In this document: one piece after another, positions 1 through 45,560 of the stretch | Layout: every line of letters starts with the position of its first letter | How positions within the stretch are numbered: position 1 is the stretch's first letter | Source of the DNA: Hyphomicrobiales bacterium | Lineage (GTDB): Bacteria > Pseudomonadota > Alphaproteobacteria > Rhizobiales > Methyloligellaceae | Assembly: GCA_021775575.1 (NCBI GenBank) | Contig: JAJFHO010000054.1 | Location: 1-45,560 of the forward strand | Direction of reading: 5' to 3' | DNA length: 45,560 bases | The notes under the pieces: generated by a model | Told to the model about the DNA's origin: nothing | What the model saw: only the letters and a program-made list of their open reading frames with translations | Database searches by the model: none | Translations under genes and position numbers: made by a program

Positions 1-296
1 GCCTTGGCGACGCAATGGCGGTGCGGCAACATGATCATGTTGAACCACGGGCCGCAATGCGTGCGCACCTTGCTCATGCGCACTTTCTTCAACTTCGCAT
101 CAATCTGCCAAGCATCGACCTTCGCCATGAGTTTGTTTACCGCCGCGCCGGTTGCGCCGGTCGGATGAAACAGATCCGTCCCGTTATGACTGGCTTCGAA
201 ATTGCGGCAGACCGCATGGGCCGGCGCCGGCAATATGACGACAACGACTGCTAAGCCCGCAAGAAATGTGAAAACGGCAATCCTGACTGTGCTCAT
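1..296 (-). CDS. small exported protein, 5' part only
   Basis: The frame starts with ATG at 296 and runs off the left edge of the window without a stop, so only the first 98 residues are visible. Residues 1-26 form a clear signal peptide: a short polar start, a hydrophobic core rich in Ala, Val and Leu, and a likely cleavage after Ala-His-Ala. The mature part has Cys near its start, then Cys in a His-Cys-Gly-Pro-Trp motif and another Cys in His-Arg-His-Cys, which could form disulfides or bind a metal. I do not recognise the family. It lies downstream of the E1-like gene on the same strand, with about 87 bases between them, so co-transcription is possible. The call as a real gene rests on the signal peptide and codon pattern. 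Confidence 0.6.
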   Translation of the reverse strand, partial: MSTVRIAVFTFLAGLAVVVVILPAPAHAVCRNFEASHNGTDLFHPTGATGAAVNKLMAKVDAWQIDAKLKKVRMSKVRTHCGPWFNMIMLPHRHCVAK

Positions 297-383
297 TTGA
301 CTAAACCCCACTGAAATCCACCCTCCTGCACTCTAGCGCAAAGCATTGGGGCATCCAACAGGCCGGAGCCGCGGTTAGCGGCC

Positions 384-2822
384 TCACGCCCCGCGCAGGT
401 AACGCGGCCGCCGGCCGGGGCGAAGGCTGTCAGCGGCACGCAGGACGGCATCGGCATCGATACCGTGATGGCCATAGACTTCCGGAATCGACCCCGATTG
501 ACCGAAATGCTCCACACCGAGCGCCCGCACCCGATGACCGGCCACGCCGCCGAGCCACGACAGCGTTTCCGGGTGAGCGTCGTTCAGGGTGATGACACCG
601 GCGTCGCGGGCAAGCGGCTCCAGCAATTGCTCGACATGAGAGACAGCCCCCCGTTCGCCCCGCTCGCGCGCCCGCATCGATGCATGATGCCCGGCCGACA
701 GCCGGTCCGCCGACGTGATCGCCAGAACGCCCAGCCCGCGCGCGTCCTCGGCGAGCAGGCCTGCCGCACGGATCGCTTCGGGCGCAACCGCGCCGCTATA
801 GGCGACGATGAGACCGCAGCCGGGTTCCGGCGGGCGCAGCCAATAGCCCCCCTGGATGATGTCGCAAGCCAGATCGCCGTTCATCGCCCGGTTCGGCTGC
901 TCCACCGGTCTGGTTGACAGGCGCAGATAGACCGACCCGCCCTTTTCGTCGCGCAACCAGCCGCTGTTTACCGGTTCACCGGCCTCTTCACCCTCGCGCT
1001 GCACATAGTCGAACGCCCATTCCATGATAACCGCGAGCTCGTCGACGAAGGCCGGCTCGAAGGAGGCCAGCCCATCCTGGGCAAGGCCGATGAGCGGTGT
1101 CCCGACCGACTGATGCGCGCCGCCTTCCGGCGCCAGCGTAATCCCCGACGGCGTGGCGACCAGAATGAAGCGGGCGTCCTGATAGCAGGCATAATTCAAC
1201 GCATCGAGGCCGCGCTGGATGAAGGGGTCGTAAAGGGTTCCGACGGGAATGAGCCGCTCGCCGAACAGCGAATGCGACAGGCCCGCGGCAGCCAGGATCA
1301 GGAACAGATTATTTTCGGCGATACCGAGTTCGATATGCTGCCCCGAGGGACCCTTTTCCCAGCGCTGCGGGCTCATCAATCCGCGGTCCTTGAAGATGTC
1401 GGATTCCGCCTCGCGCGAGAACAGGCCGCGCTGGTTGACCCAGGGGCCCAGATTGGTCGAGACCGTGACATCCGGCGAGGTCGTGACAATCCGCTCGGCA
1501 AGCGTGCTCTGCGACCGGGCAAGGGTGTTGAGGATCCGTCCAAATCCGTCCTGGGTCGACATTTCGCCGCCGCTCTCCGGCACTTCGATCGCCGGCACGT
1601 CGACGCGGGGCGCCGACAGCCGCCGCCGGCCACTGCCGGCAAAGGGAACCGCATCGAGGAATCGCCGCAGGATCGAATCGTCCAGCGCGAGACCGGCGAA
1701 CGGGTCCCATTCAGCGCCCTCGGGAATTCCGTTCGCGGCCTGGAACGCGGCCATCTGCGTGGCCGTCATCAGCCCGGCGTGATTGTCCTTGTGCCCCTGG
1801 AAGGGCAGACCGTAGCCCTTGACCGTATAGGCGATGAAACAGACCCGCCTGCCCGACGGCGCCTTGGCGAAGGCTTCCAGCAGCGCGGCAAGATCATGGC
1901 CGCCCAGATTGGTCATCAAACGCGCAAGCGCCCCATCGTCATAGCGATCGATCAGGGCGAGCGCCTCCGGCGCATCGGAAAAATCCGTCCGCAACTGCCG
2001 CCGCCACGCCGCACCGCCCTGGAAGGCGAGCGCCGAGTAAAGCGTATTCGGACAATTGTCGATCCACTCCCGCAGCTTTTCGCCGCCAGGCTCGCCGAAC
2101 ACCGCTTCCAGCAGGTGACCATATTTGAGGGTAACGACCTCCCAGCCCATCGTTTCGAACAGGCCGGCAACTTTCGAAAACAAACGATCCGAGACGACCG
2201 CGTCGAGGCTCTGCCGGTTATAATCGATCACCCACCAGCAATTGCGCAGATCGTGCTTCCAGCACTCCAGCAGGCATTCATAAACATTGCCCTCGTCCAG
2301 TTCGGCATCGCCGACAATGGCGACCATGCGCCCCTCGGGCCAATCCCGTCCAAGCCCTTTGGCGCGGACATAGTCCTGCACCAGGCTGGCGAAGGCGGTC
2401 ATTGCGACACCCAGTCCGACCGAGCCGGTCGAAAAATCGACATCGTCGCTATCCTTGGTGCGCGACGGGTAGGATTGCGCGCCCCCGAAAGCCCGGAAAT
2501 TCTGCAATTTGTCGAGCGTCTGATGCCCTAGAAGATATTGGATGGCGTGAAAGATCGGACTGGCGTGCGGCTTGACGGCGACCCGGTCCTGCGGCTGCAG
2601 CACATGGAAATAGAGCGCCGTCATGATGCTCGCCACCGAGGCCGACGACGCCTGGTGACCGCCGACCTTGAGCCCGTCCGTGCTCTCGCGCAGATGATTG
2701 GCGTTGTGAATCATCCAGCTCGACAGCCACAGCAGCTTTTTTTCAAGCTCCTGCAATATCGCCAGCGGTTCGGCGCCGGTATCGGTTTCAACCTCGCTTC
2801 GCGGCAGGCTGTGTGGGTTCAT
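384..2822 (-). CDS. transketolase / AceE-type 2-oxo acid dehydrogenase E1 protein
   Basis: This is an 812-residue thiamine-diphosphate enzyme of the homodimeric E1 (AceE) and transketolase superfamily. The ThDP/Mg motif is seen as Gly-Asp-Ala-Glu-Leu-Asp-Glu followed about 25 residues later by an Asp-Tyr-Asn. A His-Ala-Ser-Pro motif near residue 105 and an Glu-Leu-Gly-Ile-Ala-Glu-Asn motif in the pyrimidine domain are typical of the fold. Escherichia coli AceE is about 887 residues, so this is a shorter relative, closer in layout to the MdeB-type 2-oxobutyrate dehydrogenase E1. The start at 2822 is chosen because a GGAGG lies 6 bases upstream; a frame extension to 2879 has no such site. No E2 or E3 gene is nearby. 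A divergent Lrp/AsnC gene suggests amino-acid-linked control, as in methionine or branched-chain catabolism (inference). The substrate is not determined. Confidence 0.8.
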   Translation of the reverse strand: MNPHSLPRSEVETDTGAEPLAILQELEKKLLWLSSWMIHNANHLRESTDGLKVGGHQASSASVASIMTALYFHVLQPQDRVAVKPHASPIFHAIQYLLGHQTLDKLQNFRAFGGAQSYPSRTKDSDDVDFSTGSVGLGVAMTAFASLVQDYVRAKGLGRDWPEGRMVAIVGDAELDEGNVYECLLECWKHDLRNCWWVIDYNRQSLDAVVSDRLFSKVAGLFETMGWEVVTLKYGHLLEAVFGEPGGEKLREWIDNCPNTLYSALAFQGGAAWRRQLRTDFSDAPEALALIDRYDDGALARLMTNLGGHDLAALLEAFAKAPSGRRVCFIAYTVKGYGLPFQGHKDNHAGLMTATQMAAFQAANGIPEGAEWDPFAGLALDDSILRRFLDAVPFAGSGRRRLSAPRVDVPAIEVPESGGEMSTQDGFGRILNTLARSQSTLAERIVTTSPDVTVSTNLGPWVNQRGLFSREAESDIFKDRGLMSPQRWEKGPSGQHIELGIAENNLFLILAAAGLSHSLFGERLIPVGTLYDPFIQRGLDALNYACYQDARFILVATPSGITLAPEGGAHQSVGTPLIGLAQDGLASFEPAFVDELAVIMEWAFDYVQREGEEAGEPVNSGWLRDEKGGSVYLRLSTRPVEQPNRAMNGDLACDIIQGGYWLRPPEPGCGLIVAYSGAVAPEAIRAAGLLAEDARGLGVLAITSADRLSAGHHASMRARERGERGAVSHVEQLLEPLARDAGVITLNDAHPETLSWLGGVAGHRVRALGVEHFGQSGSIPEVYGHHGIDADAVLRAADSLRPGRRPRYLRGA

Positions 2823-2915
2823 GACCGGCCTCCATCTTGCGCCCGCATGGCGCGCCCCGCATCCTCGGCTTTTGCGCATAGTACCGTTATCGGGATGGTG
2901 CGATCTTTCAATTTT

Positions 2916-2941
2916 TGCTAATTACCTCCTGCTATTTAGCA
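2916..2941. promoter_or_regulatory. inverted-repeat operator candidate between E1 and Lrp genes
   Basis: The divergent intergenic region holds a perfect inverted repeat, TGCTA-TT-TAGCA, at 2930-2941. A further half-site TGCTAA lies at 2916-2921, 14 bases upstream of the first. The region is AT-rich against a GC-rich background. An Lrp/AsnC gene starts at 2976 on one side and the E1-like gene at 2822 on the other, so the natural guess is a binding site for that regulator controlling both. The repeat is seen; its function is inferred. Confidence 0.5.
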
Positions 2942-2975
2942 CTATCATTGCAAAACAGGTATTTTGTTGGGTGAA

Positions 2976-3455
2976 ATGGCTAAAATCGAATTGGACAATA
3001 TAGACCGCCGTCTTCTCCAGACGCTCCAGGAGAAGGGCCGGCTTCCGGTAACCGACCTCGCGGAGCAGGTTGGACTGACCGCCAGCCCCTGCCTGCGGCG
3101 TCTGAAAATTCTCGAACGGGCCGGCGTTATCCAGGGCTATGCCGCGCTCATCGATCAGGACAAGGTCGGACTGCCGGTGAGCGTTTTCGTTTCGGTGAAG
3201 CTTGAAATGCAGCGCGAAGAGGCGCTGGAGGCGTTCGAGCGCGCGGTCCGGGACTGTCCCGAAGTGGTCGAATGCTATCTGATGACGGGGCCGCGCGACT
3301 ATCTGCTGCGCGTTGTCGCCAGGGATCTGGCGGCCTATGAACGTTTTCTGAAAGAGACGCTGACCCGTGTCGAGGGCGTCGCCAGCATCGAATCGAGCTT
3401 CGCCCTTGCGCAGGTCAAACATTCCAACGCGCTGCCCATCGCGCCCAATGCCTGA
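2976..3455 (+). CDS. Lrp/AsnC family transcriptional regulator
   Basis: A 159-residue protein with the standard two-part Lrp/AsnC build. The N-terminal winged helix starts with an Asp-x-x-Asp-Arg-Arg-Leu-Leu pattern and contains the recognition helix around Ser-Pro-Cys-Leu-Arg-Arg; the C-terminal RAM (ligand-binding) domain has the Val-Val-Glu-Cys-Tyr-x-x-Thr-Gly-x-x-Asp-Tyr core. These proteins form octamers that bind amino acids or related metabolites and control local genes. An ATG at 2976 is preferred over an in-frame TTG at 2964. It is divergent from the E1-like gene and upstream of the hydroxyacid dehydrogenase and thioesterase genes, so local control of 2-oxo acid or amino acid catabolism is likely (inference). 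The effector is unknown. Confidence 0.9.
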   Translation: MAKIELDNIDRRLLQTLQEKGRLPVTDLAEQVGLTASPCLRRLKILERAGVIQGYAALIDQDKVGLPVSVFVSVKLEMQREEALEAFERAVRDCPEVVECYLMTGPRDYLLRVVARDLAAYERFLKETLTRVEGVASIESSFALAQVKHSNALPIAPNA

Positions 3456-3524
3456 CAACTCCGCGCTTATCGACTAAAACCCTTTGGAGTTTTCACCAGA
3501 ACTGCATTTGAGGGCATAAATCGA

Positions 3525-4397
3525 ATGAGCAAAGTCGCGTGGATTGGTCTTGGCGTCATGGGATATCCGATGGCCGGTCATATCCGGCAAAAGGGCGGCC
3601 ACGACCTTGTTGTCTATAACCGCACCGCCGAAAAGGCGAGCAAGTGGGCCGATCAATATGGCGGCGAGACCGCGGCCACGCCGGCGGAAGCGGCCCGGGA
3701 CGCGGATTTCGTTTTCGCCTGCGTTGGCAACGACGACGATTTGCGCGAAGTGACGACCGGCGGCGACGGCGCCTTTTCGGCCCTCAAGGACGGCGCGATA
3801 TTTGTCGACAACACAACCGCCTCCGCCGACGTCGCGCGTGAGCTTTGCGGTGCGGCAAAAGAAAAAGGCGCATACTTTCTCGACGCGCCCGTTTCCGGTG
3901 GGCAAGCCGGCGCGGAAAACGGGGCTTTGACCGTCATGGTCGGCGGCGATGAGGGTGCGTTCGCCAAAGCCGAACCCGTAATCCAGTGCTTTGCGCGCGC
4001 GGTCAATCTGCTTGGGCCGTCCGGTTCCGGCCAGCTCACCAAAATGTTCAACCAGATTTGCATCGGCGGCCTGCTTCAGGGGCTTGCCGAGGGCTTGCAT
4101 TTCGCCAAGCAGGCCGGGCTCGATATCCCCAAGGCGGTGGCGACGATATCGAAAGGAGCGGCGCAGTCCTGGCAGTTGGAAAATCGCTGGGAGACCATGA
4201 CGAATGGCGAATTCGATCACGGGTTCGCTGTCGACTGGATGCGCAAGGATCTCGCCATCTGTCTCGGCGAGGCCCGGCGCAACGGCGCCAATCTGCCGGT
4301 CACCGCGCTGGTCGAACAATTCTATTCCGAAATCCAGCGCATGGGCGGCAACCGCTGGGAGTGTTCAAGCCTGATCAAACGCCTGGAGCACAAATAG
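3525..4397 (+). CDS. 3-hydroxyisobutyrate dehydrogenase-like beta-hydroxyacid dehydrogenase
   Basis: A 290-residue NAD(P)-dependent beta-hydroxyacid dehydrogenase. The Rossmann motif Gly-Leu-Gly-Val-Met-Gly is at residues 8-13, the substrate loop Asp-Ala-Pro-Val-Ser-Gly-Gly at 120-126, and the catalytic lysine of the Gly-x-Gly-x-x-x-Lys-x-x-Asn signature is Lys173 with Asn176. The length matches the family (about 290-300). Members oxidise 3-hydroxyisobutyrate, tartronate semialdehyde or similar compounds, and sequence alone does not fix the substrate. A thioesterase gene follows after 2 bases, and an Lrp/AsnC gene precedes it on the same strand. Valine-type catabolism would fit an MmsB role, but no other mms gene is present, so that remains a guess. 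Confidence 0.85.
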   Translation: MSKVAWIGLGVMGYPMAGHIRQKGGHDLVVYNRTAEKASKWADQYGGETAATPAEAARDADFVFACVGNDDDLREVTTGGDGAFSALKDGAIFVDNTTASADVARELCGAAKEKGAYFLDAPVSGGQAGAENGALTVMVGGDEGAFAKAEPVIQCFARAVNLLGPSGSGQLTKMFNQICIGGLLQGLAEGLHFAKQAGLDIPKAVATISKGAAQSWQLENRWETMTNGEFDHGFAVDWMRKDLAICLGEARRNGANLPVTALVEQFYSEIQRMGGNRWECSSLIKRLEHK

Positions 4398-4399
4398 CG

Positions 4400-4858
4400 A
4401 TGGCAGCAGAGGATACCGGCGAGGCGAAAACCCCCGCCTCCATTCCCGTGCGCCAGGTCGTCGAGCATCTGCTGGACGTCTCCCCCGTCGCGCATCACTG
4501 GGGGATCGAGATCCTGGAGGCCGAGCGTGGCGCGGTTGCGCTGCGCATGGATACGCGCGGCGACATGAGCAACACCAATGGCGTGTGCCACGGCGGCGTC
4601 CTCTTCACGCTTGCCGATTTCTGTTTCGGATATGCCGCGGGCTCCTATAACGACCGCGCCACCGCGGCGTCCTGCGATATCCAATTTCTGAAGCCGGCCG
4701 AGGTCGGTGACCGGCTGACGGCCCGGTCGACCGAAATATGGCGCCGCGGCCGCAGCGGTTTCTACGATGTGACGATCACCAACCAGGATGACGAAGTCAT
4801 TGCCATCATGCGTGGCCATGCCCGCCTGATTGGCGGCTATTATATTGCCGCCGGCTAA
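4400..4858 (+). CDS. PaaI-type hotdog-fold acyl-CoA thioesterase
   Basis: A 152-residue single-domain hotdog protein. The motif Asn-Gly-Val-Cys-His-Gly-Gly at about residues 60-66 followed by Asp73 is the PaaI/PaaD signature; the Asp is the usual catalytic residue that hydrolyses acyl-CoA thioesters. The start at 4400 lies 2 bases after the stop of the dehydrogenase gene, so the two are almost certainly one transcription unit and may be translationally coupled. No other phenylacetate pathway (paa) gene is in the window, so the phenylacetate link of the family name should not be carried over. A general role clearing dead-end CoA esters made by the neighbouring dehydrogenase route is plausible but inferred. 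Confidence 0.85.
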   Translation: MAAEDTGEAKTPASIPVRQVVEHLLDVSPVAHHWGIEILEAERGAVALRMDTRGDMSNTNGVCHGGVLFTLADFCFGYAAGSYNDRATAASCDIQFLKPAEVGDRLTARSTEIWRRGRSGFYDVTITNQDDEVIAIMRGHARLIGGYYIAAG

Positions 4859-4863
4859 AACAC

Positions 4864-5349
4864 TCAGCTTCCGCCAGCCGCTTTTCCATTGATGAAGGCA
4901 AGCGGCAGCTCGGTAGTGAATTTGATCTGCTCCATGGCGAAGGTGGAGCTGACGTCGCTGAGCTCGATGCGTGAGATCAGGCGTTTGTAGAACAGATCAT
5001 AATGCTCGATGTCGGGGACCACGACACGCAGCAGATAATCGACCTGGCCGCTCATCCTGTAGAATTCGACGACCTCGGGAAATTCCTGAATCGTCTCATG
5101 GAAGCGCGATAGCCAATCCTCCGTATGCTGGCTGGTGGAAATAGCAACGAATACGGTAACGCCGGTATTGACTTTTGCCGGGTCCAGCAAGGCGACGCGG
5201 CGGCGGATGACGCCCTGCTCTTCCAATTTCTGAATTCTGCGCCAGCAGGGCGTTGTCGACAGCCCGACCTGCTTGCCGATTTCGGCCACCGGCATGGTGC
5301 AGTCCTTCTGAAGGATGTCGAGTATTTTCTGGTCCATCTTGTCCAGCAT
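4864..5349 (-). CDS. second Lrp/AsnC family transcriptional regulator
   Basis: A 161-residue Lrp/AsnC protein: an N-terminal winged helix with Asp-Gln-Lys-Ile-Leu-Asp-Ile-Leu and a Thr-Thr-Pro-Cys-Trp-Arg-Arg recognition helix, then a RAM domain with Val-Val-Glu-Phe-Tyr-x-x-Ser-Gly-x-x-Asp-Tyr. It is a clear paralogue of the regulator at 2976 but not a recent copy. The frame is open far upstream to 5790, but that part overlaps the glycosylase gene and has no family similarity. The start at 5349 is chosen because the conserved domain begins there and an AAAGG lies about 8 bases upstream. It converges with the thioesterase gene, with 5 bases between stops. A palindrome at 5365-5377 suggests autoregulation. 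Confidence 0.88.
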   Translation of the reverse strand: MLDKMDQKILDILQKDCTMPVAEIGKQVGLSTTPCWRRIQKLEEQGVIRRRVALLDPAKVNTGVTVFVAISTSQHTEDWLSRFHETIQEFPEVVEFYRMSGQVDYLLRVVVPDIEHYDLFYKRLISRIELSDVSSTFAMEQIKFTTELPLAFINGKAAGGS

Positions 5350-5364
5350 GTCGGACGCCTTTCG

Positions 5365-5377
5365 AGAAATTATTTCT
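5365..5377. promoter_or_regulatory. Lrp-like palindrome upstream of the second Lrp/AsnC gene
   Basis: A perfect inverted repeat AGAAAT-T-ATTTCT sits 15 to 28 bases upstream of the chosen start codon at 5349. By hand it agrees with 11 of 13 positions of the core of the E. coli Lrp consensus (AGHAWATTWTDCT). Its place over the likely promoter or leader suggests negative autoregulation. The palindrome is seen; the function is inferred. Confidence 0.5.
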
Positions 5378-5501
5378 TGCACTTGCCTCAATATAGGAAA
5401 AGTTTGCACAAAAAGCGACAGAACTATCGAATTATCGGATTTGTTTTCTAATAATGTGAATAAGCCGGTTTTGGCGGCAGCGCCGTTCCCGGCACCGGTC
5501 A

Positions 5502-6122
5502 TCAATCCAGCAAGCGCTGCACGTTCGCGCGCAGATAGGGCAGCAGCTCGGTGCCGAACCAAGGGTTCTTTTTCAGCCAGGCATTGTTCCGCCAGGAGGG
5601 GTGCGGCAGTGGCAGGCGGATGACACCCTCCCCGCTTTCCGCATAGCGCCGCCACTGGCGCACCGTCTCGGTCAGATTTCGCCCCCGCTCCCGGCCCAGA
5701 TGCCACGCTTGCGCATACTGGCCGATGAGCAGCACAAGTTTCAGATCGGGAAGCCCGGCCATAACCCGCTCCCGCCACAGCGGTGCGCATTCCTTGCGCG
5801 GCGGCAAATCCCCGCCCTTCGCGTCGAGCCCGGGGAAACAGAAACCCATCGGCACGACCGCAATCCGCGCCGCGTCGTAGAATATATCTTCATCGACTCC
5901 CATCCAGTCGCGAAGGCGATCGCCGGACGGGTCGGTAAAAGGAACACCGCTTTCGTGAACCCGCGTGCCCGGCGCCTGGCCGCAAATGCAAATACGTGCC
6001 GACGGTGCGGCACGCAAGACGGGACGTGGTTCGTGCGGAAGTGGATTGCTTGCCGCGGGCGCATCGCGGCAGACACGGCAGCCGCCAATCTCGGCAAGCA
6101 GATCCTCCAGCCTATTGTTCAT
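5502..6122 (-). CDS. uracil-DNA glycosylase family protein with Fe-S cysteines
   Basis: A 206-residue protein of the uracil-DNA glycosylase superfamily (COG1573 group). Motif 1 reads Gly-Gln-Ala-Pro-Gly at residues 48-52, where family 4 enzymes have Gly-Glu-Ala-Pro-Gly, and motif 2 reads His-Pro-Ser at 174-176. Four cysteines, Cys15, Cys18, Cys95 and Cys112, have the spacing of the [4Fe-4S] ligands of family 4 enzymes. The expected role is removal of uracil or other damaged bases from DNA in the cytoplasm; the exact lesion is uncertain because the catalytic motif departs from the best-studied families. The glutathione transferase and nuclease genes lie upstream on the same strand, possibly in one transcript. 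The start ATG at 6122 begins the conserved N-terminal region. Confidence 0.8.
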   Translation of the reverse strand: MNNRLEDLLAEIGGCRVCRDAPAASNPLPHEPRPVLRAAPSARICICGQAPGTRVHESGVPFTDPSGDRLRDWMGVDEDIFYDAARIAVVPMGFCFPGLDAKGGDLPPRKECAPLWRERVMAGLPDLKLVLLIGQYAQAWHLGRERGRNLTETVRQWRRYAESGEGVIRLPLPHPSWRNNAWLKKNPWFGTELLPYLRANVQRLLD

Positions 6123-6169
6123 CTCTGGATCACCCGAGCGGGGCTGCCTACGCCCGGCCCGTCCCTAAC

Positions 6170-6781
6170 TCACGCCTTCGCGCTCGGCCGCGACGACACC
6201 TCGTCATACCAGCGCGCCAGGTTGGCCAGACTGTCCGGGCGCTCGATTTTTGCCGGCTTCATGAAATCGGCCGCCACCAATGCGGTAATGTCGGCAATTG
6301 TGTATTCGTCGCCGGCGATAAATTGGCGCTCGGCAAGTTCGGCGTCGAGGAACTCGATCATTTTCAGAACACGCGGACGGTTCGCCTCGCCCCACTCGGC
6401 GACCTGCGGCACTTCAAGCTGCGCCATATGCGGATGGGTATGGCGGAAGGTATGCATAATGGGATAGAGAAATTCCAGCTCCATGCGCCGCTGCCACATT
6501 TCCACTTCGGCCTTGCCGCGGGCATCGCGCCCCATAAGCGGCGGGTCGGGCTGGGTTTCCTCGAAATAGCGGCAGATCGCGACCGTCTCGCTAAGCGTCG
6601 AGCCGTCGTCGAAGACAAGCACCGGCACCCGCCGCATAGGATTGCGTTCAGCGAATTCGGGTTTTTTGTGCTCAAGCGCGCCAAGGTCAACCTGCTCGGT
6701 TGGAATCTCGATGCCCTTTTCCGCCAGAAAAATCCTGACGCGCCGCGGATTAGGCGCGCGGGCCGTTTCGATAAGTCTCAT
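6170..6781 (-). CDS. glutathione S-transferase
   Basis: A 203-residue cytosolic GST. The N-terminal thioredoxin-like half carries the cis-proline in Arg-Val-Pro-Val-Leu and the glutathione gamma-glutamyl contact in Leu-Ser-Glu-Thr; the C-terminal half is all-helical with the Asp of the N-capping box in Tyr-Thr-Ile-Ala-Asp. The length is normal. There is no obvious N-terminal Cys or Tyr catalytic residue; a Ser/Thr near the start (Thr6) may serve. Members conjugate glutathione to electrophiles or reduce disulfides; the substrate cannot be told from sequence. The stop is 47 bases before the glycosylase start, which fits a shared operon. Confidence 0.88.
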   Translation of the reverse strand: MRLIETARAPNPRRVRIFLAEKGIEIPTEQVDLGALEHKKPEFAERNPMRRVPVLVFDDGSTLSETVAICRYFEETQPDPPLMGRDARGKAEVEMWQRRMELEFLYPIMHTFRHTHPHMAQLEVPQVAEWGEANRPRVLKMIEFLDAELAERQFIAGDEYTIADITALVAADFMKPAKIERPDSLANLARWYDEVSSRPSAKA

Positions 6782-6870
6782 TGAGGATGCCTCTCATCGA
6801 CATGCTCTTTACTGGTAACGGAGCGCTATCGCCGAGGCAAGAAATGCGGCACCACTCCCTACAAGCCGCG

Positions 6871-7377
6871 TTACCGTTCCCGCCAGTCCCGCGGCCGCTG
6901 GAAGCTTCCCGACCAAATTCCCCGCTTTGCCTTGCGTGCCGCCCGCTCCGCCGCCGGATAGTCGTCAAAGGAAACCGCCCAGCCCTGCTCGACAAGCCAA
7001 TGGTTGATTTCCACCTCGCCGCGCCGGCACACGGCAAGAAGCCGGCCATGCTTATCGAAATTGCCACCACTGCATGAGACGCGCGCGCCGCCGAGGAATG
7101 TGCGGAGCCGGCGCGCCGACTCCCGGCCGCATTTCCACCGGGCCCCGCCACGCTCGCATGTCTGATCCATTTCCGGCGCGTCGACTCCCAGCAGGCGGAT
7201 TTCGACGCCGGCGACAATCACGCTGTCGCCATCGATTATCCTGGCGGTGCCGGCCGGGTTTTGCGTTTCGGGCTCCGGGAGCAGCCATTTCACGACGAGC
7301 AGCACAAGCACGAACAAGCCGAACAGCAGAAATTCTCTATTGCGGTTGCGCCGGTAGTTTCGTGAGCGCGATGTCAT
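6871..7377 (-). CDS. membrane-anchored thermonuclease (SNase-like) family protein
   Basis: A 168-residue protein with a basic N-terminus, one membrane segment at about residues 15-33, and a staphylococcal nuclease (OB-fold) domain outside. Active-site counterparts are visible: Asp51, Arg61, Asp66 and Glu69 in the Arg-Leu-Leu-Gly-Val-Asp-Ala-Pro-Glu stretch, and Arg112. The Thr that follows the second Asp in S. aureus nuclease is Ala67 here, as is common in bacterial relatives. Four cysteines (74, 83, 102, 117) could form disulfides, which agrees with a periplasmic location. The likely role is Ca-dependent cutting of DNA or RNA at the cell surface, for scavenging or turnover. It is divergent from the ABC importer genes; about 90 bases without a gene separate it from the transferase gene. 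Confidence 0.85.
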   Translation of the reverse strand: MTSRSRNYRRNRNREFLLFGLFVLVLLVVKWLLPEPETQNPAGTARIIDGDSVIVAGVEIRLLGVDAPEMDQTCERGGARWKCGRESARRLRTFLGGARVSCSGGNFDKHGRLLAVCRRGEVEINHWLVEQGWAVSFDDYPAAERAARKAKRGIWSGSFQRPRDWRER

Positions 7378-7486
7378 GGCTCGATTTCACCGCCCGCACG
7401 CCAGCCGGTTGACCTTTTCAGGTATGCAAGGTTCACTGGCGTCCAGCGTGAGCGTCCCGAAACGATATAAACGCAGATCAAGCCCG

Positions 7487-8533
7487 ATGCCCCCGGGCAG
7501 GCCAGAGCGCCCAAGGCGTTCCGTGCTATCATTTCTGGGCGCCCTCCCAATTGTCTTCAGTCTGTCTACCGCGGTCCTGGCGAAGAATCCCATATGCGAA
7601 ATCGACCAGCCTGTCCGCATAGCAGGCCTTGACTGGGCGTCGAACCGTTTTCACGCCGCTGTCACCGCTTTTATCCTCAAGCATGGCTATGGCTGCGCAT
7701 CGGACACGCTTCCCGGCACAACGATTCCACTGCTGACCGGACTCGCCCGCGGTGACCTTGATATCATGATGGAGGTCTGGAAGGACCAGCTGACCGAAGC
7801 CTGGGAAAAGGCGGAGAAGGCCGGAGATGTCGCACTGCTCGGCATAAACTATCCCGATGCGGTACAAGGCTGGTTTGTGCCCCGCTATCTGGTTGAAGGC
7901 GATGCGGCCCCGGCAAAGGGGCTTGTCCATATCCGGGATCTCCCGAAATTCACCGCACTGTTTCGCGATCCGGAAGAACCCGGCAAGGGCCGCTTCTACA
8001 ACTGTAAGCTTGGCTGGGATTGCGAAACCATCAACACCAAGAAACTCGCTGCCTATGGCCTGGATGCGCATTTCACCAACTTCCGGCCCGGCAGCGGCGC
8101 AGCGCTGTCGGCTGCGATTGCCTCGGCCTACAAGCGCAAAAAGCCGATTCTCTACTATTATTGGGGGCCAACCTGGATCATGGCCAAATATGACAGCGTG
8201 ATGCTGGCGGAGCCTGCATATGATCCCGACATCTGGTCGGCCCTCGCCGCAAGCGACAAACCGGAACAAGCAACCGCCTATCCCGTTGTTGCCGTTTATA
8301 CCGGCGCCAACAGCGGCTTTATCAAGCAGGCCCCGGCCATCGCGGAGTTCCTGCGCCGCTACCGTACGTCCAACAGGCTGGTGAGCGATGCGCTGCTCTA
8401 TATGCAGGAGCATAAATCAGCCGGAGAGCGCGGCGCGGCAATCCATTTTTTGCGCAATCACACCGCGCTGTGGTCGAAATGGGTGCCATCGGAGGTAGCC
8501 CAGCGCATCACCGCCGCATTGAAAGCGAACTAG
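7487..8533 (+). CDS. glycine betaine/proline-type ABC transporter substrate-binding protein
   Basis: A periplasmic binding protein of the OpuAC/ProX family, 348 residues from the chosen ATG at 7487. That start gives a well-formed signal peptide with an Arg-rich n-region and cleavage after Val-Leu-Ala near residue 32; the upstream in-frame ATGs (7376, 7424) would add a basic tail with no family match. The mature domain starts with the typical Val-Arg-Ile-Ala-x-x-Asp-Trp segment and contains Tyr-Tyr-Trp-Gly-Pro and other aromatic residues of the kind that box quaternary ammonium groups. Permease and ATPase genes follow. The substrate may be glycine betaine, choline, proline betaine or another quaternary amine; this cannot be settled here. 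Confidence 0.85.
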   Translation: MPPGRPERPRRSVLSFLGALPIVFSLSTAVLAKNPICEIDQPVRIAGLDWASNRFHAAVTAFILKHGYGCASDTLPGTTIPLLTGLARGDLDIMMEVWKDQLTEAWEKAEKAGDVALLGINYPDAVQGWFVPRYLVEGDAAPAKGLVHIRDLPKFTALFRDPEEPGKGRFYNCKLGWDCETINTKKLAAYGLDAHFTNFRPGSGAALSAAIASAYKRKKPILYYYWGPTWIMAKYDSVMLAEPAYDPDIWSALAASDKPEQATAYPVVAVYTGANSGFIKQAPAIAEFLRRYRTSNRLVSDALLYMQEHKSAGERGAAIHFLRNHTALWSKWVPSEVAQRITAALKAN

Positions 8534-8583
8534 CCGCCCCTGCTCCACCGCGACACTCACTCAGCGAATGACACAGGTCGCCC

Positions 8584-9444
8584 ATGTTTCCAGAAAAATT
8601 CAGACTTCCTCTCGGCGAATGGATCAATGGTGCAATCGACTGGCTCGTCGAAAACCATGGCGATGCCTTTGAGGCTTTCGCCGACGCTCTCCTTTTGGCT
8701 CTGGTATCGATCGAGAAAGCCCTGCGCGGCGCACCCTGGTGGCTGGTCATTCTGATTGTCGGGGCGGTCTCCTTTCACGCCAATCGCCGTATCTTTCAGA
8801 CGGTGATGCTGATGGCGGCAATGTTCGCGATTGGATTGTTCGGTCTGTGGGACCATGCCATGCAGACGCTGGCCATTACCTTGGTCGCGCTGGTTATTTG
8901 TATGGCGAGCGGGATTCCGGCGGGTATCGCCATTTCCCAGAGCGACCGGGCGCGCGGGCTGGTTTTGCCGATACTCGACGTCATGCAAACCATGCCGAGC
9001 TTCGTTTATCTGATCCCGGCTCTGATGCTGTTCGGTCTGGGCAAGGTTCCCGCCATCATGGCGACCGTCATTTACGCCGTGCCGCCGCTTGTACGGCTTA
9101 CGGACCTCGGGATAAGACTTGTCGACCCCAACATTGTCGAGGCGTCGGAAGCCTTCGGCGCCGGCAGGCTTCAAAAACTCGCCGGCATTCAGCTGCCGCT
9201 GGCGCTGCCCAACATCATGCAAGGCATCAATCAGGCAACGATGATGGCGCTTGCGATGGTCGTAATCGCTTCGATGATCGGAGCCAGAGGATTGGGCGAG
9301 GAGGTATTGCTGGGCATTCAGCGTCTCGATTTCGGCCGGGGCGCGGAGGCCGGAATTGCCATCGTCGTACTGGCGATTGTCTTCGACCGGATCACGCAAG
9401 GCTATGGCCGGCCCACCGCCGAGCCACGCCGCGCGGCTGGATGA
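8584..9444 (+). CDS. ABC transporter permease, ProW type
   Basis: A 286-residue inner-membrane permease with about six or seven hydrophobic segments between residues 50 and 275. The cytoplasmic coupling loop (EAA motif) is seen in Glu-Ala-Ser-Glu-Ala-Phe-Gly-Ala-Gly followed by Ile-Gln-Leu-Pro, where the ATPase docks. The N-terminal region with Ile-Asp-Trp-Leu matches the ProW/OpuAB family. The gene starts about 50 bases after the binding protein gene and its stop is one base before the ATPase start, giving a complete three-gene importer for osmoprotectants or carbon/nitrogen quaternary amines. Confidence 0.9.
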   Translation: MFPEKFRLPLGEWINGAIDWLVENHGDAFEAFADALLLALVSIEKALRGAPWWLVILIVGAVSFHANRRIFQTVMLMAAMFAIGLFGLWDHAMQTLAITLVALVICMASGIPAGIAISQSDRARGLVLPILDVMQTMPSFVYLIPALMLFGLGKVPAIMATVIYAVPPLVRLTDLGIRLVDPNIVEASEAFGAGRLQKLAGIQLPLALPNIMQGINQATMMALAMVVIASMIGARGLGEEVLLGIQRLDFGRGAEAGIAIVVLAIVFDRITQGYGRPTAEPRRAAG

Positions 9445-9445
9445 C

Positions 9446-10282
9446 ATGTCGTCGATTTCCTTCAGATCCGCCTGCAAGGTTTTCGGACCCGATCCGGACA
9501 AGGCGCTGGCCTTGCGCGGCGATGGGGTCTCGAAAGATGAAATTCGCCAGCAGACGGGCTGCACGGTCGCGCTTGACCATGTCTCGCTGGAGGTGCCGCC
9601 GGGCAAAACTTTTGCCGTCATAGGGCAGTCCGGCTCGGGCAAATCAACGCTGATCAGGCTGGTCAACCGGCTCATCGAGCCTGACCGCGGAGACATTCTG
9701 ATCGAGAAGCGCTCCGTACCGGCCATGGACAAGGCCGCGCTCATGCATTTGCGCCGCCATGACGTTTCGATGGTCTTCCAGCGCTTTGCGCTGTTCCCTC
9801 ATATGAGCGTTCTGGACAATATATCCTACGGGCTGAAGGTAAGGGATACAGACCCGGGCGTGGCGAATGAAACGGCGCTGCAATGGGTCGGCAAGGTAGG
9901 GCTGGCGGGTTATGAGGACGCGTTTCCAAGCGAGTTGTCGGGCGGCATGCAGCAGCGCGTAGGTCTTGCCCGCGCACTCGCGACGGGTCCGAAAATTCTG
10001 CTGATGGACGAGCCGTTCAGCGCGCTGGATCCGCTTATGCGCCGCGAAATGCAGGATCAGCTCATGGCGCTTCGCAGCGAGTTGAAAATAACCGTCCTGT
10101 TCATCACCCATGATCTCGACGAGGCGCTTCGGCTGGGAGATCGGATCGCTGTCTTGAAGGATGGAAGCGTGGTCCAGCACGGGACACCGGCAGCAATTCT
10201 GAATACTCCGGCTGACGACTATGTCAGCGCGCTGGTAAAAACCCTCCAAAAACCCACGATTTTAACCCCGGACGGGACATAA
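9446..10282 (+). CDS. ABC transporter ATPase, ProV type without CBS domains
   Basis: A 278-residue ATPase. Walker A is Gly-Gln-Ser-Gly-Ser-Gly-Lys-Ser-Thr at 60-68, the Q-loop Gln is 112, the signature Leu-Ser-Gly-Gly-Met-Gln-Gln-Arg is at 164-171, Walker B ends in Met-Asp-Glu-Pro near 190, and the switch His is in Ile-Thr-His-Asp. The N-terminal Lys-Val-Phe-Gly and a 20-residue insert before the core are typical of ProV. E. coli ProV is about 400 residues with two C-terminal CBS domains that sense ionic strength; these are absent here, so osmotic gating by CBS is not expected. The start at 9446 follows the permease stop by one base, arguing for coupled translation. Confidence 0.92.
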   Translation: MSSISFRSACKVFGPDPDKALALRGDGVSKDEIRQQTGCTVALDHVSLEVPPGKTFAVIGQSGSGKSTLIRLVNRLIEPDRGDILIEKRSVPAMDKAALMHLRRHDVSMVFQRFALFPHMSVLDNISYGLKVRDTDPGVANETALQWVGKVGLAGYEDAFPSELSGGMQQRVGLARALATGPKILLMDEPFSALDPLMRREMQDQLMALRSELKITVLFITHDLDEALRLGDRIAVLKDGSVVQHGTPAAILNTPADDYVSALVKTLQKPTILTPDGT

Positions 10283-10434
10283 TAAATACCCGCTTCACGC
10301 AAACGGTAAACGAGTGGTTAGGAAATTCGCCCGAAACTGTAACCGGTTGAAAGCGTTTTCTGGCCATGCACGAATCATGCGCCTCTTTCCCGGGAGGTGC
10401 CAGGCGTGCTGGATAGTGAGTAGGTCGGCGTGTT

Positions 10435-12009
10435 TTGAGTCTCAGTACGACAGCCACACCCCCCCAGGCCGTGCCAAAGGTACGCGCGCAAACGGGTTCG
10501 CGTAAGGCGAATTCGAGCGTTCATGATGCCCGCGAAAAACTGAACTATCGCTCGGGATCGAGCCCGGAATTCGACCACGAACTCCTGATGATGTTCGTAA
10601 AGAACGAGCTTGGCGCTTCCCTGACGATTCCGCTGCTCGCCGTCATCATTGCGATCGCCGCAATGTTCTGGTCACCCGCCGACAAAGTCATCATCTGGCT
10701 GTCATCGGTGTTCATCGCCAAAGGCATATTGCTGACCTTGTGCCGTCAATTCTCCAAAGCGCCGGTCGCCGAAGTCAATCTGCTGGAATGGCGCAGCAAG
10801 TTGACGGCAGCGGAGTTTCTGTACGGCGTCACATGGGCCGGCGTTGCCTTCCTGGCCATGACCAATGAAGACCCGTCGGCGCATATGTTCATCTTCGCGT
10901 CGATGATCGTGATCATCTCGATGCGCGTGATGTTCGCATCGACCGTGATGCCGATCGTCTATGCCGGCACGATACCCATGACCGCCGCGCTCGTGCTCAG
11001 ATTCATAATGCTGGATGCCGCTTTTTACTGGGCACTGGCCTTTATGGCGGTCGGCGTCCATGTCTACTTCATTTTCCTGATGCGAGGAGTGAACTCGACC
11101 GTCATTACCATGCTCAAATACCGGGCAGAAAAGGACTCGCTTATCGGCGAACTCGAACAGGCGAAGAGTTTTTCCGACGAGGCTCGGCATCGGGCGGAAG
11201 CCGCGAATGTCGCGAAATCCCGGTTCCTTGCCACAATGAGCCATGAATTGCGGACTCCGTTGAACGCGATACTCGGTTTTTCCGAGGTCATGAAGTCGGA
11301 GATCCTCGGATCGCATTCCAATCCGACCTATAAGGAATATGCAAACGACATTCACGAAAGCGGCCAGCATCTTCTGAATCTCATCAACGAAATCCTTGAT
11401 TTGTCGAGGATCGAGGCCGGGCGCTACGAGCTGAATGAGGAGGCCATCGCACTGATCGATGTTGCCGACGATTGCCATCGCCTATTGAAGATTCGCGCCG
11501 AGAAGAAGGGTTTGAAAATTCAACATGCCTTCGCGCCGGACCTGGCGGAACTTTGGGCTGACGAGCGCGCCGTCCGGCAGGTGTGCCTGAACCTCCTGTC
11601 CAATGCGATCAAATTCACGCCCTCCGGCGGCACCATAACGCTGACGGCGGGTAATACGACCGATGGCGGACAATATCTCAGCATCAAGGATACCGGGCCC
11701 GGCATACCCGAAGACGAAATCCCGCGTGTCCTGAAAAGCTTCGGTCAGGGTTCGCTGGCTCATGAAACCGCGGAAGGCGGCACCGGCCTCGGCCTGCCCA
11801 TCGTTATGGGACTGATCGAATTGCATGGCGGTTCCTTCAACTTGAAAAGCAAGCTTCGGCAGGGCACCGAGGTGATCACCACATTCCCCAGAAAGCGCGT
11901 CATGCAAGCCCTGCCCCGGCTGGCGGAACCTGGCGAAGCAAAGCCGGAAGTTGAAAGACAACCCGGCTATCAGCCATCCTGGAAGCGGGTTGGCAGGCAT
12001 ACGGCCTGA
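10435..12009 (+). CDS. membrane histidine kinase of the PleC/DivJ type
   Basis: A 524-residue sensor kinase if the TTG at 10435 is used; a GTG at 10471 is an alternative, as neither has a strong ribosome site. Residues about 60-215 hold some six hydrophobic segments with only short loops, so the sensor part is embedded in the membrane. A short coiled coil (230-262) leads to the HisKA domain with phospho-acceptor His270 in Ser-His-Glu-Leu-Arg-Thr-Pro. The ATPase has an N box at 386-394, Asp-Thr-Gly-Pro-Gly-Ile-Pro at 419-425 and Gly-Gly-Thr-Gly-Leu-Gly-Leu at 448-454. The HisKA sequence resembles PleC, DivJ and PdhS, which act on DivK/PleD-type regulators in alphaproteobacteria. No response regulator is adjacent. 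The C-terminal 35 residues are Pro- and Glu-rich and lie outside known domains. Confidence 0.82.
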   Translation: MSLSTTATPPQAVPKVRAQTGSRKANSSVHDAREKLNYRSGSSPEFDHELLMMFVKNELGASLTIPLLAVIIAIAAMFWSPADKVIIWLSSVFIAKGILLTLCRQFSKAPVAEVNLLEWRSKLTAAEFLYGVTWAGVAFLAMTNEDPSAHMFIFASMIVIISMRVMFASTVMPIVYAGTIPMTAALVLRFIMLDAAFYWALAFMAVGVHVYFIFLMRGVNSTVITMLKYRAEKDSLIGELEQAKSFSDEARHRAEAANVAKSRFLATMSHELRTPLNAILGFSEVMKSEILGSHSNPTYKEYANDIHESGQHLLNLINEILDLSRIEAGRYELNEEAIALIDVADDCHRLLKIRAEKKGLKIQHAFAPDLAELWADERAVRQVCLNLLSNAIKFTPSGGTITLTAGNTTDGGQYLSIKDTGPGIPEDEIPRVLKSFGQGSLAHETAEGGTGLGLPIVMGLIELHGGSFNLKSKLRQGTEVITTFPRKRVMQALPRLAEPGEAKPEVERQPGYQPSWKRVGRHTA

Positions 12010-12072
12010 CGCTGGCGCTCATCAGCCCCTGGTGCAGGTTTTCCGCCACCGGCAATTGTCTGGTGCCACGCC

Positions 12073-12092
12073 AATGCCTAGATATAGGCATT
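12073..12092. repeat. perfect 8-bp inverted repeat before the retropepsin pair
   Basis: AATGCCTA and TAGGCATT flank a GATA tetraloop, giving a 20-base perfect hairpin or operator about 64 bases after the kinase stop and 40 bases before the retropepsin start. No T-run follows on either strand, so an intrinsic terminator is unlikely; an operator or a leader RNA hairpin fits better. The repeat is seen and its role is not known. Confidence 0.45.
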
Positions 12093-12132
12093 GAATTGAC
12101 CCTATTCAGTCTCGCATTCGGGCAACGGATCC

Positions 12133-12876
12133 GTGGCGAACCCGTCGCGGCGTCGCGTGAGGAGTTTCATTGTGGGCAGCTGGCTTGCGCTTGGTTTGGT
12201 GGTCGTCGCCGTCGCCGTTCTGTTTCTAAAACAGGACGCGTCGACGATCGCAGGCATGGATCCATCGGAATTCGCAAGCATGGCTGCTCTGCTTGCGATC
12301 CTGATTTTCCTCAGTGGCAGCCTTTTCGGCGGATATCGGGGCCGCATCGGACGCGCGATGCGCGACGGCATCACCTGGGCGCTGTTCGCCTTTCTGCTTG
12401 TTGCCGGATATACCTATAAGGACCAGCTGATACCGGTCGCCCAGCGCATCGTGGGCGAAATCGTACCCGGTACGCCGATCGCCATGGAGATTGCCAAAGG
12501 CAATGCGGCGGCGGTGCGCGTCCGCAAGCAGCTCGACGGCCATTTCGTGGCCCGGACGAATGTGAATGGCGTAATCGTCGAAATGATCGTCGACACCGGC
12601 GCATCGGCGGTCGTTCTGACGCCTGAGGACGCACGAGCGCTGGGATTCGATGTCGGCGCGCTAACCTACGCGGTACCCGTGCAGACAGCCAATGGCAGAT
12701 CTTTCGCAGCCCAGGTGCGTCTCACCAATATTGCAATCGGAGGCATCCATGTCGGTAACGTGGATGCTCTCATCGCAAAGTCCGGGACCTTGCATCAGAG
12801 CTTGCTCGGTATGAGTTTTTTAAGCCGTTTACGGTCTTATGAATTCTCCGGAGATTTCCTGACACTGCGCGGTTAA
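12133..12876 (+). CDS. membrane-bound retropepsin-like aspartic protease (first of two)
   Basis: A 247-residue protein starting at a GTG. Three hydrophobic segments (about 11-33, 48-67 and 78-97) are followed by a periplasmic domain of about 125 residues. That domain has the aspartic protease motif Asp-Thr-Gly-Ala-Ser at 154-158, a flap-like region near 180-190 (Thr-Ala-Asn-Gly) and the closing Leu-Leu-Gly-Met-Ser-Phe-Leu. This is the TIGR02281 clan AA family of alphaproteobacteria, whose proteins are thought to work as dimers like retroviral protease because each has one catalytic Asp. Natural substrates are unknown. A smaller paralogue follows 58 bases later on the same strand, so the pair could form a heterodimer (inference). 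Confidence 0.85.
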   Translation: MANPSRRRVRSFIVGSWLALGLVVVAVAVLFLKQDASTIAGMDPSEFASMAALLAILIFLSGSLFGGYRGRIGRAMRDGITWALFAFLLVAGYTYKDQLIPVAQRIVGEIVPGTPIAMEIAKGNAAAVRVRKQLDGHFVARTNVNGVIVEMIVDTGASAVVLTPEDARALGFDVGALTYAVPVQTANGRSFAAQVRLTNIAIGGIHVGNVDALIAKSGTLHQSLLGMSFLSRLRSYEFSGDFLTLRG

Positions 12877-12934
12877 TCTGCCGACTGCCCGGATTGAGCG
12901 CCGGATCAGGTTTGAAAGCTGGGGAGTTTGCGCC

Positions 12935-13495
12935 ATGGCGATCGGTAGCGGCGTAAGTCATGTCATTCGCGAAACGCTTGTCTGGGCCGGTGTCCTGTGC
13001 GCCGGTTTTGCGGCAGTTTTTTACTTCGACGAATTGCGCGCCGTGTTTGCACAAACCACCGAAGCAGCGGTTCAGGCCTATCAATCGTCTGGAATAAGCC
13101 AGCGGGACAGCAGCAGCGGCTTCGAACGCTCGGTCACTCTGCGCGCCGACCGCAGCGGACATTTCTTCGCCCGCGCGCATATCAACGGCCGCGCCGTCGC
13201 GGTGCTGGTTGACACCGGCGCGACCGCGATCGCGTTATCCTATGAGGACGCCAGACAGATCGGCATCGAACCCCGGGAATCGGATTTCACCAGCTCGGCC
13301 CGTACCGCCAACGGCTTTGTGCGTACCGCGCCCGTAACGATCGACGCCATTCGGATCGGAGATGTGGAAGTCCGCAATTTGCGCGGCTCGATCGCCGAAC
13401 CGGGCAATCAGCATATCACCCTGCTCGGGATGGAATTCATCCGGCGGCTCGGCCGTTTCGAGCTGCGCGGTCACGAATTGATACTCGTCGAGTGA
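12935..13495 (+). CDS. retropepsin-like aspartic protease (second of two)
   Basis: A 186-residue paralogue of the preceding protein. It has a single N-terminal membrane segment (about 11-31), a linker, and the protease domain with Asp-Thr-Gly-Ala-Thr at 93-97, Thr-Ala-Asn-Gly near 124-127 and Leu-Leu-Gly-Met-Glu-Phe at 163-168. Both proteins share the His-Phe-x-Ala-Arg strand before the catalytic Asp. The ATG at 12935 has GGGGAG about 9 bases upstream. The two proteins differ in membrane anchor (three segments against one), which argues against a very recent duplication. Function is unknown beyond the family assignment as a membrane-tethered periplasmic peptidase. Confidence 0.87.
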   Translation: MAIGSGVSHVIRETLVWAGVLCAGFAAVFYFDELRAVFAQTTEAAVQAYQSSGISQRDSSSGFERSVTLRADRSGHFFARAHINGRAVAVLVDTGATAIALSYEDARQIGIEPRESDFTSSARTANGFVRTAPVTIDAIRIGDVEVRNLRGSIAEPGNQHITLLGMEFIRRLGRFELRGHELILVE

Positions 13496-13594
13496 CTGCC
13501 CAGACCAGGCCACGCAGTCAAAATCCGCACCCAAGACCATTGGCCCGGCGCGCTGGTTCGGCTATCACGTCGGACAGAATCGAGGCTGCAAGCG

Positions 13595-15094
13595 ATGTTC
13601 CCGAAACCGCGTACAGATCTGACGCCCAATAGCGCCGATTTCGAACGGCTGCCCTTTATCAAGCCGACGGGCTTCCGCGAATATGACGCGCGCTGGATTT
13701 ACCCCGAGGAAATAAACCTGATGGGGCTGCAGGCCATTGGACTTGGGCTGGGCGAACTGTTCCGCCGGCGCGGCGTGCCGCCCCGGATCGTTACCGGGCA
13801 CGACTTCCGCTCCTACTCCTGCGCCATCAAGCAAGCGCTGATGTCCGGTATGCTGGCTGGCGGGATGGAGGTTCACGATATCGGATTGGCGCTGTCGCCG
13901 ATGGCCTATTTCGCCCAGTTCGATCTAGATGTCGAAGGCGTGGCCATGGTCACCGCCAGCCATAACGACAATGGCTGGACGGGAATAAAGATGGGGCTCG
14001 ACCGCCCCCTCACCTTCGGACCAGAGGACATTACGGAACTGAAGGACATCGTCTTCGCCGGCGGCCAGGAAACACCCGGCGGCGGCAGCTATCACTTCAA
14101 CCCCGAAACCAGAGACCGCTATATCGCCGATCTCATCGACCGGGCGAAGCTGACGCGGCCCCTGAAGGCAGTCGTGGCTTGCGGGAACGGGACGGCGGGC
14201 GCCTTCGCGCCCGAGGTGTTGGCTGCGGTCGGATGCGAAGTCGTGCCGCTGAACTGCGATCTGGACCACTCCTTTCCCAACCACAATCCCAATCCCGAAG
14301 ACATGAAAATGCTCGACGCGATCCGCGAGGCGGTTCTGGCGTCCAAGGCCGATATCGGCTTTGCAATCGATGGCGATGGCGACCGGTGCGGGGTCGTCGA
14401 CAATGAGGGAAAAGCGATCTTCGCCGACAAGGCCGGCGTCATGCTGGCCCGGGATCTCTCCGCCCGGCATGAGAATGCAAAATTCGTCGCCGACGTGAAA
14501 TCGACCGGACTGTTCCTTACCGATCCCGTGCTCAAGGCCAATGGCGCGACCTGCGAATACTGGAAGACGGGCCATTCCTATATCAAGCGCTACAGCCATG
14601 AGCATGGTGCGCTGGTCGGATTTGAGAAATCGGGGCATTTCTTTTTCAACCCGCCGGTCGGGCGCGGCTATGACGACGGTCTGGTCTCCGCGCTTGCCGT
14701 TTGCGACATGCTCGAGCGTAATCCGGGTAAATCCTTCGCCGACCTCGTCGCCGAGCTTCCACAAACCTGGCAGTCGCCAACCATGTCGCCCCATTGCGGC
14801 GACGAGGTGAAATATGGCGTTGTCGAGCGCGTCGTGGCGCATTTCACCGGCATCGCCGCCAACGGCGGCTCCATCGCCGGCCAGAAGATCCGCGACCTGA
14901 TTACGGTGAACGGCATCAGGATTGTCCTTGATGACGGCACCTGGGGTCTGGTGCGCGCCTCCTCCAACAAGCCCGAACTGGTCGTCGTTGTCGAAAGCCC
15001 GACGTCCGAGACCAATATGCGCGCGATCTTCGCCGAGATCGATGCCCACCTCTCAACCCATCCGGAAGTCGGGGAATATAATCAGAAGATATGA
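13595..15094 (+). CDS. phosphomannomutase/phosphoglucomutase
   Basis: A 499-residue alpha-D-phosphohexomutase with all four family signatures: the phosphoserine loop Thr-Ala-Ser-His-Asn at 120-124 (Ser122 carries the phosphate), the Mg loop Asp-Gly-Asp-Gly-Asp-Arg at 259-264, the sugar loop Glu-Lys-Ser-Gly-His near 345, and the phosphate-binding Arg-Ala-Ser-Ser-Asn-Lys-Pro near the C-terminus. It interconverts the 1- and 6-phosphates of mannose and/or glucose, feeding GDP-mannose or nucleotide-glucose synthesis for lipopolysaccharide and exopolysaccharide. The length is slightly above the usual 460-470. The usual partner (mannose-1-phosphate guanylyltransferase) is not adjacent. It converges with the TSUP permease gene, 21 bases apart. 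Confidence 0.9.
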   Translation: MFPKPRTDLTPNSADFERLPFIKPTGFREYDARWIYPEEINLMGLQAIGLGLGELFRRRGVPPRIVTGHDFRSYSCAIKQALMSGMLAGGMEVHDIGLALSPMAYFAQFDLDVEGVAMVTASHNDNGWTGIKMGLDRPLTFGPEDITELKDIVFAGGQETPGGGSYHFNPETRDRYIADLIDRAKLTRPLKAVVACGNGTAGAFAPEVLAAVGCEVVPLNCDLDHSFPNHNPNPEDMKMLDAIREAVLASKADIGFAIDGDGDRCGVVDNEGKAIFADKAGVMLARDLSARHENAKFVADVKSTGLFLTDPVLKANGATCEYWKTGHSYIKRYSHEHGALVGFEKSGHFFFNPPVGRGYDDGLVSALAVCDMLERNPGKSFADLVAELPQTWQSPTMSPHCGDEVKYGVVERVVAHFTGIAANGGSIAGQKIRDLITVNGIRIVLDDGTWGLVRASSNKPELVVVVESPTSETNMRAIFAEIDAHLSTHPEVGEYNQKI

Positions 15095-15115
15095 ATGCGG
15101 TGCACCCGGCCCCAC

Positions 15116-15943
15116 TCACATCAACGACCAGAAAAACCGTGCCGCGACCAGCGCCAGAAAGATCGCGAAGGCCAGTTCGAGCTTGCGCCGCGGGATGCCG
15201 TGCGCGAGACGCACGCCGAGCGGAGCGGTAAAAATGCTGGCCGACACAATAATCGCAGCGCCCAGCAGATTGACATAGCCGAGCGATCCTGGCGGCAGGC
15301 CGGTAACACCCCACCCGGCCCAGATGAAACCGAGCGTACCGGGAATGGCGATCATCGGCCCGAAGCCGGACGATGTCGCGACCGACTGCAGGATCGAGCG
15401 CCCGTAAAGGGTCATCATCATGGTGATGAAGGCGCCGCCGCCGATACTCATCAGCGTCGACACCATGCCGATAACAACGCCGAAGACGGCGCGCTTGGGA
15501 TTTCCCGGGATCGTCTTGCCCAGCCGCCATTTGTCGCCGCCGAAGAAAAGCTTGAGCGAAAAAACAGTCGCCGCGCCGGCCCATACCGCTTTCAGAATGA
15601 CCTCGTTGGAGAACCGCGCAACCAATACGCCTATAAAAACGCCGGCGACGACGGGCACGACCATGGAGCGGATGATGTCCATATCGACCGCCCCCTTCGC
15701 CTTGTGGGAATAAAAGGAGCGCAAGGATGTCGGCATGATAACGGCGAGCGTCGTGCCGACGCATAAATGCATGCGGATCGACTCATCGACACCCAGGGCG
15801 GCAAAGACCTCGAACAGGATTGGCACCATTATCCCGCCGCCGCCAATACCGAGCAGGCCGGCCAGAATTCCCATAACCACGCCGGCCGCCAGCAGAATGC
15901 CCACCAGCCACGCAATCTCGCTTAGCGGCATTCCCAAAAGCAT
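15116..15943 (-). CDS. TSUP (TauE/SafE) family membrane permease
   Basis: A 275-residue protein with about eight membrane segments and the family's glycine-rich N-terminal motif Gly-Ile-Gly-Gly-Gly-Gly-Ile near residues 32-38 and its repeat Ser-Ile-Gly-Gly-Gly-Ala-Phe-Ile in the second half. TSUP proteins export or import small sulfur-containing or organic anions such as sulfite, sulfoacetate or sulfolactate. No sulfur metabolism genes adjoin it, so the substrate is open. The ATG at 15943 lies about 20 bases downstream (in its own reading direction) of a remnant of the dusA 3' end. Confidence 0.88.
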   Translation of the reverse strand: MLLGMPLSEIAWLVGILLAAGVVMGILAGLLGIGGGGIMVPILFEVFAALGVDESIRMHLCVGTTLAVIMPTSLRSFYSHKAKGAVDMDIIRSMVVPVVAGVFIGVLVARFSNEVILKAVWAGAATVFSLKLFFGGDKWRLGKTIPGNPKRAVFGVVIGMVSTLMSIGGGAFITMMMTLYGRSILQSVATSSGFGPMIAIPGTLGFIWAGWGVTGLPPGSLGYVNLLGAAIIVSASIFTAPLGVRLAHGIPRRKLELAFAIFLALVAARFFWSLM

Positions 15944-15964
15944 CTGGTCAGTTTCCTGAGAAAA

Positions 15965-16054
15965 TCACGCGGCGGCGACCGAAAAAGGACGGCCAGCGCG
16001 TTGTACCTGCTCGAGCACATCGTGCACAACCAATTCCGGCTCCGGCGCGGAGCG
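15965..16054 (-). pseudogene. remnant of a second dusA 3' end
   Basis: This stretch reads as 29 codons and a stop that match the last residues of the intact DusA encoded at 17621-18637: both contain Leu-Glu-Gln-Val-Gln-Arg-Ala-Gly and end in an Ala-rich tail. At the DNA level 42 of the first 51 positions from the stop codon match by hand count. No more of DusA can be recognised upstream, where the M20 gene begins to follow after about 60 bases. It is either the leftover of a duplicated, mostly deleted dusA, or a target-end copy made when the M20 segment was inserted next to dusA. Confidence 0.6.
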
Positions 16055-16116
16055 CAGAAACACGCATCACGCTCAGCGTCGCTGGACTTTAGGGGCAAAC
16101 TGTTTTCAAGTTTGCG

Positions 16117-17286
16117 CTATCGCGTCGATCTCAAGGCTGCGTCTGCCAGTTTGCGCCAGTAAGCGACGCCATGGGCAATGGCTGCATCATTGAAATCATA
16201 GGAAGGGTTATGAAGCGGCTGCGCGTGGCGGCCTTCGGTCCCGTTGCCCATGAGAATAAAGCCGCCAGGCTTGTGATTGAGCATCTTGGCGAAGTCTTCG
16301 GAAAATCCGACGCGGCCATAGCTGCCATCAACGAAAGCCCCTTTGAGATTTTGCGCCACTTCCGCGCAGAGTGCGGTGTGCCCGGGATCGTTGATGAGGG
16401 GTTCGAAGGAGGTCGAATAGTTGAACAGGTATGATGCGCCGTGGGCGCCGCAGGCGCCTTTTACAATCTGTTCCATGCGGCGCTCGATGGTCCCGGAAAC
16501 CCCTGCGTCAAAGCCACGGCAATCGCCGGTAATCGTCACATTGCTGGCAAGGATGTTGCGGGCGCCGTCGGATTCGAAATCAGTGACGGAAACCACGGCA
16601 TGGTGTTTGGCCGAGACAGAGCGCGACACGATGGTTTGCACCTCAAGCACGATATTCGCGCCTATAATAATCGGATCGATTGCAAGCTCCGGCATGGAGG
16701 CGTGTCCACCGCGTCCGTGGATCGCGATCTCGAAATTATCTTCAAAAGTGCAGAATGGTCCTGCTTGAATCGCAAAATGACCAAGCGGCAGACCGGGCAT
16801 GTTGTGCATGCCGTAAACCGCCTCCATGGGGAAGCGTTCGAACAGCCCGTCATCGATCATCGCCTGCGCGCCGGTGCCGTTTTCCTCATCTGGCTGGAAG
16901 ATGAAATGAACCGTCCCGTCAAAGCTGTCGTCGGCGGCGAGGCAGAGAGCCGCACCCAGCAGCATGGTCGAGTGGCCATCATGGCCGCAGCCATGAAACT
17001 TGCCCGCCACACTCGAGCGATGATCGCACTCGTCGGCTTCCGTGATCGGCAGCGCATCCATATCCGCCCGGAGGCCGATGGCACGATTGCCGGTCCCGCC
17101 GGTCAATGTCGCAACGACGCCGCTTTTGCCCACGCACCGGGTAACGCTCAGCCCGCCGGCTTCAAGGCGATCCGCGATCTTACCGGCCGTCCGCTGAAGC
17201 TCGAATGCGGTTTCGGGGTGTCGATGAAGATCTTTTCGAAACGCACCAAGCTCGCCAAGCAATTCAGCGGAAATGTCTTCATGCAT
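16117..17286 (-). CDS. M20 family amidohydrolase (hippurate hydrolase-like)
   Basis: A 389-residue metallo-hydrolase of the M20D group (hippuricase, IAA-amino acid hydrolase, N-acyl-aminoacylase). Metal-binding residues are visible in Gly-Cys-Gly-His-Asp-Gly-His (about 98-104), Gln-Pro-Asp-Glu-Glu with the catalytic Glu (about 131-135), a His in Met-His-Asn (about 160) and the C-terminal His in Leu-His-Asn-Pro-Ser-Tyr. The dimerisation domain carries His-Gly-Arg-Gly-Gly-His-Ala-Ser. It removes an acyl group from an N-acyl amino acid in the cytoplasm; the acyl group is not predictable. The gene lies between the intact dusA and a remnant of the dusA 3' end, which suggests that it arrived, or was duplicated, as a unit at this site. 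Confidence 0.88.
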   Translation of the reverse strand: MHEDISAELLGELGAFRKDLHRHPETAFELQRTAGKIADRLEAGGLSVTRCVGKSGVVATLTGGTGNRAIGLRADMDALPITEADECDHRSSVAGKFHGCGHDGHSTMLLGAALCLAADDSFDGTVHFIFQPDEENGTGAQAMIDDGLFERFPMEAVYGMHNMPGLPLGHFAIQAGPFCTFEDNFEIAIHGRGGHASMPELAIDPIIIGANIVLEVQTIVSRSVSAKHHAVVSVTDFESDGARNILASNVTITGDCRGFDAGVSGTIERRMEQIVKGACGAHGASYLFNYSTSFEPLINDPGHTALCAEVAQNLKGAFVDGSYGRVGFSEDFAKMLNHKPGGFILMGNGTEGRHAQPLHNPSYDFNDAAIAHGVAYWRKLADAALRSTR

Positions 17287-17620
17287 GGGCTACACGGCCC
17301 TTTCTGCCCGCAAGACGGGTTGCTTGCCCTGCATCTGCGTCGCTCACCGCTACAAAGCGATCGGCGGTTCGATTGAGAGCATCAAGCGCAATGATGGATG
17401 GCTCCTTGCAATCGAGGCTGCGTCCGGCCCGGCGACATTTATCGGCGGCTGGACTGTCCAGCTTTGGCGGATCATATGCGCTATGACCGCCGCCAGTCCA
17501 CCAGCGGCAGCTTGCAGGAAAACATGGGTGGGCCAGACCATCTGACCTCCGCGCCCAGCGGGCGTGACGGATCAGGATCGAAGGACGTCATTGTTGCGGT
17601 GATCCCAGATCCCCGAAAAA
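17287..17620. other. intergenic stretch between M20 gene and dusA, possible 63-residue ORF
   Basis: This 334-base stretch has no recognised gene. On the minus strand a 63-codon frame runs from ATG 17541 to a stop at 17350. A GGAGG lies 4 bases before that ATG, and the product would have one hydrophobic stretch (about residues 8-24), but it matches nothing I know and the codon pattern is not decisive. The remainder probably holds the promoter of the M20 gene and the end of the dusA transcript. Confidence 0.3.
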
Positions 17621-18637
17621 TCACTCGGCGGCGGCCGGCAAAGGATCGCCGGCGCGTTGCACCTGTTCGAGAGCTTCGTGCAAGACGTCAATTCCCGCCC
17701 CTGGGCGGGTCGCATTTTCGCTCAAATGGCGGCGGAAGGCCCTTGCGCCGGGTTCGCCATGATAGAGGCCCAGGATATGCCGCGTCATCCGATGCAGGCG
17801 AACGCCATGGCCAAGCTGCGCTTCCGCATAATCCGCGAATGCCTCGACCACCCGCGCCCGCGACAAAGGCTGAGCCGTCTCTCCGAAAAAAAGCCTGTCG
17901 ACCCCGGCCAGCAGCCACGGCTCGTGATAGGCGGCACGTCCCAGCATGACGCCATCGACACGGGCCAGATGCTCTTGCGCGGCGGCCAGACTCGTAATGC
18001 CCCCATTTATTATGATCGCAAGGCCGGGATGCATCCGCTTCAGGGCGTAAACGCGTTCATAGTCGAGCGGTGGAACGTCGCGATTCTGTTTCGGGCTCAA
18101 CCCCTCCAGCCAAGCCTTGCGCGCATGGACTATGAACGTCTCGCATCCCGCCGCCGCGACAAGGGCGACGAAGCGCTCTAAATCTTCTTCCGAGTCCTGA
18201 TCGTTGATCCCGATCCGGCATTTTACCGTTACCGGGACATCGACCGCCGCGATCATCGAGCCAACACATTCCGCGACCAGCTCCGATTCGGCCATCAGGC
18301 AGGCGCCGAAGCGTCCCGACTGGACCCGGTCGGAAGGGCAGCCGATATTCAGATTGATTTCCTCATATCCGTAGTCGGCGCCGATGCGCGCGGCTTCGGC
18401 AAGTTCTCTTGGATCGCTGCCGCCGAGTTGCAACGCCACGGGCTGTTCGCGCGCGTCGAAGCCGAGCAAACGGTCGCGGTCGCCGTGAATTACGGCCGCC
18501 GATGTGACCATCTCGGTATACAGCAGCGCCCTGGCCGAGATCAGCCGCAGAAAATACCGGCAGTGGCGGTCCGTCCACTCCATCATCGGTGCGACGGAGA
18601 ACAATCTATCACTATTTATCAATCGCTTATAAGGCAT
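17621..18637 (-). CDS. dusA: tRNA-dihydrouridine synthase A
   Basis: A 338-residue FMN-dependent enzyme that reduces uridines in the D-loop of tRNA, positions 20 and 20a in the DusA class. The N-terminal Ser-Val-Ala-Pro-Met-Met-Glu-Trp-Thr-Asp-Arg-His-Cys-Arg is diagnostic for DusA. The catalytic Cys is in Asn-Ile-Gly-Cys-Pro-Ser, followed by Gly-Arg-Phe-Gly-Ala-Cys-Leu-Met; the FMN phosphate site Asn-Gly-Gly-Ile and Gly-Arg-Ala-Ala-Tyr follow. ATG 18637 is used rather than 18670 because it matches the usual family N-terminus. Its 3' end recurs as a remnant 1.65 kb away at 15965-16054. dusA is a known integration target for genomic islands, but no integrase is seen here. Confidence 0.93.
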   Translation of the reverse strand: MPYKRLINSDRLFSVAPMMEWTDRHCRYFLRLISARALLYTEMVTSAAVIHGDRDRLLGFDAREQPVALQLGGSDPRELAEAARIGADYGYEEINLNIGCPSDRVQSGRFGACLMAESELVAECVGSMIAAVDVPVTVKCRIGINDQDSEEDLERFVALVAAAGCETFIVHARKAWLEGLSPKQNRDVPPLDYERVYALKRMHPGLAIIINGGITSLAAAQEHLARVDGVMLGRAAYHEPWLLAGVDRLFFGETAQPLSRARVVEAFADYAEAQLGHGVRLHRMTRHILGLYHGEPGARAFRRHLSENATRPGAGIDVLHEALEQVQRAGDPLPAAAE

Positions 18638-18700
18638 GACCAATCGTCTGAACCAGGGATAAGCGTGCACGACCCCGATTCATCGAGTTCGACGCTTTGC

Positions 18701-19123
18701 TCATGTTGCAGGCGGCATCATGTCGAAATTCGGTATATCGACAGGGGTCGAGTCCCATTGTGGCCGGTCCTTGACGTAGACGACTCGCTGGGTTTTGAAC
18801 CACTCATTGTCGTCTATCGATCCGACAGCAACGGCAATCATGCCGGGACGCGCTGAGTTTTCACCAAACAGCCTGCCGCCGCATTTCGGGCAGAAGTGCC
18901 GGGTGTTGGTGTTGCCGCTATCGGCTGTGACAGCATAGCTGGCGGTCTCACCGATTATGTTGACATCGTCCGTTTTGAAGAAAGCCAAAGACATATGTCC
19001 GGTGCCGGAAGCGCGCTGGCAGTCCTTGCAGTGGCACTGGCCAGCAGCCATAGGCTCAGCCGTTATAGAATAGCTGACCGCACCGCAAAGACAGCGGCCG
19101 GTTGCAAAGGATTGTTCCGACAT
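18701..19123 (-). CDS. GFA family (glutathione-dependent formaldehyde-activating-like, CENP-V fold) protein
   Basis: A 140-residue zinc protein with the family's three cysteine clusters: Cys-Leu-Cys-Gly-Ala-Val near the start, Cys-His-Cys-x-x-Cys-Gln near residues 31-37, and Phe-Cys-x-x-Cys-Gly near the middle. The founding member was described as speeding up the reaction of formaldehyde with glutathione, but most relatives have no proven activity and may simply bind glutathione adducts. It ends about 60 bases from the dusA start on the same strand and is divergent from the oxidoreductase operon. Confidence 0.88.
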   Translation of the reverse strand: MSEQSFATGRCLCGAVSYSITAEPMAAGQCHCKDCQRASGTGHMSLAFFKTDDVNIIGETASYAVTADSGNTNTRHFCPKCGGRLFGENSARPGMIAVAVGSIDDNEWFKTQRVVYVKDRPQWDSTPVDIPNFDMMPPAT

Positions 19124-19237
19124 AACGCCAACTCCATTTGTTGAGTGCGGAGACCTAATTGAAAGTACCGGCCATGGCTACCACATTTCGCACTCGAGAG
19201 GGAACCTGGCGGGCGCAGGTCCGGCGTGCTGCACAAG

Positions 19238-19308
19238 TATAATAATCAAATCATTGCCTCCCACGTTATATGGGAGCAACGTGGTGTTCCGCGATCACAT
19301 TGGGGGAG
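19238..19308 (+). promoter_or_regulatory. candidate promoter and leader hairpins of the 2-oxoacid oxidoreductase operon
   Basis: A perfect -10 hexamer TATAAT is at 19238-19243, in an AT-rich island; no good -35 hexamer stands 16-18 bases before it, so an activator may be needed. Downstream, two hairpins overlap. CTCCCA (19258-19263) pairs with TGGGAG (19271-19276), and CCACGTT (19261-19267) pairs with AACGTGG (19278-19284). They share 19261-19263 and cannot form together. The ribosome site GGGGGAG at 19302-19308 follows, 7 bases before ATG 19316. The sequences are seen; a regulatory switch is inferred. Confidence 0.4.
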
Positions 19309-19315
19309 CGCGCAA

Positions 19316-21160
19316 ATGAACCCAAGCGAAAGCCGCAAAATCTACCTGAGCGAGAATGAAGATTTCTCCGGCTCGCAATCATACGGTCAACGGGTTGTAA
19401 CGCCGGTCCGCTATTCGACCGACTCCCGCGACATCGGCTGGGTTGAAGAAAATGTCCCATGCCAGTCGGCCTGCCCGGCGCTTACCAACATACCAGCCTA
19501 TATCCGTATGATCACCGAGCAGCGCTTCGGCCGCTCGTATGAATTGAACCGGATGGCGAATGTTCTGCCGGGCACCCTGGGGCGTATTTGTTCGCGCCCC
19601 TGCGAAGCCAAGTGCCGGCATGGCTGGCCGGGCAACGGCGAACCCGTCGCCATTTGCCATCTCAAACGGTTGGCGGCCGATTTCAAGTCGTCGGGACACC
19701 GTATCAACGAAAGCCTGTTTACGCCGACGGGGAAACGGGTCGCGGTTATCGGCGCCGGTCCGGCCGGCATCGCCGTCGCGCACGACCTTTCCACCCTCGG
19801 CCATAACGTCACCATCTTCGAGCGTGAGGAGCGTTCGGGCGGCATGCTCAGCTACGGCATTCCGGAGTTTCGCTTGCCGCGCGATATACTCGATGTCGAG
19901 CTCCAGAATGCAATCCGCCTGGGGGTTGAACTGCGGACCGGAACCGAGGTCGGCGTCGGTGAGGGACAGGTCAGACTATCCGACCTGCACGCCGAATTTG
20001 ACGCCGTGCTCATGGCTTCCGGCGCGATGGAAGCGACACCGCTTCCGCTGCGCGAACTTGGCGACGGTGAGGACGATCCGGTACGCGCGCTGGAGAATGT
20101 CGAATATGGGCTGGACTTTCTTGTCGAGCTGCACCGCGGCGAGAAAAAGAAAGTCGGCAAACGGGTTTTCGTGGTCGGCGCCGGTTTTACCGCACTCGAC
20201 TGTGCCCGCGTGGCACGGCGGCTCGGGGGAGAAGAGGTCACCATTCATCTGCGCACGACCGAAGAGTATATTCCAGTCGAAAAGGACGAGATTTTCGAAG
20301 CCAAGCGCGAGGGCGTCGTTATCCGCGGCCTGCGCACCCCTGCCGCTCTTTTGACCGACGACGCCGGCAACTTCACAGGCGTCCGGTTCGTGCAGAACCG
20401 GCTCGGCGGCTGGCGGCAGAACGGCAGACGCGCTGCCATCGCCATCGAGGGTTCGGAGTTCGAGGAGGAGTGCGATACCCTTCTCGTCGCCATCGGCCAG
20501 CGCACGATCAACGATTATCTGGATATGAAGCTGGATCTGGACCGCTGGGGCAGCGTGGCAATCAGCGATAAGGGCATGACTTCGGTGAAGGGGGTATTCG
20601 CCGCCGGCGACTTCGTGCACGGCCCGACCACCGTGATCGAGGCAATCGGCCACGGGCGGCGCATTGCGGTCGACATGGACACCTGGCTGATGGGCCGCGA
20701 GCGGCGCAAACTCGTCGTCAAGATCGAGCCGGTTGAAGAACCTTTGCGCGAACGCGCCTTCGATTTCATTCCGCGCCAGGAAATGCCAACCGAGGAAACC
20801 GGGAAACGGTTCAAGGGGCTCACCAACGAGGTCGAGAAAGGCATGGAGCTGGAGGAGGCCTATGAGGAGGCCAAGCGATGCTATCTCTGCTACCACCGCT
20901 ACACCATTGACGTCGATAACTGCATCTATTGCCGCGCCTGTATCGAGGTGGCTCCGCGCGACTGCATCAAATTGGTCGAAGGCGTCGAGATCAAGGAAGA
21001 CGGCACCTATGGCAATCTGCTGGAGGCCAGCAAATGGGACCAGGTCGGCGCCATCTGGATTGACAATAATCAGTGCATACGCTGCGGGGCCTGTTACATG
21101 GTTTGTCCGACCAAATGCATTTCGATCACCAAGAATGAGATGTTCTATCACGATGTCTGA
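19316..21160 (+). CDS. GltD-like FAD/NAD(P) oxidoreductase with C-terminal ferredoxin domain
   Basis: A 614-residue Fe-S flavoprotein. Residues 40-130 form a GltD/DPYD-type N-terminal helical domain with cysteines 49, 53, 92, 96, 100 and 114 that can hold Fe-S clusters. The FAD motif Gly-Ala-Gly-Pro-Ala-Gly is at 147-152, the NAD(P) motif Gly-Ala-Gly-Phe-Thr-Ala at 288-293, and the second FAD contact Ala-Ala-Gly-Asp-Phe at 429-433. A ferredoxin-like domain spans about 515-605: Cys536-x2-Cys539-x2-Cys542 in the first motif and Cys587-x2-Cys590-x2-Cys593-x3-Cys597-Pro in the second. The fourth ligand of the first motif is Ala546. It should move electrons between NAD(P)H and the 2-oxoacid oxidoreductase encoded downstream. 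ATG 19316 is chosen for its GGGGGAG ribosome site. Confidence 0.85.
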   Translation: MNPSESRKIYLSENEDFSGSQSYGQRVVTPVRYSTDSRDIGWVEENVPCQSACPALTNIPAYIRMITEQRFGRSYELNRMANVLPGTLGRICSRPCEAKCRHGWPGNGEPVAICHLKRLAADFKSSGHRINESLFTPTGKRVAVIGAGPAGIAVAHDLSTLGHNVTIFEREERSGGMLSYGIPEFRLPRDILDVELQNAIRLGVELRTGTEVGVGEGQVRLSDLHAEFDAVLMASGAMEATPLPLRELGDGEDDPVRALENVEYGLDFLVELHRGEKKKVGKRVFVVGAGFTALDCARVARRLGGEEVTIHLRTTEEYIPVEKDEIFEAKREGVVIRGLRTPAALLTDDAGNFTGVRFVQNRLGGWRQNGRRAAIAIEGSEFEEECDTLLVAIGQRTINDYLDMKLDLDRWGSVAISDKGMTSVKGVFAAGDFVHGPTTVIEAIGHGRRIAVDMDTWLMGRERRKLVVKIEPVEEPLRERAFDFIPRQEMPTEETGKRFKGLTNEVEKGMELEEAYEEAKRCYLCYHRYTIDVDNCIYCRACIEVAPRDCIKLVEGVEIKEDGTYGNLLEASKWDQVGAIWIDNNQCIRCGACYMVCPTKCISITKNEMFYHDV

Positions 21161-21187
21161 CGGGAGCCGGAAAGCGGTGCGATAGCG

Positions 21188-22219
21188 ATGGCCAAGACCG
21201 AGCATTATGTGATTATCGGCAACGGCGTTGCCGGCAGCGAGGCCGCGCTGCATCTTCGCCAGCGCGATCAGGACAGCCGCATCACCATGGTGACCGCGAG
21301 CAAGCTCCTGTCCATAAACCGCTATGTCCTGCCCAAAATCTTCAGCTCTTCCGCCGATTGGCGCGATTTCCTGCTTCACCCGCCGGAATTTTACGACCAG
21401 CAGCGAATCTCGGTTCGCCGCAACACATGGGTAACCCATGTGGAGCCGGAACAAAAAAGGCTGATATTGCGCCACCGCGAATCCCTATCCTACACCAAGC
21501 TTCTGATTGCCAGCGGCGGGGGCCGGTATATCCCCGAGAGCCTCAGCGAGTTCCGCGACCTCATGCTGAAATTCGGGAGCTACGAAGAAGCCAGGTCAGT
21601 AAGTAACGCTCTCCCCAAAGGGGGGCATATTGCGATGCTGGGCGGCGATATGATCGGTCTCGATCTGGCGCGCTCGCTGGTCCACGATGGCTACAAGGTA
21701 ACGGTCGTCGGAGATGACTATCTGTTCTGGCCGCATCATGTGGACCAGGAGGAAAAGCAGAAATTCGTTGCCGTCCTCCAGGGCATGGGCATCGACGTCC
21801 GGTCGGGCATCGGCGTGACCTCGATCGAGGAAGGCGCGCGCAACAAACCTGCCCGGCACATTGCGCTCGACAACAAGGAAACCATCGACGCCGACGTCGT
21901 CCTGTCTTTTTGCGGCCTGATGCCATCGGTGGCATTCATGGCGGGGGCCGGTGTGGACATCGAGCGCGGCGTTCTGGTCAACCCGCAATTGCAATCAACG
22001 GACGAGAACATCTGGGCCGCCGGCGACGTCTGCCAGATCTGGTCGCCGGAGGAGAACCAGTACCGCTTCTTTTACGGCTGGGAGAATGTCAAGAAGATGG
22101 GGGAAATCGCGGCGTTGAATATGACCGGCGGGCATGAATCAATCAGCACATTCCAGGACGAAAAATTGATCGCGACGAAAACCGGCCAGATCGATTCCCC
22201 GTTCTGGCAATACGGTTAG
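21188..22219 (+). CDS. FAD-dependent NAD(P)H:acceptor reductase-like protein
   Basis: A 343-residue two-dinucleotide-fold flavoprotein of the rubredoxin/ferredoxin reductase and NirB N-terminal type. The FAD motif Gly-Asn-Gly-Val-Ala-Gly is near residues 11-16, the NAD(P) motif Gly-Gly-Asp-Met-Ile-Gly near the middle, and the closing FAD contact Ala-Ala-Gly-Asp-Val-Cys near 280. There is no redox-active CxxC pair, so it is not a disulfide reductase. It resembles the NADH-linked flavin subunit (PadH) of phenylglyoxylate:acceptor oxidoreductase in layout. It is the second gene of the operon, 27 bases after the first, and so is probably the NAD(P)-facing subunit or partner of the oxidoreductase complex (inference). 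Confidence 0.82.
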   Translation: MAKTEHYVIIGNGVAGSEAALHLRQRDQDSRITMVTASKLLSINRYVLPKIFSSSADWRDFLLHPPEFYDQQRISVRRNTWVTHVEPEQKRLILRHRESLSYTKLLIASGGGRYIPESLSEFRDLMLKFGSYEEARSVSNALPKGGHIAMLGGDMIGLDLARSLVHDGYKVTVVGDDYLFWPHHVDQEEKQKFVAVLQGMGIDVRSGIGVTSIEEGARNKPARHIALDNKETIDADVVLSFCGLMPSVAFMAGAGVDIERGVLVNPQLQSTDENIWAAGDVCQIWSPEENQYRFFYGWENVKKMGEIAALNMTGGHESISTFQDEKLIATKTGQIDSPFWQYG

Positions 22220-22240
22220 GGCCCATTCGAGGCGAGAGAC

Positions 22241-24049
22241 ATGGCAAAAAACGCCAAACAAAGAACCGACATCCAGATCGCCATTTGCGGATCCGCCGGC
22301 GACGGCACGATAGCAGCGGGCGACATCCTCAAACAAGCGATGGCAAAGGCCGGATATAATGTGATTGCGTTCGACGTTTATCCGCCGGAAATCAGAGGCT
22401 TCGGCAAATGTATCGCCCGGGCGCGGATTACTTCGGAACAGGTCTATTCGCTGAAATCGGAATCCGATTGTCTTGTGTCGCTGGATGACAGCCACGCGAT
22501 CCCCCATGTGCCGGAGGTCTGCAAATATGGCACTGTCATCTATGAAGACACACCCATGTCGGAAATGGCCGAAGGCACGCATATTTCATCGCACCTGGCA
22601 TCGGCGCAACTGCCCTACGGCGTCGCGTTCCGCGAAATATCCGAGCGCGTCACCAGCAGCGCGCGCTCGCGCAATATCGTCGCTGTCGGCTATCTTGCCG
22701 GGCTTTACGACATGCCGGCCGAGATTTTCCATCAGGTGATTGGCCGAAAATTCTCCGGCAAACCGAAAGAACTGACAGATAGCGTTCTCAGTGCCTTCGA
22801 CGCCGGATTTCAGACCGGTGCCGAAACCTTCCGGCTCCATTTTGACCGGATCGGCGCATCGCGAAGCAAGAGCAAGCAGAGCGACCTCGTCATGATGAGC
22901 GGCAATGCCGCCACGGTCCGCGGTTGTCTGGATGCCGGCATCGATACCTTCTTCGGCTACCCGATAACGCCGGCAACCACGATCATGGAAATGCTGGCGC
23001 GTGAAATGCCCAAGCGCGGCGCACGGCTGTTGCAGACCGAAGACGAAATTTCGGCCATCGCGGCAACGCTCGGCGCCGGTTACGCCGGTGCCCGGGCAGC
23101 AACGGCGACATCCGGCCCCGGCCTGGCGCTGATGTCGGAGATGATGGGCCTGGGCGCCATGGCGGAGTTGCCTGCCGTCGCTTTTGTTTCGCAGCGCGGC
23201 GGACCGAGCACGGGCATGCCGACCAAGACCGAACAGTCGGATCTCAACCTTGCCGTTTTCGGCGTCGCGGGAGACGGGCAGCGGATTATCCTGGCGCCCA
23301 CCAATGTGGAAGGCTGCTACAAATGCGCCGGCAAGGCGTTCGAGATGGCCGAAAAATATCAGACACCGGTCATTGTGCTGCTCGATCTGTATCTTTCCAA
23401 CCGCTATGAGGCGGTCGAGCTGCCAGTGGAAAATCCGTTCTCTGAAAACTGCTCGAAACCGGTGAAGAAGAAGCCAGGCAAAACGAAATATAGTCGCTTC
23501 AAGCTGACGAGCGACGGGATCAGCCCGCGCGCTATTCCCGGCGATGAAGACTGCATGCACACGGTCACGGGCCTCGAGCACAACGAGCAAGGACGACCGA
23601 ACGACCAACCGGAAATTCACCAGATCATGAGCGCCAAGCGCCATGAAAAGCTACTGACCGCCGTCAAACATCCCGGGATCACCATCTCCAAGCGTTTCGG
23701 GGACAAGGGAAAGGTCGATGTCGGCATCCTCGGCTGGGGATCGACCTTTGGCGAGATTCTGGAGGCGATGATCGAAGCGCGCAAGGAAGGCATTCGCTGT
23801 TCGGCCATGAAGGTCGTCATGCTGTCGCCGCTGCCGCTCGGTCCCATACACGCCTTCATGGACGATTGCGGCGAAGTGCTGGTGCCCGAGCTCAATTATG
23901 AAGCCCAGTTCGCGGCGCTGGTGACCGGCGCCACCGGCCGCCCGGTGCACCGGCTCAACCGGGTTACGGGAACGCCGATGCGCGTTCGGGAAATCCTCGC
24001 CGAGATTCGCCGGCTTGCCGGCCAAACCGAAATGATTGCCGCTGAATAG
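22241..24049 (+). CDS. korA: 2-oxoacid:acceptor oxidoreductase, fused gamma-alpha subunit
   Basis: A 602-residue subunit of a 2-oxoacid:ferredoxin oxidoreductase. Residues 8-200 are the gamma domain (Gly-Ser-Ala-Gly-Asp-Gly-Thr-Ile near 17-24), and about 215-600 are the alpha domain with Gly-Tyr-Pro-Ile-Thr-Pro-Ala-Thr, Ala-Thr-Ser-Gly-Pro-Gly and the Ser-Gln-Arg-Gly-Gly-Pro-Ser-Thr-Gly-Met-Pro-Thr-Lys loop. Such fused chains are typical of KorA-type enzymes that act with a KorB beta chain. The reaction is CoA-dependent oxidative decarboxylation of a 2-oxoacid to an acyl-CoA with transfer of low-potential electrons. Classical KorAB acts on 2-oxoglutarate, but branched-chain or aromatic 2-oxoacids are possible. 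Genes on both sides are 21 bases away, so it is one operon. Confidence 0.88.
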   Translation: MAKNAKQRTDIQIAICGSAGDGTIAAGDILKQAMAKAGYNVIAFDVYPPEIRGFGKCIARARITSEQVYSLKSESDCLVSLDDSHAIPHVPEVCKYGTVIYEDTPMSEMAEGTHISSHLASAQLPYGVAFREISERVTSSARSRNIVAVGYLAGLYDMPAEIFHQVIGRKFSGKPKELTDSVLSAFDAGFQTGAETFRLHFDRIGASRSKSKQSDLVMMSGNAATVRGCLDAGIDTFFGYPITPATTIMEMLAREMPKRGARLLQTEDEISAIAATLGAGYAGARAATATSGPGLALMSEMMGLGAMAELPAVAFVSQRGGPSTGMPTKTEQSDLNLAVFGVAGDGQRIILAPTNVEGCYKCAGKAFEMAEKYQTPVIVLLDLYLSNRYEAVELPVENPFSENCSKPVKKKPGKTKYSRFKLTSDGISPRAIPGDEDCMHTVTGLEHNEQGRPNDQPEIHQIMSAKRHEKLLTAVKHPGITISKRFGDKGKVDVGILGWGSTFGEILEAMIEARKEGIRCSAMKVVMLSPLPLGPIHAFMDDCGEVLVPELNYEAQFAALVTGATGRPVHRLNRVTGTPMRVREILAEIRRLAGQTEMIAAE

Positions 24050-24070
24050 TCATGCAATAGGATGTAAACG

Positions 24071-24934
24071 ATGATGAACATTCACCAACCGGTCTATCTG
24101 GAAGACAAGCTTGAGGAGGTCGAGAGCAGCGGCAAGCTGGCCTATCGCTCGCAGACGCTGCCGACATGGTGCCCGGGGTGCGGTTATTTCTCGATCGTCG
24201 AGGGCGTCAGCAAGGCCATGACGGACCTCGGCCTCAATCAGAAGGACACTGTTTGCGTCTCGGGGATTGGGTGCGCATCGCGTTTCCCGTTTTTCATGAA
24301 TACCTTTGGCTTCCATTCGCTGCACGGGCGCGCCTTGCCGGTGGCGACGGGCATCAAGGTTGCCAATGACGATTTGACGGTCATTGTCGTGGGCGGCGAC
24401 GGCGATGCCTTCGCCATTGGCGGCGCGCATATCCCTCACGCCGCCCGGCGCAACATCGATATCACATACATCCTGTTCGACAACGGCGTTTACGGTCTCA
24501 CCAAAGGCCAGACCTCGCCGACATCGATTGTCGGTTTCAAAACAACGACAACGCCTTATCTCAACGTCGACCAGCCTTTGAATCCTCTGATGATGTTATT
24601 GTCCTACGGAGCGAGCTGGGTTGCGCAAGCCTATGCGGGCGAACCCCATCATCTCACCGAGATGATCGAGGCCGCCGTCGCTCACCGCGGGTTCTCCTAT
24701 CTGCATGTGCTTTCGCCATGCGTCACCTTCGACAAGACGTCCATGACCTATAAAAATCTGGGCATGACCGTGCGGCCTCTTCCCGGCGATCACGATACGT
24801 CGGATTTCGCGGCCGCAATGGCGGCGGCTCAAAATACCGATCTCCCCCAACTCGGCGTCTATTTCGCAAAAGAGCGTCCGACGCTAGCCGACGGCTTGAA
24901 TGAGATTGCGGCGCGCGCTGAAGCAACGGTCTGA
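24071..24934 (+). CDS. korB: 2-oxoacid:acceptor oxidoreductase, beta (ThDP) subunit
   Basis: A 287-residue ThDP-binding beta chain. Trp-Cys-Pro-Gly-Cys-Gly near residues 34-39 starts the cysteine set for a [4Fe-4S] cluster, with a third Cys in Gly-Ile-Gly-Cys-Ala-Ser-Arg and a fourth in Ser-Pro-Cys-Val-Thr near residue 217. The ThDP/Mg motif is Gly-Gly-Asp-Gly-Asp-Ala with Asn-Gly-Val-Tyr-Gly-Leu-Thr-Lys-Gly-Gln about 30 residues later. His-Gly-Arg-Ala also matches KorB. It pairs with the fused gamma-alpha chain encoded just upstream. It is the last gene of the operon; about 260 bases follow before the next gene. Confidence 0.9.
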   Translation: MMNIHQPVYLEDKLEEVESSGKLAYRSQTLPTWCPGCGYFSIVEGVSKAMTDLGLNQKDTVCVSGIGCASRFPFFMNTFGFHSLHGRALPVATGIKVANDDLTVIVVGGDGDAFAIGGAHIPHAARRNIDITYILFDNGVYGLTKGQTSPTSIVGFKTTTTPYLNVDQPLNPLMMLLSYGASWVAQAYAGEPHHLTEMIEAAVAHRGFSYLHVLSPCVTFDKTSMTYKNLGMTVRPLPGDHDTSDFAAAMAAAQNTDLPQLGVYFAKERPTLADGLNEIAARAEATV

Positions 24935-25197
24935 TTTGACCCAGGAGCCACGCCGCGTTTGAGGTCCGCCCCGCCTTAGAATGCGGATGTCGGCCGGCGC
25001 AAATTGCAGCCTCCGCCTTGCGCCACTTCCGGAAGCCCGAGACAGTCGCGGCCATCGCTCGGCTATCGGCTGAAAGTCCCGGTTGCCATCCGGCCAAACT
25101 AGAGTCTGGATCCTATCACCCACTCGACAGGGTTAAGGCCATTCAATATTCTTGCACTCGGCCTGACACAAGAAATGGTTAGGCGAGGAGACATGCG

Positions 25198-25722
25198 ATG
25201 AAGGCCTTGGTTGCGTACGGCACAACGGAGGGGCAAACTCGAAAGATTGCCGAAACTGTTGCGGCACAAATCCGTGAACAAGGCCATGAAGTGCAGCTAT
25301 TCGACACATCCGGCCTGCAACGCGGCCTGCACCCGGAGACGTTTGACAAGCTTGTTGTCGCCGGATCAGTGCACGAGCAGCTGCATCAGGAGAGCGTGGA
25401 AATCTTCGTTGCCGCAAATGTCAAAAAGCTTCAGGCAAAGCCAACGCTGTTTATCTCGGTCAGCCTGGCAGCAGCATTCGAGGACGGATCGGCGGAGGCC
25501 CAGGGCTATGTTGATAGCTTCCTGAAGAGCGTCGGCTGGCACCCTACACAAAGCCTGTTGGTCGCTGGGGCTGTGCGACACGGTGAGTATGGGTACCACA
25601 AAGAACAGATACTTGCACATGTCGTTCTGGAAGGCCGGGATCTGGCCGACCCAGGGATTGATCATGAGTTCACCGACTGGGGATCCCTGGCCGAAGCTGT
25701 CGAAAGATTCATCCAGGCGTAA
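25198..25722 (+). CDS. flavodoxin-domain protein (HemG-like)
   Basis: A 174-residue flavodoxin-fold protein. The FMN phosphate loop Tyr-Gly-Thr-Thr-Glu-Gly-Gln-Thr is at residues 7-14, and the middle loops have Gly-Ser-Val-His-Glu and Val-Ala-Gly-Ala-Val-Arg-His-Gly-Glu-Tyr. The size and the long insert match HemG-type (menaquinone-dependent protoporphyrinogen oxidase) and related stress flavodoxins, but whether it works in haem synthesis is unclear. A good AGGAG-type ribosome site precedes the ATG. As the gene follows the 2-oxoacid oxidoreductase operon, it could act as its soluble electron acceptor. That is inference from position only; its own promoter is likely in the 263 bases upstream. 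Confidence 0.75.
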   Translation: MKALVAYGTTEGQTRKIAETVAAQIREQGHEVQLFDTSGLQRGLHPETFDKLVVAGSVHEQLHQESVEIFVAANVKKLQAKPTLFISVSLAAAFEDGSAEAQGYVDSFLKSVGWHPTQSLLVAGAVRHGEYGYHKEQILAHVVLEGRDLADPGIDHEFTDWGSLAEAVERFIQA

Positions 25723-26024
25723 GAGCCGAAATAGTCAGACACTCTGTGTCGATCCTCTCCGCTGTCCACCCGACAGTCATGAAGAAACCCGGCGGAGTCG
25801 GGTCTGCAGCGCGCGAATTCGATCCGTGACCATCGGGAACATATGGGCGGCTGACGGACCAGCCAATTCGATATTGGCTTTCAAGCGCTTAGGACCATGC
25901 CCATCCCGAGCGCAGCGTCGGGACATTATATTGACACTTTATGGTTGATGACTCTTCGCTTGTAGCCTTGAAGTAATGCGTACCCGTTCTCGCGTTTCCG
26001 AGGGCGGACGAGGGAAGTAAAAGC
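25723..26024. other. intergenic stretch with an inverted repeat before the TRAP genes
   Basis: This 302-base stretch shows no coding frame I trust. It holds a perfect 7-bp inverted repeat, AGCCAAT-TCGAT-ATTGGCT, at 25861-25879, and a perfect -35 hexamer TTGACA at 25931-25936, though no good -10 follows at the right distance. The repeat is not followed by a T-run, so I read it as a possible operator for the TRAP genes rather than a terminator. Confidence 0.35.
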
Positions 26025-27251
26025 ATGAAGCGTCGAAGCATCCTCGCTGGTGCGGCGGGGATTTCTGCGGCAACTGTCGCGACCGCACTCGGGGCGCCTA
26101 ATCCGGCGTTCGTACAAGGCCGCCGAACCTTGAAAATGGTTACGGCCTGGCCACGTAATTTTCCAGGATTGGGAACAAGCGCCGACCGTCTGGCCCGGTC
26201 CATCACGGCGGCATCCGACAGTGAGATCACCGTCGAGCTGCACGCCGCTGGAGAGCTCGTCCCGGCAGGCCAGGTGTTCGATGCGGTCTCCAAAGGCGAA
26301 GCGGACATGTACCACGCCGCCGAGTATTACTGGGACGCCAAATCCAAAGCCTTCAATTTCTTCGCATCGGTGCCCTTTGGCATGACGGCGCTCGAGCTCG
26401 ATACCTGGCTGTTAAAAATGGGCGGACAAGAGCTTTGGGATACGCTAGCCGGCAAGTTCAACATCAAATCGCTGGCCGCCGGCAATACGGGCGTGCAGAT
26501 GGGCGGGTGGTCGAACAAGAAGATCGACTCGCCCGAGCAGCTGAAGGGCCTCAAGATCCGCATGCCGGGGCTGGCCGGCGACGTCATGCGCAAGCTGGGC
26601 GCGCAAACCATTTCCGTGACTCCGTCCGACATGATTACGGCTCTGAAGTCGGGACGCATCGACGCCACCGAGTGGCTGGGCCCCTGGAGCGACATGGCGC
26701 TCGGTCTGCACAAGGCCGCCCGTTACTATTACTGGCCTGGATTTCAGGAGCCCGGCACAATGGTCAGCCTCGGTATAAACCGTGAAACATGGGACGATCT
26801 CAAGCCCCGGCACCGGCGCCTGATCGAGCTGGCGAGCCACGCCGAAAGCCAGCATATGCTGGCCGATTTCAACCGCAAGAACAGCGAAGCCATCTCCGCC
26901 ATCCGGAAAGTGAAGTCGGTCGAACTGACGCGCTATCCCGACGCGGTGCTGCTCGCCTTCGCAAAGGCTTCCGACGACGTCATCGCGCAGTCCGTAAAAG
27001 GCGATGTCATCGGTGAGCAGATCCATTCCAGCTTTATGGAGACCCGGGCTCAACTCGCGCGGTGGATGAAGTATTCCGACGAGGCCTATCTGGTGGCACG
27101 GCGTCTGCCTTTCGCCTACAGCCGGCTGCCGCGTGTTGGCGCATCGGCGCCGTCCAATAACACCCCCTCGGAGCAGCGCCGCCCGGCACCAAGACCAAAA
27201 CCGAGGACCGCGGCCGCCCAATCACCATTGGATCAATTTAACGAAAACTAG
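26025..27251 (+). CDS. dctP: TRAP transporter substrate-binding protein DctP (first of two)
   Basis: A 408-residue exported binding protein with a Tat-type signal (Lys-Arg-Arg-Ser-Ile-Leu at residues 2-7, Ala-rich core). The DctP core has the ligand Arg in Lys-Ile-Arg-Met-Pro-Gly-Leu-Ala-Gly-Asp-Val, a Gln in the Gly-Val-Gln-Met-Gly-Gly strand and a Glu-Trp pair in Ala-Thr-Glu-Trp-Leu-Gly-Pro-Trp. The same Gln/Glu/Trp set coordinates the cation that bridges to the 2-oxoacid in TakP of Rhodobacter (from memory), so a 2-oxoacid ligand is likely. The last 45 residues are Pro-, Arg- and Ser-rich with no fold, longer than usual. No dctQ or dctM is adjacent in the window. A close paralogue follows. 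Confidence 0.85.
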   Translation: MKRRSILAGAAGISAATVATALGAPNPAFVQGRRTLKMVTAWPRNFPGLGTSADRLARSITAASDSEITVELHAAGELVPAGQVFDAVSKGEADMYHAAEYYWDAKSKAFNFFASVPFGMTALELDTWLLKMGGQELWDTLAGKFNIKSLAAGNTGVQMGGWSNKKIDSPEQLKGLKIRMPGLAGDVMRKLGAQTISVTPSDMITALKSGRIDATEWLGPWSDMALGLHKAARYYYWPGFQEPGTMVSLGINRETWDDLKPRHRRLIELASHAESQHMLADFNRKNSEAISAIRKVKSVELTRYPDAVLLAFAKASDDVIAQSVKGDVIGEQIHSSFMETRAQLARWMKYSDEAYLVARRLPFAYSRLPRVGASAPSNNTPSEQRRPAPRPKPRTAAAQSPLDQFNEN

Positions 27252-27305
27252 AGCCGCAAGGACCGCGCGAAGGCGGACAGCGGCGGCGGAGACATCGAGG
27301 AAACG

Positions 27306-28484
27306 ATGATGAAGCGCAGAACATTCTTGACCGGCGCCGCCAGCGCCGCGGCGACGGTCCCGGCGGCCTTTCCATCACCGGCTATCGCCGAAGGCAAGCG
27401 GACCTTGAGGCTCGTCACGGGTTGGTCGCAAAATACGGGCGGTTCCGGCGTCGCCACCGAGCGGGTCGCCAAGACGATCAACGAGGTCGGCGAAGGAACA
27501 CTCGAGGTCAAGCTGGAGTGGAACGAGCGTTTCCCGAAGCGGCTCGACGCATTCGACGCGGTCTCGAAAGGCGACGCCGAGATGTATTACGCGCCGGAGA
27601 CCTACTGGCACAAGAAATCGGCCGGCTTCAACTTCTTCACATCCCTGCCCTATGGCATGACGCCGCTGGAGCAAGAGGCATGGCTCTCGGTCATGGGCGG
27701 CCAGGAGTTGTGGGACGAGCACTCGGCACGCTTCAACATCAAGCCCTTCGCGGCCGGCAACACGGGCTGTCAGATGGGCGGCTGGTATAATAAGGAGATC
27801 AACACGCTCGAGGACTTGAAGGGCCTGAAGATCCGCATTCCCGGAATTGCGGGTGACGTGCTCAAGCGCGCCGGCGCCGAGCCCGTCCGCTTGCCGCGCA
27901 AGAAGATCATCCCGGCCCTGAAGTCCGGCACGGTCGATGCGGCCGAATGGATCGGTCCGTGGTCCGACATGAATGTGGGTCTGCACAAGGCGGCGCGCTA
28001 CTATTATTATCCGGGCTTCCATGCGCCGGGGAATGTGTGGGCCCTCGGACTCAATCTGGATGTCTGGCGCTCCTTGTCAAAGGCGCAGCAGGAACTCATC
28101 GGTCTCGCCTGCGCCTCGGAGCACCGGCACTCCCTCGCCGAATTCGCCAGCCGCAACGGCACGTTCCTGACCAAGCTCATCCAGGAACATGGCATCGAAC
28201 TCAAGCGCTTCCCGCGGGACGTTTTGAACGAGCTTGGACGGATTTCGGGCGACGTCGTCGCCGAGGCCGTGAGGAAGGATGCGTTACTGAAGCGGATCTA
28301 CAAGAGCTTCATCACCTCGCGCTATGACCTCCTGCGCTGGGCAAAATACTCCGACGAGGCTTTCATGGTCGCGCGCCGCGCCGCCTTCAAGTTCGAGGCG
28401 CCGCGCCCGGCGCGCACAGTGCGACGGACGCCGCCAAGCCCTGAGAAGAAGATTATCAAATCGGAATTCGTTCCGCGGATCTAA
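27306..28484 (+). CDS. dctP: TRAP transporter substrate-binding protein DctP (second of two)
   Basis: A 392-residue paralogue of the previous gene product, with over half of residues identical across the central domain by eye. It begins Met-Met-Lys-Arg-Arg-Thr-Phe-Leu with a Tat-type signal cut after an Ala-Ile-Ala. Key ligand residues are kept: Arg in Lys-Ile-Arg-Ile-Pro-Gly-Ile-Ala-Gly-Asp-Val, Gln in Gly-Cys-Gln-Met-Gly-Gly-Trp, and Glu-Trp in Ala-Ala-Glu-Trp-Ile-Gly-Pro-Trp. It also ends in a basic, Pro-rich tail of about 35 residues. Genes are 54 bases apart and likely co-transcribed. The membrane subunits must be elsewhere in the genome, or these proteins serve as sensors or scavengers (inference). 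Confidence 0.85.
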   Translation: MMKRRTFLTGAASAAATVPAAFPSPAIAEGKRTLRLVTGWSQNTGGSGVATERVAKTINEVGEGTLEVKLEWNERFPKRLDAFDAVSKGDAEMYYAPETYWHKKSAGFNFFTSLPYGMTPLEQEAWLSVMGGQELWDEHSARFNIKPFAAGNTGCQMGGWYNKEINTLEDLKGLKIRIPGIAGDVLKRAGAEPVRLPRKKIIPALKSGTVDAAEWIGPWSDMNVGLHKAARYYYYPGFHAPGNVWALGLNLDVWRSLSKAQQELIGLACASEHRHSLAEFASRNGTFLTKLIQEHGIELKRFPRDVLNELGRISGDVVAEAVRKDALLKRIYKSFITSRYDLLRWAKYSDEAFMVARRAAFKFEAPRPARTVRRTPPSPEKKIIKSEFVPRI

Positions 28485-28688
28485 CCTGGATCGGAACCGG
28501 CCCGGCTGTTCGGTTCGGGAACCAGCGTAACGACCACACCGAAAGGGTATCCGCCGGACGCCTGAAAGCAGACATTGAGCCACCGAATTTCCGCTCGGCA
28601 TTCCAAAGCGGTCGTTGCAAAAGTTGCCGCTGAACAGCGGCTTCATGCCAGAAGCCCACATCCATGCACCGTTTTTCCCCGGTTCACT

Positions 28689-28716
28689 TTGAATTGTCTG
28701 TTTTTAAGCGTAGAAT
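28689..28716 (+). promoter_or_regulatory. sigma70-like promoter of the caspase-like gene
   Basis: TTGAAT at 28689-28694 and TAGAAT at 28711-28716 are separated by 16 bases, within an AT-rich patch. A start of transcription near 28723 would give a leader of about 35 bases before the ATG at 28759, which supports that start over the in-frame GTG at 28723. Confidence 0.45.
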
Positions 28717-28758
28717 TCATCTGTGCAGGCGCAATTGATGCAACCTCGGGAGCGGTTG

Positions 28759-30114
28759 ATGTCCAGGGCTGCTGCACAAATTGCAATTTTTCTTCTCCTG
28801 ATCTTGGGTCTGCTCACGCCTGCGCAGGCTGAACGCCGCGTTGCGCTGGTGATCGGCAACGCATCCTATGAACATGCCACGCCCCTGAGGAACCCGAAGC
28901 ATGACGCTGAAGCGATTGCGACTATTCTGGTGAAGCTCGGTTTCGAGGTCGTGAAGGGCATCGATCTCGCCTACCGGGATTTCGGCCGCACGATAGACCG
29001 GTTCCGCGCCGTGCTGGAAGATGCCGATGTGGCGCTGTTCTTCTATGCAGGCCACGGTCTGCAGGTGAACAGCAGCAACTATCTCGTCCCCGTCGACGCC
29101 AAGCTCCGGTATGAGGATAGCCTGGAGCTGGAAGCGGTGACCCTGAAGACGATCCTGCGGCTGATGGAAAAACGGAGACGCACCAATCTGGTGTTCCTGG
29201 ACGCCTGCCGGGACAATCCGCTGTCGCGCAATCTGGCGCGCGGCATGGGCACGCGCTCGGCCGCCATCGGACGCGGCCTCGCGCGCGAGGAAACCGGTGT
29301 CGGCACGATGATCGCCTTTGCCACCCAGCCGGGCAATGTTGCGCAGGACGGCAACGAGGAGAACAGCCCGTTTACCCAAAGTCTGGTACGGCACATTTCA
29401 ACGCCGGGACTGGATGTGGCGCTGATGATACGGCGCGTGAGGCAGGATGTGATCGATCTCACGGGCGGAAGGCAAATTCCCTGGCAGCAATCATCGCTGG
29501 TCGCGCCTTTCAAGTTCAGGCCGGGCGGCACCGTCGCAGTAGCAGTCGCGAACCGTGTGCCCGGTTCAGAGCCCCGACAGCAGGAAAGCCTCACGGAGGT
29601 TGAACAGGAGTTCTGGAACGCGGCGCGCCGAATTGGAACGACTTTGGTCTACACGGTCTATCTGAAGCAGTTCCCGCAAGGAAAGTTTGCCGCCCTTGCC
29701 CGGCAGGAAATCAAGCGGCTCGAGCCACCGGAAGCACCGGCAGGCGATCCCAGGGATACCCTGGACTCCCGCGAGCTGGCGCTGGCCGTGCAAAAGGAAC
29801 TCGCCCGCGTCGGTTGCAGCCGGGACACGCCCGATGGCGACTGGGGCAGCAGAAGCCGCGCGGCACTTGAGCGATTTAACACTCACGCCAGACGCAATTT
29901 GCCGACGCATCAACCGACCTTGCAGGCCATCGATGCGATCAAGGTGAGGATAGCGCGGGTATGCCCTGTTCAGGCCGTGAAAGCGAAACCGGCGAAGAAA
30001 AAAACCGCACAGACCGCCAAAACGCCCGCGCCGGATAAGAAACCCTCCCCTGACTCCTTTCTTTGCAACGAATTGCAAGTTGGTGAAGAGTGCTATCCGT
30101 CAGACGGACAGTGA
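28759..30114 (+). CDS. exported caspase-like (peptidase C14) protein
   Basis: A 451-residue protein with a signal peptide (1-24, cut after Ala-Gln-Ala) and a caspase p20-like domain at about 25-255. The catalytic pair is visible: His99 in Phe-Tyr-Ala-Gly-His-Gly and Cys150 in Leu-Asp-Ala-Cys-Arg-Asp-Asn-Pro. A spacer with an Phe-Trp-x-x-Ala motif follows, then a peptidoglycan-binding-like repeat (about 330-375, with Gly-Asp-Trp-Gly-x-x-Ser-Arg-x-Ala), a Lys/Pro-rich linker and a short Cys-containing tail. These alphaproteobacterial proteins are called metacaspase- or caspase-like; their targets are unknown. Start 28759 is chosen because GGGAG lies 6 bases upstream and the signal peptide begins there. 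It converges with the membrane protein gene at 30160. Confidence 0.87.
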   Translation: MSRAAAQIAIFLLLILGLLTPAQAERRVALVIGNASYEHATPLRNPKHDAEAIATILVKLGFEVVKGIDLAYRDFGRTIDRFRAVLEDADVALFFYAGHGLQVNSSNYLVPVDAKLRYEDSLELEAVTLKTILRLMEKRRRTNLVFLDACRDNPLSRNLARGMGTRSAAIGRGLAREETGVGTMIAFATQPGNVAQDGNEENSPFTQSLVRHISTPGLDVALMIRRVRQDVIDLTGGRQIPWQQSSLVAPFKFRPGGTVAVAVANRVPGSEPRQQESLTEVEQEFWNAARRIGTTLVYTVYLKQFPQGKFAALARQEIKRLEPPEAPAGDPRDTLDSRELALAVQKELARVGCSRDTPDGDWGSRSRAALERFNTHARRNLPTHQPTLQAIDAIKVRIARVCPVQAVKAKPAKKKTAQTAKTPAPDKKPSPDSFLCNELQVGEECYPSDGQ

Positions 30115-30117
30115 TGT

Positions 30118-30151
30118 GAGTGCCGAATTGTTGCGCAGAAGCTGCGCACTC
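30118..30151. terminator. nested inverted repeat between convergent genes
   Basis: In the 45-base gap between the stops of two convergent genes, GAGTGC (30118-30123) pairs with GCACTC (30146-30151), and an inner TGCGCA-GAAGC-TGCGCA (30132-30148) forms an alternative stem. There is no U-run, so it is not a textbook intrinsic terminator. Its position suggests a bidirectional transcript end or mRNA 3' protection. Confidence 0.3.
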
Positions 30152-30159
30152 CGGTTGCA

Positions 30160-31236
30160 TCATCCCGATTGCGCTAGCCACGGCAGCAGAATGAGCGGCT
30201 GATTCACCCATGACGACCAGCTGTGATTGAGAAACTGGCCGACAAAAATCTGCGCCACGAAAAACAGCCAGATGACAATGAGAAACAGACCGCGGATCAT
30301 TCTTCCCAACCGGCCAAACCTCTTTTCGCGGCGTACAGCGTCATCCGGTCGCCGCGTGGGAACCAATTCGGCCACCGCCGACCCGGCCCAAAGTTGCGGA
30401 TTGGCGTGGACCGCGGCAAACGCCGCGCGAGCGTAAACCCGTGCCGCACAGCTTCGGACCAATAGGACGGCCACAAACAGATATGCCGTCATCCAGAAAT
30501 GATAGGCATCCGCGAAGGCGCGCAGCTGCTCCGGGTCGAACCCGACAATTGGCGGATAAATCTGTTCCATGAAGACCGGAGCGCCCTTCGCCGCGAACAG
30601 CGGCAGGGCGGCGAGTGCATATAAAGCGGTAACGCCCACATAGGACCAGCCGCTGGTGCGGAGCAAACCGCGTATCCGTTTGAAGTCGAATACGGAGCGC
30701 CATGTCGACTCCACGGCCTGGTGGGCGGTGGCCATGGGCAGGTGCATGAACGTAAGGAGAGCCAGACTGACTCCAATCAATGCCACCACCGGACCAACCC
30801 AGGCTTGCTCATAGCCCTTGTTGAAGGAGTTCTCCCAACCCGCCCACCAGGACAAAAGCCAGAGAATACCAAATGGCAGCGTCAACGCGCCAAGGCCGGC
30901 AAGAGCTGCCAGGCCCGCCGACAGGTTGTCGCGCAAGCCGCCGGTCCAACGGGAAAAACCACTTCCCCGGTCGTGCGCGTCGCTGATCAGCCAGTTGGGC
31001 CATTTTCTTTTCGAATGCAGGGCGGGCTGCTTGGCCTGGCGGTAGAAATGACGTCGAACGTCACCGGCCATTTTGCGGGCAAACCACCCCAGGGCGATAA
31101 TCGCTGTGACCGGCGTCAGACACATAAGCACGCCGACGGCCAGTTTTACGGCGCCGGATATCGCGCGGCCAACCCAGCCAATCAGCCCGGTGCGTTCGCT
31201 CGGTGGCGCCGGCATATGCGGCGTGGCGGCGGTCAC
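30160..31236 (-). CDS. polytopic membrane protein of unknown function
   Basis: A 358-residue integral membrane protein with about six hydrophobic segments (roughly 28-52, 108-130, 146-166, 195-215, 245-262 and 315-337). Between the first two lies a basic cytoplasmic loop rich in Arg, Lys and His. I do not recognise the family. It starts with GTG at 31236, whose last bases overlap the TGA of the upstream gene (GTGA), so it is translationally coupled to the Tat-exported phosphatase-fold protein. The pair probably acts together at the inner membrane, but the reaction is unknown. Confidence 0.75.
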   Translation of the reverse strand: MTAATPHMPAPPSERTGLIGWVGRAISGAVKLAVGVLMCLTPVTAIIALGWFARKMAGDVRRHFYRQAKQPALHSKRKWPNWLISDAHDRGSGFSRWTGGLRDNLSAGLAALAGLGALTLPFGILWLLSWWAGWENSFNKGYEQAWVGPVVALIGVSLALLTFMHLPMATAHQAVESTWRSVFDFKRIRGLLRTSGWSYVGVTALYALAALPLFAAKGAPVFMEQIYPPIVGFDPEQLRAFADAYHFWMTAYLFVAVLLVRSCAARVYARAAFAAVHANPQLWAGSAVAELVPTRRPDDAVRREKRFGRLGRMIRGLFLIVIWLFFVAQIFVGQFLNHSWSSWVNQPLILLPWLAQSG

Positions 31237-32402
31237 GAAAAAATCTCGGAGATGGGGCCGGTCTCGGCTTGGCCAGTCCTGAAGCCCATAACGGCGCCGA
31301 CTGTGGGCGCGATCATGCTCTGGTCCTGGACCTTGTCGAGCGTGCGGCCTTTTTCGATACCGGGGCCGAGAATGAGCGCCCAGATCTCATGCGCCGACCG
31401 CGTGTTGAAGTGATGCTGAAACGGCACGTCCATCAGCGGATTCGCGTCACGGCCGCAGTCGGGAAGGATGACGAAGACGGTGCGGCCGCGATAGTGGTCC
31501 GATGTGTCGGCAGCGGAGACCAGCTGACGCAAACCGTCGTCGATGATCGCGATTGCGCGGGTATAATGCGACGCGTTGCCCCAATGCACATAGTCCGGAT
31601 CCTGATAATTGATCATCATCAGACGCGGACGCAGCTCTTTCATGGCCCGCAGCGCCAATTGAGTCAGGAGCCGGTCGCCGCGCTGATTGACCAGGCCTGA
31701 ATCGCCAAACTCCGACCGCCAGCCAGACCAGAATTTCTCGATTTCCTCCGACGGGACATGCTCATGTCCGAACAGTTCAAACTCTTTCAATTCGGCAAGT
31801 TTTTTGGACGCGGCAACGAGGTCTTCATCGCTTCCGTCCCGGCGCGCCAATTTGCGGCCGAGATTCCAGATCTTGTACCGGTAGAGGCTCAAGACTTCGG
31901 AACGATAGGCGACGCCAAAATGGCGATGCGTGCCAAAGGAGTAGAATTCCTCCTGCGGCCGGTCCTCGCCGTTGATCAGAAGCGACTGATGCGCGGGCAC
32001 GACAAACGCCTTGCGGAAATATTCGAACAGTGTCGGTGCGGCTGGCACAATTTTGCGCGTCAGCCCTGTACTGCCGGCATCCCGCCAGGCCGCATATCGG
32101 CCGGTGAGAATATTGATTGTGCCTTCGGCGTGGCTCGTGTCCATACCGTCGATTTCGGCGATGCGGACATCTGGGATGAGGACCCCGCGTTTCGTGAGCG
32201 TATGCCTGAGGAATGGTGCGAAGCTATGTTCAGGGTCGACTGTCTCACGCCGCCGGACGCCGCCGCCGAAACGGACGATGACGACGTTGGGCCCGCGGTA
32301 AGATCGCGTCGCCGCCTCAGCGGCACCAGGCACAAAGCCCAGCTTTGCCGCCGCCAGGGAAGCGGCAATGCCGCCGGTGAAGGTCCGCCGTCCAATTGCC
32401 AT
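31233..32402 (-). CDS. Tat-exported alkaline phosphatase-superfamily protein
   Basis: A 389-residue protein with a Tat-like signal (Gly-Arg-Arg-Thr-Phe-Thr-Gly at 4-10, cut near residue 31). The rest follows the alkaline phosphatase/sulfatase fold: a Ser/Thr group and Thr-Gly (about 89-101, Ile-Leu-Thr-Gly-Arg-Tyr), Asp-Pro-Asp-Tyr-Val-His-Trp-Gly for metal binding, Pro-Asp-Cys-Gly-Arg-Asp and a later His-His and Ser-Ala-His-Glu-Ile-Trp, then Leu-Gly-Pro-Gly-Ile. The N-terminal metal Asp expected after Val-Val-Ile-Val is replaced by Phe-Gly-Gly-Gly, so it may be inactive or use another ligand. Likely hydrolysis of a phosphate or sulfate ester in the periplasm. It is coupled by a 4-base overlap to the next membrane protein gene. 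Confidence 0.7.
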   Translation of the reverse strand: MAIGRRTFTGGIAASLAAAKLGFVPGAAEAATRSYRGPNVVIVRFGGGVRRRETVDPEHSFAPFLRHTLTKRGVLIPDVRIAEIDGMDTSHAEGTINILTGRYAAWRDAGSTGLTRKIVPAAPTLFEYFRKAFVVPAHQSLLINGEDRPQEEFYSFGTHRHFGVAYRSEVLSLYRYKIWNLGRKLARRDGSDEDLVAASKKLAELKEFELFGHEHVPSEEIEKFWSGWRSEFGDSGLVNQRGDRLLTQLALRAMKELRPRLMMINYQDPDYVHWGNASHYTRAIAIIDDGLRQLVSAADTSDHYRGRTVFVILPDCGRDANPLMDVPFQHHFNTRSAHEIWALILGPGIEKGRTLDKVQDQSMIAPTVGAVMGFRTGQAETGPISEIFS

Positions 32403-32622
32403 CGCTCCTGCTCCCGCGTCCGTTTGATTTGATACGACGCGCCAGAATGGAACCCGTCGTCATGACGAGCGCTCGAACCGCACCATTTTTCCCGCTTGAA
32501 ACGCGCAATACCGCGCCGGCAGCCCATGCGGGCTTGCCGACGACTGACCGGCTTGCCGTAATTTCTGATGCCTGCATATATGGTGACATCGCCCTGCCGC
32601 CTGCCAAGAAAAGATAAACCAC

Positions 32623-33621
32623 ATGCCGCTACCGCCCCAATTGTCTGATCTCGCTTTCCCTCTTGTCGGCGCGCCTATGTTCATCGTGTCGAATCCGGAG
32701 CTTGTCATCGCCCAATGCAAGGCCGGCATTGTAGGGTCATTTCCAGCGCTCAACGCACGCCCTGTCGATCTGCTCGACGCCTGGATAGCAGACATCAAGC
32801 AGGCATTGGCCACGCATGATCGAGACAATAAAAAGGCACCGGCGGCCCCGTTCGCGGTCAATCTGATTGTCAATCGGTCCAATACGCTGCTCGAGGACCA
32901 GGTGAGCGCCTGCGTGCGTCACGAAGTTCCCGTCGTGATCACGTCGCTGGGGGCGCGCGAGGAAGTCAATGAGGCCGTCCACGCCTATGGCGGCATCGTC
33001 CTTCACGACGTCATCAACAACAGCTTTGCGCACAAAGCGATAAGCAAGGGCGCCGACGGGCTTATTGCCGTCGCGGCGGGCGCCGGCGGCCATGCCGGTA
33101 CAACCTCACCCTTTGCGCTGATTCAGGATATCCGCGCCTGGTTCGATGGCCCATTACTCCTGTCCGGGGCAATTGCCACCGGCCGGGCGGTGCTCGCCGC
33201 ACAGGCGATGGGCGCCGACTTCGCCTATGCCGGATCGCTGTTCATCGCTTCCCGGGAAGCTGCCGCCGCGGATACTTACAAACAGATGCTGATCGATGGC
33301 GACGCCGAGGACATTGTCTATACCGACTATTTTTCCGGTATCCACGGCAACTATCTGAAGCCGTCCATCAAACGGGCCGGGCTGGACCCCGATGCCCTGT
33401 CAAATGCCGAAACCGCCACGCCGAGAGTGACAGTCGGGCAGGAAAAACCGAAATCATGGCGCGATATATGGAGTTCAGGCCAGGGGATCGGCCCGATTTC
33501 CCGCGTTGCGGAGGCGGCCGACATTATTGCCAGGCTAAAACGTGAATATGGCGAAGCCCGCGCCACGCTGTGCGACGGCATATCGCGTTATGCGCTCCTC
33601 CCCCGAACAGGCGCCGTTTAG
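32623..33621 (+). CDS. nitronate monooxygenase-like FMN enzyme
   Basis: A 332-residue TIM-barrel flavoprotein of the nitronate monooxygenase (2-nitropropane dioxygenase-like) family. It starts with the typical Pro-Leu-Val-Gly-Ala-Pro-Met at 13-19 and has Ala-Gly-Ala-Gly-Gly-His-Ala-Gly-Thr near 150-158, where the His is the usual catalytic base. The phosphate-binding Gly-Ala-Ile-Ala-Thr-Gly and Ala-Gly-Ser-Leu-Phe loops follow. Members oxidise alkyl nitronates, although many act on enoyl-CoA-like substrates instead. It is divergent from the phosphatase-fold gene (220 bases between starts). The small ORF and CoA-transferase gene lie downstream on the same strand about 210 bases later. Confidence 0.87.
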   Translation: MPLPPQLSDLAFPLVGAPMFIVSNPELVIAQCKAGIVGSFPALNARPVDLLDAWIADIKQALATHDRDNKKAPAAPFAVNLIVNRSNTLLEDQVSACVRHEVPVVITSLGAREEVNEAVHAYGGIVLHDVINNSFAHKAISKGADGLIAVAAGAGGHAGTTSPFALIQDIRAWFDGPLLLSGAIATGRAVLAAQAMGADFAYAGSLFIASREAAAADTYKQMLIDGDAEDIVYTDYFSGIHGNYLKPSIKRAGLDPDALSNAETATPRVTVGQEKPKSWRDIWSSGQGIGPISRVAEAADIIARLKREYGEARATLCDGISRYALLPRTGAV

Positions 33622-33832
33622 ACGCCTTCCTTGCCGGTGATCGTTGTTGAACACATAGTCTGGTGCGCGCAGCCAGCCTGATTGCGCGTCATCCCGGCGA
33701 CCGGCTCGGATTGGCGGCGTTCTCCTCCCCGGGTCCATTCGCGGAACGATCTCATGGCTCATCGGCACGGAAAGACGGAAAGCGGGAAACATCATGTCGT
33801 TTCGCACGAATGTCGTCGAAGGAGATATTGTC

Positions 33833-34018
33833 ATGTTAAACAAAGGCTGTGCCGAGTTTGCCAACTGGCGCCTGCAAAATAGTCTTCCCCCGGAGAATGT
33901 CGACATGATCAATGCGCAACTGAGGAGCGTTCGCAACAAACCGTTGCCGGCGCTCGACGACGACAACGCCCGTGCCGGCGCGGCAAACACGCGCAACGGC
34001 AAAAGAGTGTCGGCATGA
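33833..34018 (+). CDS. small 61-residue ORF overlapping the CoA-transferase start
   Basis: An ATG at 33833 has an ideal ribosome site, AAGGAG at 33819-33824, 8 bases upstream. The frame ends with TGA at 34016-34018, overlapping the ATG of the next gene (ATGA). The predicted 61-residue protein is hydrophilic, rich in Asn, Arg and Ala, with one Cys near the start and no membrane segment. I know no relative. The in-frame ATG at 33794 has no good ribosome site. The combination of a strong site and a coupling overlap argues for translation, but it may act only as a leader peptide for the next gene. Confidence 0.5.
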
Positions 34019-35157
34019 ACTCCGCAATGGGTCCGCTTTCGGGTCTTCGCATCGTTGAATTCGCGGGCATCGGACCGGGTCCTTTTGCCGGCATGATGCT
34101 CGCCGACATGGGCGCTGAAATCTTGCGCATCGATCGCAGAAACGATGCGGGCGCGGACGATCCCAAAAAGGACATCCCCGCGCGCGGACGCCAGTCGATC
34201 ACGCTGGACTTGAAGAAGCCGGATGCGGCGGACGTCGCGTTGCGCCTCATCGATCAGGCCGACGCCCTTATAGAAGGCTTCCGGCCCGGGGTTATGGAGC
34301 GGCTGGGTCTTGGGCCCGATACCTGCATGGCGCGCAATCCCAAGCTGGTCTACGGACGGATGACCGGTTGGGGACAGGATGGACCGCTGGCGCACGCAGC
34401 CGGACACGACATCAACTACATCGCCCTGTCCGGCGCCTTGTGGTCGATTGGCGAAGCCGGCCGCAAACCGGTGCCGCCGCTCAATTTGCTTGGAGACTTT
34501 GGCGGCGGTGGAATGCTGCTCGCTTTCGGCCTTGTTTGTGCATTGCTGCGGGCGCGTGAAACCGGCATCGGAGACGTTGTCGACGCCGCCATGTGCGACG
34601 GCACCGCGACATTGATGGCCCCGGTCTATGGATATCTTGCCAAAGGTCGCTGGAAAAACGAACGGCAATCGAACCTGCTCGACGGCGCGGCGCCCTATTA
34701 TGGCGTTTACGAGTGCCGCGATGGACAATGGATCTGCATCGCGCCGCTGGAACCGCAGTTTTACGCCCTGCTCCTCAAATTGCTGGACTTGCCGGAAGAC
34801 CATTTCGGTGACCGCACCGACGAGCAGACATGGCCGGAACAGCATCGCTGTTTCGCGGACATCTTTCAGCGCAAAGACCGCGGGGAGTGGTGCGCCCTTC
34901 TTGAAGGAACCGACGTGTGTTTCGCGCCGGTCCTGGATCTCGAGGAAGCGCCTGAACACGCCCACAATCAGGCCCGGTCGATATTCGTCGATGCGCATGG
35001 TGTTCGCCAGCCCGCACCGGCTCCGCGCTTCACCAACAGGCCGACCGCGTTGCCAGGCTCCCCTCCCGCTCCGGGAGAACATAACGAAACGGCATTGCTT
35101 TCGTGGGGTTTCGAGCGCGCCGAGATCGCCGAGCTTTCCCGCAGCGGTGTCATGTAG
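34015..35157 (+). CDS. CaiB/BaiF family protein, alpha-methylacyl-CoA racemase-like
   Basis: A 380-residue class III CoA-transferase-fold protein. The N-terminal [14 protein letters not shown] is the AMACR start. The catalytic pair of racemases is seen as His131 in Ala-Gly-His-Asp-Ile-Asn-Tyr and Asp161 in Leu-Leu-Gly-Asp-Phe-Gly-Gly-Gly. Members interconvert R and S 2-methylacyl-CoA esters, allowing beta-oxidation of branched chains from steroids or isoprenoids; related proteins are CoA transferases. The His-Asp pair favours the racemase side. It is translationally coupled to a 61-residue ORF. Confidence 0.87.
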
Positions 35158-35336
35158 CGGCCGGCCGCTCCTGTTAGCCGGCAATCCGAACGGATAATGG
35201 CAGCGCCGCCGCCGGGAAGCAGACATGAGATTTCGGCTCTCATGGCGGCGAATAAACCAGGCCGGCTGCATGTCAGCGCCATCCCCGGACCTCAACCGGG
35301 TTGGCAGCGTCGCCAACTCCCTCTAAATAGCGGCCT

Positions 35337-37985
35337 ATGGACAAAGCCGCGCCACAGACGATCTATCTCAAGAACTACCGCCCGCCGGACTATCTGATCG
35401 ATAGCGTCTATCTGGATTTCAATCTGCATCCGACCGCGACCCGGGTGCGCTCGCGCCTGAGTGTTCGCCCCAATCCGAGCACCGACGGCAAGGACCAGCC
35501 GCTGATCCTGGACGGGGAAGAACTGGTCCTGGAGGAAATCCGGCTCAACGGACAAAAGCTGGAAGAAAATGCGTACGACGTCGGCAAGTCAACGCTGACG
35601 CTTGCGGGTATGCCGGGCGAGCCCTTCGAGTTGGAAATCACAACTTACTGCAATCCGGAAGCCAACCAGTCATTGTCGGGTCTTTACCGCTCGCGCGGCA
35701 TTTTCTGCACCCAGTGCGAAGCGGAAGGCTTCCGCCGCATTACCTATTTCCCCGATCGGCCGGACATTCTGGCGCGCTACACCACCCGCATACAGGCCGA
35801 TCACGCGCTGGCGCCCATATTGCTGTCAAACGGCAATCGGGTTGCGCGGCAGGAGCCATCCAACAACGGTACGCACTGCGTTGTGTGGGAAGACCCGCAC
35901 CCCAAGCCGAGCTATCTGTTCGCGCTTGTCGGCGGCGATCTGGCCTGCGTTTCCGACACATTTACGACCGTCTCGGGGCGCGAAGTGACGCTGCAAATCT
36001 ACGTCGAGCCCGGGAAAGAAGACCGCTGCGCCTGGGCGATGGAGTCCTTGAAGAAATCGATGCGGTGGGACGAAGAGCGCTGGGGCCGCGAATATGACCT
36101 CGACATCTTCATGATTGTCGCGGTTTCCGACTTCAACATGGGGGCAATGGAGAATAAGGGCCTGAACATTTTCAACGACAAGCTGATTCTGGCCCTGCCC
36201 GACACCGCGAGCGACGGTGACTATGCCGCGATCGAAGCGGTGATCGCGCATGAATATTTCCACAACTGGACCGGAAACCGGATCACCTGCCGCGACTGGT
36301 TTCAGCTTTGCCTGAAAGAAGGGCTGACCGTCTTCCGCGACCAGGAATTCAGCTCGGACCTGCGCTCGCGGCCCGTTAAACGTATCTCCGATGTACGGAT
36401 GCTGAAGACGCATCAGTTTCCCGAGGATGGCGGCCCGCTGGCCCATCCCGTCCGTCCGGACTCCTATATGGAGATCAACAATTTCTATACTGCGACGGTC
36501 TATGAAAAGGGCGCCGAGCTGTGCCGCATGATCCAGACCATTCTGGGTCCGGAAAATTTCCGCAACGGCATGGACCTGTATTTCGAGCGCCACGATGGCG
36601 AAGCGGCGACTGTCGAAGACTTCATCGCATCCATGAGCGACGCCTCGGGCACGGATTTGACCCAGTTCACGACCTGGTACGAGCAGGCGGGAACGCCGGA
36701 GCTGGCCTGTTCCCTCACCTATGACGCGGCGGCCAAGGTTGCGGAACTCAGCGTCAGCCAAATCACCTCCGCAACGCCTGGTCAACACAAGAAGACACCT
36801 CTGCATATTCCCATGCGTATCGGTCTGCTTGGACGCAACGGTAACGATCTGCCGCTGCGTCTCGAGAATGGCGAGGAACTGGAAACCGGCCTAGTTCATA
36901 TCCGCCAGCAGGAGGAAGTATTCCGCTTCGCCGGCATTCCCTCCCGGCCGGTGCCGTCTTTGATGCGCGACTTCTCGGCACCGGTCAAACTGACCATGAG
37001 CCTCGATGCGGACGATCTCGAATTTCTGATGGCCAATGACAGTGATCCGTTCAACCGCTGGCAGGCCGGCCAATCCTACGCGCTGATGCTTCTAATCAAA
37101 GCGGTGACAGCTATCCGCGAGGGGCGTGAACCCGACCCGGCAAAGGCTTTCGCCAAGGCGCTGGGCGCAACTCTCGGCGATGAATCGCTCGAGCCGGCTT
37201 ACCGGGCGGCGGTTCTCGCCCTGCCGAGTGAATCGGACATAGCCCGCGAGATTGCCAGGGATATCGATCCCGACGCGATCCACCAGGCGCGGGAATTTCT
37301 GCGCAACAATATCAGCCGTGTCCTGCATGACGCGCTTGTCGCCATCTATGAGGCAAACAATCCGACGGGGCCCTATTCTCCCGAAGCGGAAAACGCGGGC
37401 AAGCGCGCCCTGCGCAACGGAGCGCTCGGCCTGCTTGCGGCGACCGGCGAACCCGCCGGTCTTGCCCGCGTTGCCGATCACTACCGAAATGCAGAGAACA
37501 TGACCGACATGGTATCGGCGCTTTCGGTCCTCACAAATGTCCATGACGACGCACGCACAGAGGTATTTTCAGACTTTTACGAGCGCTGGAAGGACGATCA
37601 CCTGGTGATCGACAAATGGTTCATGCTCCAGGCGATGTCGACGCTTCCGGCCACTCTGGAGAAGGTCCAGGCCCTGGCGTCGCACCGCCTGTTTTCGCTC
37701 AAAACCCCCAACAAGGTGCGCGCGCTCATTGGAGCCTTCGCGGCCATGAACCCGACCGGCTTCAACCGCCCCGACGGCGAGGGTTACAAGTTCGTCGCCA
37801 ACTCGGTTCTGGAGCTCGACAAGTTCAACCCTCAGATCGCGGCCCGCCTGATGGGCAACTTCAAGAGTTGGCGCATGCTCGAAAAGTGCCGCCGCGCACG
37901 GGCTCGTGAGGCCCTCGAATCGGTCGCCAAAACCAAGGGGCTGTCGCGCGATACATTCGAGATCGTAACCAAGACCCTCGACTAG
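35337..37985 (+). CDS. pepN: aminopeptidase N (M1 family)
   Basis: An 882-residue zinc aminopeptidase, the full length of the family. The substrate-binding Gly-Ala-Met-Glu-Asn motif is at 269-273, and the zinc site is His305-Glu-x-x-His309 with Glu328 in Lys-Glu-Gly-Leu-Thr. The C-terminal half is the all-helical domain typical of proteobacterial PepN. It removes N-terminal residues from peptides in the cytoplasm at the end of proteolysis. The ATG at 35337 has no clear ribosome site, and 179 bases without a gene precede it. The PleC-like kinase gene follows 154 bases later with its own regulatory region. Confidence 0.93.
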   Translation: MDKAAPQTIYLKNYRPPDYLIDSVYLDFNLHPTATRVRSRLSVRPNPSTDGKDQPLILDGEELVLEEIRLNGQKLEENAYDVGKSTLTLAGMPGEPFELEITTYCNPEANQSLSGLYRSRGIFCTQCEAEGFRRITYFPDRPDILARYTTRIQADHALAPILLSNGNRVARQEPSNNGTHCVVWEDPHPKPSYLFALVGGDLACVSDTFTTVSGREVTLQIYVEPGKEDRCAWAMESLKKSMRWDEERWGREYDLDIFMIVAVSDFNMGAMENKGLNIFNDKLILALPDTASDGDYAAIEAVIAHEYFHNWTGNRITCRDWFQLCLKEGLTVFRDQEFSSDLRSRPVKRISDVRMLKTHQFPEDGGPLAHPVRPDSYMEINNFYTATVYEKGAELCRMIQTILGPENFRNGMDLYFERHDGEAATVEDFIASMSDASGTDLTQFTTWYEQAGTPELACSLTYDAAAKVAELSVSQITSATPGQHKKTPLHIPMRIGLLGRNGNDLPLRLENGEELETGLVHIRQQEEVFRFAGIPSRPVPSLMRDFSAPVKLTMSLDADDLEFLMANDSDPFNRWQAGQSYALMLLIKAVTAIREGREPDPAKAFAKALGATLGDESLEPAYRAAVLALPSESDIAREIARDIDPDAIHQAREFLRNNISRVLHDALVAIYEANNPTGPYSPEAENAGKRALRNGALGLLAATGEPAGLARVADHYRNAENMTDMVSALSVLTNVHDDARTEVFSDFYERWKDDHLVIDKWFMLQAMSTLPATLEKVQALASHRLFSLKTPNKVRALIGAFAAMNPTGFNRPDGEGYKFVANSVLELDKFNPQIAARLMGNFKSWRMLEKCRRARAREALESVAKTKGLSRDTFEIVTKTLD

Positions 37986-38051
37986 GACTCATTTCGGCCT
38001 CATAAGCCACGAAAAATCCACAAGTTCTCCACATGTTCTCTCTGGACAAGA

Positions 38052-38085
38052 GAGTCCCGATTCGACTCAAATGAAATAGTGATTC
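38052..38085. promoter_or_regulatory. cluster of four GANTC (CcrM) sites upstream of the PleC-like gene
   Basis: GAGTC 38052-38056, GATTC 38059-38063, GACTC 38064-38068 and GATTC 38081-38085 lie within 34 bases, 55 to 88 bases before the kinase start. Random expectation is about one per 256 bases. In alphaproteobacteria GANTC is methylated by CcrM once per cell cycle, and such sites in promoters link transcription to replication. The cluster is seen; cell-cycle control is inferred. Confidence 0.6.
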
Positions 38086-38139
38086 GGAGATGCGGCACTT
38101 CTCCATCACGGGGACTGGATAACAACGAGGGGGCCAGAA

Positions 38140-40446
38140 ATGGCGCGGGCGCGATCCGCCCGCCAGGGTGCGGTTTTGCGCCCGGCGGAGGGATTCCGGG
38201 AAGGATTCCTGGATTCAAAACTGATAACAACGCTTTCAAGCGAACGTACTTTGCGGCGGCTTGTCTCCTACCTGCTGAGCATCTTTTTCCTTTTTTTGCT
38301 GGCCGGCACCCTCAGCCATTTCATAAACGGCAGAAAAGCAGCGCTCGATGACGCGGGGACGCGGCTGACATTGATCGCCGATGCGGTCGCCGCAAGTGTA
38401 AAGGCGAATTCAGGCGAACAGGTCTCCGATTGGCAGAATATACTTGCCCGGAGTCTTCCCGCCGGAGCGACGAGCGATGAACGCATCGTCATGCTGGCGG
38501 ATATGCAAGGCCGCGTGCAGGCCCGCGCACCGCTCACCGGACAAAAACCCGGCACGCCATTGTTGAAAATCCTGGGGTCGCATCAACCGCTCACCACATT
38601 CGGGGCGCAGGCCGGGGTCCTTGCTCACAGGCTGGCGGACGGCAGCGAAGCCCTGGTCACCGTGCGCAATATCATGGCCGCACGCTTCCAGATTGCCGTC
38701 ATGCAGCCAACCGAAAGCGCGCTCCAGCAATGGCGCCGCGAAGCAGCGGTCGACACGACCTTATCGCTGACGACGGGAATGCTGCTTTTGATGATCGGCG
38801 TGGCATTTCGTTCGCATTCGGAAAGAACGGCCGAAGCGGAAGCGAAGGCATCCGCATTTCGGGACAAGATCGAGATGGCGCTCGGCACGGCCGGCATGGC
38901 CCTATGGGACTGCAACGTGGCCCGCGGACATATTCGCAGATCCGGGTCCGCTCATGGCCTCCCGGGTCCGGCGGACAATAACCAGCTCCTCTCCTTCCGC
39001 GATGTCTCGGCGATGCTGCACCCCGAGGACAATCTCTACGTCATGATCGAGAAAGCCCTGGGTGCCGAGGCACCCGGCCTCGATACGTCGCTGCGCATGC
39101 GGACGGGCGATGAGACCTGGAAGAGAATTGCGCTGAGGGGCGCGTTCCGGCGGGACGACGAAGCGAACGAGTTGCATCTGATCGCCATCGTCGCCGATGA
39201 GGAAGTCGGCAGCGGCACCATTACGGCCCAGCCAAGCGACCCGACTCTTCATGATGCCATCGAAGCGATCTCCGAGGCCTTCGTTCTATGGGATGCGGAA
39301 AACCGGCTGGTGATGTCGAACAGCAAATATCGCGAGTTCCATAAGCTGCCGGAAGAGCTTCTGGTCCCGAAAACGCCCTATGAGCACATTCTCGCCGCCG
39401 CGACGGAACCGGTCGTGCGTACGCGCATCGTCGTGAATGACGACGACGACTCCGGCGCGCGCACCTATGAAGCACAGCTTGAGGACGGCCGCTGGCTGCA
39501 TATCGACGAGCGTCGGACCAAGGATGGTGGTTATGTGAGCATCGGCACGGACATAACGTCGATGAAACTGAGCCAGCAGCGTCAGCGCGACGGCGAGAAG
39601 GAGTTGAAGGCGACGATCGCGGATCTGCGGAATTCACGGCGGGAACTCGAGCAGCAAAAGCAGCAGCTTGTCGACCTTGCCGAAAAATACGCCCAGGAAA
39701 AGAACCGCGCCGAGGTCGCGAACCAGACCAAGTCGGAGTTTCTGGCCAATATCAGCCATGAGCTTCGTACGCCACTGAATGCGGTCATCGGTTTTTCCGA
39801 AGTGATGCAGAATGGCCTGTTCGGTCCGTTGGGCAGCGCCAAATATGATGAATATGTCAACGACATCCACCAAAGCGGCAACTATCTCCTGGAAGTGATC
39901 AACGACATTCTCGACATGTCCAAGATCGAGGCCGGACGCATCAACCTGAATGTAGAGAACGTAGATGTCGGCGAGATCGTCGAGGACAGTCTGCGGATCA
40001 TTGCACCGACAGGTGCCGAACAGGGGATCGAGATCAAGCGCACGGGACTGGGGCATTTAACCATGCAGGCCGACCGCCGCGCGCTGAAGCAGATTTTTCT
40101 GAACCTGTTGTCGAATGCCGTGAAGTTCACCCCCGACAAGGGCAAGATTACGGTTCGGCTGACCAAGGTGTCCGGGCACGTGCGCATCGCGATCACCGAC
40201 ACCGGTATCGGCATACCCGTGACCAAACTCGATAATCTCGGCAGGCCGTTCGAACAGGTTCAGAACCAGCTCACCAAGAATCACAAAGGCAGCGGGCTGG
40301 GTCTTGCGATCTCGCGTTCCCTGGTGGAAATGCACGGCGGCAAGTTCGAGATCAAGAGCAAGGAAGACAAGGGCACGACGGTCATCTGTCTGCTGCCGCT
40401 GAAACCTGTCATACGCGGCGCGGAGATCGCGAAAAAAGCTGCCTAG
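38140..40446 (+). CDS. pleC: PAS-containing histidine kinase, PleC-like
   Basis: A 768-residue sensor kinase. Membrane segments at about 41-64 and 206-224 enclose a periplasmic domain of about 140 residues. PAS domains follow at about 240-355 and 370-475, then a coiled coil to about 530. HisKA has His540 in Ser-His-Glu-Leu-Arg-Thr-Pro-Leu-Asn-Ala-Val; the ATPase has an N box at 655-663, Asp-Thr-Gly-Ile-Gly-Ile-Pro at 687-693 and Gly-Ser-Gly-Leu-Gly-Leu at 717-722. The HisKA region (Gly-Pro-Leu-Gly, Ile-Leu-Asp-Met-Ser-Lys-Ile-Glu-Ala-Gly-Arg) is very like Caulobacter PleC, a kinase/phosphatase of DivK and PleD that sets cell polarity. The ATG at 38140 follows a GAGGGG ribosome site. Four GANTC sites lie upstream. 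Another PleC/PdhS paralogue cannot be excluded. Confidence 0.82.
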   Translation: MARARSARQGAVLRPAEGFREGFLDSKLITTLSSERTLRRLVSYLLSIFFLFLLAGTLSHFINGRKAALDDAGTRLTLIADAVAASVKANSGEQVSDWQNILARSLPAGATSDERIVMLADMQGRVQARAPLTGQKPGTPLLKILGSHQPLTTFGAQAGVLAHRLADGSEALVTVRNIMAARFQIAVMQPTESALQQWRREAAVDTTLSLTTGMLLLMIGVAFRSHSERTAEAEAKASAFRDKIEMALGTAGMALWDCNVARGHIRRSGSAHGLPGPADNNQLLSFRDVSAMLHPEDNLYVMIEKALGAEAPGLDTSLRMRTGDETWKRIALRGAFRRDDEANELHLIAIVADEEVGSGTITAQPSDPTLHDAIEAISEAFVLWDAENRLVMSNSKYREFHKLPEELLVPKTPYEHILAAATEPVVRTRIVVNDDDDSGARTYEAQLEDGRWLHIDERRTKDGGYVSIGTDITSMKLSQQRQRDGEKELKATIADLRNSRRELEQQKQQLVDLAEKYAQEKNRAEVANQTKSEFLANISHELRTPLNAVIGFSEVMQNGLFGPLGSAKYDEYVNDIHQSGNYLLEVINDILDMSKIEAGRINLNVENVDVGEIVEDSLRIIAPTGAEQGIEIKRTGLGHLTMQADRRALKQIFLNLLSNAVKFTPDKGKITVRLTKVSGHVRIAITDTGIGIPVTKLDNLGRPFEQVQNQLTKNHKGSGLGLAISRSLVEMHGGKFEIKSKEDKGTTVICLLPLKPVIRGAEIAKKAA

Positions 40447-40505
40447 GGCAATTTCGAGGACAGATTTGACAATTTGACCGGCACCAGAATCCAAACCGCG
40501 CTTGG

Positions 40506-41024
40506 CTATTCGGGACTATCCCCCCGCCGGCCGCCCCCGCGGCGGCGATGCCGCTTGGATCTGAAGATTTCCAGAATACGGTGGCGCTCCTTGACCGTCA
40601 TATCGCGGACAAGCTCCAGTGAGAGCGTATGCAAGCCCAGCTGCACGTCGCTGCGAAGCTGACGCAGGTCGGCCAGAGCGCTGGCCAGGTTTTCCTCACT
40701 ATAGGGGTCGGCCTTCAAAGCCTTCACCACCGTCGCAACCACTTCACGTCTGCCCGCCGCCCGCGGGAAAACTTCACTCCGCAATCTGGCCAGAACAGCT
40801 TCGGCAGCCCCGCGATTGCTCTCCGGAAGCTCCGTCATGATCTGCTCAATTGTCGCTTCAAACGCCTTGTGCTTGCTGATCCGCGTCTTGCCGTGACGGA
40901 ATTTCCAGAGTGTTCCGGCGATCAGACCGACAAATAACAGGTTCAGTGCAAGCGATATGATGAGCACGGGCTTGACCAATCGCCGTTTCGGAGCGGCCGC
41001 GCCTGAGGGTTGCGGACTGCTCAC
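40506..41024 (-). CDS. periplasmic heavy-metal/envelope sensor, Spy/CpxP-like
   Basis: A 172-residue protein with one N-terminal membrane segment (about 20-40) and an all-helical periplasmic domain with repeated Leu/Arg-rich heptads, ending in a very basic tail of Arg, His and Gly. This is the layout of the CnrX/ZraP/Spy-like family linked to ECF sigma factors. It starts with GTG at 41024, which overlaps the TGA of the anti-sigma gene (GTGA), so the two are translated together. It probably senses metal or protein damage in the periplasm and modulates the anti-sigma factor. The Arg-rich tail is unusual. Confidence 0.72.
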   Translation of the reverse strand: MSSPQPSGAAAPKRRLVKPVLIISLALNLLFVGLIAGTLWKFRHGKTRISKHKAFEATIEQIMTELPESNRGAAEAVLARLRSEVFPRAAGRREVVATVVKALKADPYSEENLASALADLRQLRSDVQLGLHTLSLELVRDMTVKERHRILEIFRSKRHRRRGGGRRGDSPE

Positions 41025-41533
41025 AGAAGCCCCTCCTGGTCGCCGCCATTTCCGTCGAGCATGAATTCGCTGGAATCGGTCTCCACGGCCGCCGTGCCAA
41101 GTGAGGCCATGTCGATTGCTTGATTGATAGTCGTCGTGCCAAGCCCCGCTACACCCAGATAAAGACCAAGCGCGAAGGACGCCGCCATCGCCGCCGCCGG
41201 CCACAAGGAGCCCTTTCCATACCCCAATCCGTCCCGCCGTGCTTTTCGCGCAGACGAAATCGGAACGATACGGGGCTCACGAGCGCCATCGGCGATCGCC
41301 GCATCGACAATACGCTGCTTCAGGGCCGCGTCCGGCGTCCCGGCCGGCGCATGGCTCAACACTTTTTCAAGCGCGATTGCCTCATTGTGAACCCGCGCCG
41401 CGGACCGGTCGGAGCGCAGCAGCAATTGCAACGCCTCAGATTCCTTTACCGGCCAGCCAGCCGGGTCGGCCCCGTAAATGGCCAACACGTCATTCAAACG
41501 CTTCAACTGTTCGCTGTTGCCTGTCATTTTCAT
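41021..41533 (-). CDS. anti-sigma factor of the ECF cassette
   Basis: A 170-residue single-pass membrane protein if started at ATG 41533. An AGGA lies 7 bases upstream; ATG 41536 or GTG 41539 are close alternatives. The N-terminal 90 residues are a cytoplasmic domain rich in Leu and Ala that fits a sigma-binding anti-sigma domain, a membrane segment spans about 109-128, and about 40 residues are in the periplasm. There is no conserved zinc His-x3-Cys-x2-Cys motif, so it is not a ZAS-type redox anti-sigma factor. Gene order sigma, anti-sigma, Spy-like sensor suggests signalling through the sensor domain. The assignment rests more on position than on sequence. Confidence 0.68.
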   Translation of the reverse strand: MKMTGNSEQLKRLNDVLAIYGADPAGWPVKESEALQLLLRSDRSAARVHNEAIALEKVLSHAPAGTPDAALKQRIVDAAIADGAREPRIVPISSARKARRDGLGYGKGSLWPAAAMAASFALGLYLGVAGLGTTTINQAIDMASLGTAAVETDSSEFMLDGNGGDQEGLL

Positions 41534-41549
41534 CATCACGTCCTGCCGG

Positions 41550-42173
41550 CTATTCTTGATCTTCCGGCAAAAGTCCCCGCCATGCTGGCGAGAGTTTCTG
41601 TTTCAGTGTCCGCCGCCCGCGCGCCAGCAGAGACTCTACAGCCTCCACGCTGATCTCCATCATCTCCGCCACGGCCGCCATCGACAAGTCTTCGTAGTGG
41701 AACAACACAAGCGCCATTCGCTGCCGCTCGGGCAAAATCTGCAGCGCATCGTCCATGAAAGCACGAAGATCGTGCTCTGCCACCGACTGAAACTGGCTTG
41801 CCGGAACAGGTGAGTCGGGAATGTCGGCGACCGTATCCTCGCGCCGCGCTCTCAGCCGGTCGATGCACAGATTCACTGTAACCCGGTACAGCCATGTCGA
41901 AATCTGCGCACGGCCTCCGTCCCATTTTTCTGCCTGCCGCCAGAGACGCAACAGCGCCTCCTGCGAAACATCCTCTGCTTCGGCGGAACTCCCCAGCATC
42001 CGGCGGGCAACCGCCAATACTCTTTCCAGTCGCGTATCGACGAGCTCGCTGAAGGCAACCGCGTCGCCTCCCGCAATACGCGCCATCAACGCCTCGTCGG
42101 CTCGTCTCGCTTCGCTCAGCGGCTGACCGGACGAGGATTGCGACTGGTCCGGTTCCGGCTCTTCTGATGGCAC
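41550..42173 (-). CDS. ECF (sigma-70 family, group 4) RNA polymerase sigma factor
   Basis: A 207-residue ECF sigma factor. Region 2 spans about 40-110 with Ala-Glu-Asp-Val-Ser-Gln-Glu-Ala-Leu-Leu-Arg-Leu-Trp and a Trp-Leu-Tyr-Arg-Val-Thr-Val-Asn helix; region 4 spans about 135-195 with Leu-Pro-Glu-Arg-Gln-Arg and a Ser-Val-Glu-Ala-Val-Glu-Ser-Leu-Leu-Ala-Arg-Gly recognition helix. The first 25 residues are acidic and Ser/Gln-rich, beyond the usual start. The stop is about 16 bases before the anti-sigma start. A small exported protein precedes it by about 21 bases. It likely switches on an envelope or metal stress regulon when its anti-sigma factor releases it. Confidence 0.9.
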   Translation of the reverse strand: MPSEEPEPDQSQSSSGQPLSEARRADEALMARIAGGDAVAFSELVDTRLERVLAVARRMLGSSAEAEDVSQEALLRLWRQAEKWDGGRAQISTWLYRVTVNLCIDRLRARREDTVADIPDSPVPASQFQSVAEHDLRAFMDDALQILPERQRMALVLFHYEDLSMAAVAEMMEISVEAVESLLARGRRTLKQKLSPAWRGLLPEDQE

Positions 42174-42194
42174 GTTTATGCATCTCCGTGCGGA

Positions 42195-42398
42195 TTAACG
42201 CATTCTCCATTCCATCTTATGCCGGATTTCCGTTCCAATTTCATCCTCTCTCGTCCCTTGTTTGTCAGTAACATCGGGCAGGTCGGGAAGGGTCGTATAG
42301 GGAAGCGGCTGGCCGACGAACGCCAGCGAACCGCCAGCGGCGCCAAGAGTCGTGGCCAGCAGCGCCATGACCAGGAACCTGACCGTCCGAACAATCAT
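42195..42398 (-). CDS. 67-residue exported small protein at the head of the ECF cassette
   Basis: From ATG 42398 with GGAGAAGG 2 bases before it, the frame gives a 67-residue protein: a signal peptide or membrane anchor (about 5-25, Ala/Leu-rich) and a short polar tail with Pro, Asp and Glu. I do not recognise the family. It ends about 21 bases before the sigma factor and so belongs to the same transcript. Upstream frame extension to 42437 overlaps the likely promoter. It may be a ligand of the Spy-like sensor or a lipoprotein-free envelope peptide; this is a guess. Confidence 0.55.
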   Translation of the reverse strand: MIVRTVRFLVMALLATTLGAAGGSLAFVGQPLPYTTLPDLPDVTDKQGTREDEIGTEIRHKMEWRMR

Positions 42399-42428
42399 TG
42401 CCTTCTCCGAGTTTGCCCAGCTCAAACA

Positions 42429-42455
42429 ACGAGACACATCATTTCAAACTGTTAC
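42429..42455 (-). promoter_or_regulatory. candidate ECF-type promoter of the sigma cassette
   Basis: Read on the minus strand, GTAAC (42455-42451) is followed after 16 bases by TCTCGT (42434-42429). An AAC-containing -35 and a CGT-containing -10 are the hallmark of ECF promoters. It stands about 30 bases before the ATG at 42398, so it could drive the cassette under its own sigma factor. This is a weak motif match and inference. Confidence 0.35.
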
Positions 42456-42513
42456 GACAGGGGATGTGAAAGTCCGTCGCCGGAACGTCGGCGGCATCAA
42501 TCGCGGCGCGCGT

Positions 42514-45444
42514 TCAGCCGATAACTCTGTCGAACACCGCGTGAACCGCTTTCTGTGTCTCCGACAAATGGCGTTCCAGAATTTCGAAATCGGGCTGCCC
42601 CGCGGCCCGGGCAAGCAGCGATTTGAGACCTGGATTGGCACTCTCCGCATTGAACGGTCGATCGAGGCATAACCTCAATAGCTGTGTCAGGTCATGAAGC
42701 AGTCTTGCCGCCGGTATCAGGACGTCGGCGTCCTGCGAGCAGAGCAATCCCTTCCCGGCCAGTTTGGCCAGAGCGTTGCAACTGCTCTGGTCAAGAATAT
42801 CGGGATGCTCATGGGCGCTGACGATTTGCAGATACTGGGAGATGAATTCGAGATCGATGAGCCCGCCGCGCGCTTGTTTCAAATCCCATATATCCTGCGT
42901 GCCTTTCTCTTTTTCGATCCGGGCACGCATTTCCCTGACATCAGCCGCTATCTTGGCGCGGTCGCGTTTTCGGCACAGTACGCCCCGGATCGTTTCCTCA
43001 ATAGTGGATTTGAGGGGACCGGAACCCGCGACCACGCGCGCGCGCGTCAGCGCCAGATGCTCCCAGCTCCAGGCCTCGTTGCTCTGATAGTCGACAAAAC
43101 TGTCGATATGAGCCGCCACGGGGCCCGCATTGCCCGACGGCCGCAGCCGCATGTCTACTTCATAGAGCGACCCTTCCGCGGTCGGCACCGTGAGCGCGCT
43201 TATAAGCCGCTGTGTGAAGCGCGCGTAATATTGGCCTCCCCCGATCGGCTTTGCTCCTGTCGATGCGCCTGCTGTTTCATCGAAATCATAGACGACGATC
43301 AGGTCCAGATCGGATGCCGCGGTCATCTCCCGGCCACCGAGCTTGCCCATCGCCAGAACCGCCGCCTGCCCGCCCGGCATCTGGCCGTGGCTGCGCTCAA
43401 CTTCCCGCGCGACGATCATATGGAGCCCGGCAATCAGATTTTCCGCGAGCAGTGCGTAAGCGCCACCGGCCTGCTCCGCTGAAATCGTCCCCGACAACAC
43501 CCGTACGCCGATCAGGAACGCCTGCTCGGCGCCGACAACACGCGCCTGGTCGAGCCCGTCCTGATAATCGCTCGACGATATAACCGTCTCGCGAACAAGT
43601 GTGGCCAACGCGTCGGACGGGGGCAGATCGCCAAAGAAGCCCGGATCGAGAACCGCATCGAGAACCTGCGCACGGCGCCCCAGAACGCTGGCGAGACGCG
43701 GTGCGGTACCCATTATATCGGCAATCAGACGCAACAGCCGGGTGTTGGCGCCAAGCAATGAAAAAAGCTGAACGCCGGCTGGAAGTTCGGCGAGGAACCG
43801 GTCGAAAGCGGCAAGCGCAGAATCTGGCTCAGCCGTTGCCCCCAGCGCCTCAAGCAGATCGGGTAGCATCTCGTTCAACCGCTCGCGGGCCCGCTCGCTA
43901 CGCATTGCCGCATAGCGGCCCGAGCGCCACGTTCGCACGACCTCGAGGAGCTTTGCCGGTTCGCGAAAACCGAATTCCCCAAGAACCGCCATCGTCTCCG
44001 GATTGTCGTCATCGCCGCGAAATGCGGTCTCCTTGCCACCGGACGCACCTTCAGGCAGCCTCTCAAACAGCCCGTCATAATGCCCCTGCACGCATTTCAG
44101 ATAAGCGACGAGCTCGTCGCCAAAGCTCCGCGCATCCCTGGATCCGGAAAAATGCGCAACGCGCTCCAGATCCTCAATTCCCTTGGGAATCTTGTGCGTC
44201 TGTTCATCCGCAATCATCTGAATCCGGTGCTCGACATGACGCAAATAGCGGTAGGCCTCCGCCAGCTCGCCCGCGGCCTCGGCGTCGATCCAGTTTCGCT
44301 CGACCAGTTTGCCGAGCGTCTCCAGCGTGCCACGGGAACGCAAATCAGCCTGCCTCCCTCCGGCAATCAACTGGTGGGTCTGAACGAAGAACTCGATCTC
44401 ACGGATGCCGCCGCGGCCAAGCTTGACGTCGTGGCCGGCGACCGCGATTTCGCCATGGCCCTTAAACTCATGTACGCGGCGTTTCATCGTGTGGATATCG
44501 GCGATCGCGGCATAGTCCAGATATTTGCGCCAGACAAAAGGTGCGAGCTGTTCCAGAAACTCCTCACCCGCCTCATGGTCGCCCGCGACGACGCGCGCCT
44601 TGATGAGCGCCGCACGCTCCCAGTTCTGACCAAAACTCTCATAATAGCTGAACCCCGCGTCGGTCGAGAGGGCGACTTGCGTGGCGCCGGGGTCCGGGCG
44701 CAGCCTTAAATCGGTACGAAACACATAACCGGCCGCAGTTCTCTCCTGCAGCAGCGAGACCAGGTCCCGGGTGAGCCGGACAAAGAAGGGGGCCGGTTCG
44801 ATACCGTCGGCAAGCGCCGCGCGCTGGGTGTCGTAAAAAATGATCAGATCGACGTCGCTGGAATAGTTGAGCTCGAAGGCGCCGAGCTTTCCGAGGCCAA
44901 GGACAAAATAGCCGCTGGAGGCTTCCGGAACGGCCGGGTCGGATGGGGTGAATTTGCCCGCTTGCGCCGCTTGGGCAAACAGATATCGCACGGCAGCGGA
45001 AATGGCCGTGCCCGCCGCTTCACTCAGCACATGGGTGACCTGATCGACGCCCCAGACATTGCCAATATCGGCCAGCGCCAGCCACAAGGCCACACGCTGC
45101 TTGTAGAGCCGCAACGAGCGCATCGCCTCGTCTCGATTCGCGGCGTTTGCCATGCCCTGTTGCAGGGCTTCGCCAAGGCGGTCAAAACAATCATGCGGAT
45201 CCGACGCAAGCCAATCCTGCAGGCCCTCGGGATCACGCGTGGCCAGACCCGTGAGATAAGGAGAGCTGCCAAAAACCGAAGTCAGAAGCGCGCGGACCGG
45301 CGCGGATGAAGTAAGCAATTCGGCAAGCCCGGCAACCTCCTCGCGCCCGGCGCACGCGGAGGCGAGTTCTTCAAGCGTGCGCGCCGCTTTGTCCGCATCA
45401 TGCGCCGGCGGCGTTTGCCCAATCTGTTCGAAAAATGCCCCCAA
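42514..45444 (-). CDS. glnE: bifunctional glutamine synthetase adenylyltransferase/deadenylase
   Basis: A 976-residue enzyme with two nucleotidyltransferase domains. The N-terminal adenylyl-removing domain has Gly-Leu-Gly-Lys-Leu-Gly and Ser-Asp-Val-Asp-Leu-Ile near residues 182-200; the C-terminal adenylyl-transferase domain has Met-Gly-Lys-Leu-Gly-Gly-Arg-Glu and Ser-Asp-Leu-Asp-Leu-Ile near 697-712. GlnE adds AMP to a Tyr of glutamine synthetase under nitrogen excess and removes it under limitation, with PII protein as the sensor. Length matches the family. The start appears to be TTG at 45444, since a stop lies in frame a few codons upstream and no ATG lies between. Its neighbour PleC-like and the ECF cassette give no metabolic link. 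Confidence 0.95.
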   Translation of the reverse strand: MGAFFEQIGQTPPAHDADKAARTLEELASACAGREEVAGLAELLTSSAPVRALLTSVFGSSPYLTGLATRDPEGLQDWLASDPHDCFDRLGEALQQGMANAANRDEAMRSLRLYKQRVALWLALADIGNVWGVDQVTHVLSEAAGTAISAAVRYLFAQAAQAGKFTPSDPAVPEASSGYFVLGLGKLGAFELNYSSDVDLIIFYDTQRAALADGIEPAPFFVRLTRDLVSLLQERTAAGYVFRTDLRLRPDPGATQVALSTDAGFSYYESFGQNWERAALIKARVVAGDHEAGEEFLEQLAPFVWRKYLDYAAIADIHTMKRRVHEFKGHGEIAVAGHDVKLGRGGIREIEFFVQTHQLIAGGRQADLRSRGTLETLGKLVERNWIDAEAAGELAEAYRYLRHVEHRIQMIADEQTHKIPKGIEDLERVAHFSGSRDARSFGDELVAYLKCVQGHYDGLFERLPEGASGGKETAFRGDDDNPETMAVLGEFGFREPAKLLEVVRTWRSGRYAAMRSERARERLNEMLPDLLEALGATAEPDSALAAFDRFLAELPAGVQLFSLLGANTRLLRLIADIMGTAPRLASVLGRRAQVLDAVLDPGFFGDLPPSDALATLVRETVISSSDYQDGLDQARVVGAEQAFLIGVRVLSGTISAEQAGGAYALLAENLIAGLHMIVAREVERSHGQMPGGQAAVLAMGKLGGREMTAASDLDLIVVYDFDETAGASTGAKPIGGGQYYARFTQRLISALTVPTAEGSLYEVDMRLRPSGNAGPVAAHIDSFVDYQSNEAWSWEHLALTRARVVAGSGPLKSTIEETIRGVLCRKRDRAKIAADVREMRARIEKEKGTQDIWDLKQARGGLIDLEFISQYLQIVSAHEHPDILDQSSCNALAKLAGKGLLCSQDADVLIPAARLLHDLTQLLRLCLDRPFNAESANPGLKSLLARAAGQPDFEILERHLSETQKAVHAVFDRVIG

Positions 45445-45468
45445 GCCTGCCCCGTGTCGCGATGTTGG

Positions 45469-45560
45469 TCAGCCAGGCGCGCCGAGGTATGGCGGGCCGG
45501 AGGCGACTTTGCCGTCCACTTCCCTGAATGGCAAGGATAACACCGCTTTAAGTCCGGGTT
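45469..45560 (-). CDS. C-terminal end of an unidentified gene at the right edge
   Basis: On the minus strand an open frame enters from the right edge and ends with TGA at 45469-45471, 24 bases before the glnE TTG. The last 30 residues are visible and include Ser-Leu-Pro-Phe-Arg-Glu-Val-Asp-Gly-Lys and a Pro/Gly-rich end. The frame fits a real gene in front of glnE on the same strand, but 30 residues are too few to name it. Confidence 0.4.
   Translation of the reverse strand, partial: PGLKAVLSLPFREVDGKVASGPPYLGAPG

Follow-up and report, generated by a model that had tools for sequence, protein, structure and literature searches.

GcrA acts on sigma70 and on open-complex formation. The closest described counterparts of the promoter analysed here are the GcrA/CcrM sigma70 promoters of Caulobacter (ctrA P1, mipZ, podJ P2 and pleC), in which GANTC lies near the -10 and -35 elements of a cell-cycle gene. 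In Caulobacter, activation by GcrA is reported to depend on the motif YGAKTCK (PMC7987155) and on where this motif lies relative to the promoter elements. A GANTC between -10 and -35 accompanies activation at 40-60 min in this organism (PMC4287350). ChIP-seq placed pleC among the Caulobacter loci where GcrA binding needs CcrM; the evidence on pleC from that work is GcrA binding, and regulation of pleC is not part of it (PMC3667746). The GcrA proteins of Sinorhizobium meliloti and Brucella support the growth of a Caulobacter gcrA mutant.

The gcrA and repABC promoters of Agrobacterium tumefaciens also carry several clustered GANTC. Reporter tests showed effects of methylation or of the sites, and gcrA is repressed by full methylation (PMC11514494). 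In its account of CcrM depletion, the main text of that study makes no mention of pleC. A cell-cycle small RNA, EcpR1, which has a conserved GC-rich loop (UCCGCCGCAUCU), targets gcrA and dnaA in S. meliloti. The pleC mRNA of S. meliloti goes down upon EcpR1 overexpression and up in the deletion, whereas a pleC-egfp fusion showed no response to this sRNA (PMC4414408). In Xanthobacteraceae, Beijerinckiaceae, and Hyphomicrobiaceae, pleC is among the top predicted EcpR1 targets (PMC4414408).

We analysed a stretch of 45,560 nucleotides, hereafter designated the window, from a Hyphomicrobiales bacterium of the Methyloligellaceae, whose assembly consists of 281 contigs and whose closest named relatives are Methyloceanibacter. 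The region upstream of its pleC-type gene resembles the Caulobacter promoters in the placement of GANTC near putative -10 and -35 elements, in the extended YGAKTCK motif, and in the presence of both CcrM and GcrA. It differs from them in that two to four sites are held at a fixed spacing, one at the putative -10 element and one at the putative transcription start, and are kept across orders. With the A. tumefaciens promoters it shares the clustering of several GANTC in a Hyphomicrobiales promoter; full methylation represses gcrA there, whereas the effect at pleC may have either sign. As in the EcpR1 targets gcrA and dnaA, the pleC leader shows complementarity to the GC-rich loop that is conserved in EcpR1. 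The published EcpR1 site of S. meliloti pleC lies over the start codon, whereas the match in the window is located in a predicted hairpin near the putative 5' end.

The kinase gene and its upstream region

The gene (38140..40446, + strand) encodes a sensor histidine kinase of 768 amino acids with the Pfam domains PAS_7, HisKA, and HATPase_c. Its H-box, HELRTP, is conserved in the ortholog alignment, its membrane helices were read by eye, and full-length orthologs are approximately 40-60% identical. The pepN gene (TIGR02414, 1243 bits) is directly upstream, and glnE lies downstream, further along in the window. The S. meliloti ortholog, found by tblastn, has an annotated pepN upstream in a record that gives no gene name to the ortholog itself, and pepN-like and glnE-like flanks were also read by eye in Rhizobium, Roseibium, and Mesorhizobium. 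The original prediction called the gene PleC-like, and the PleC-type architecture together with the pepN-pleC context fits this; on the same two grounds, we assign it a putative PleC function. A Shine-Dalgarno-like GAGGGGG (38127..38133, + strand) precedes the start codon by a few nucleotides, and its AGGGGG is kept in the family. In one relative (L006 1501), CTG replaces ATG as the kinase start, and the surrounding start region is conserved. On the - strand between pleC and glnE (40506-42173) are genes for an ECF-type sigma factor (Sigma70_r2/r4) and a Metal_resist-domain protein, together with an ORF that has no Pfam match.

Re-reading of the sequence upstream of the gene confirmed the four GANTC sites within 34 bp (38052-38085) on which the original prediction was based. 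No strand is assigned to the sites themselves. Site a (GAGTC, 38052-38056) does not match YGAKTCK, and site b (GATTC, 38059-38063), which abuts site c, fits it as CGATTCG. Site c (GACTC, 38064-38068) fits on the - strand as TGAGTCG, and site d (GATTC, 38081-38085) is embedded in TGATTCG, a form of the motif reported for GcrA activation. Three of the four sites therefore fit YGAKTCK when either strand is counted. Sites c and d are designated the core sites.

The window holds 93 GANTC in 45.6 kb, compared with 226 ± 12 in dinucleotide shuffles. Its own rate is approximately one per 490 bp, rather than the one per 256 bases that had been expected in the original prediction. The accompanying statement that GANTC is often depleted between genes is contradicted by its over-representation in the intergenic DNA of Alphaproteobacteria (PMC3973325). 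When 93 sites were placed randomly in the window, a group of four within 34 bp arose with a probability of 0.0028, and first-order Markov sequences, which lack the GANTC depletion, had a comparable cluster in 2 of 60 cases. The cluster is unusual for one window, but one such cluster somewhere in a 4 Mb genome is unremarkable, and therefore it is conservation that carries the case. A survey in 2010 concluded that GANTC counts alone cannot point to methylation control (PMC2877005).

The sites coincide with a putative core promoter. A -35-like hexamer, TGGACA (38043..38048, + strand), is separated by 18 bp from a -10-like hexamer, TCAAAT (38067..38072, + strand), and transcription is predicted from the sequence to start near 38080. 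In this layout, sites a and b would fall in the spacer between the two hexamers, site c would overlap the -10 element on its upstream side, and site d would lie at the transcription start. The -35-like hexamer, in the form TRGACA or TCGACA, is the anchor in 109 loci and is present in two other orders, and the GANTC followed by AAAT at the -10 element is kept across families. An Rfam scan of the promoter gave only a sub-threshold viral match, which we took as chance.

Two DnaA-box-like sequences, ATCCACA (38016..38022, + strand) and CTCCACA (38027..38033, + strand), are located farther upstream. The first is identical to one of the DnaA motifs given for Caulobacter, and the second also matches Caulobacter DnaA motifs (PMC4287350). 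TCCACA is present at most 50 bp upstream of the -35-like hexamer in 28 of 29 Methyloligellaceae loci, compared with 2 of 80 other loci. Because these boxes are confined to the Methyloligellaceae, DnaA boxes were rejected as a component of the module in other families. Other families often carry TTAAC in place of TCCACA. The S. meliloti pleC promoter is bound by CtrA without a measured effect (PMC4433202).

The kinase ORF holds three further GANTC in its opening codons (38192, 38204, and 38212), none of which fits YGAKTCK. They come from the segment 38187-38216, in which a 12 nt unit occurs twice in nearly identical form (GGAGGGATTCCG and GGAAGGATTCCT) and is followed by GGATTC. An exact direct repeat of 10 nt (GATAACAACG) occurs at 38118-38127 and 38223-38232, 105 bp apart, with the start codon between its copies. 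The start-site motif was considered as a repeated element and rejected, as the genome contains it just once when 0 mismatches are allowed. A GANTC lies 2-16 bp upstream of TGATTCG at only four places in the genome; one of them, a similar GATTC...TGATTCG pair (L154 1439-1462; G000:C221:6938-6961), is located approximately 50 bp upstream of a methyl-accepting chemotaxis protein-like ORF.

Conservation of the site positions

We compared 109 loci from the same family, the same order, and named genomes, all anchored on the TRGACA/TCGACA hexamer. The -10 site, a GANTC 14-15 bp after the -35-like box, is present in 102 of them, and the start-proximal site, 27-37 bp after the box, in 95. Almost all of the start-proximal sites (91 of 95) match YGAKTCK on the + strand. 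An additional GANTC is found 2-11 bp after the box in 51 of the 109 loci. The mean number of GANTC in the 60 bp after the -35-like box is 2.48, compared with 0.08 for the remainder of these loci. The corresponding means of seven control pentamers in the 60 bp are 0.02-0.76. An anchor score of at least 4 was reached by 88 of the 109 real regions, by none of 109 coding controls, and by none of 545 shuffles. The anchors were partly chosen by the presence of sites, a bias that an anchor-free repeat limits but does not remove. In this repeat, which covered the 300 nt before the start, at least two GANTC within 34 bp were found in 60 of 62 loci versus 15 of 558 background segments, and three within 34 bp in 27 of 62 loci versus none of 558.

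Among promoters with less than 70% identity, the -10 site is kept in 45 of 50. In these 45 promoters its G, A, T, and C are invariant, and the central base is T in 39, A in 3, C in 2, and G in 1; most of the spacer columns in the divergent promoters contain approximately 0.1-0.3 bit. A varying centre flanked by invariant GA and TC fits what CcrM recognition would predict. A locus from another genus (L012) has all four sites with nearly the same spacing as in the window. S. meliloti, which belongs to the same order, has four GANTC in 52 bp, at offsets of 4, 16, 30, and 51 after TGGACA, and in two other alphaproteobacterial orders the sites are located at 4, 16-17, and 30-38. Among 41 relatives, a pattern with this spacing occurs approximately once per genome, mostly at pleC. 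The original prediction had named absence of the cluster in relatives as the result that would refute it; the positions proved to be strongly kept, both within this order and in at least two others.

Exceptions were observed among the 109 loci. L020, L029, and five Methylobacterium loci have no -10 site at the usual position. The start-proximal site is missing in 14 loci, mostly from Rhizobiaceae and Bartonella. The Methylobacterium pleC loci that have lost the -10 GANTC at the usual offset include L187 (2171-2230), L097, and L101, and in the latter two a GAATCGTATACGATTC palindrome stands in its place.

The genome encodes GcrA (185.9 bits) and CcrM, a methyltransferase of 369 amino acids with a RAMA domain (71.9 bits). 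The presence of both proteins, the YGAKTCK matches, the CcrM-dependent binding of GcrA at Caulobacter pleC, and the cross-complementation by GcrA all favour a promoter of the GcrA/CcrM type. We consider it probable that the cluster is the core of such a sigma70 promoter and that it drives pleC. Late in the cell cycle, CcrM would methylate the promoter sites, and sigma70-bound GcrA would recognise the sites near the -10 element in their methylated or hemi-methylated state and stimulate the formation of the open complex. When the replication fork passes, the sites would become hemi-methylated, which would reset the promoter output until CcrM returns. PleC would in turn feed back, via DivK, on the CtrA pathway controlling ccrM. 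Methylation, GcrA binding, and the sign and timing of pleC regulation are steps that we infer. The original prediction further suggested that pleC expression could depend on chromosome position and cell-cycle stage, which would make PleC a target of the clock that it controls. This interpretation is partly supported: the conserved sites and the presence of CcrM and GcrA fit it, but the loop is not new, as it is already implied in outline by the Caulobacter data.

A predicted leader hairpin and EcpR1

The putative 5' end of the transcript can be folded into a hairpin, GTGAT-TC-GGAGA-TGCGGCACT-TCTCC-ATCAC (38079..38109, + strand), which directly follows or overlaps the start-proximal site. The folding energy of the single sequence was discarded as proof of this hairpin, because the leader in the window folds no better than shuffles (z -0.4) and only the cross-family pairing test is significant. 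The sequence of the stem varies by family while the pairing is kept, with p<0.05 in 20 of 54 loci compared with 4-6 of 54 in control windows; the 54 loci are related, and a combined p-value would overstate the result. In Rhizobiaceae and Hoeflea, the start-proximal GANTC is lost (GGTTC, GATCC) and the pairing is retained. Therefore, conservation of the start site does not speak for methylation only, and it may result partly from the RNA hairpin. A leader peptide starting from 38090 (ATGCGGCAC) was also considered and dropped, since its frame and stop are not kept in the alignment.

The segment GGAGATGCGGC (38086..38096, + strand) is a candidate sRNA site with perfect complementarity to the EcpR1 loop over 11 nt, and the EcpR1 of the same genome contains its complement, GCCGCATCTCC. 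The EcpR1 gene (RF02500; L181 1422-1533, - strand) is located between a pleD-like gene and rpmG and scored 92.5 bits, with a gathering score of 60. A genome search with the EcpR1 loop alone gave 10 places, the same as the control, and therefore the presence of EcpR1 is settled by the Rfam match. Complementarity to the EcpR1 loop over at least 7 nt was found in 30 of 64 leaders, compared with 0-8 of 64 in control windows. Shuffled motifs matched a mean of 2 leaders, with one reaching 20. The modelled duplex between the leader and EcpR1 is not exceptional, as 68 of 1300 window segments score equally well. We designate the pairing of EcpR1 with the pleC leader as a candidate regulatory layer.

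The two elements might together form an ancient two-layer module of pleC. Its promoter would be timed by methylation, with GANTC fixed at the -10 edge and at the start, and directly after it a 5'-end hairpin would present the EcpR1 target; the GANTC at the start site would serve both layers. We regard this proposal as tentative and rather unlikely. If it were true, the replication state would set the transcription of pleC, and stress would set the life of the same message.

Alternative readings and biological meaning

The GANTC at 38081 could be kept mainly as part of the leader hairpin with its EcpR1-target loop rather than for methylation, while the -10 site would still belong to GcrA/CcrM. 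This explanation, which is partly compatible with the GcrA/CcrM promoter, is a possible one, although on the whole we doubt it. It would account for the pairing that persists through changes of the stem and through the loss of GANTC in Rhizobiaceae and Hoeflea, and it draws on the enrichment of complementarity in the leaders (30 of 64), on the EcpR1 gene in the same genome, and on the shift of S. meliloti pleC mRNA with EcpR1 and the target predictions in three families (PMC4414408). However, the Methyloligellaceae keep GATTC though the conserved pairing need not include it, and 91 of the 95 start-proximal sites fit the GcrA motif. The unresponsive pleC-egfp fusion of S. meliloti, the fold of the window leader, and the duplex energy matched by other window segments also argue against it.

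The overlap of the -10 GANTC with the -10 element, followed by the conserved AAAT, could mean that GA.TC is read directly as promoter sequence by sigma or another activator, methylation being incidental. We consider this improbable: any of the four bases can stand at the centre between an invariant GA and an invariant TC, and similar GANTC recur at several separate positions, as is expected of the palindromic CcrM target more than of a sigma element. It is less probable still that some of the sites are shielded from methylation by a bound protein, as in MucR-type protection, so that the promoter would have two states instead of acting as a replication timer. A few GANTC in Caulobacter do stay unmethylated, some of them bound by MucR (PMC7987155), and T-rich sequence is present upstream in many families, but such sites number just 27 in Caulobacter and nothing here indicates the pleC sites. 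A chance cluster within an intergenic region richer in GANTC would be unsurprising somewhere in a 4 Mb genome at the rate of the window, yet as an explanation it is almost certainly wrong. Conservation of the site positions across families and orders speaks against it, and for the core sites at 38064 and 38081 it is refuted; for the sites at 38052 and 38059 it may hold, since their exact form is common to only one other genus.

In the best reading, the pleC promoter would be a well-conserved further case of the known GcrA/CcrM promoter type. The conserved sites fit a kinase gene whose expression would follow the same methylation clock that it helps to set. Heavy rewiring of the GcrA/CcrM regulons has been reported even among closely related genera (PMC7987155); a pleC promoter with GANTC positions stable across several alphaproteobacterial orders would be among the few stable nodes of the network. 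S. meliloti, with the same four-site layout, makes this reading of the promoter directly testable. If it is confirmed, the gene for the DivK phosphatase would be under a replication-coupled clock outside Caulobacter and linked to a stress sRNA.
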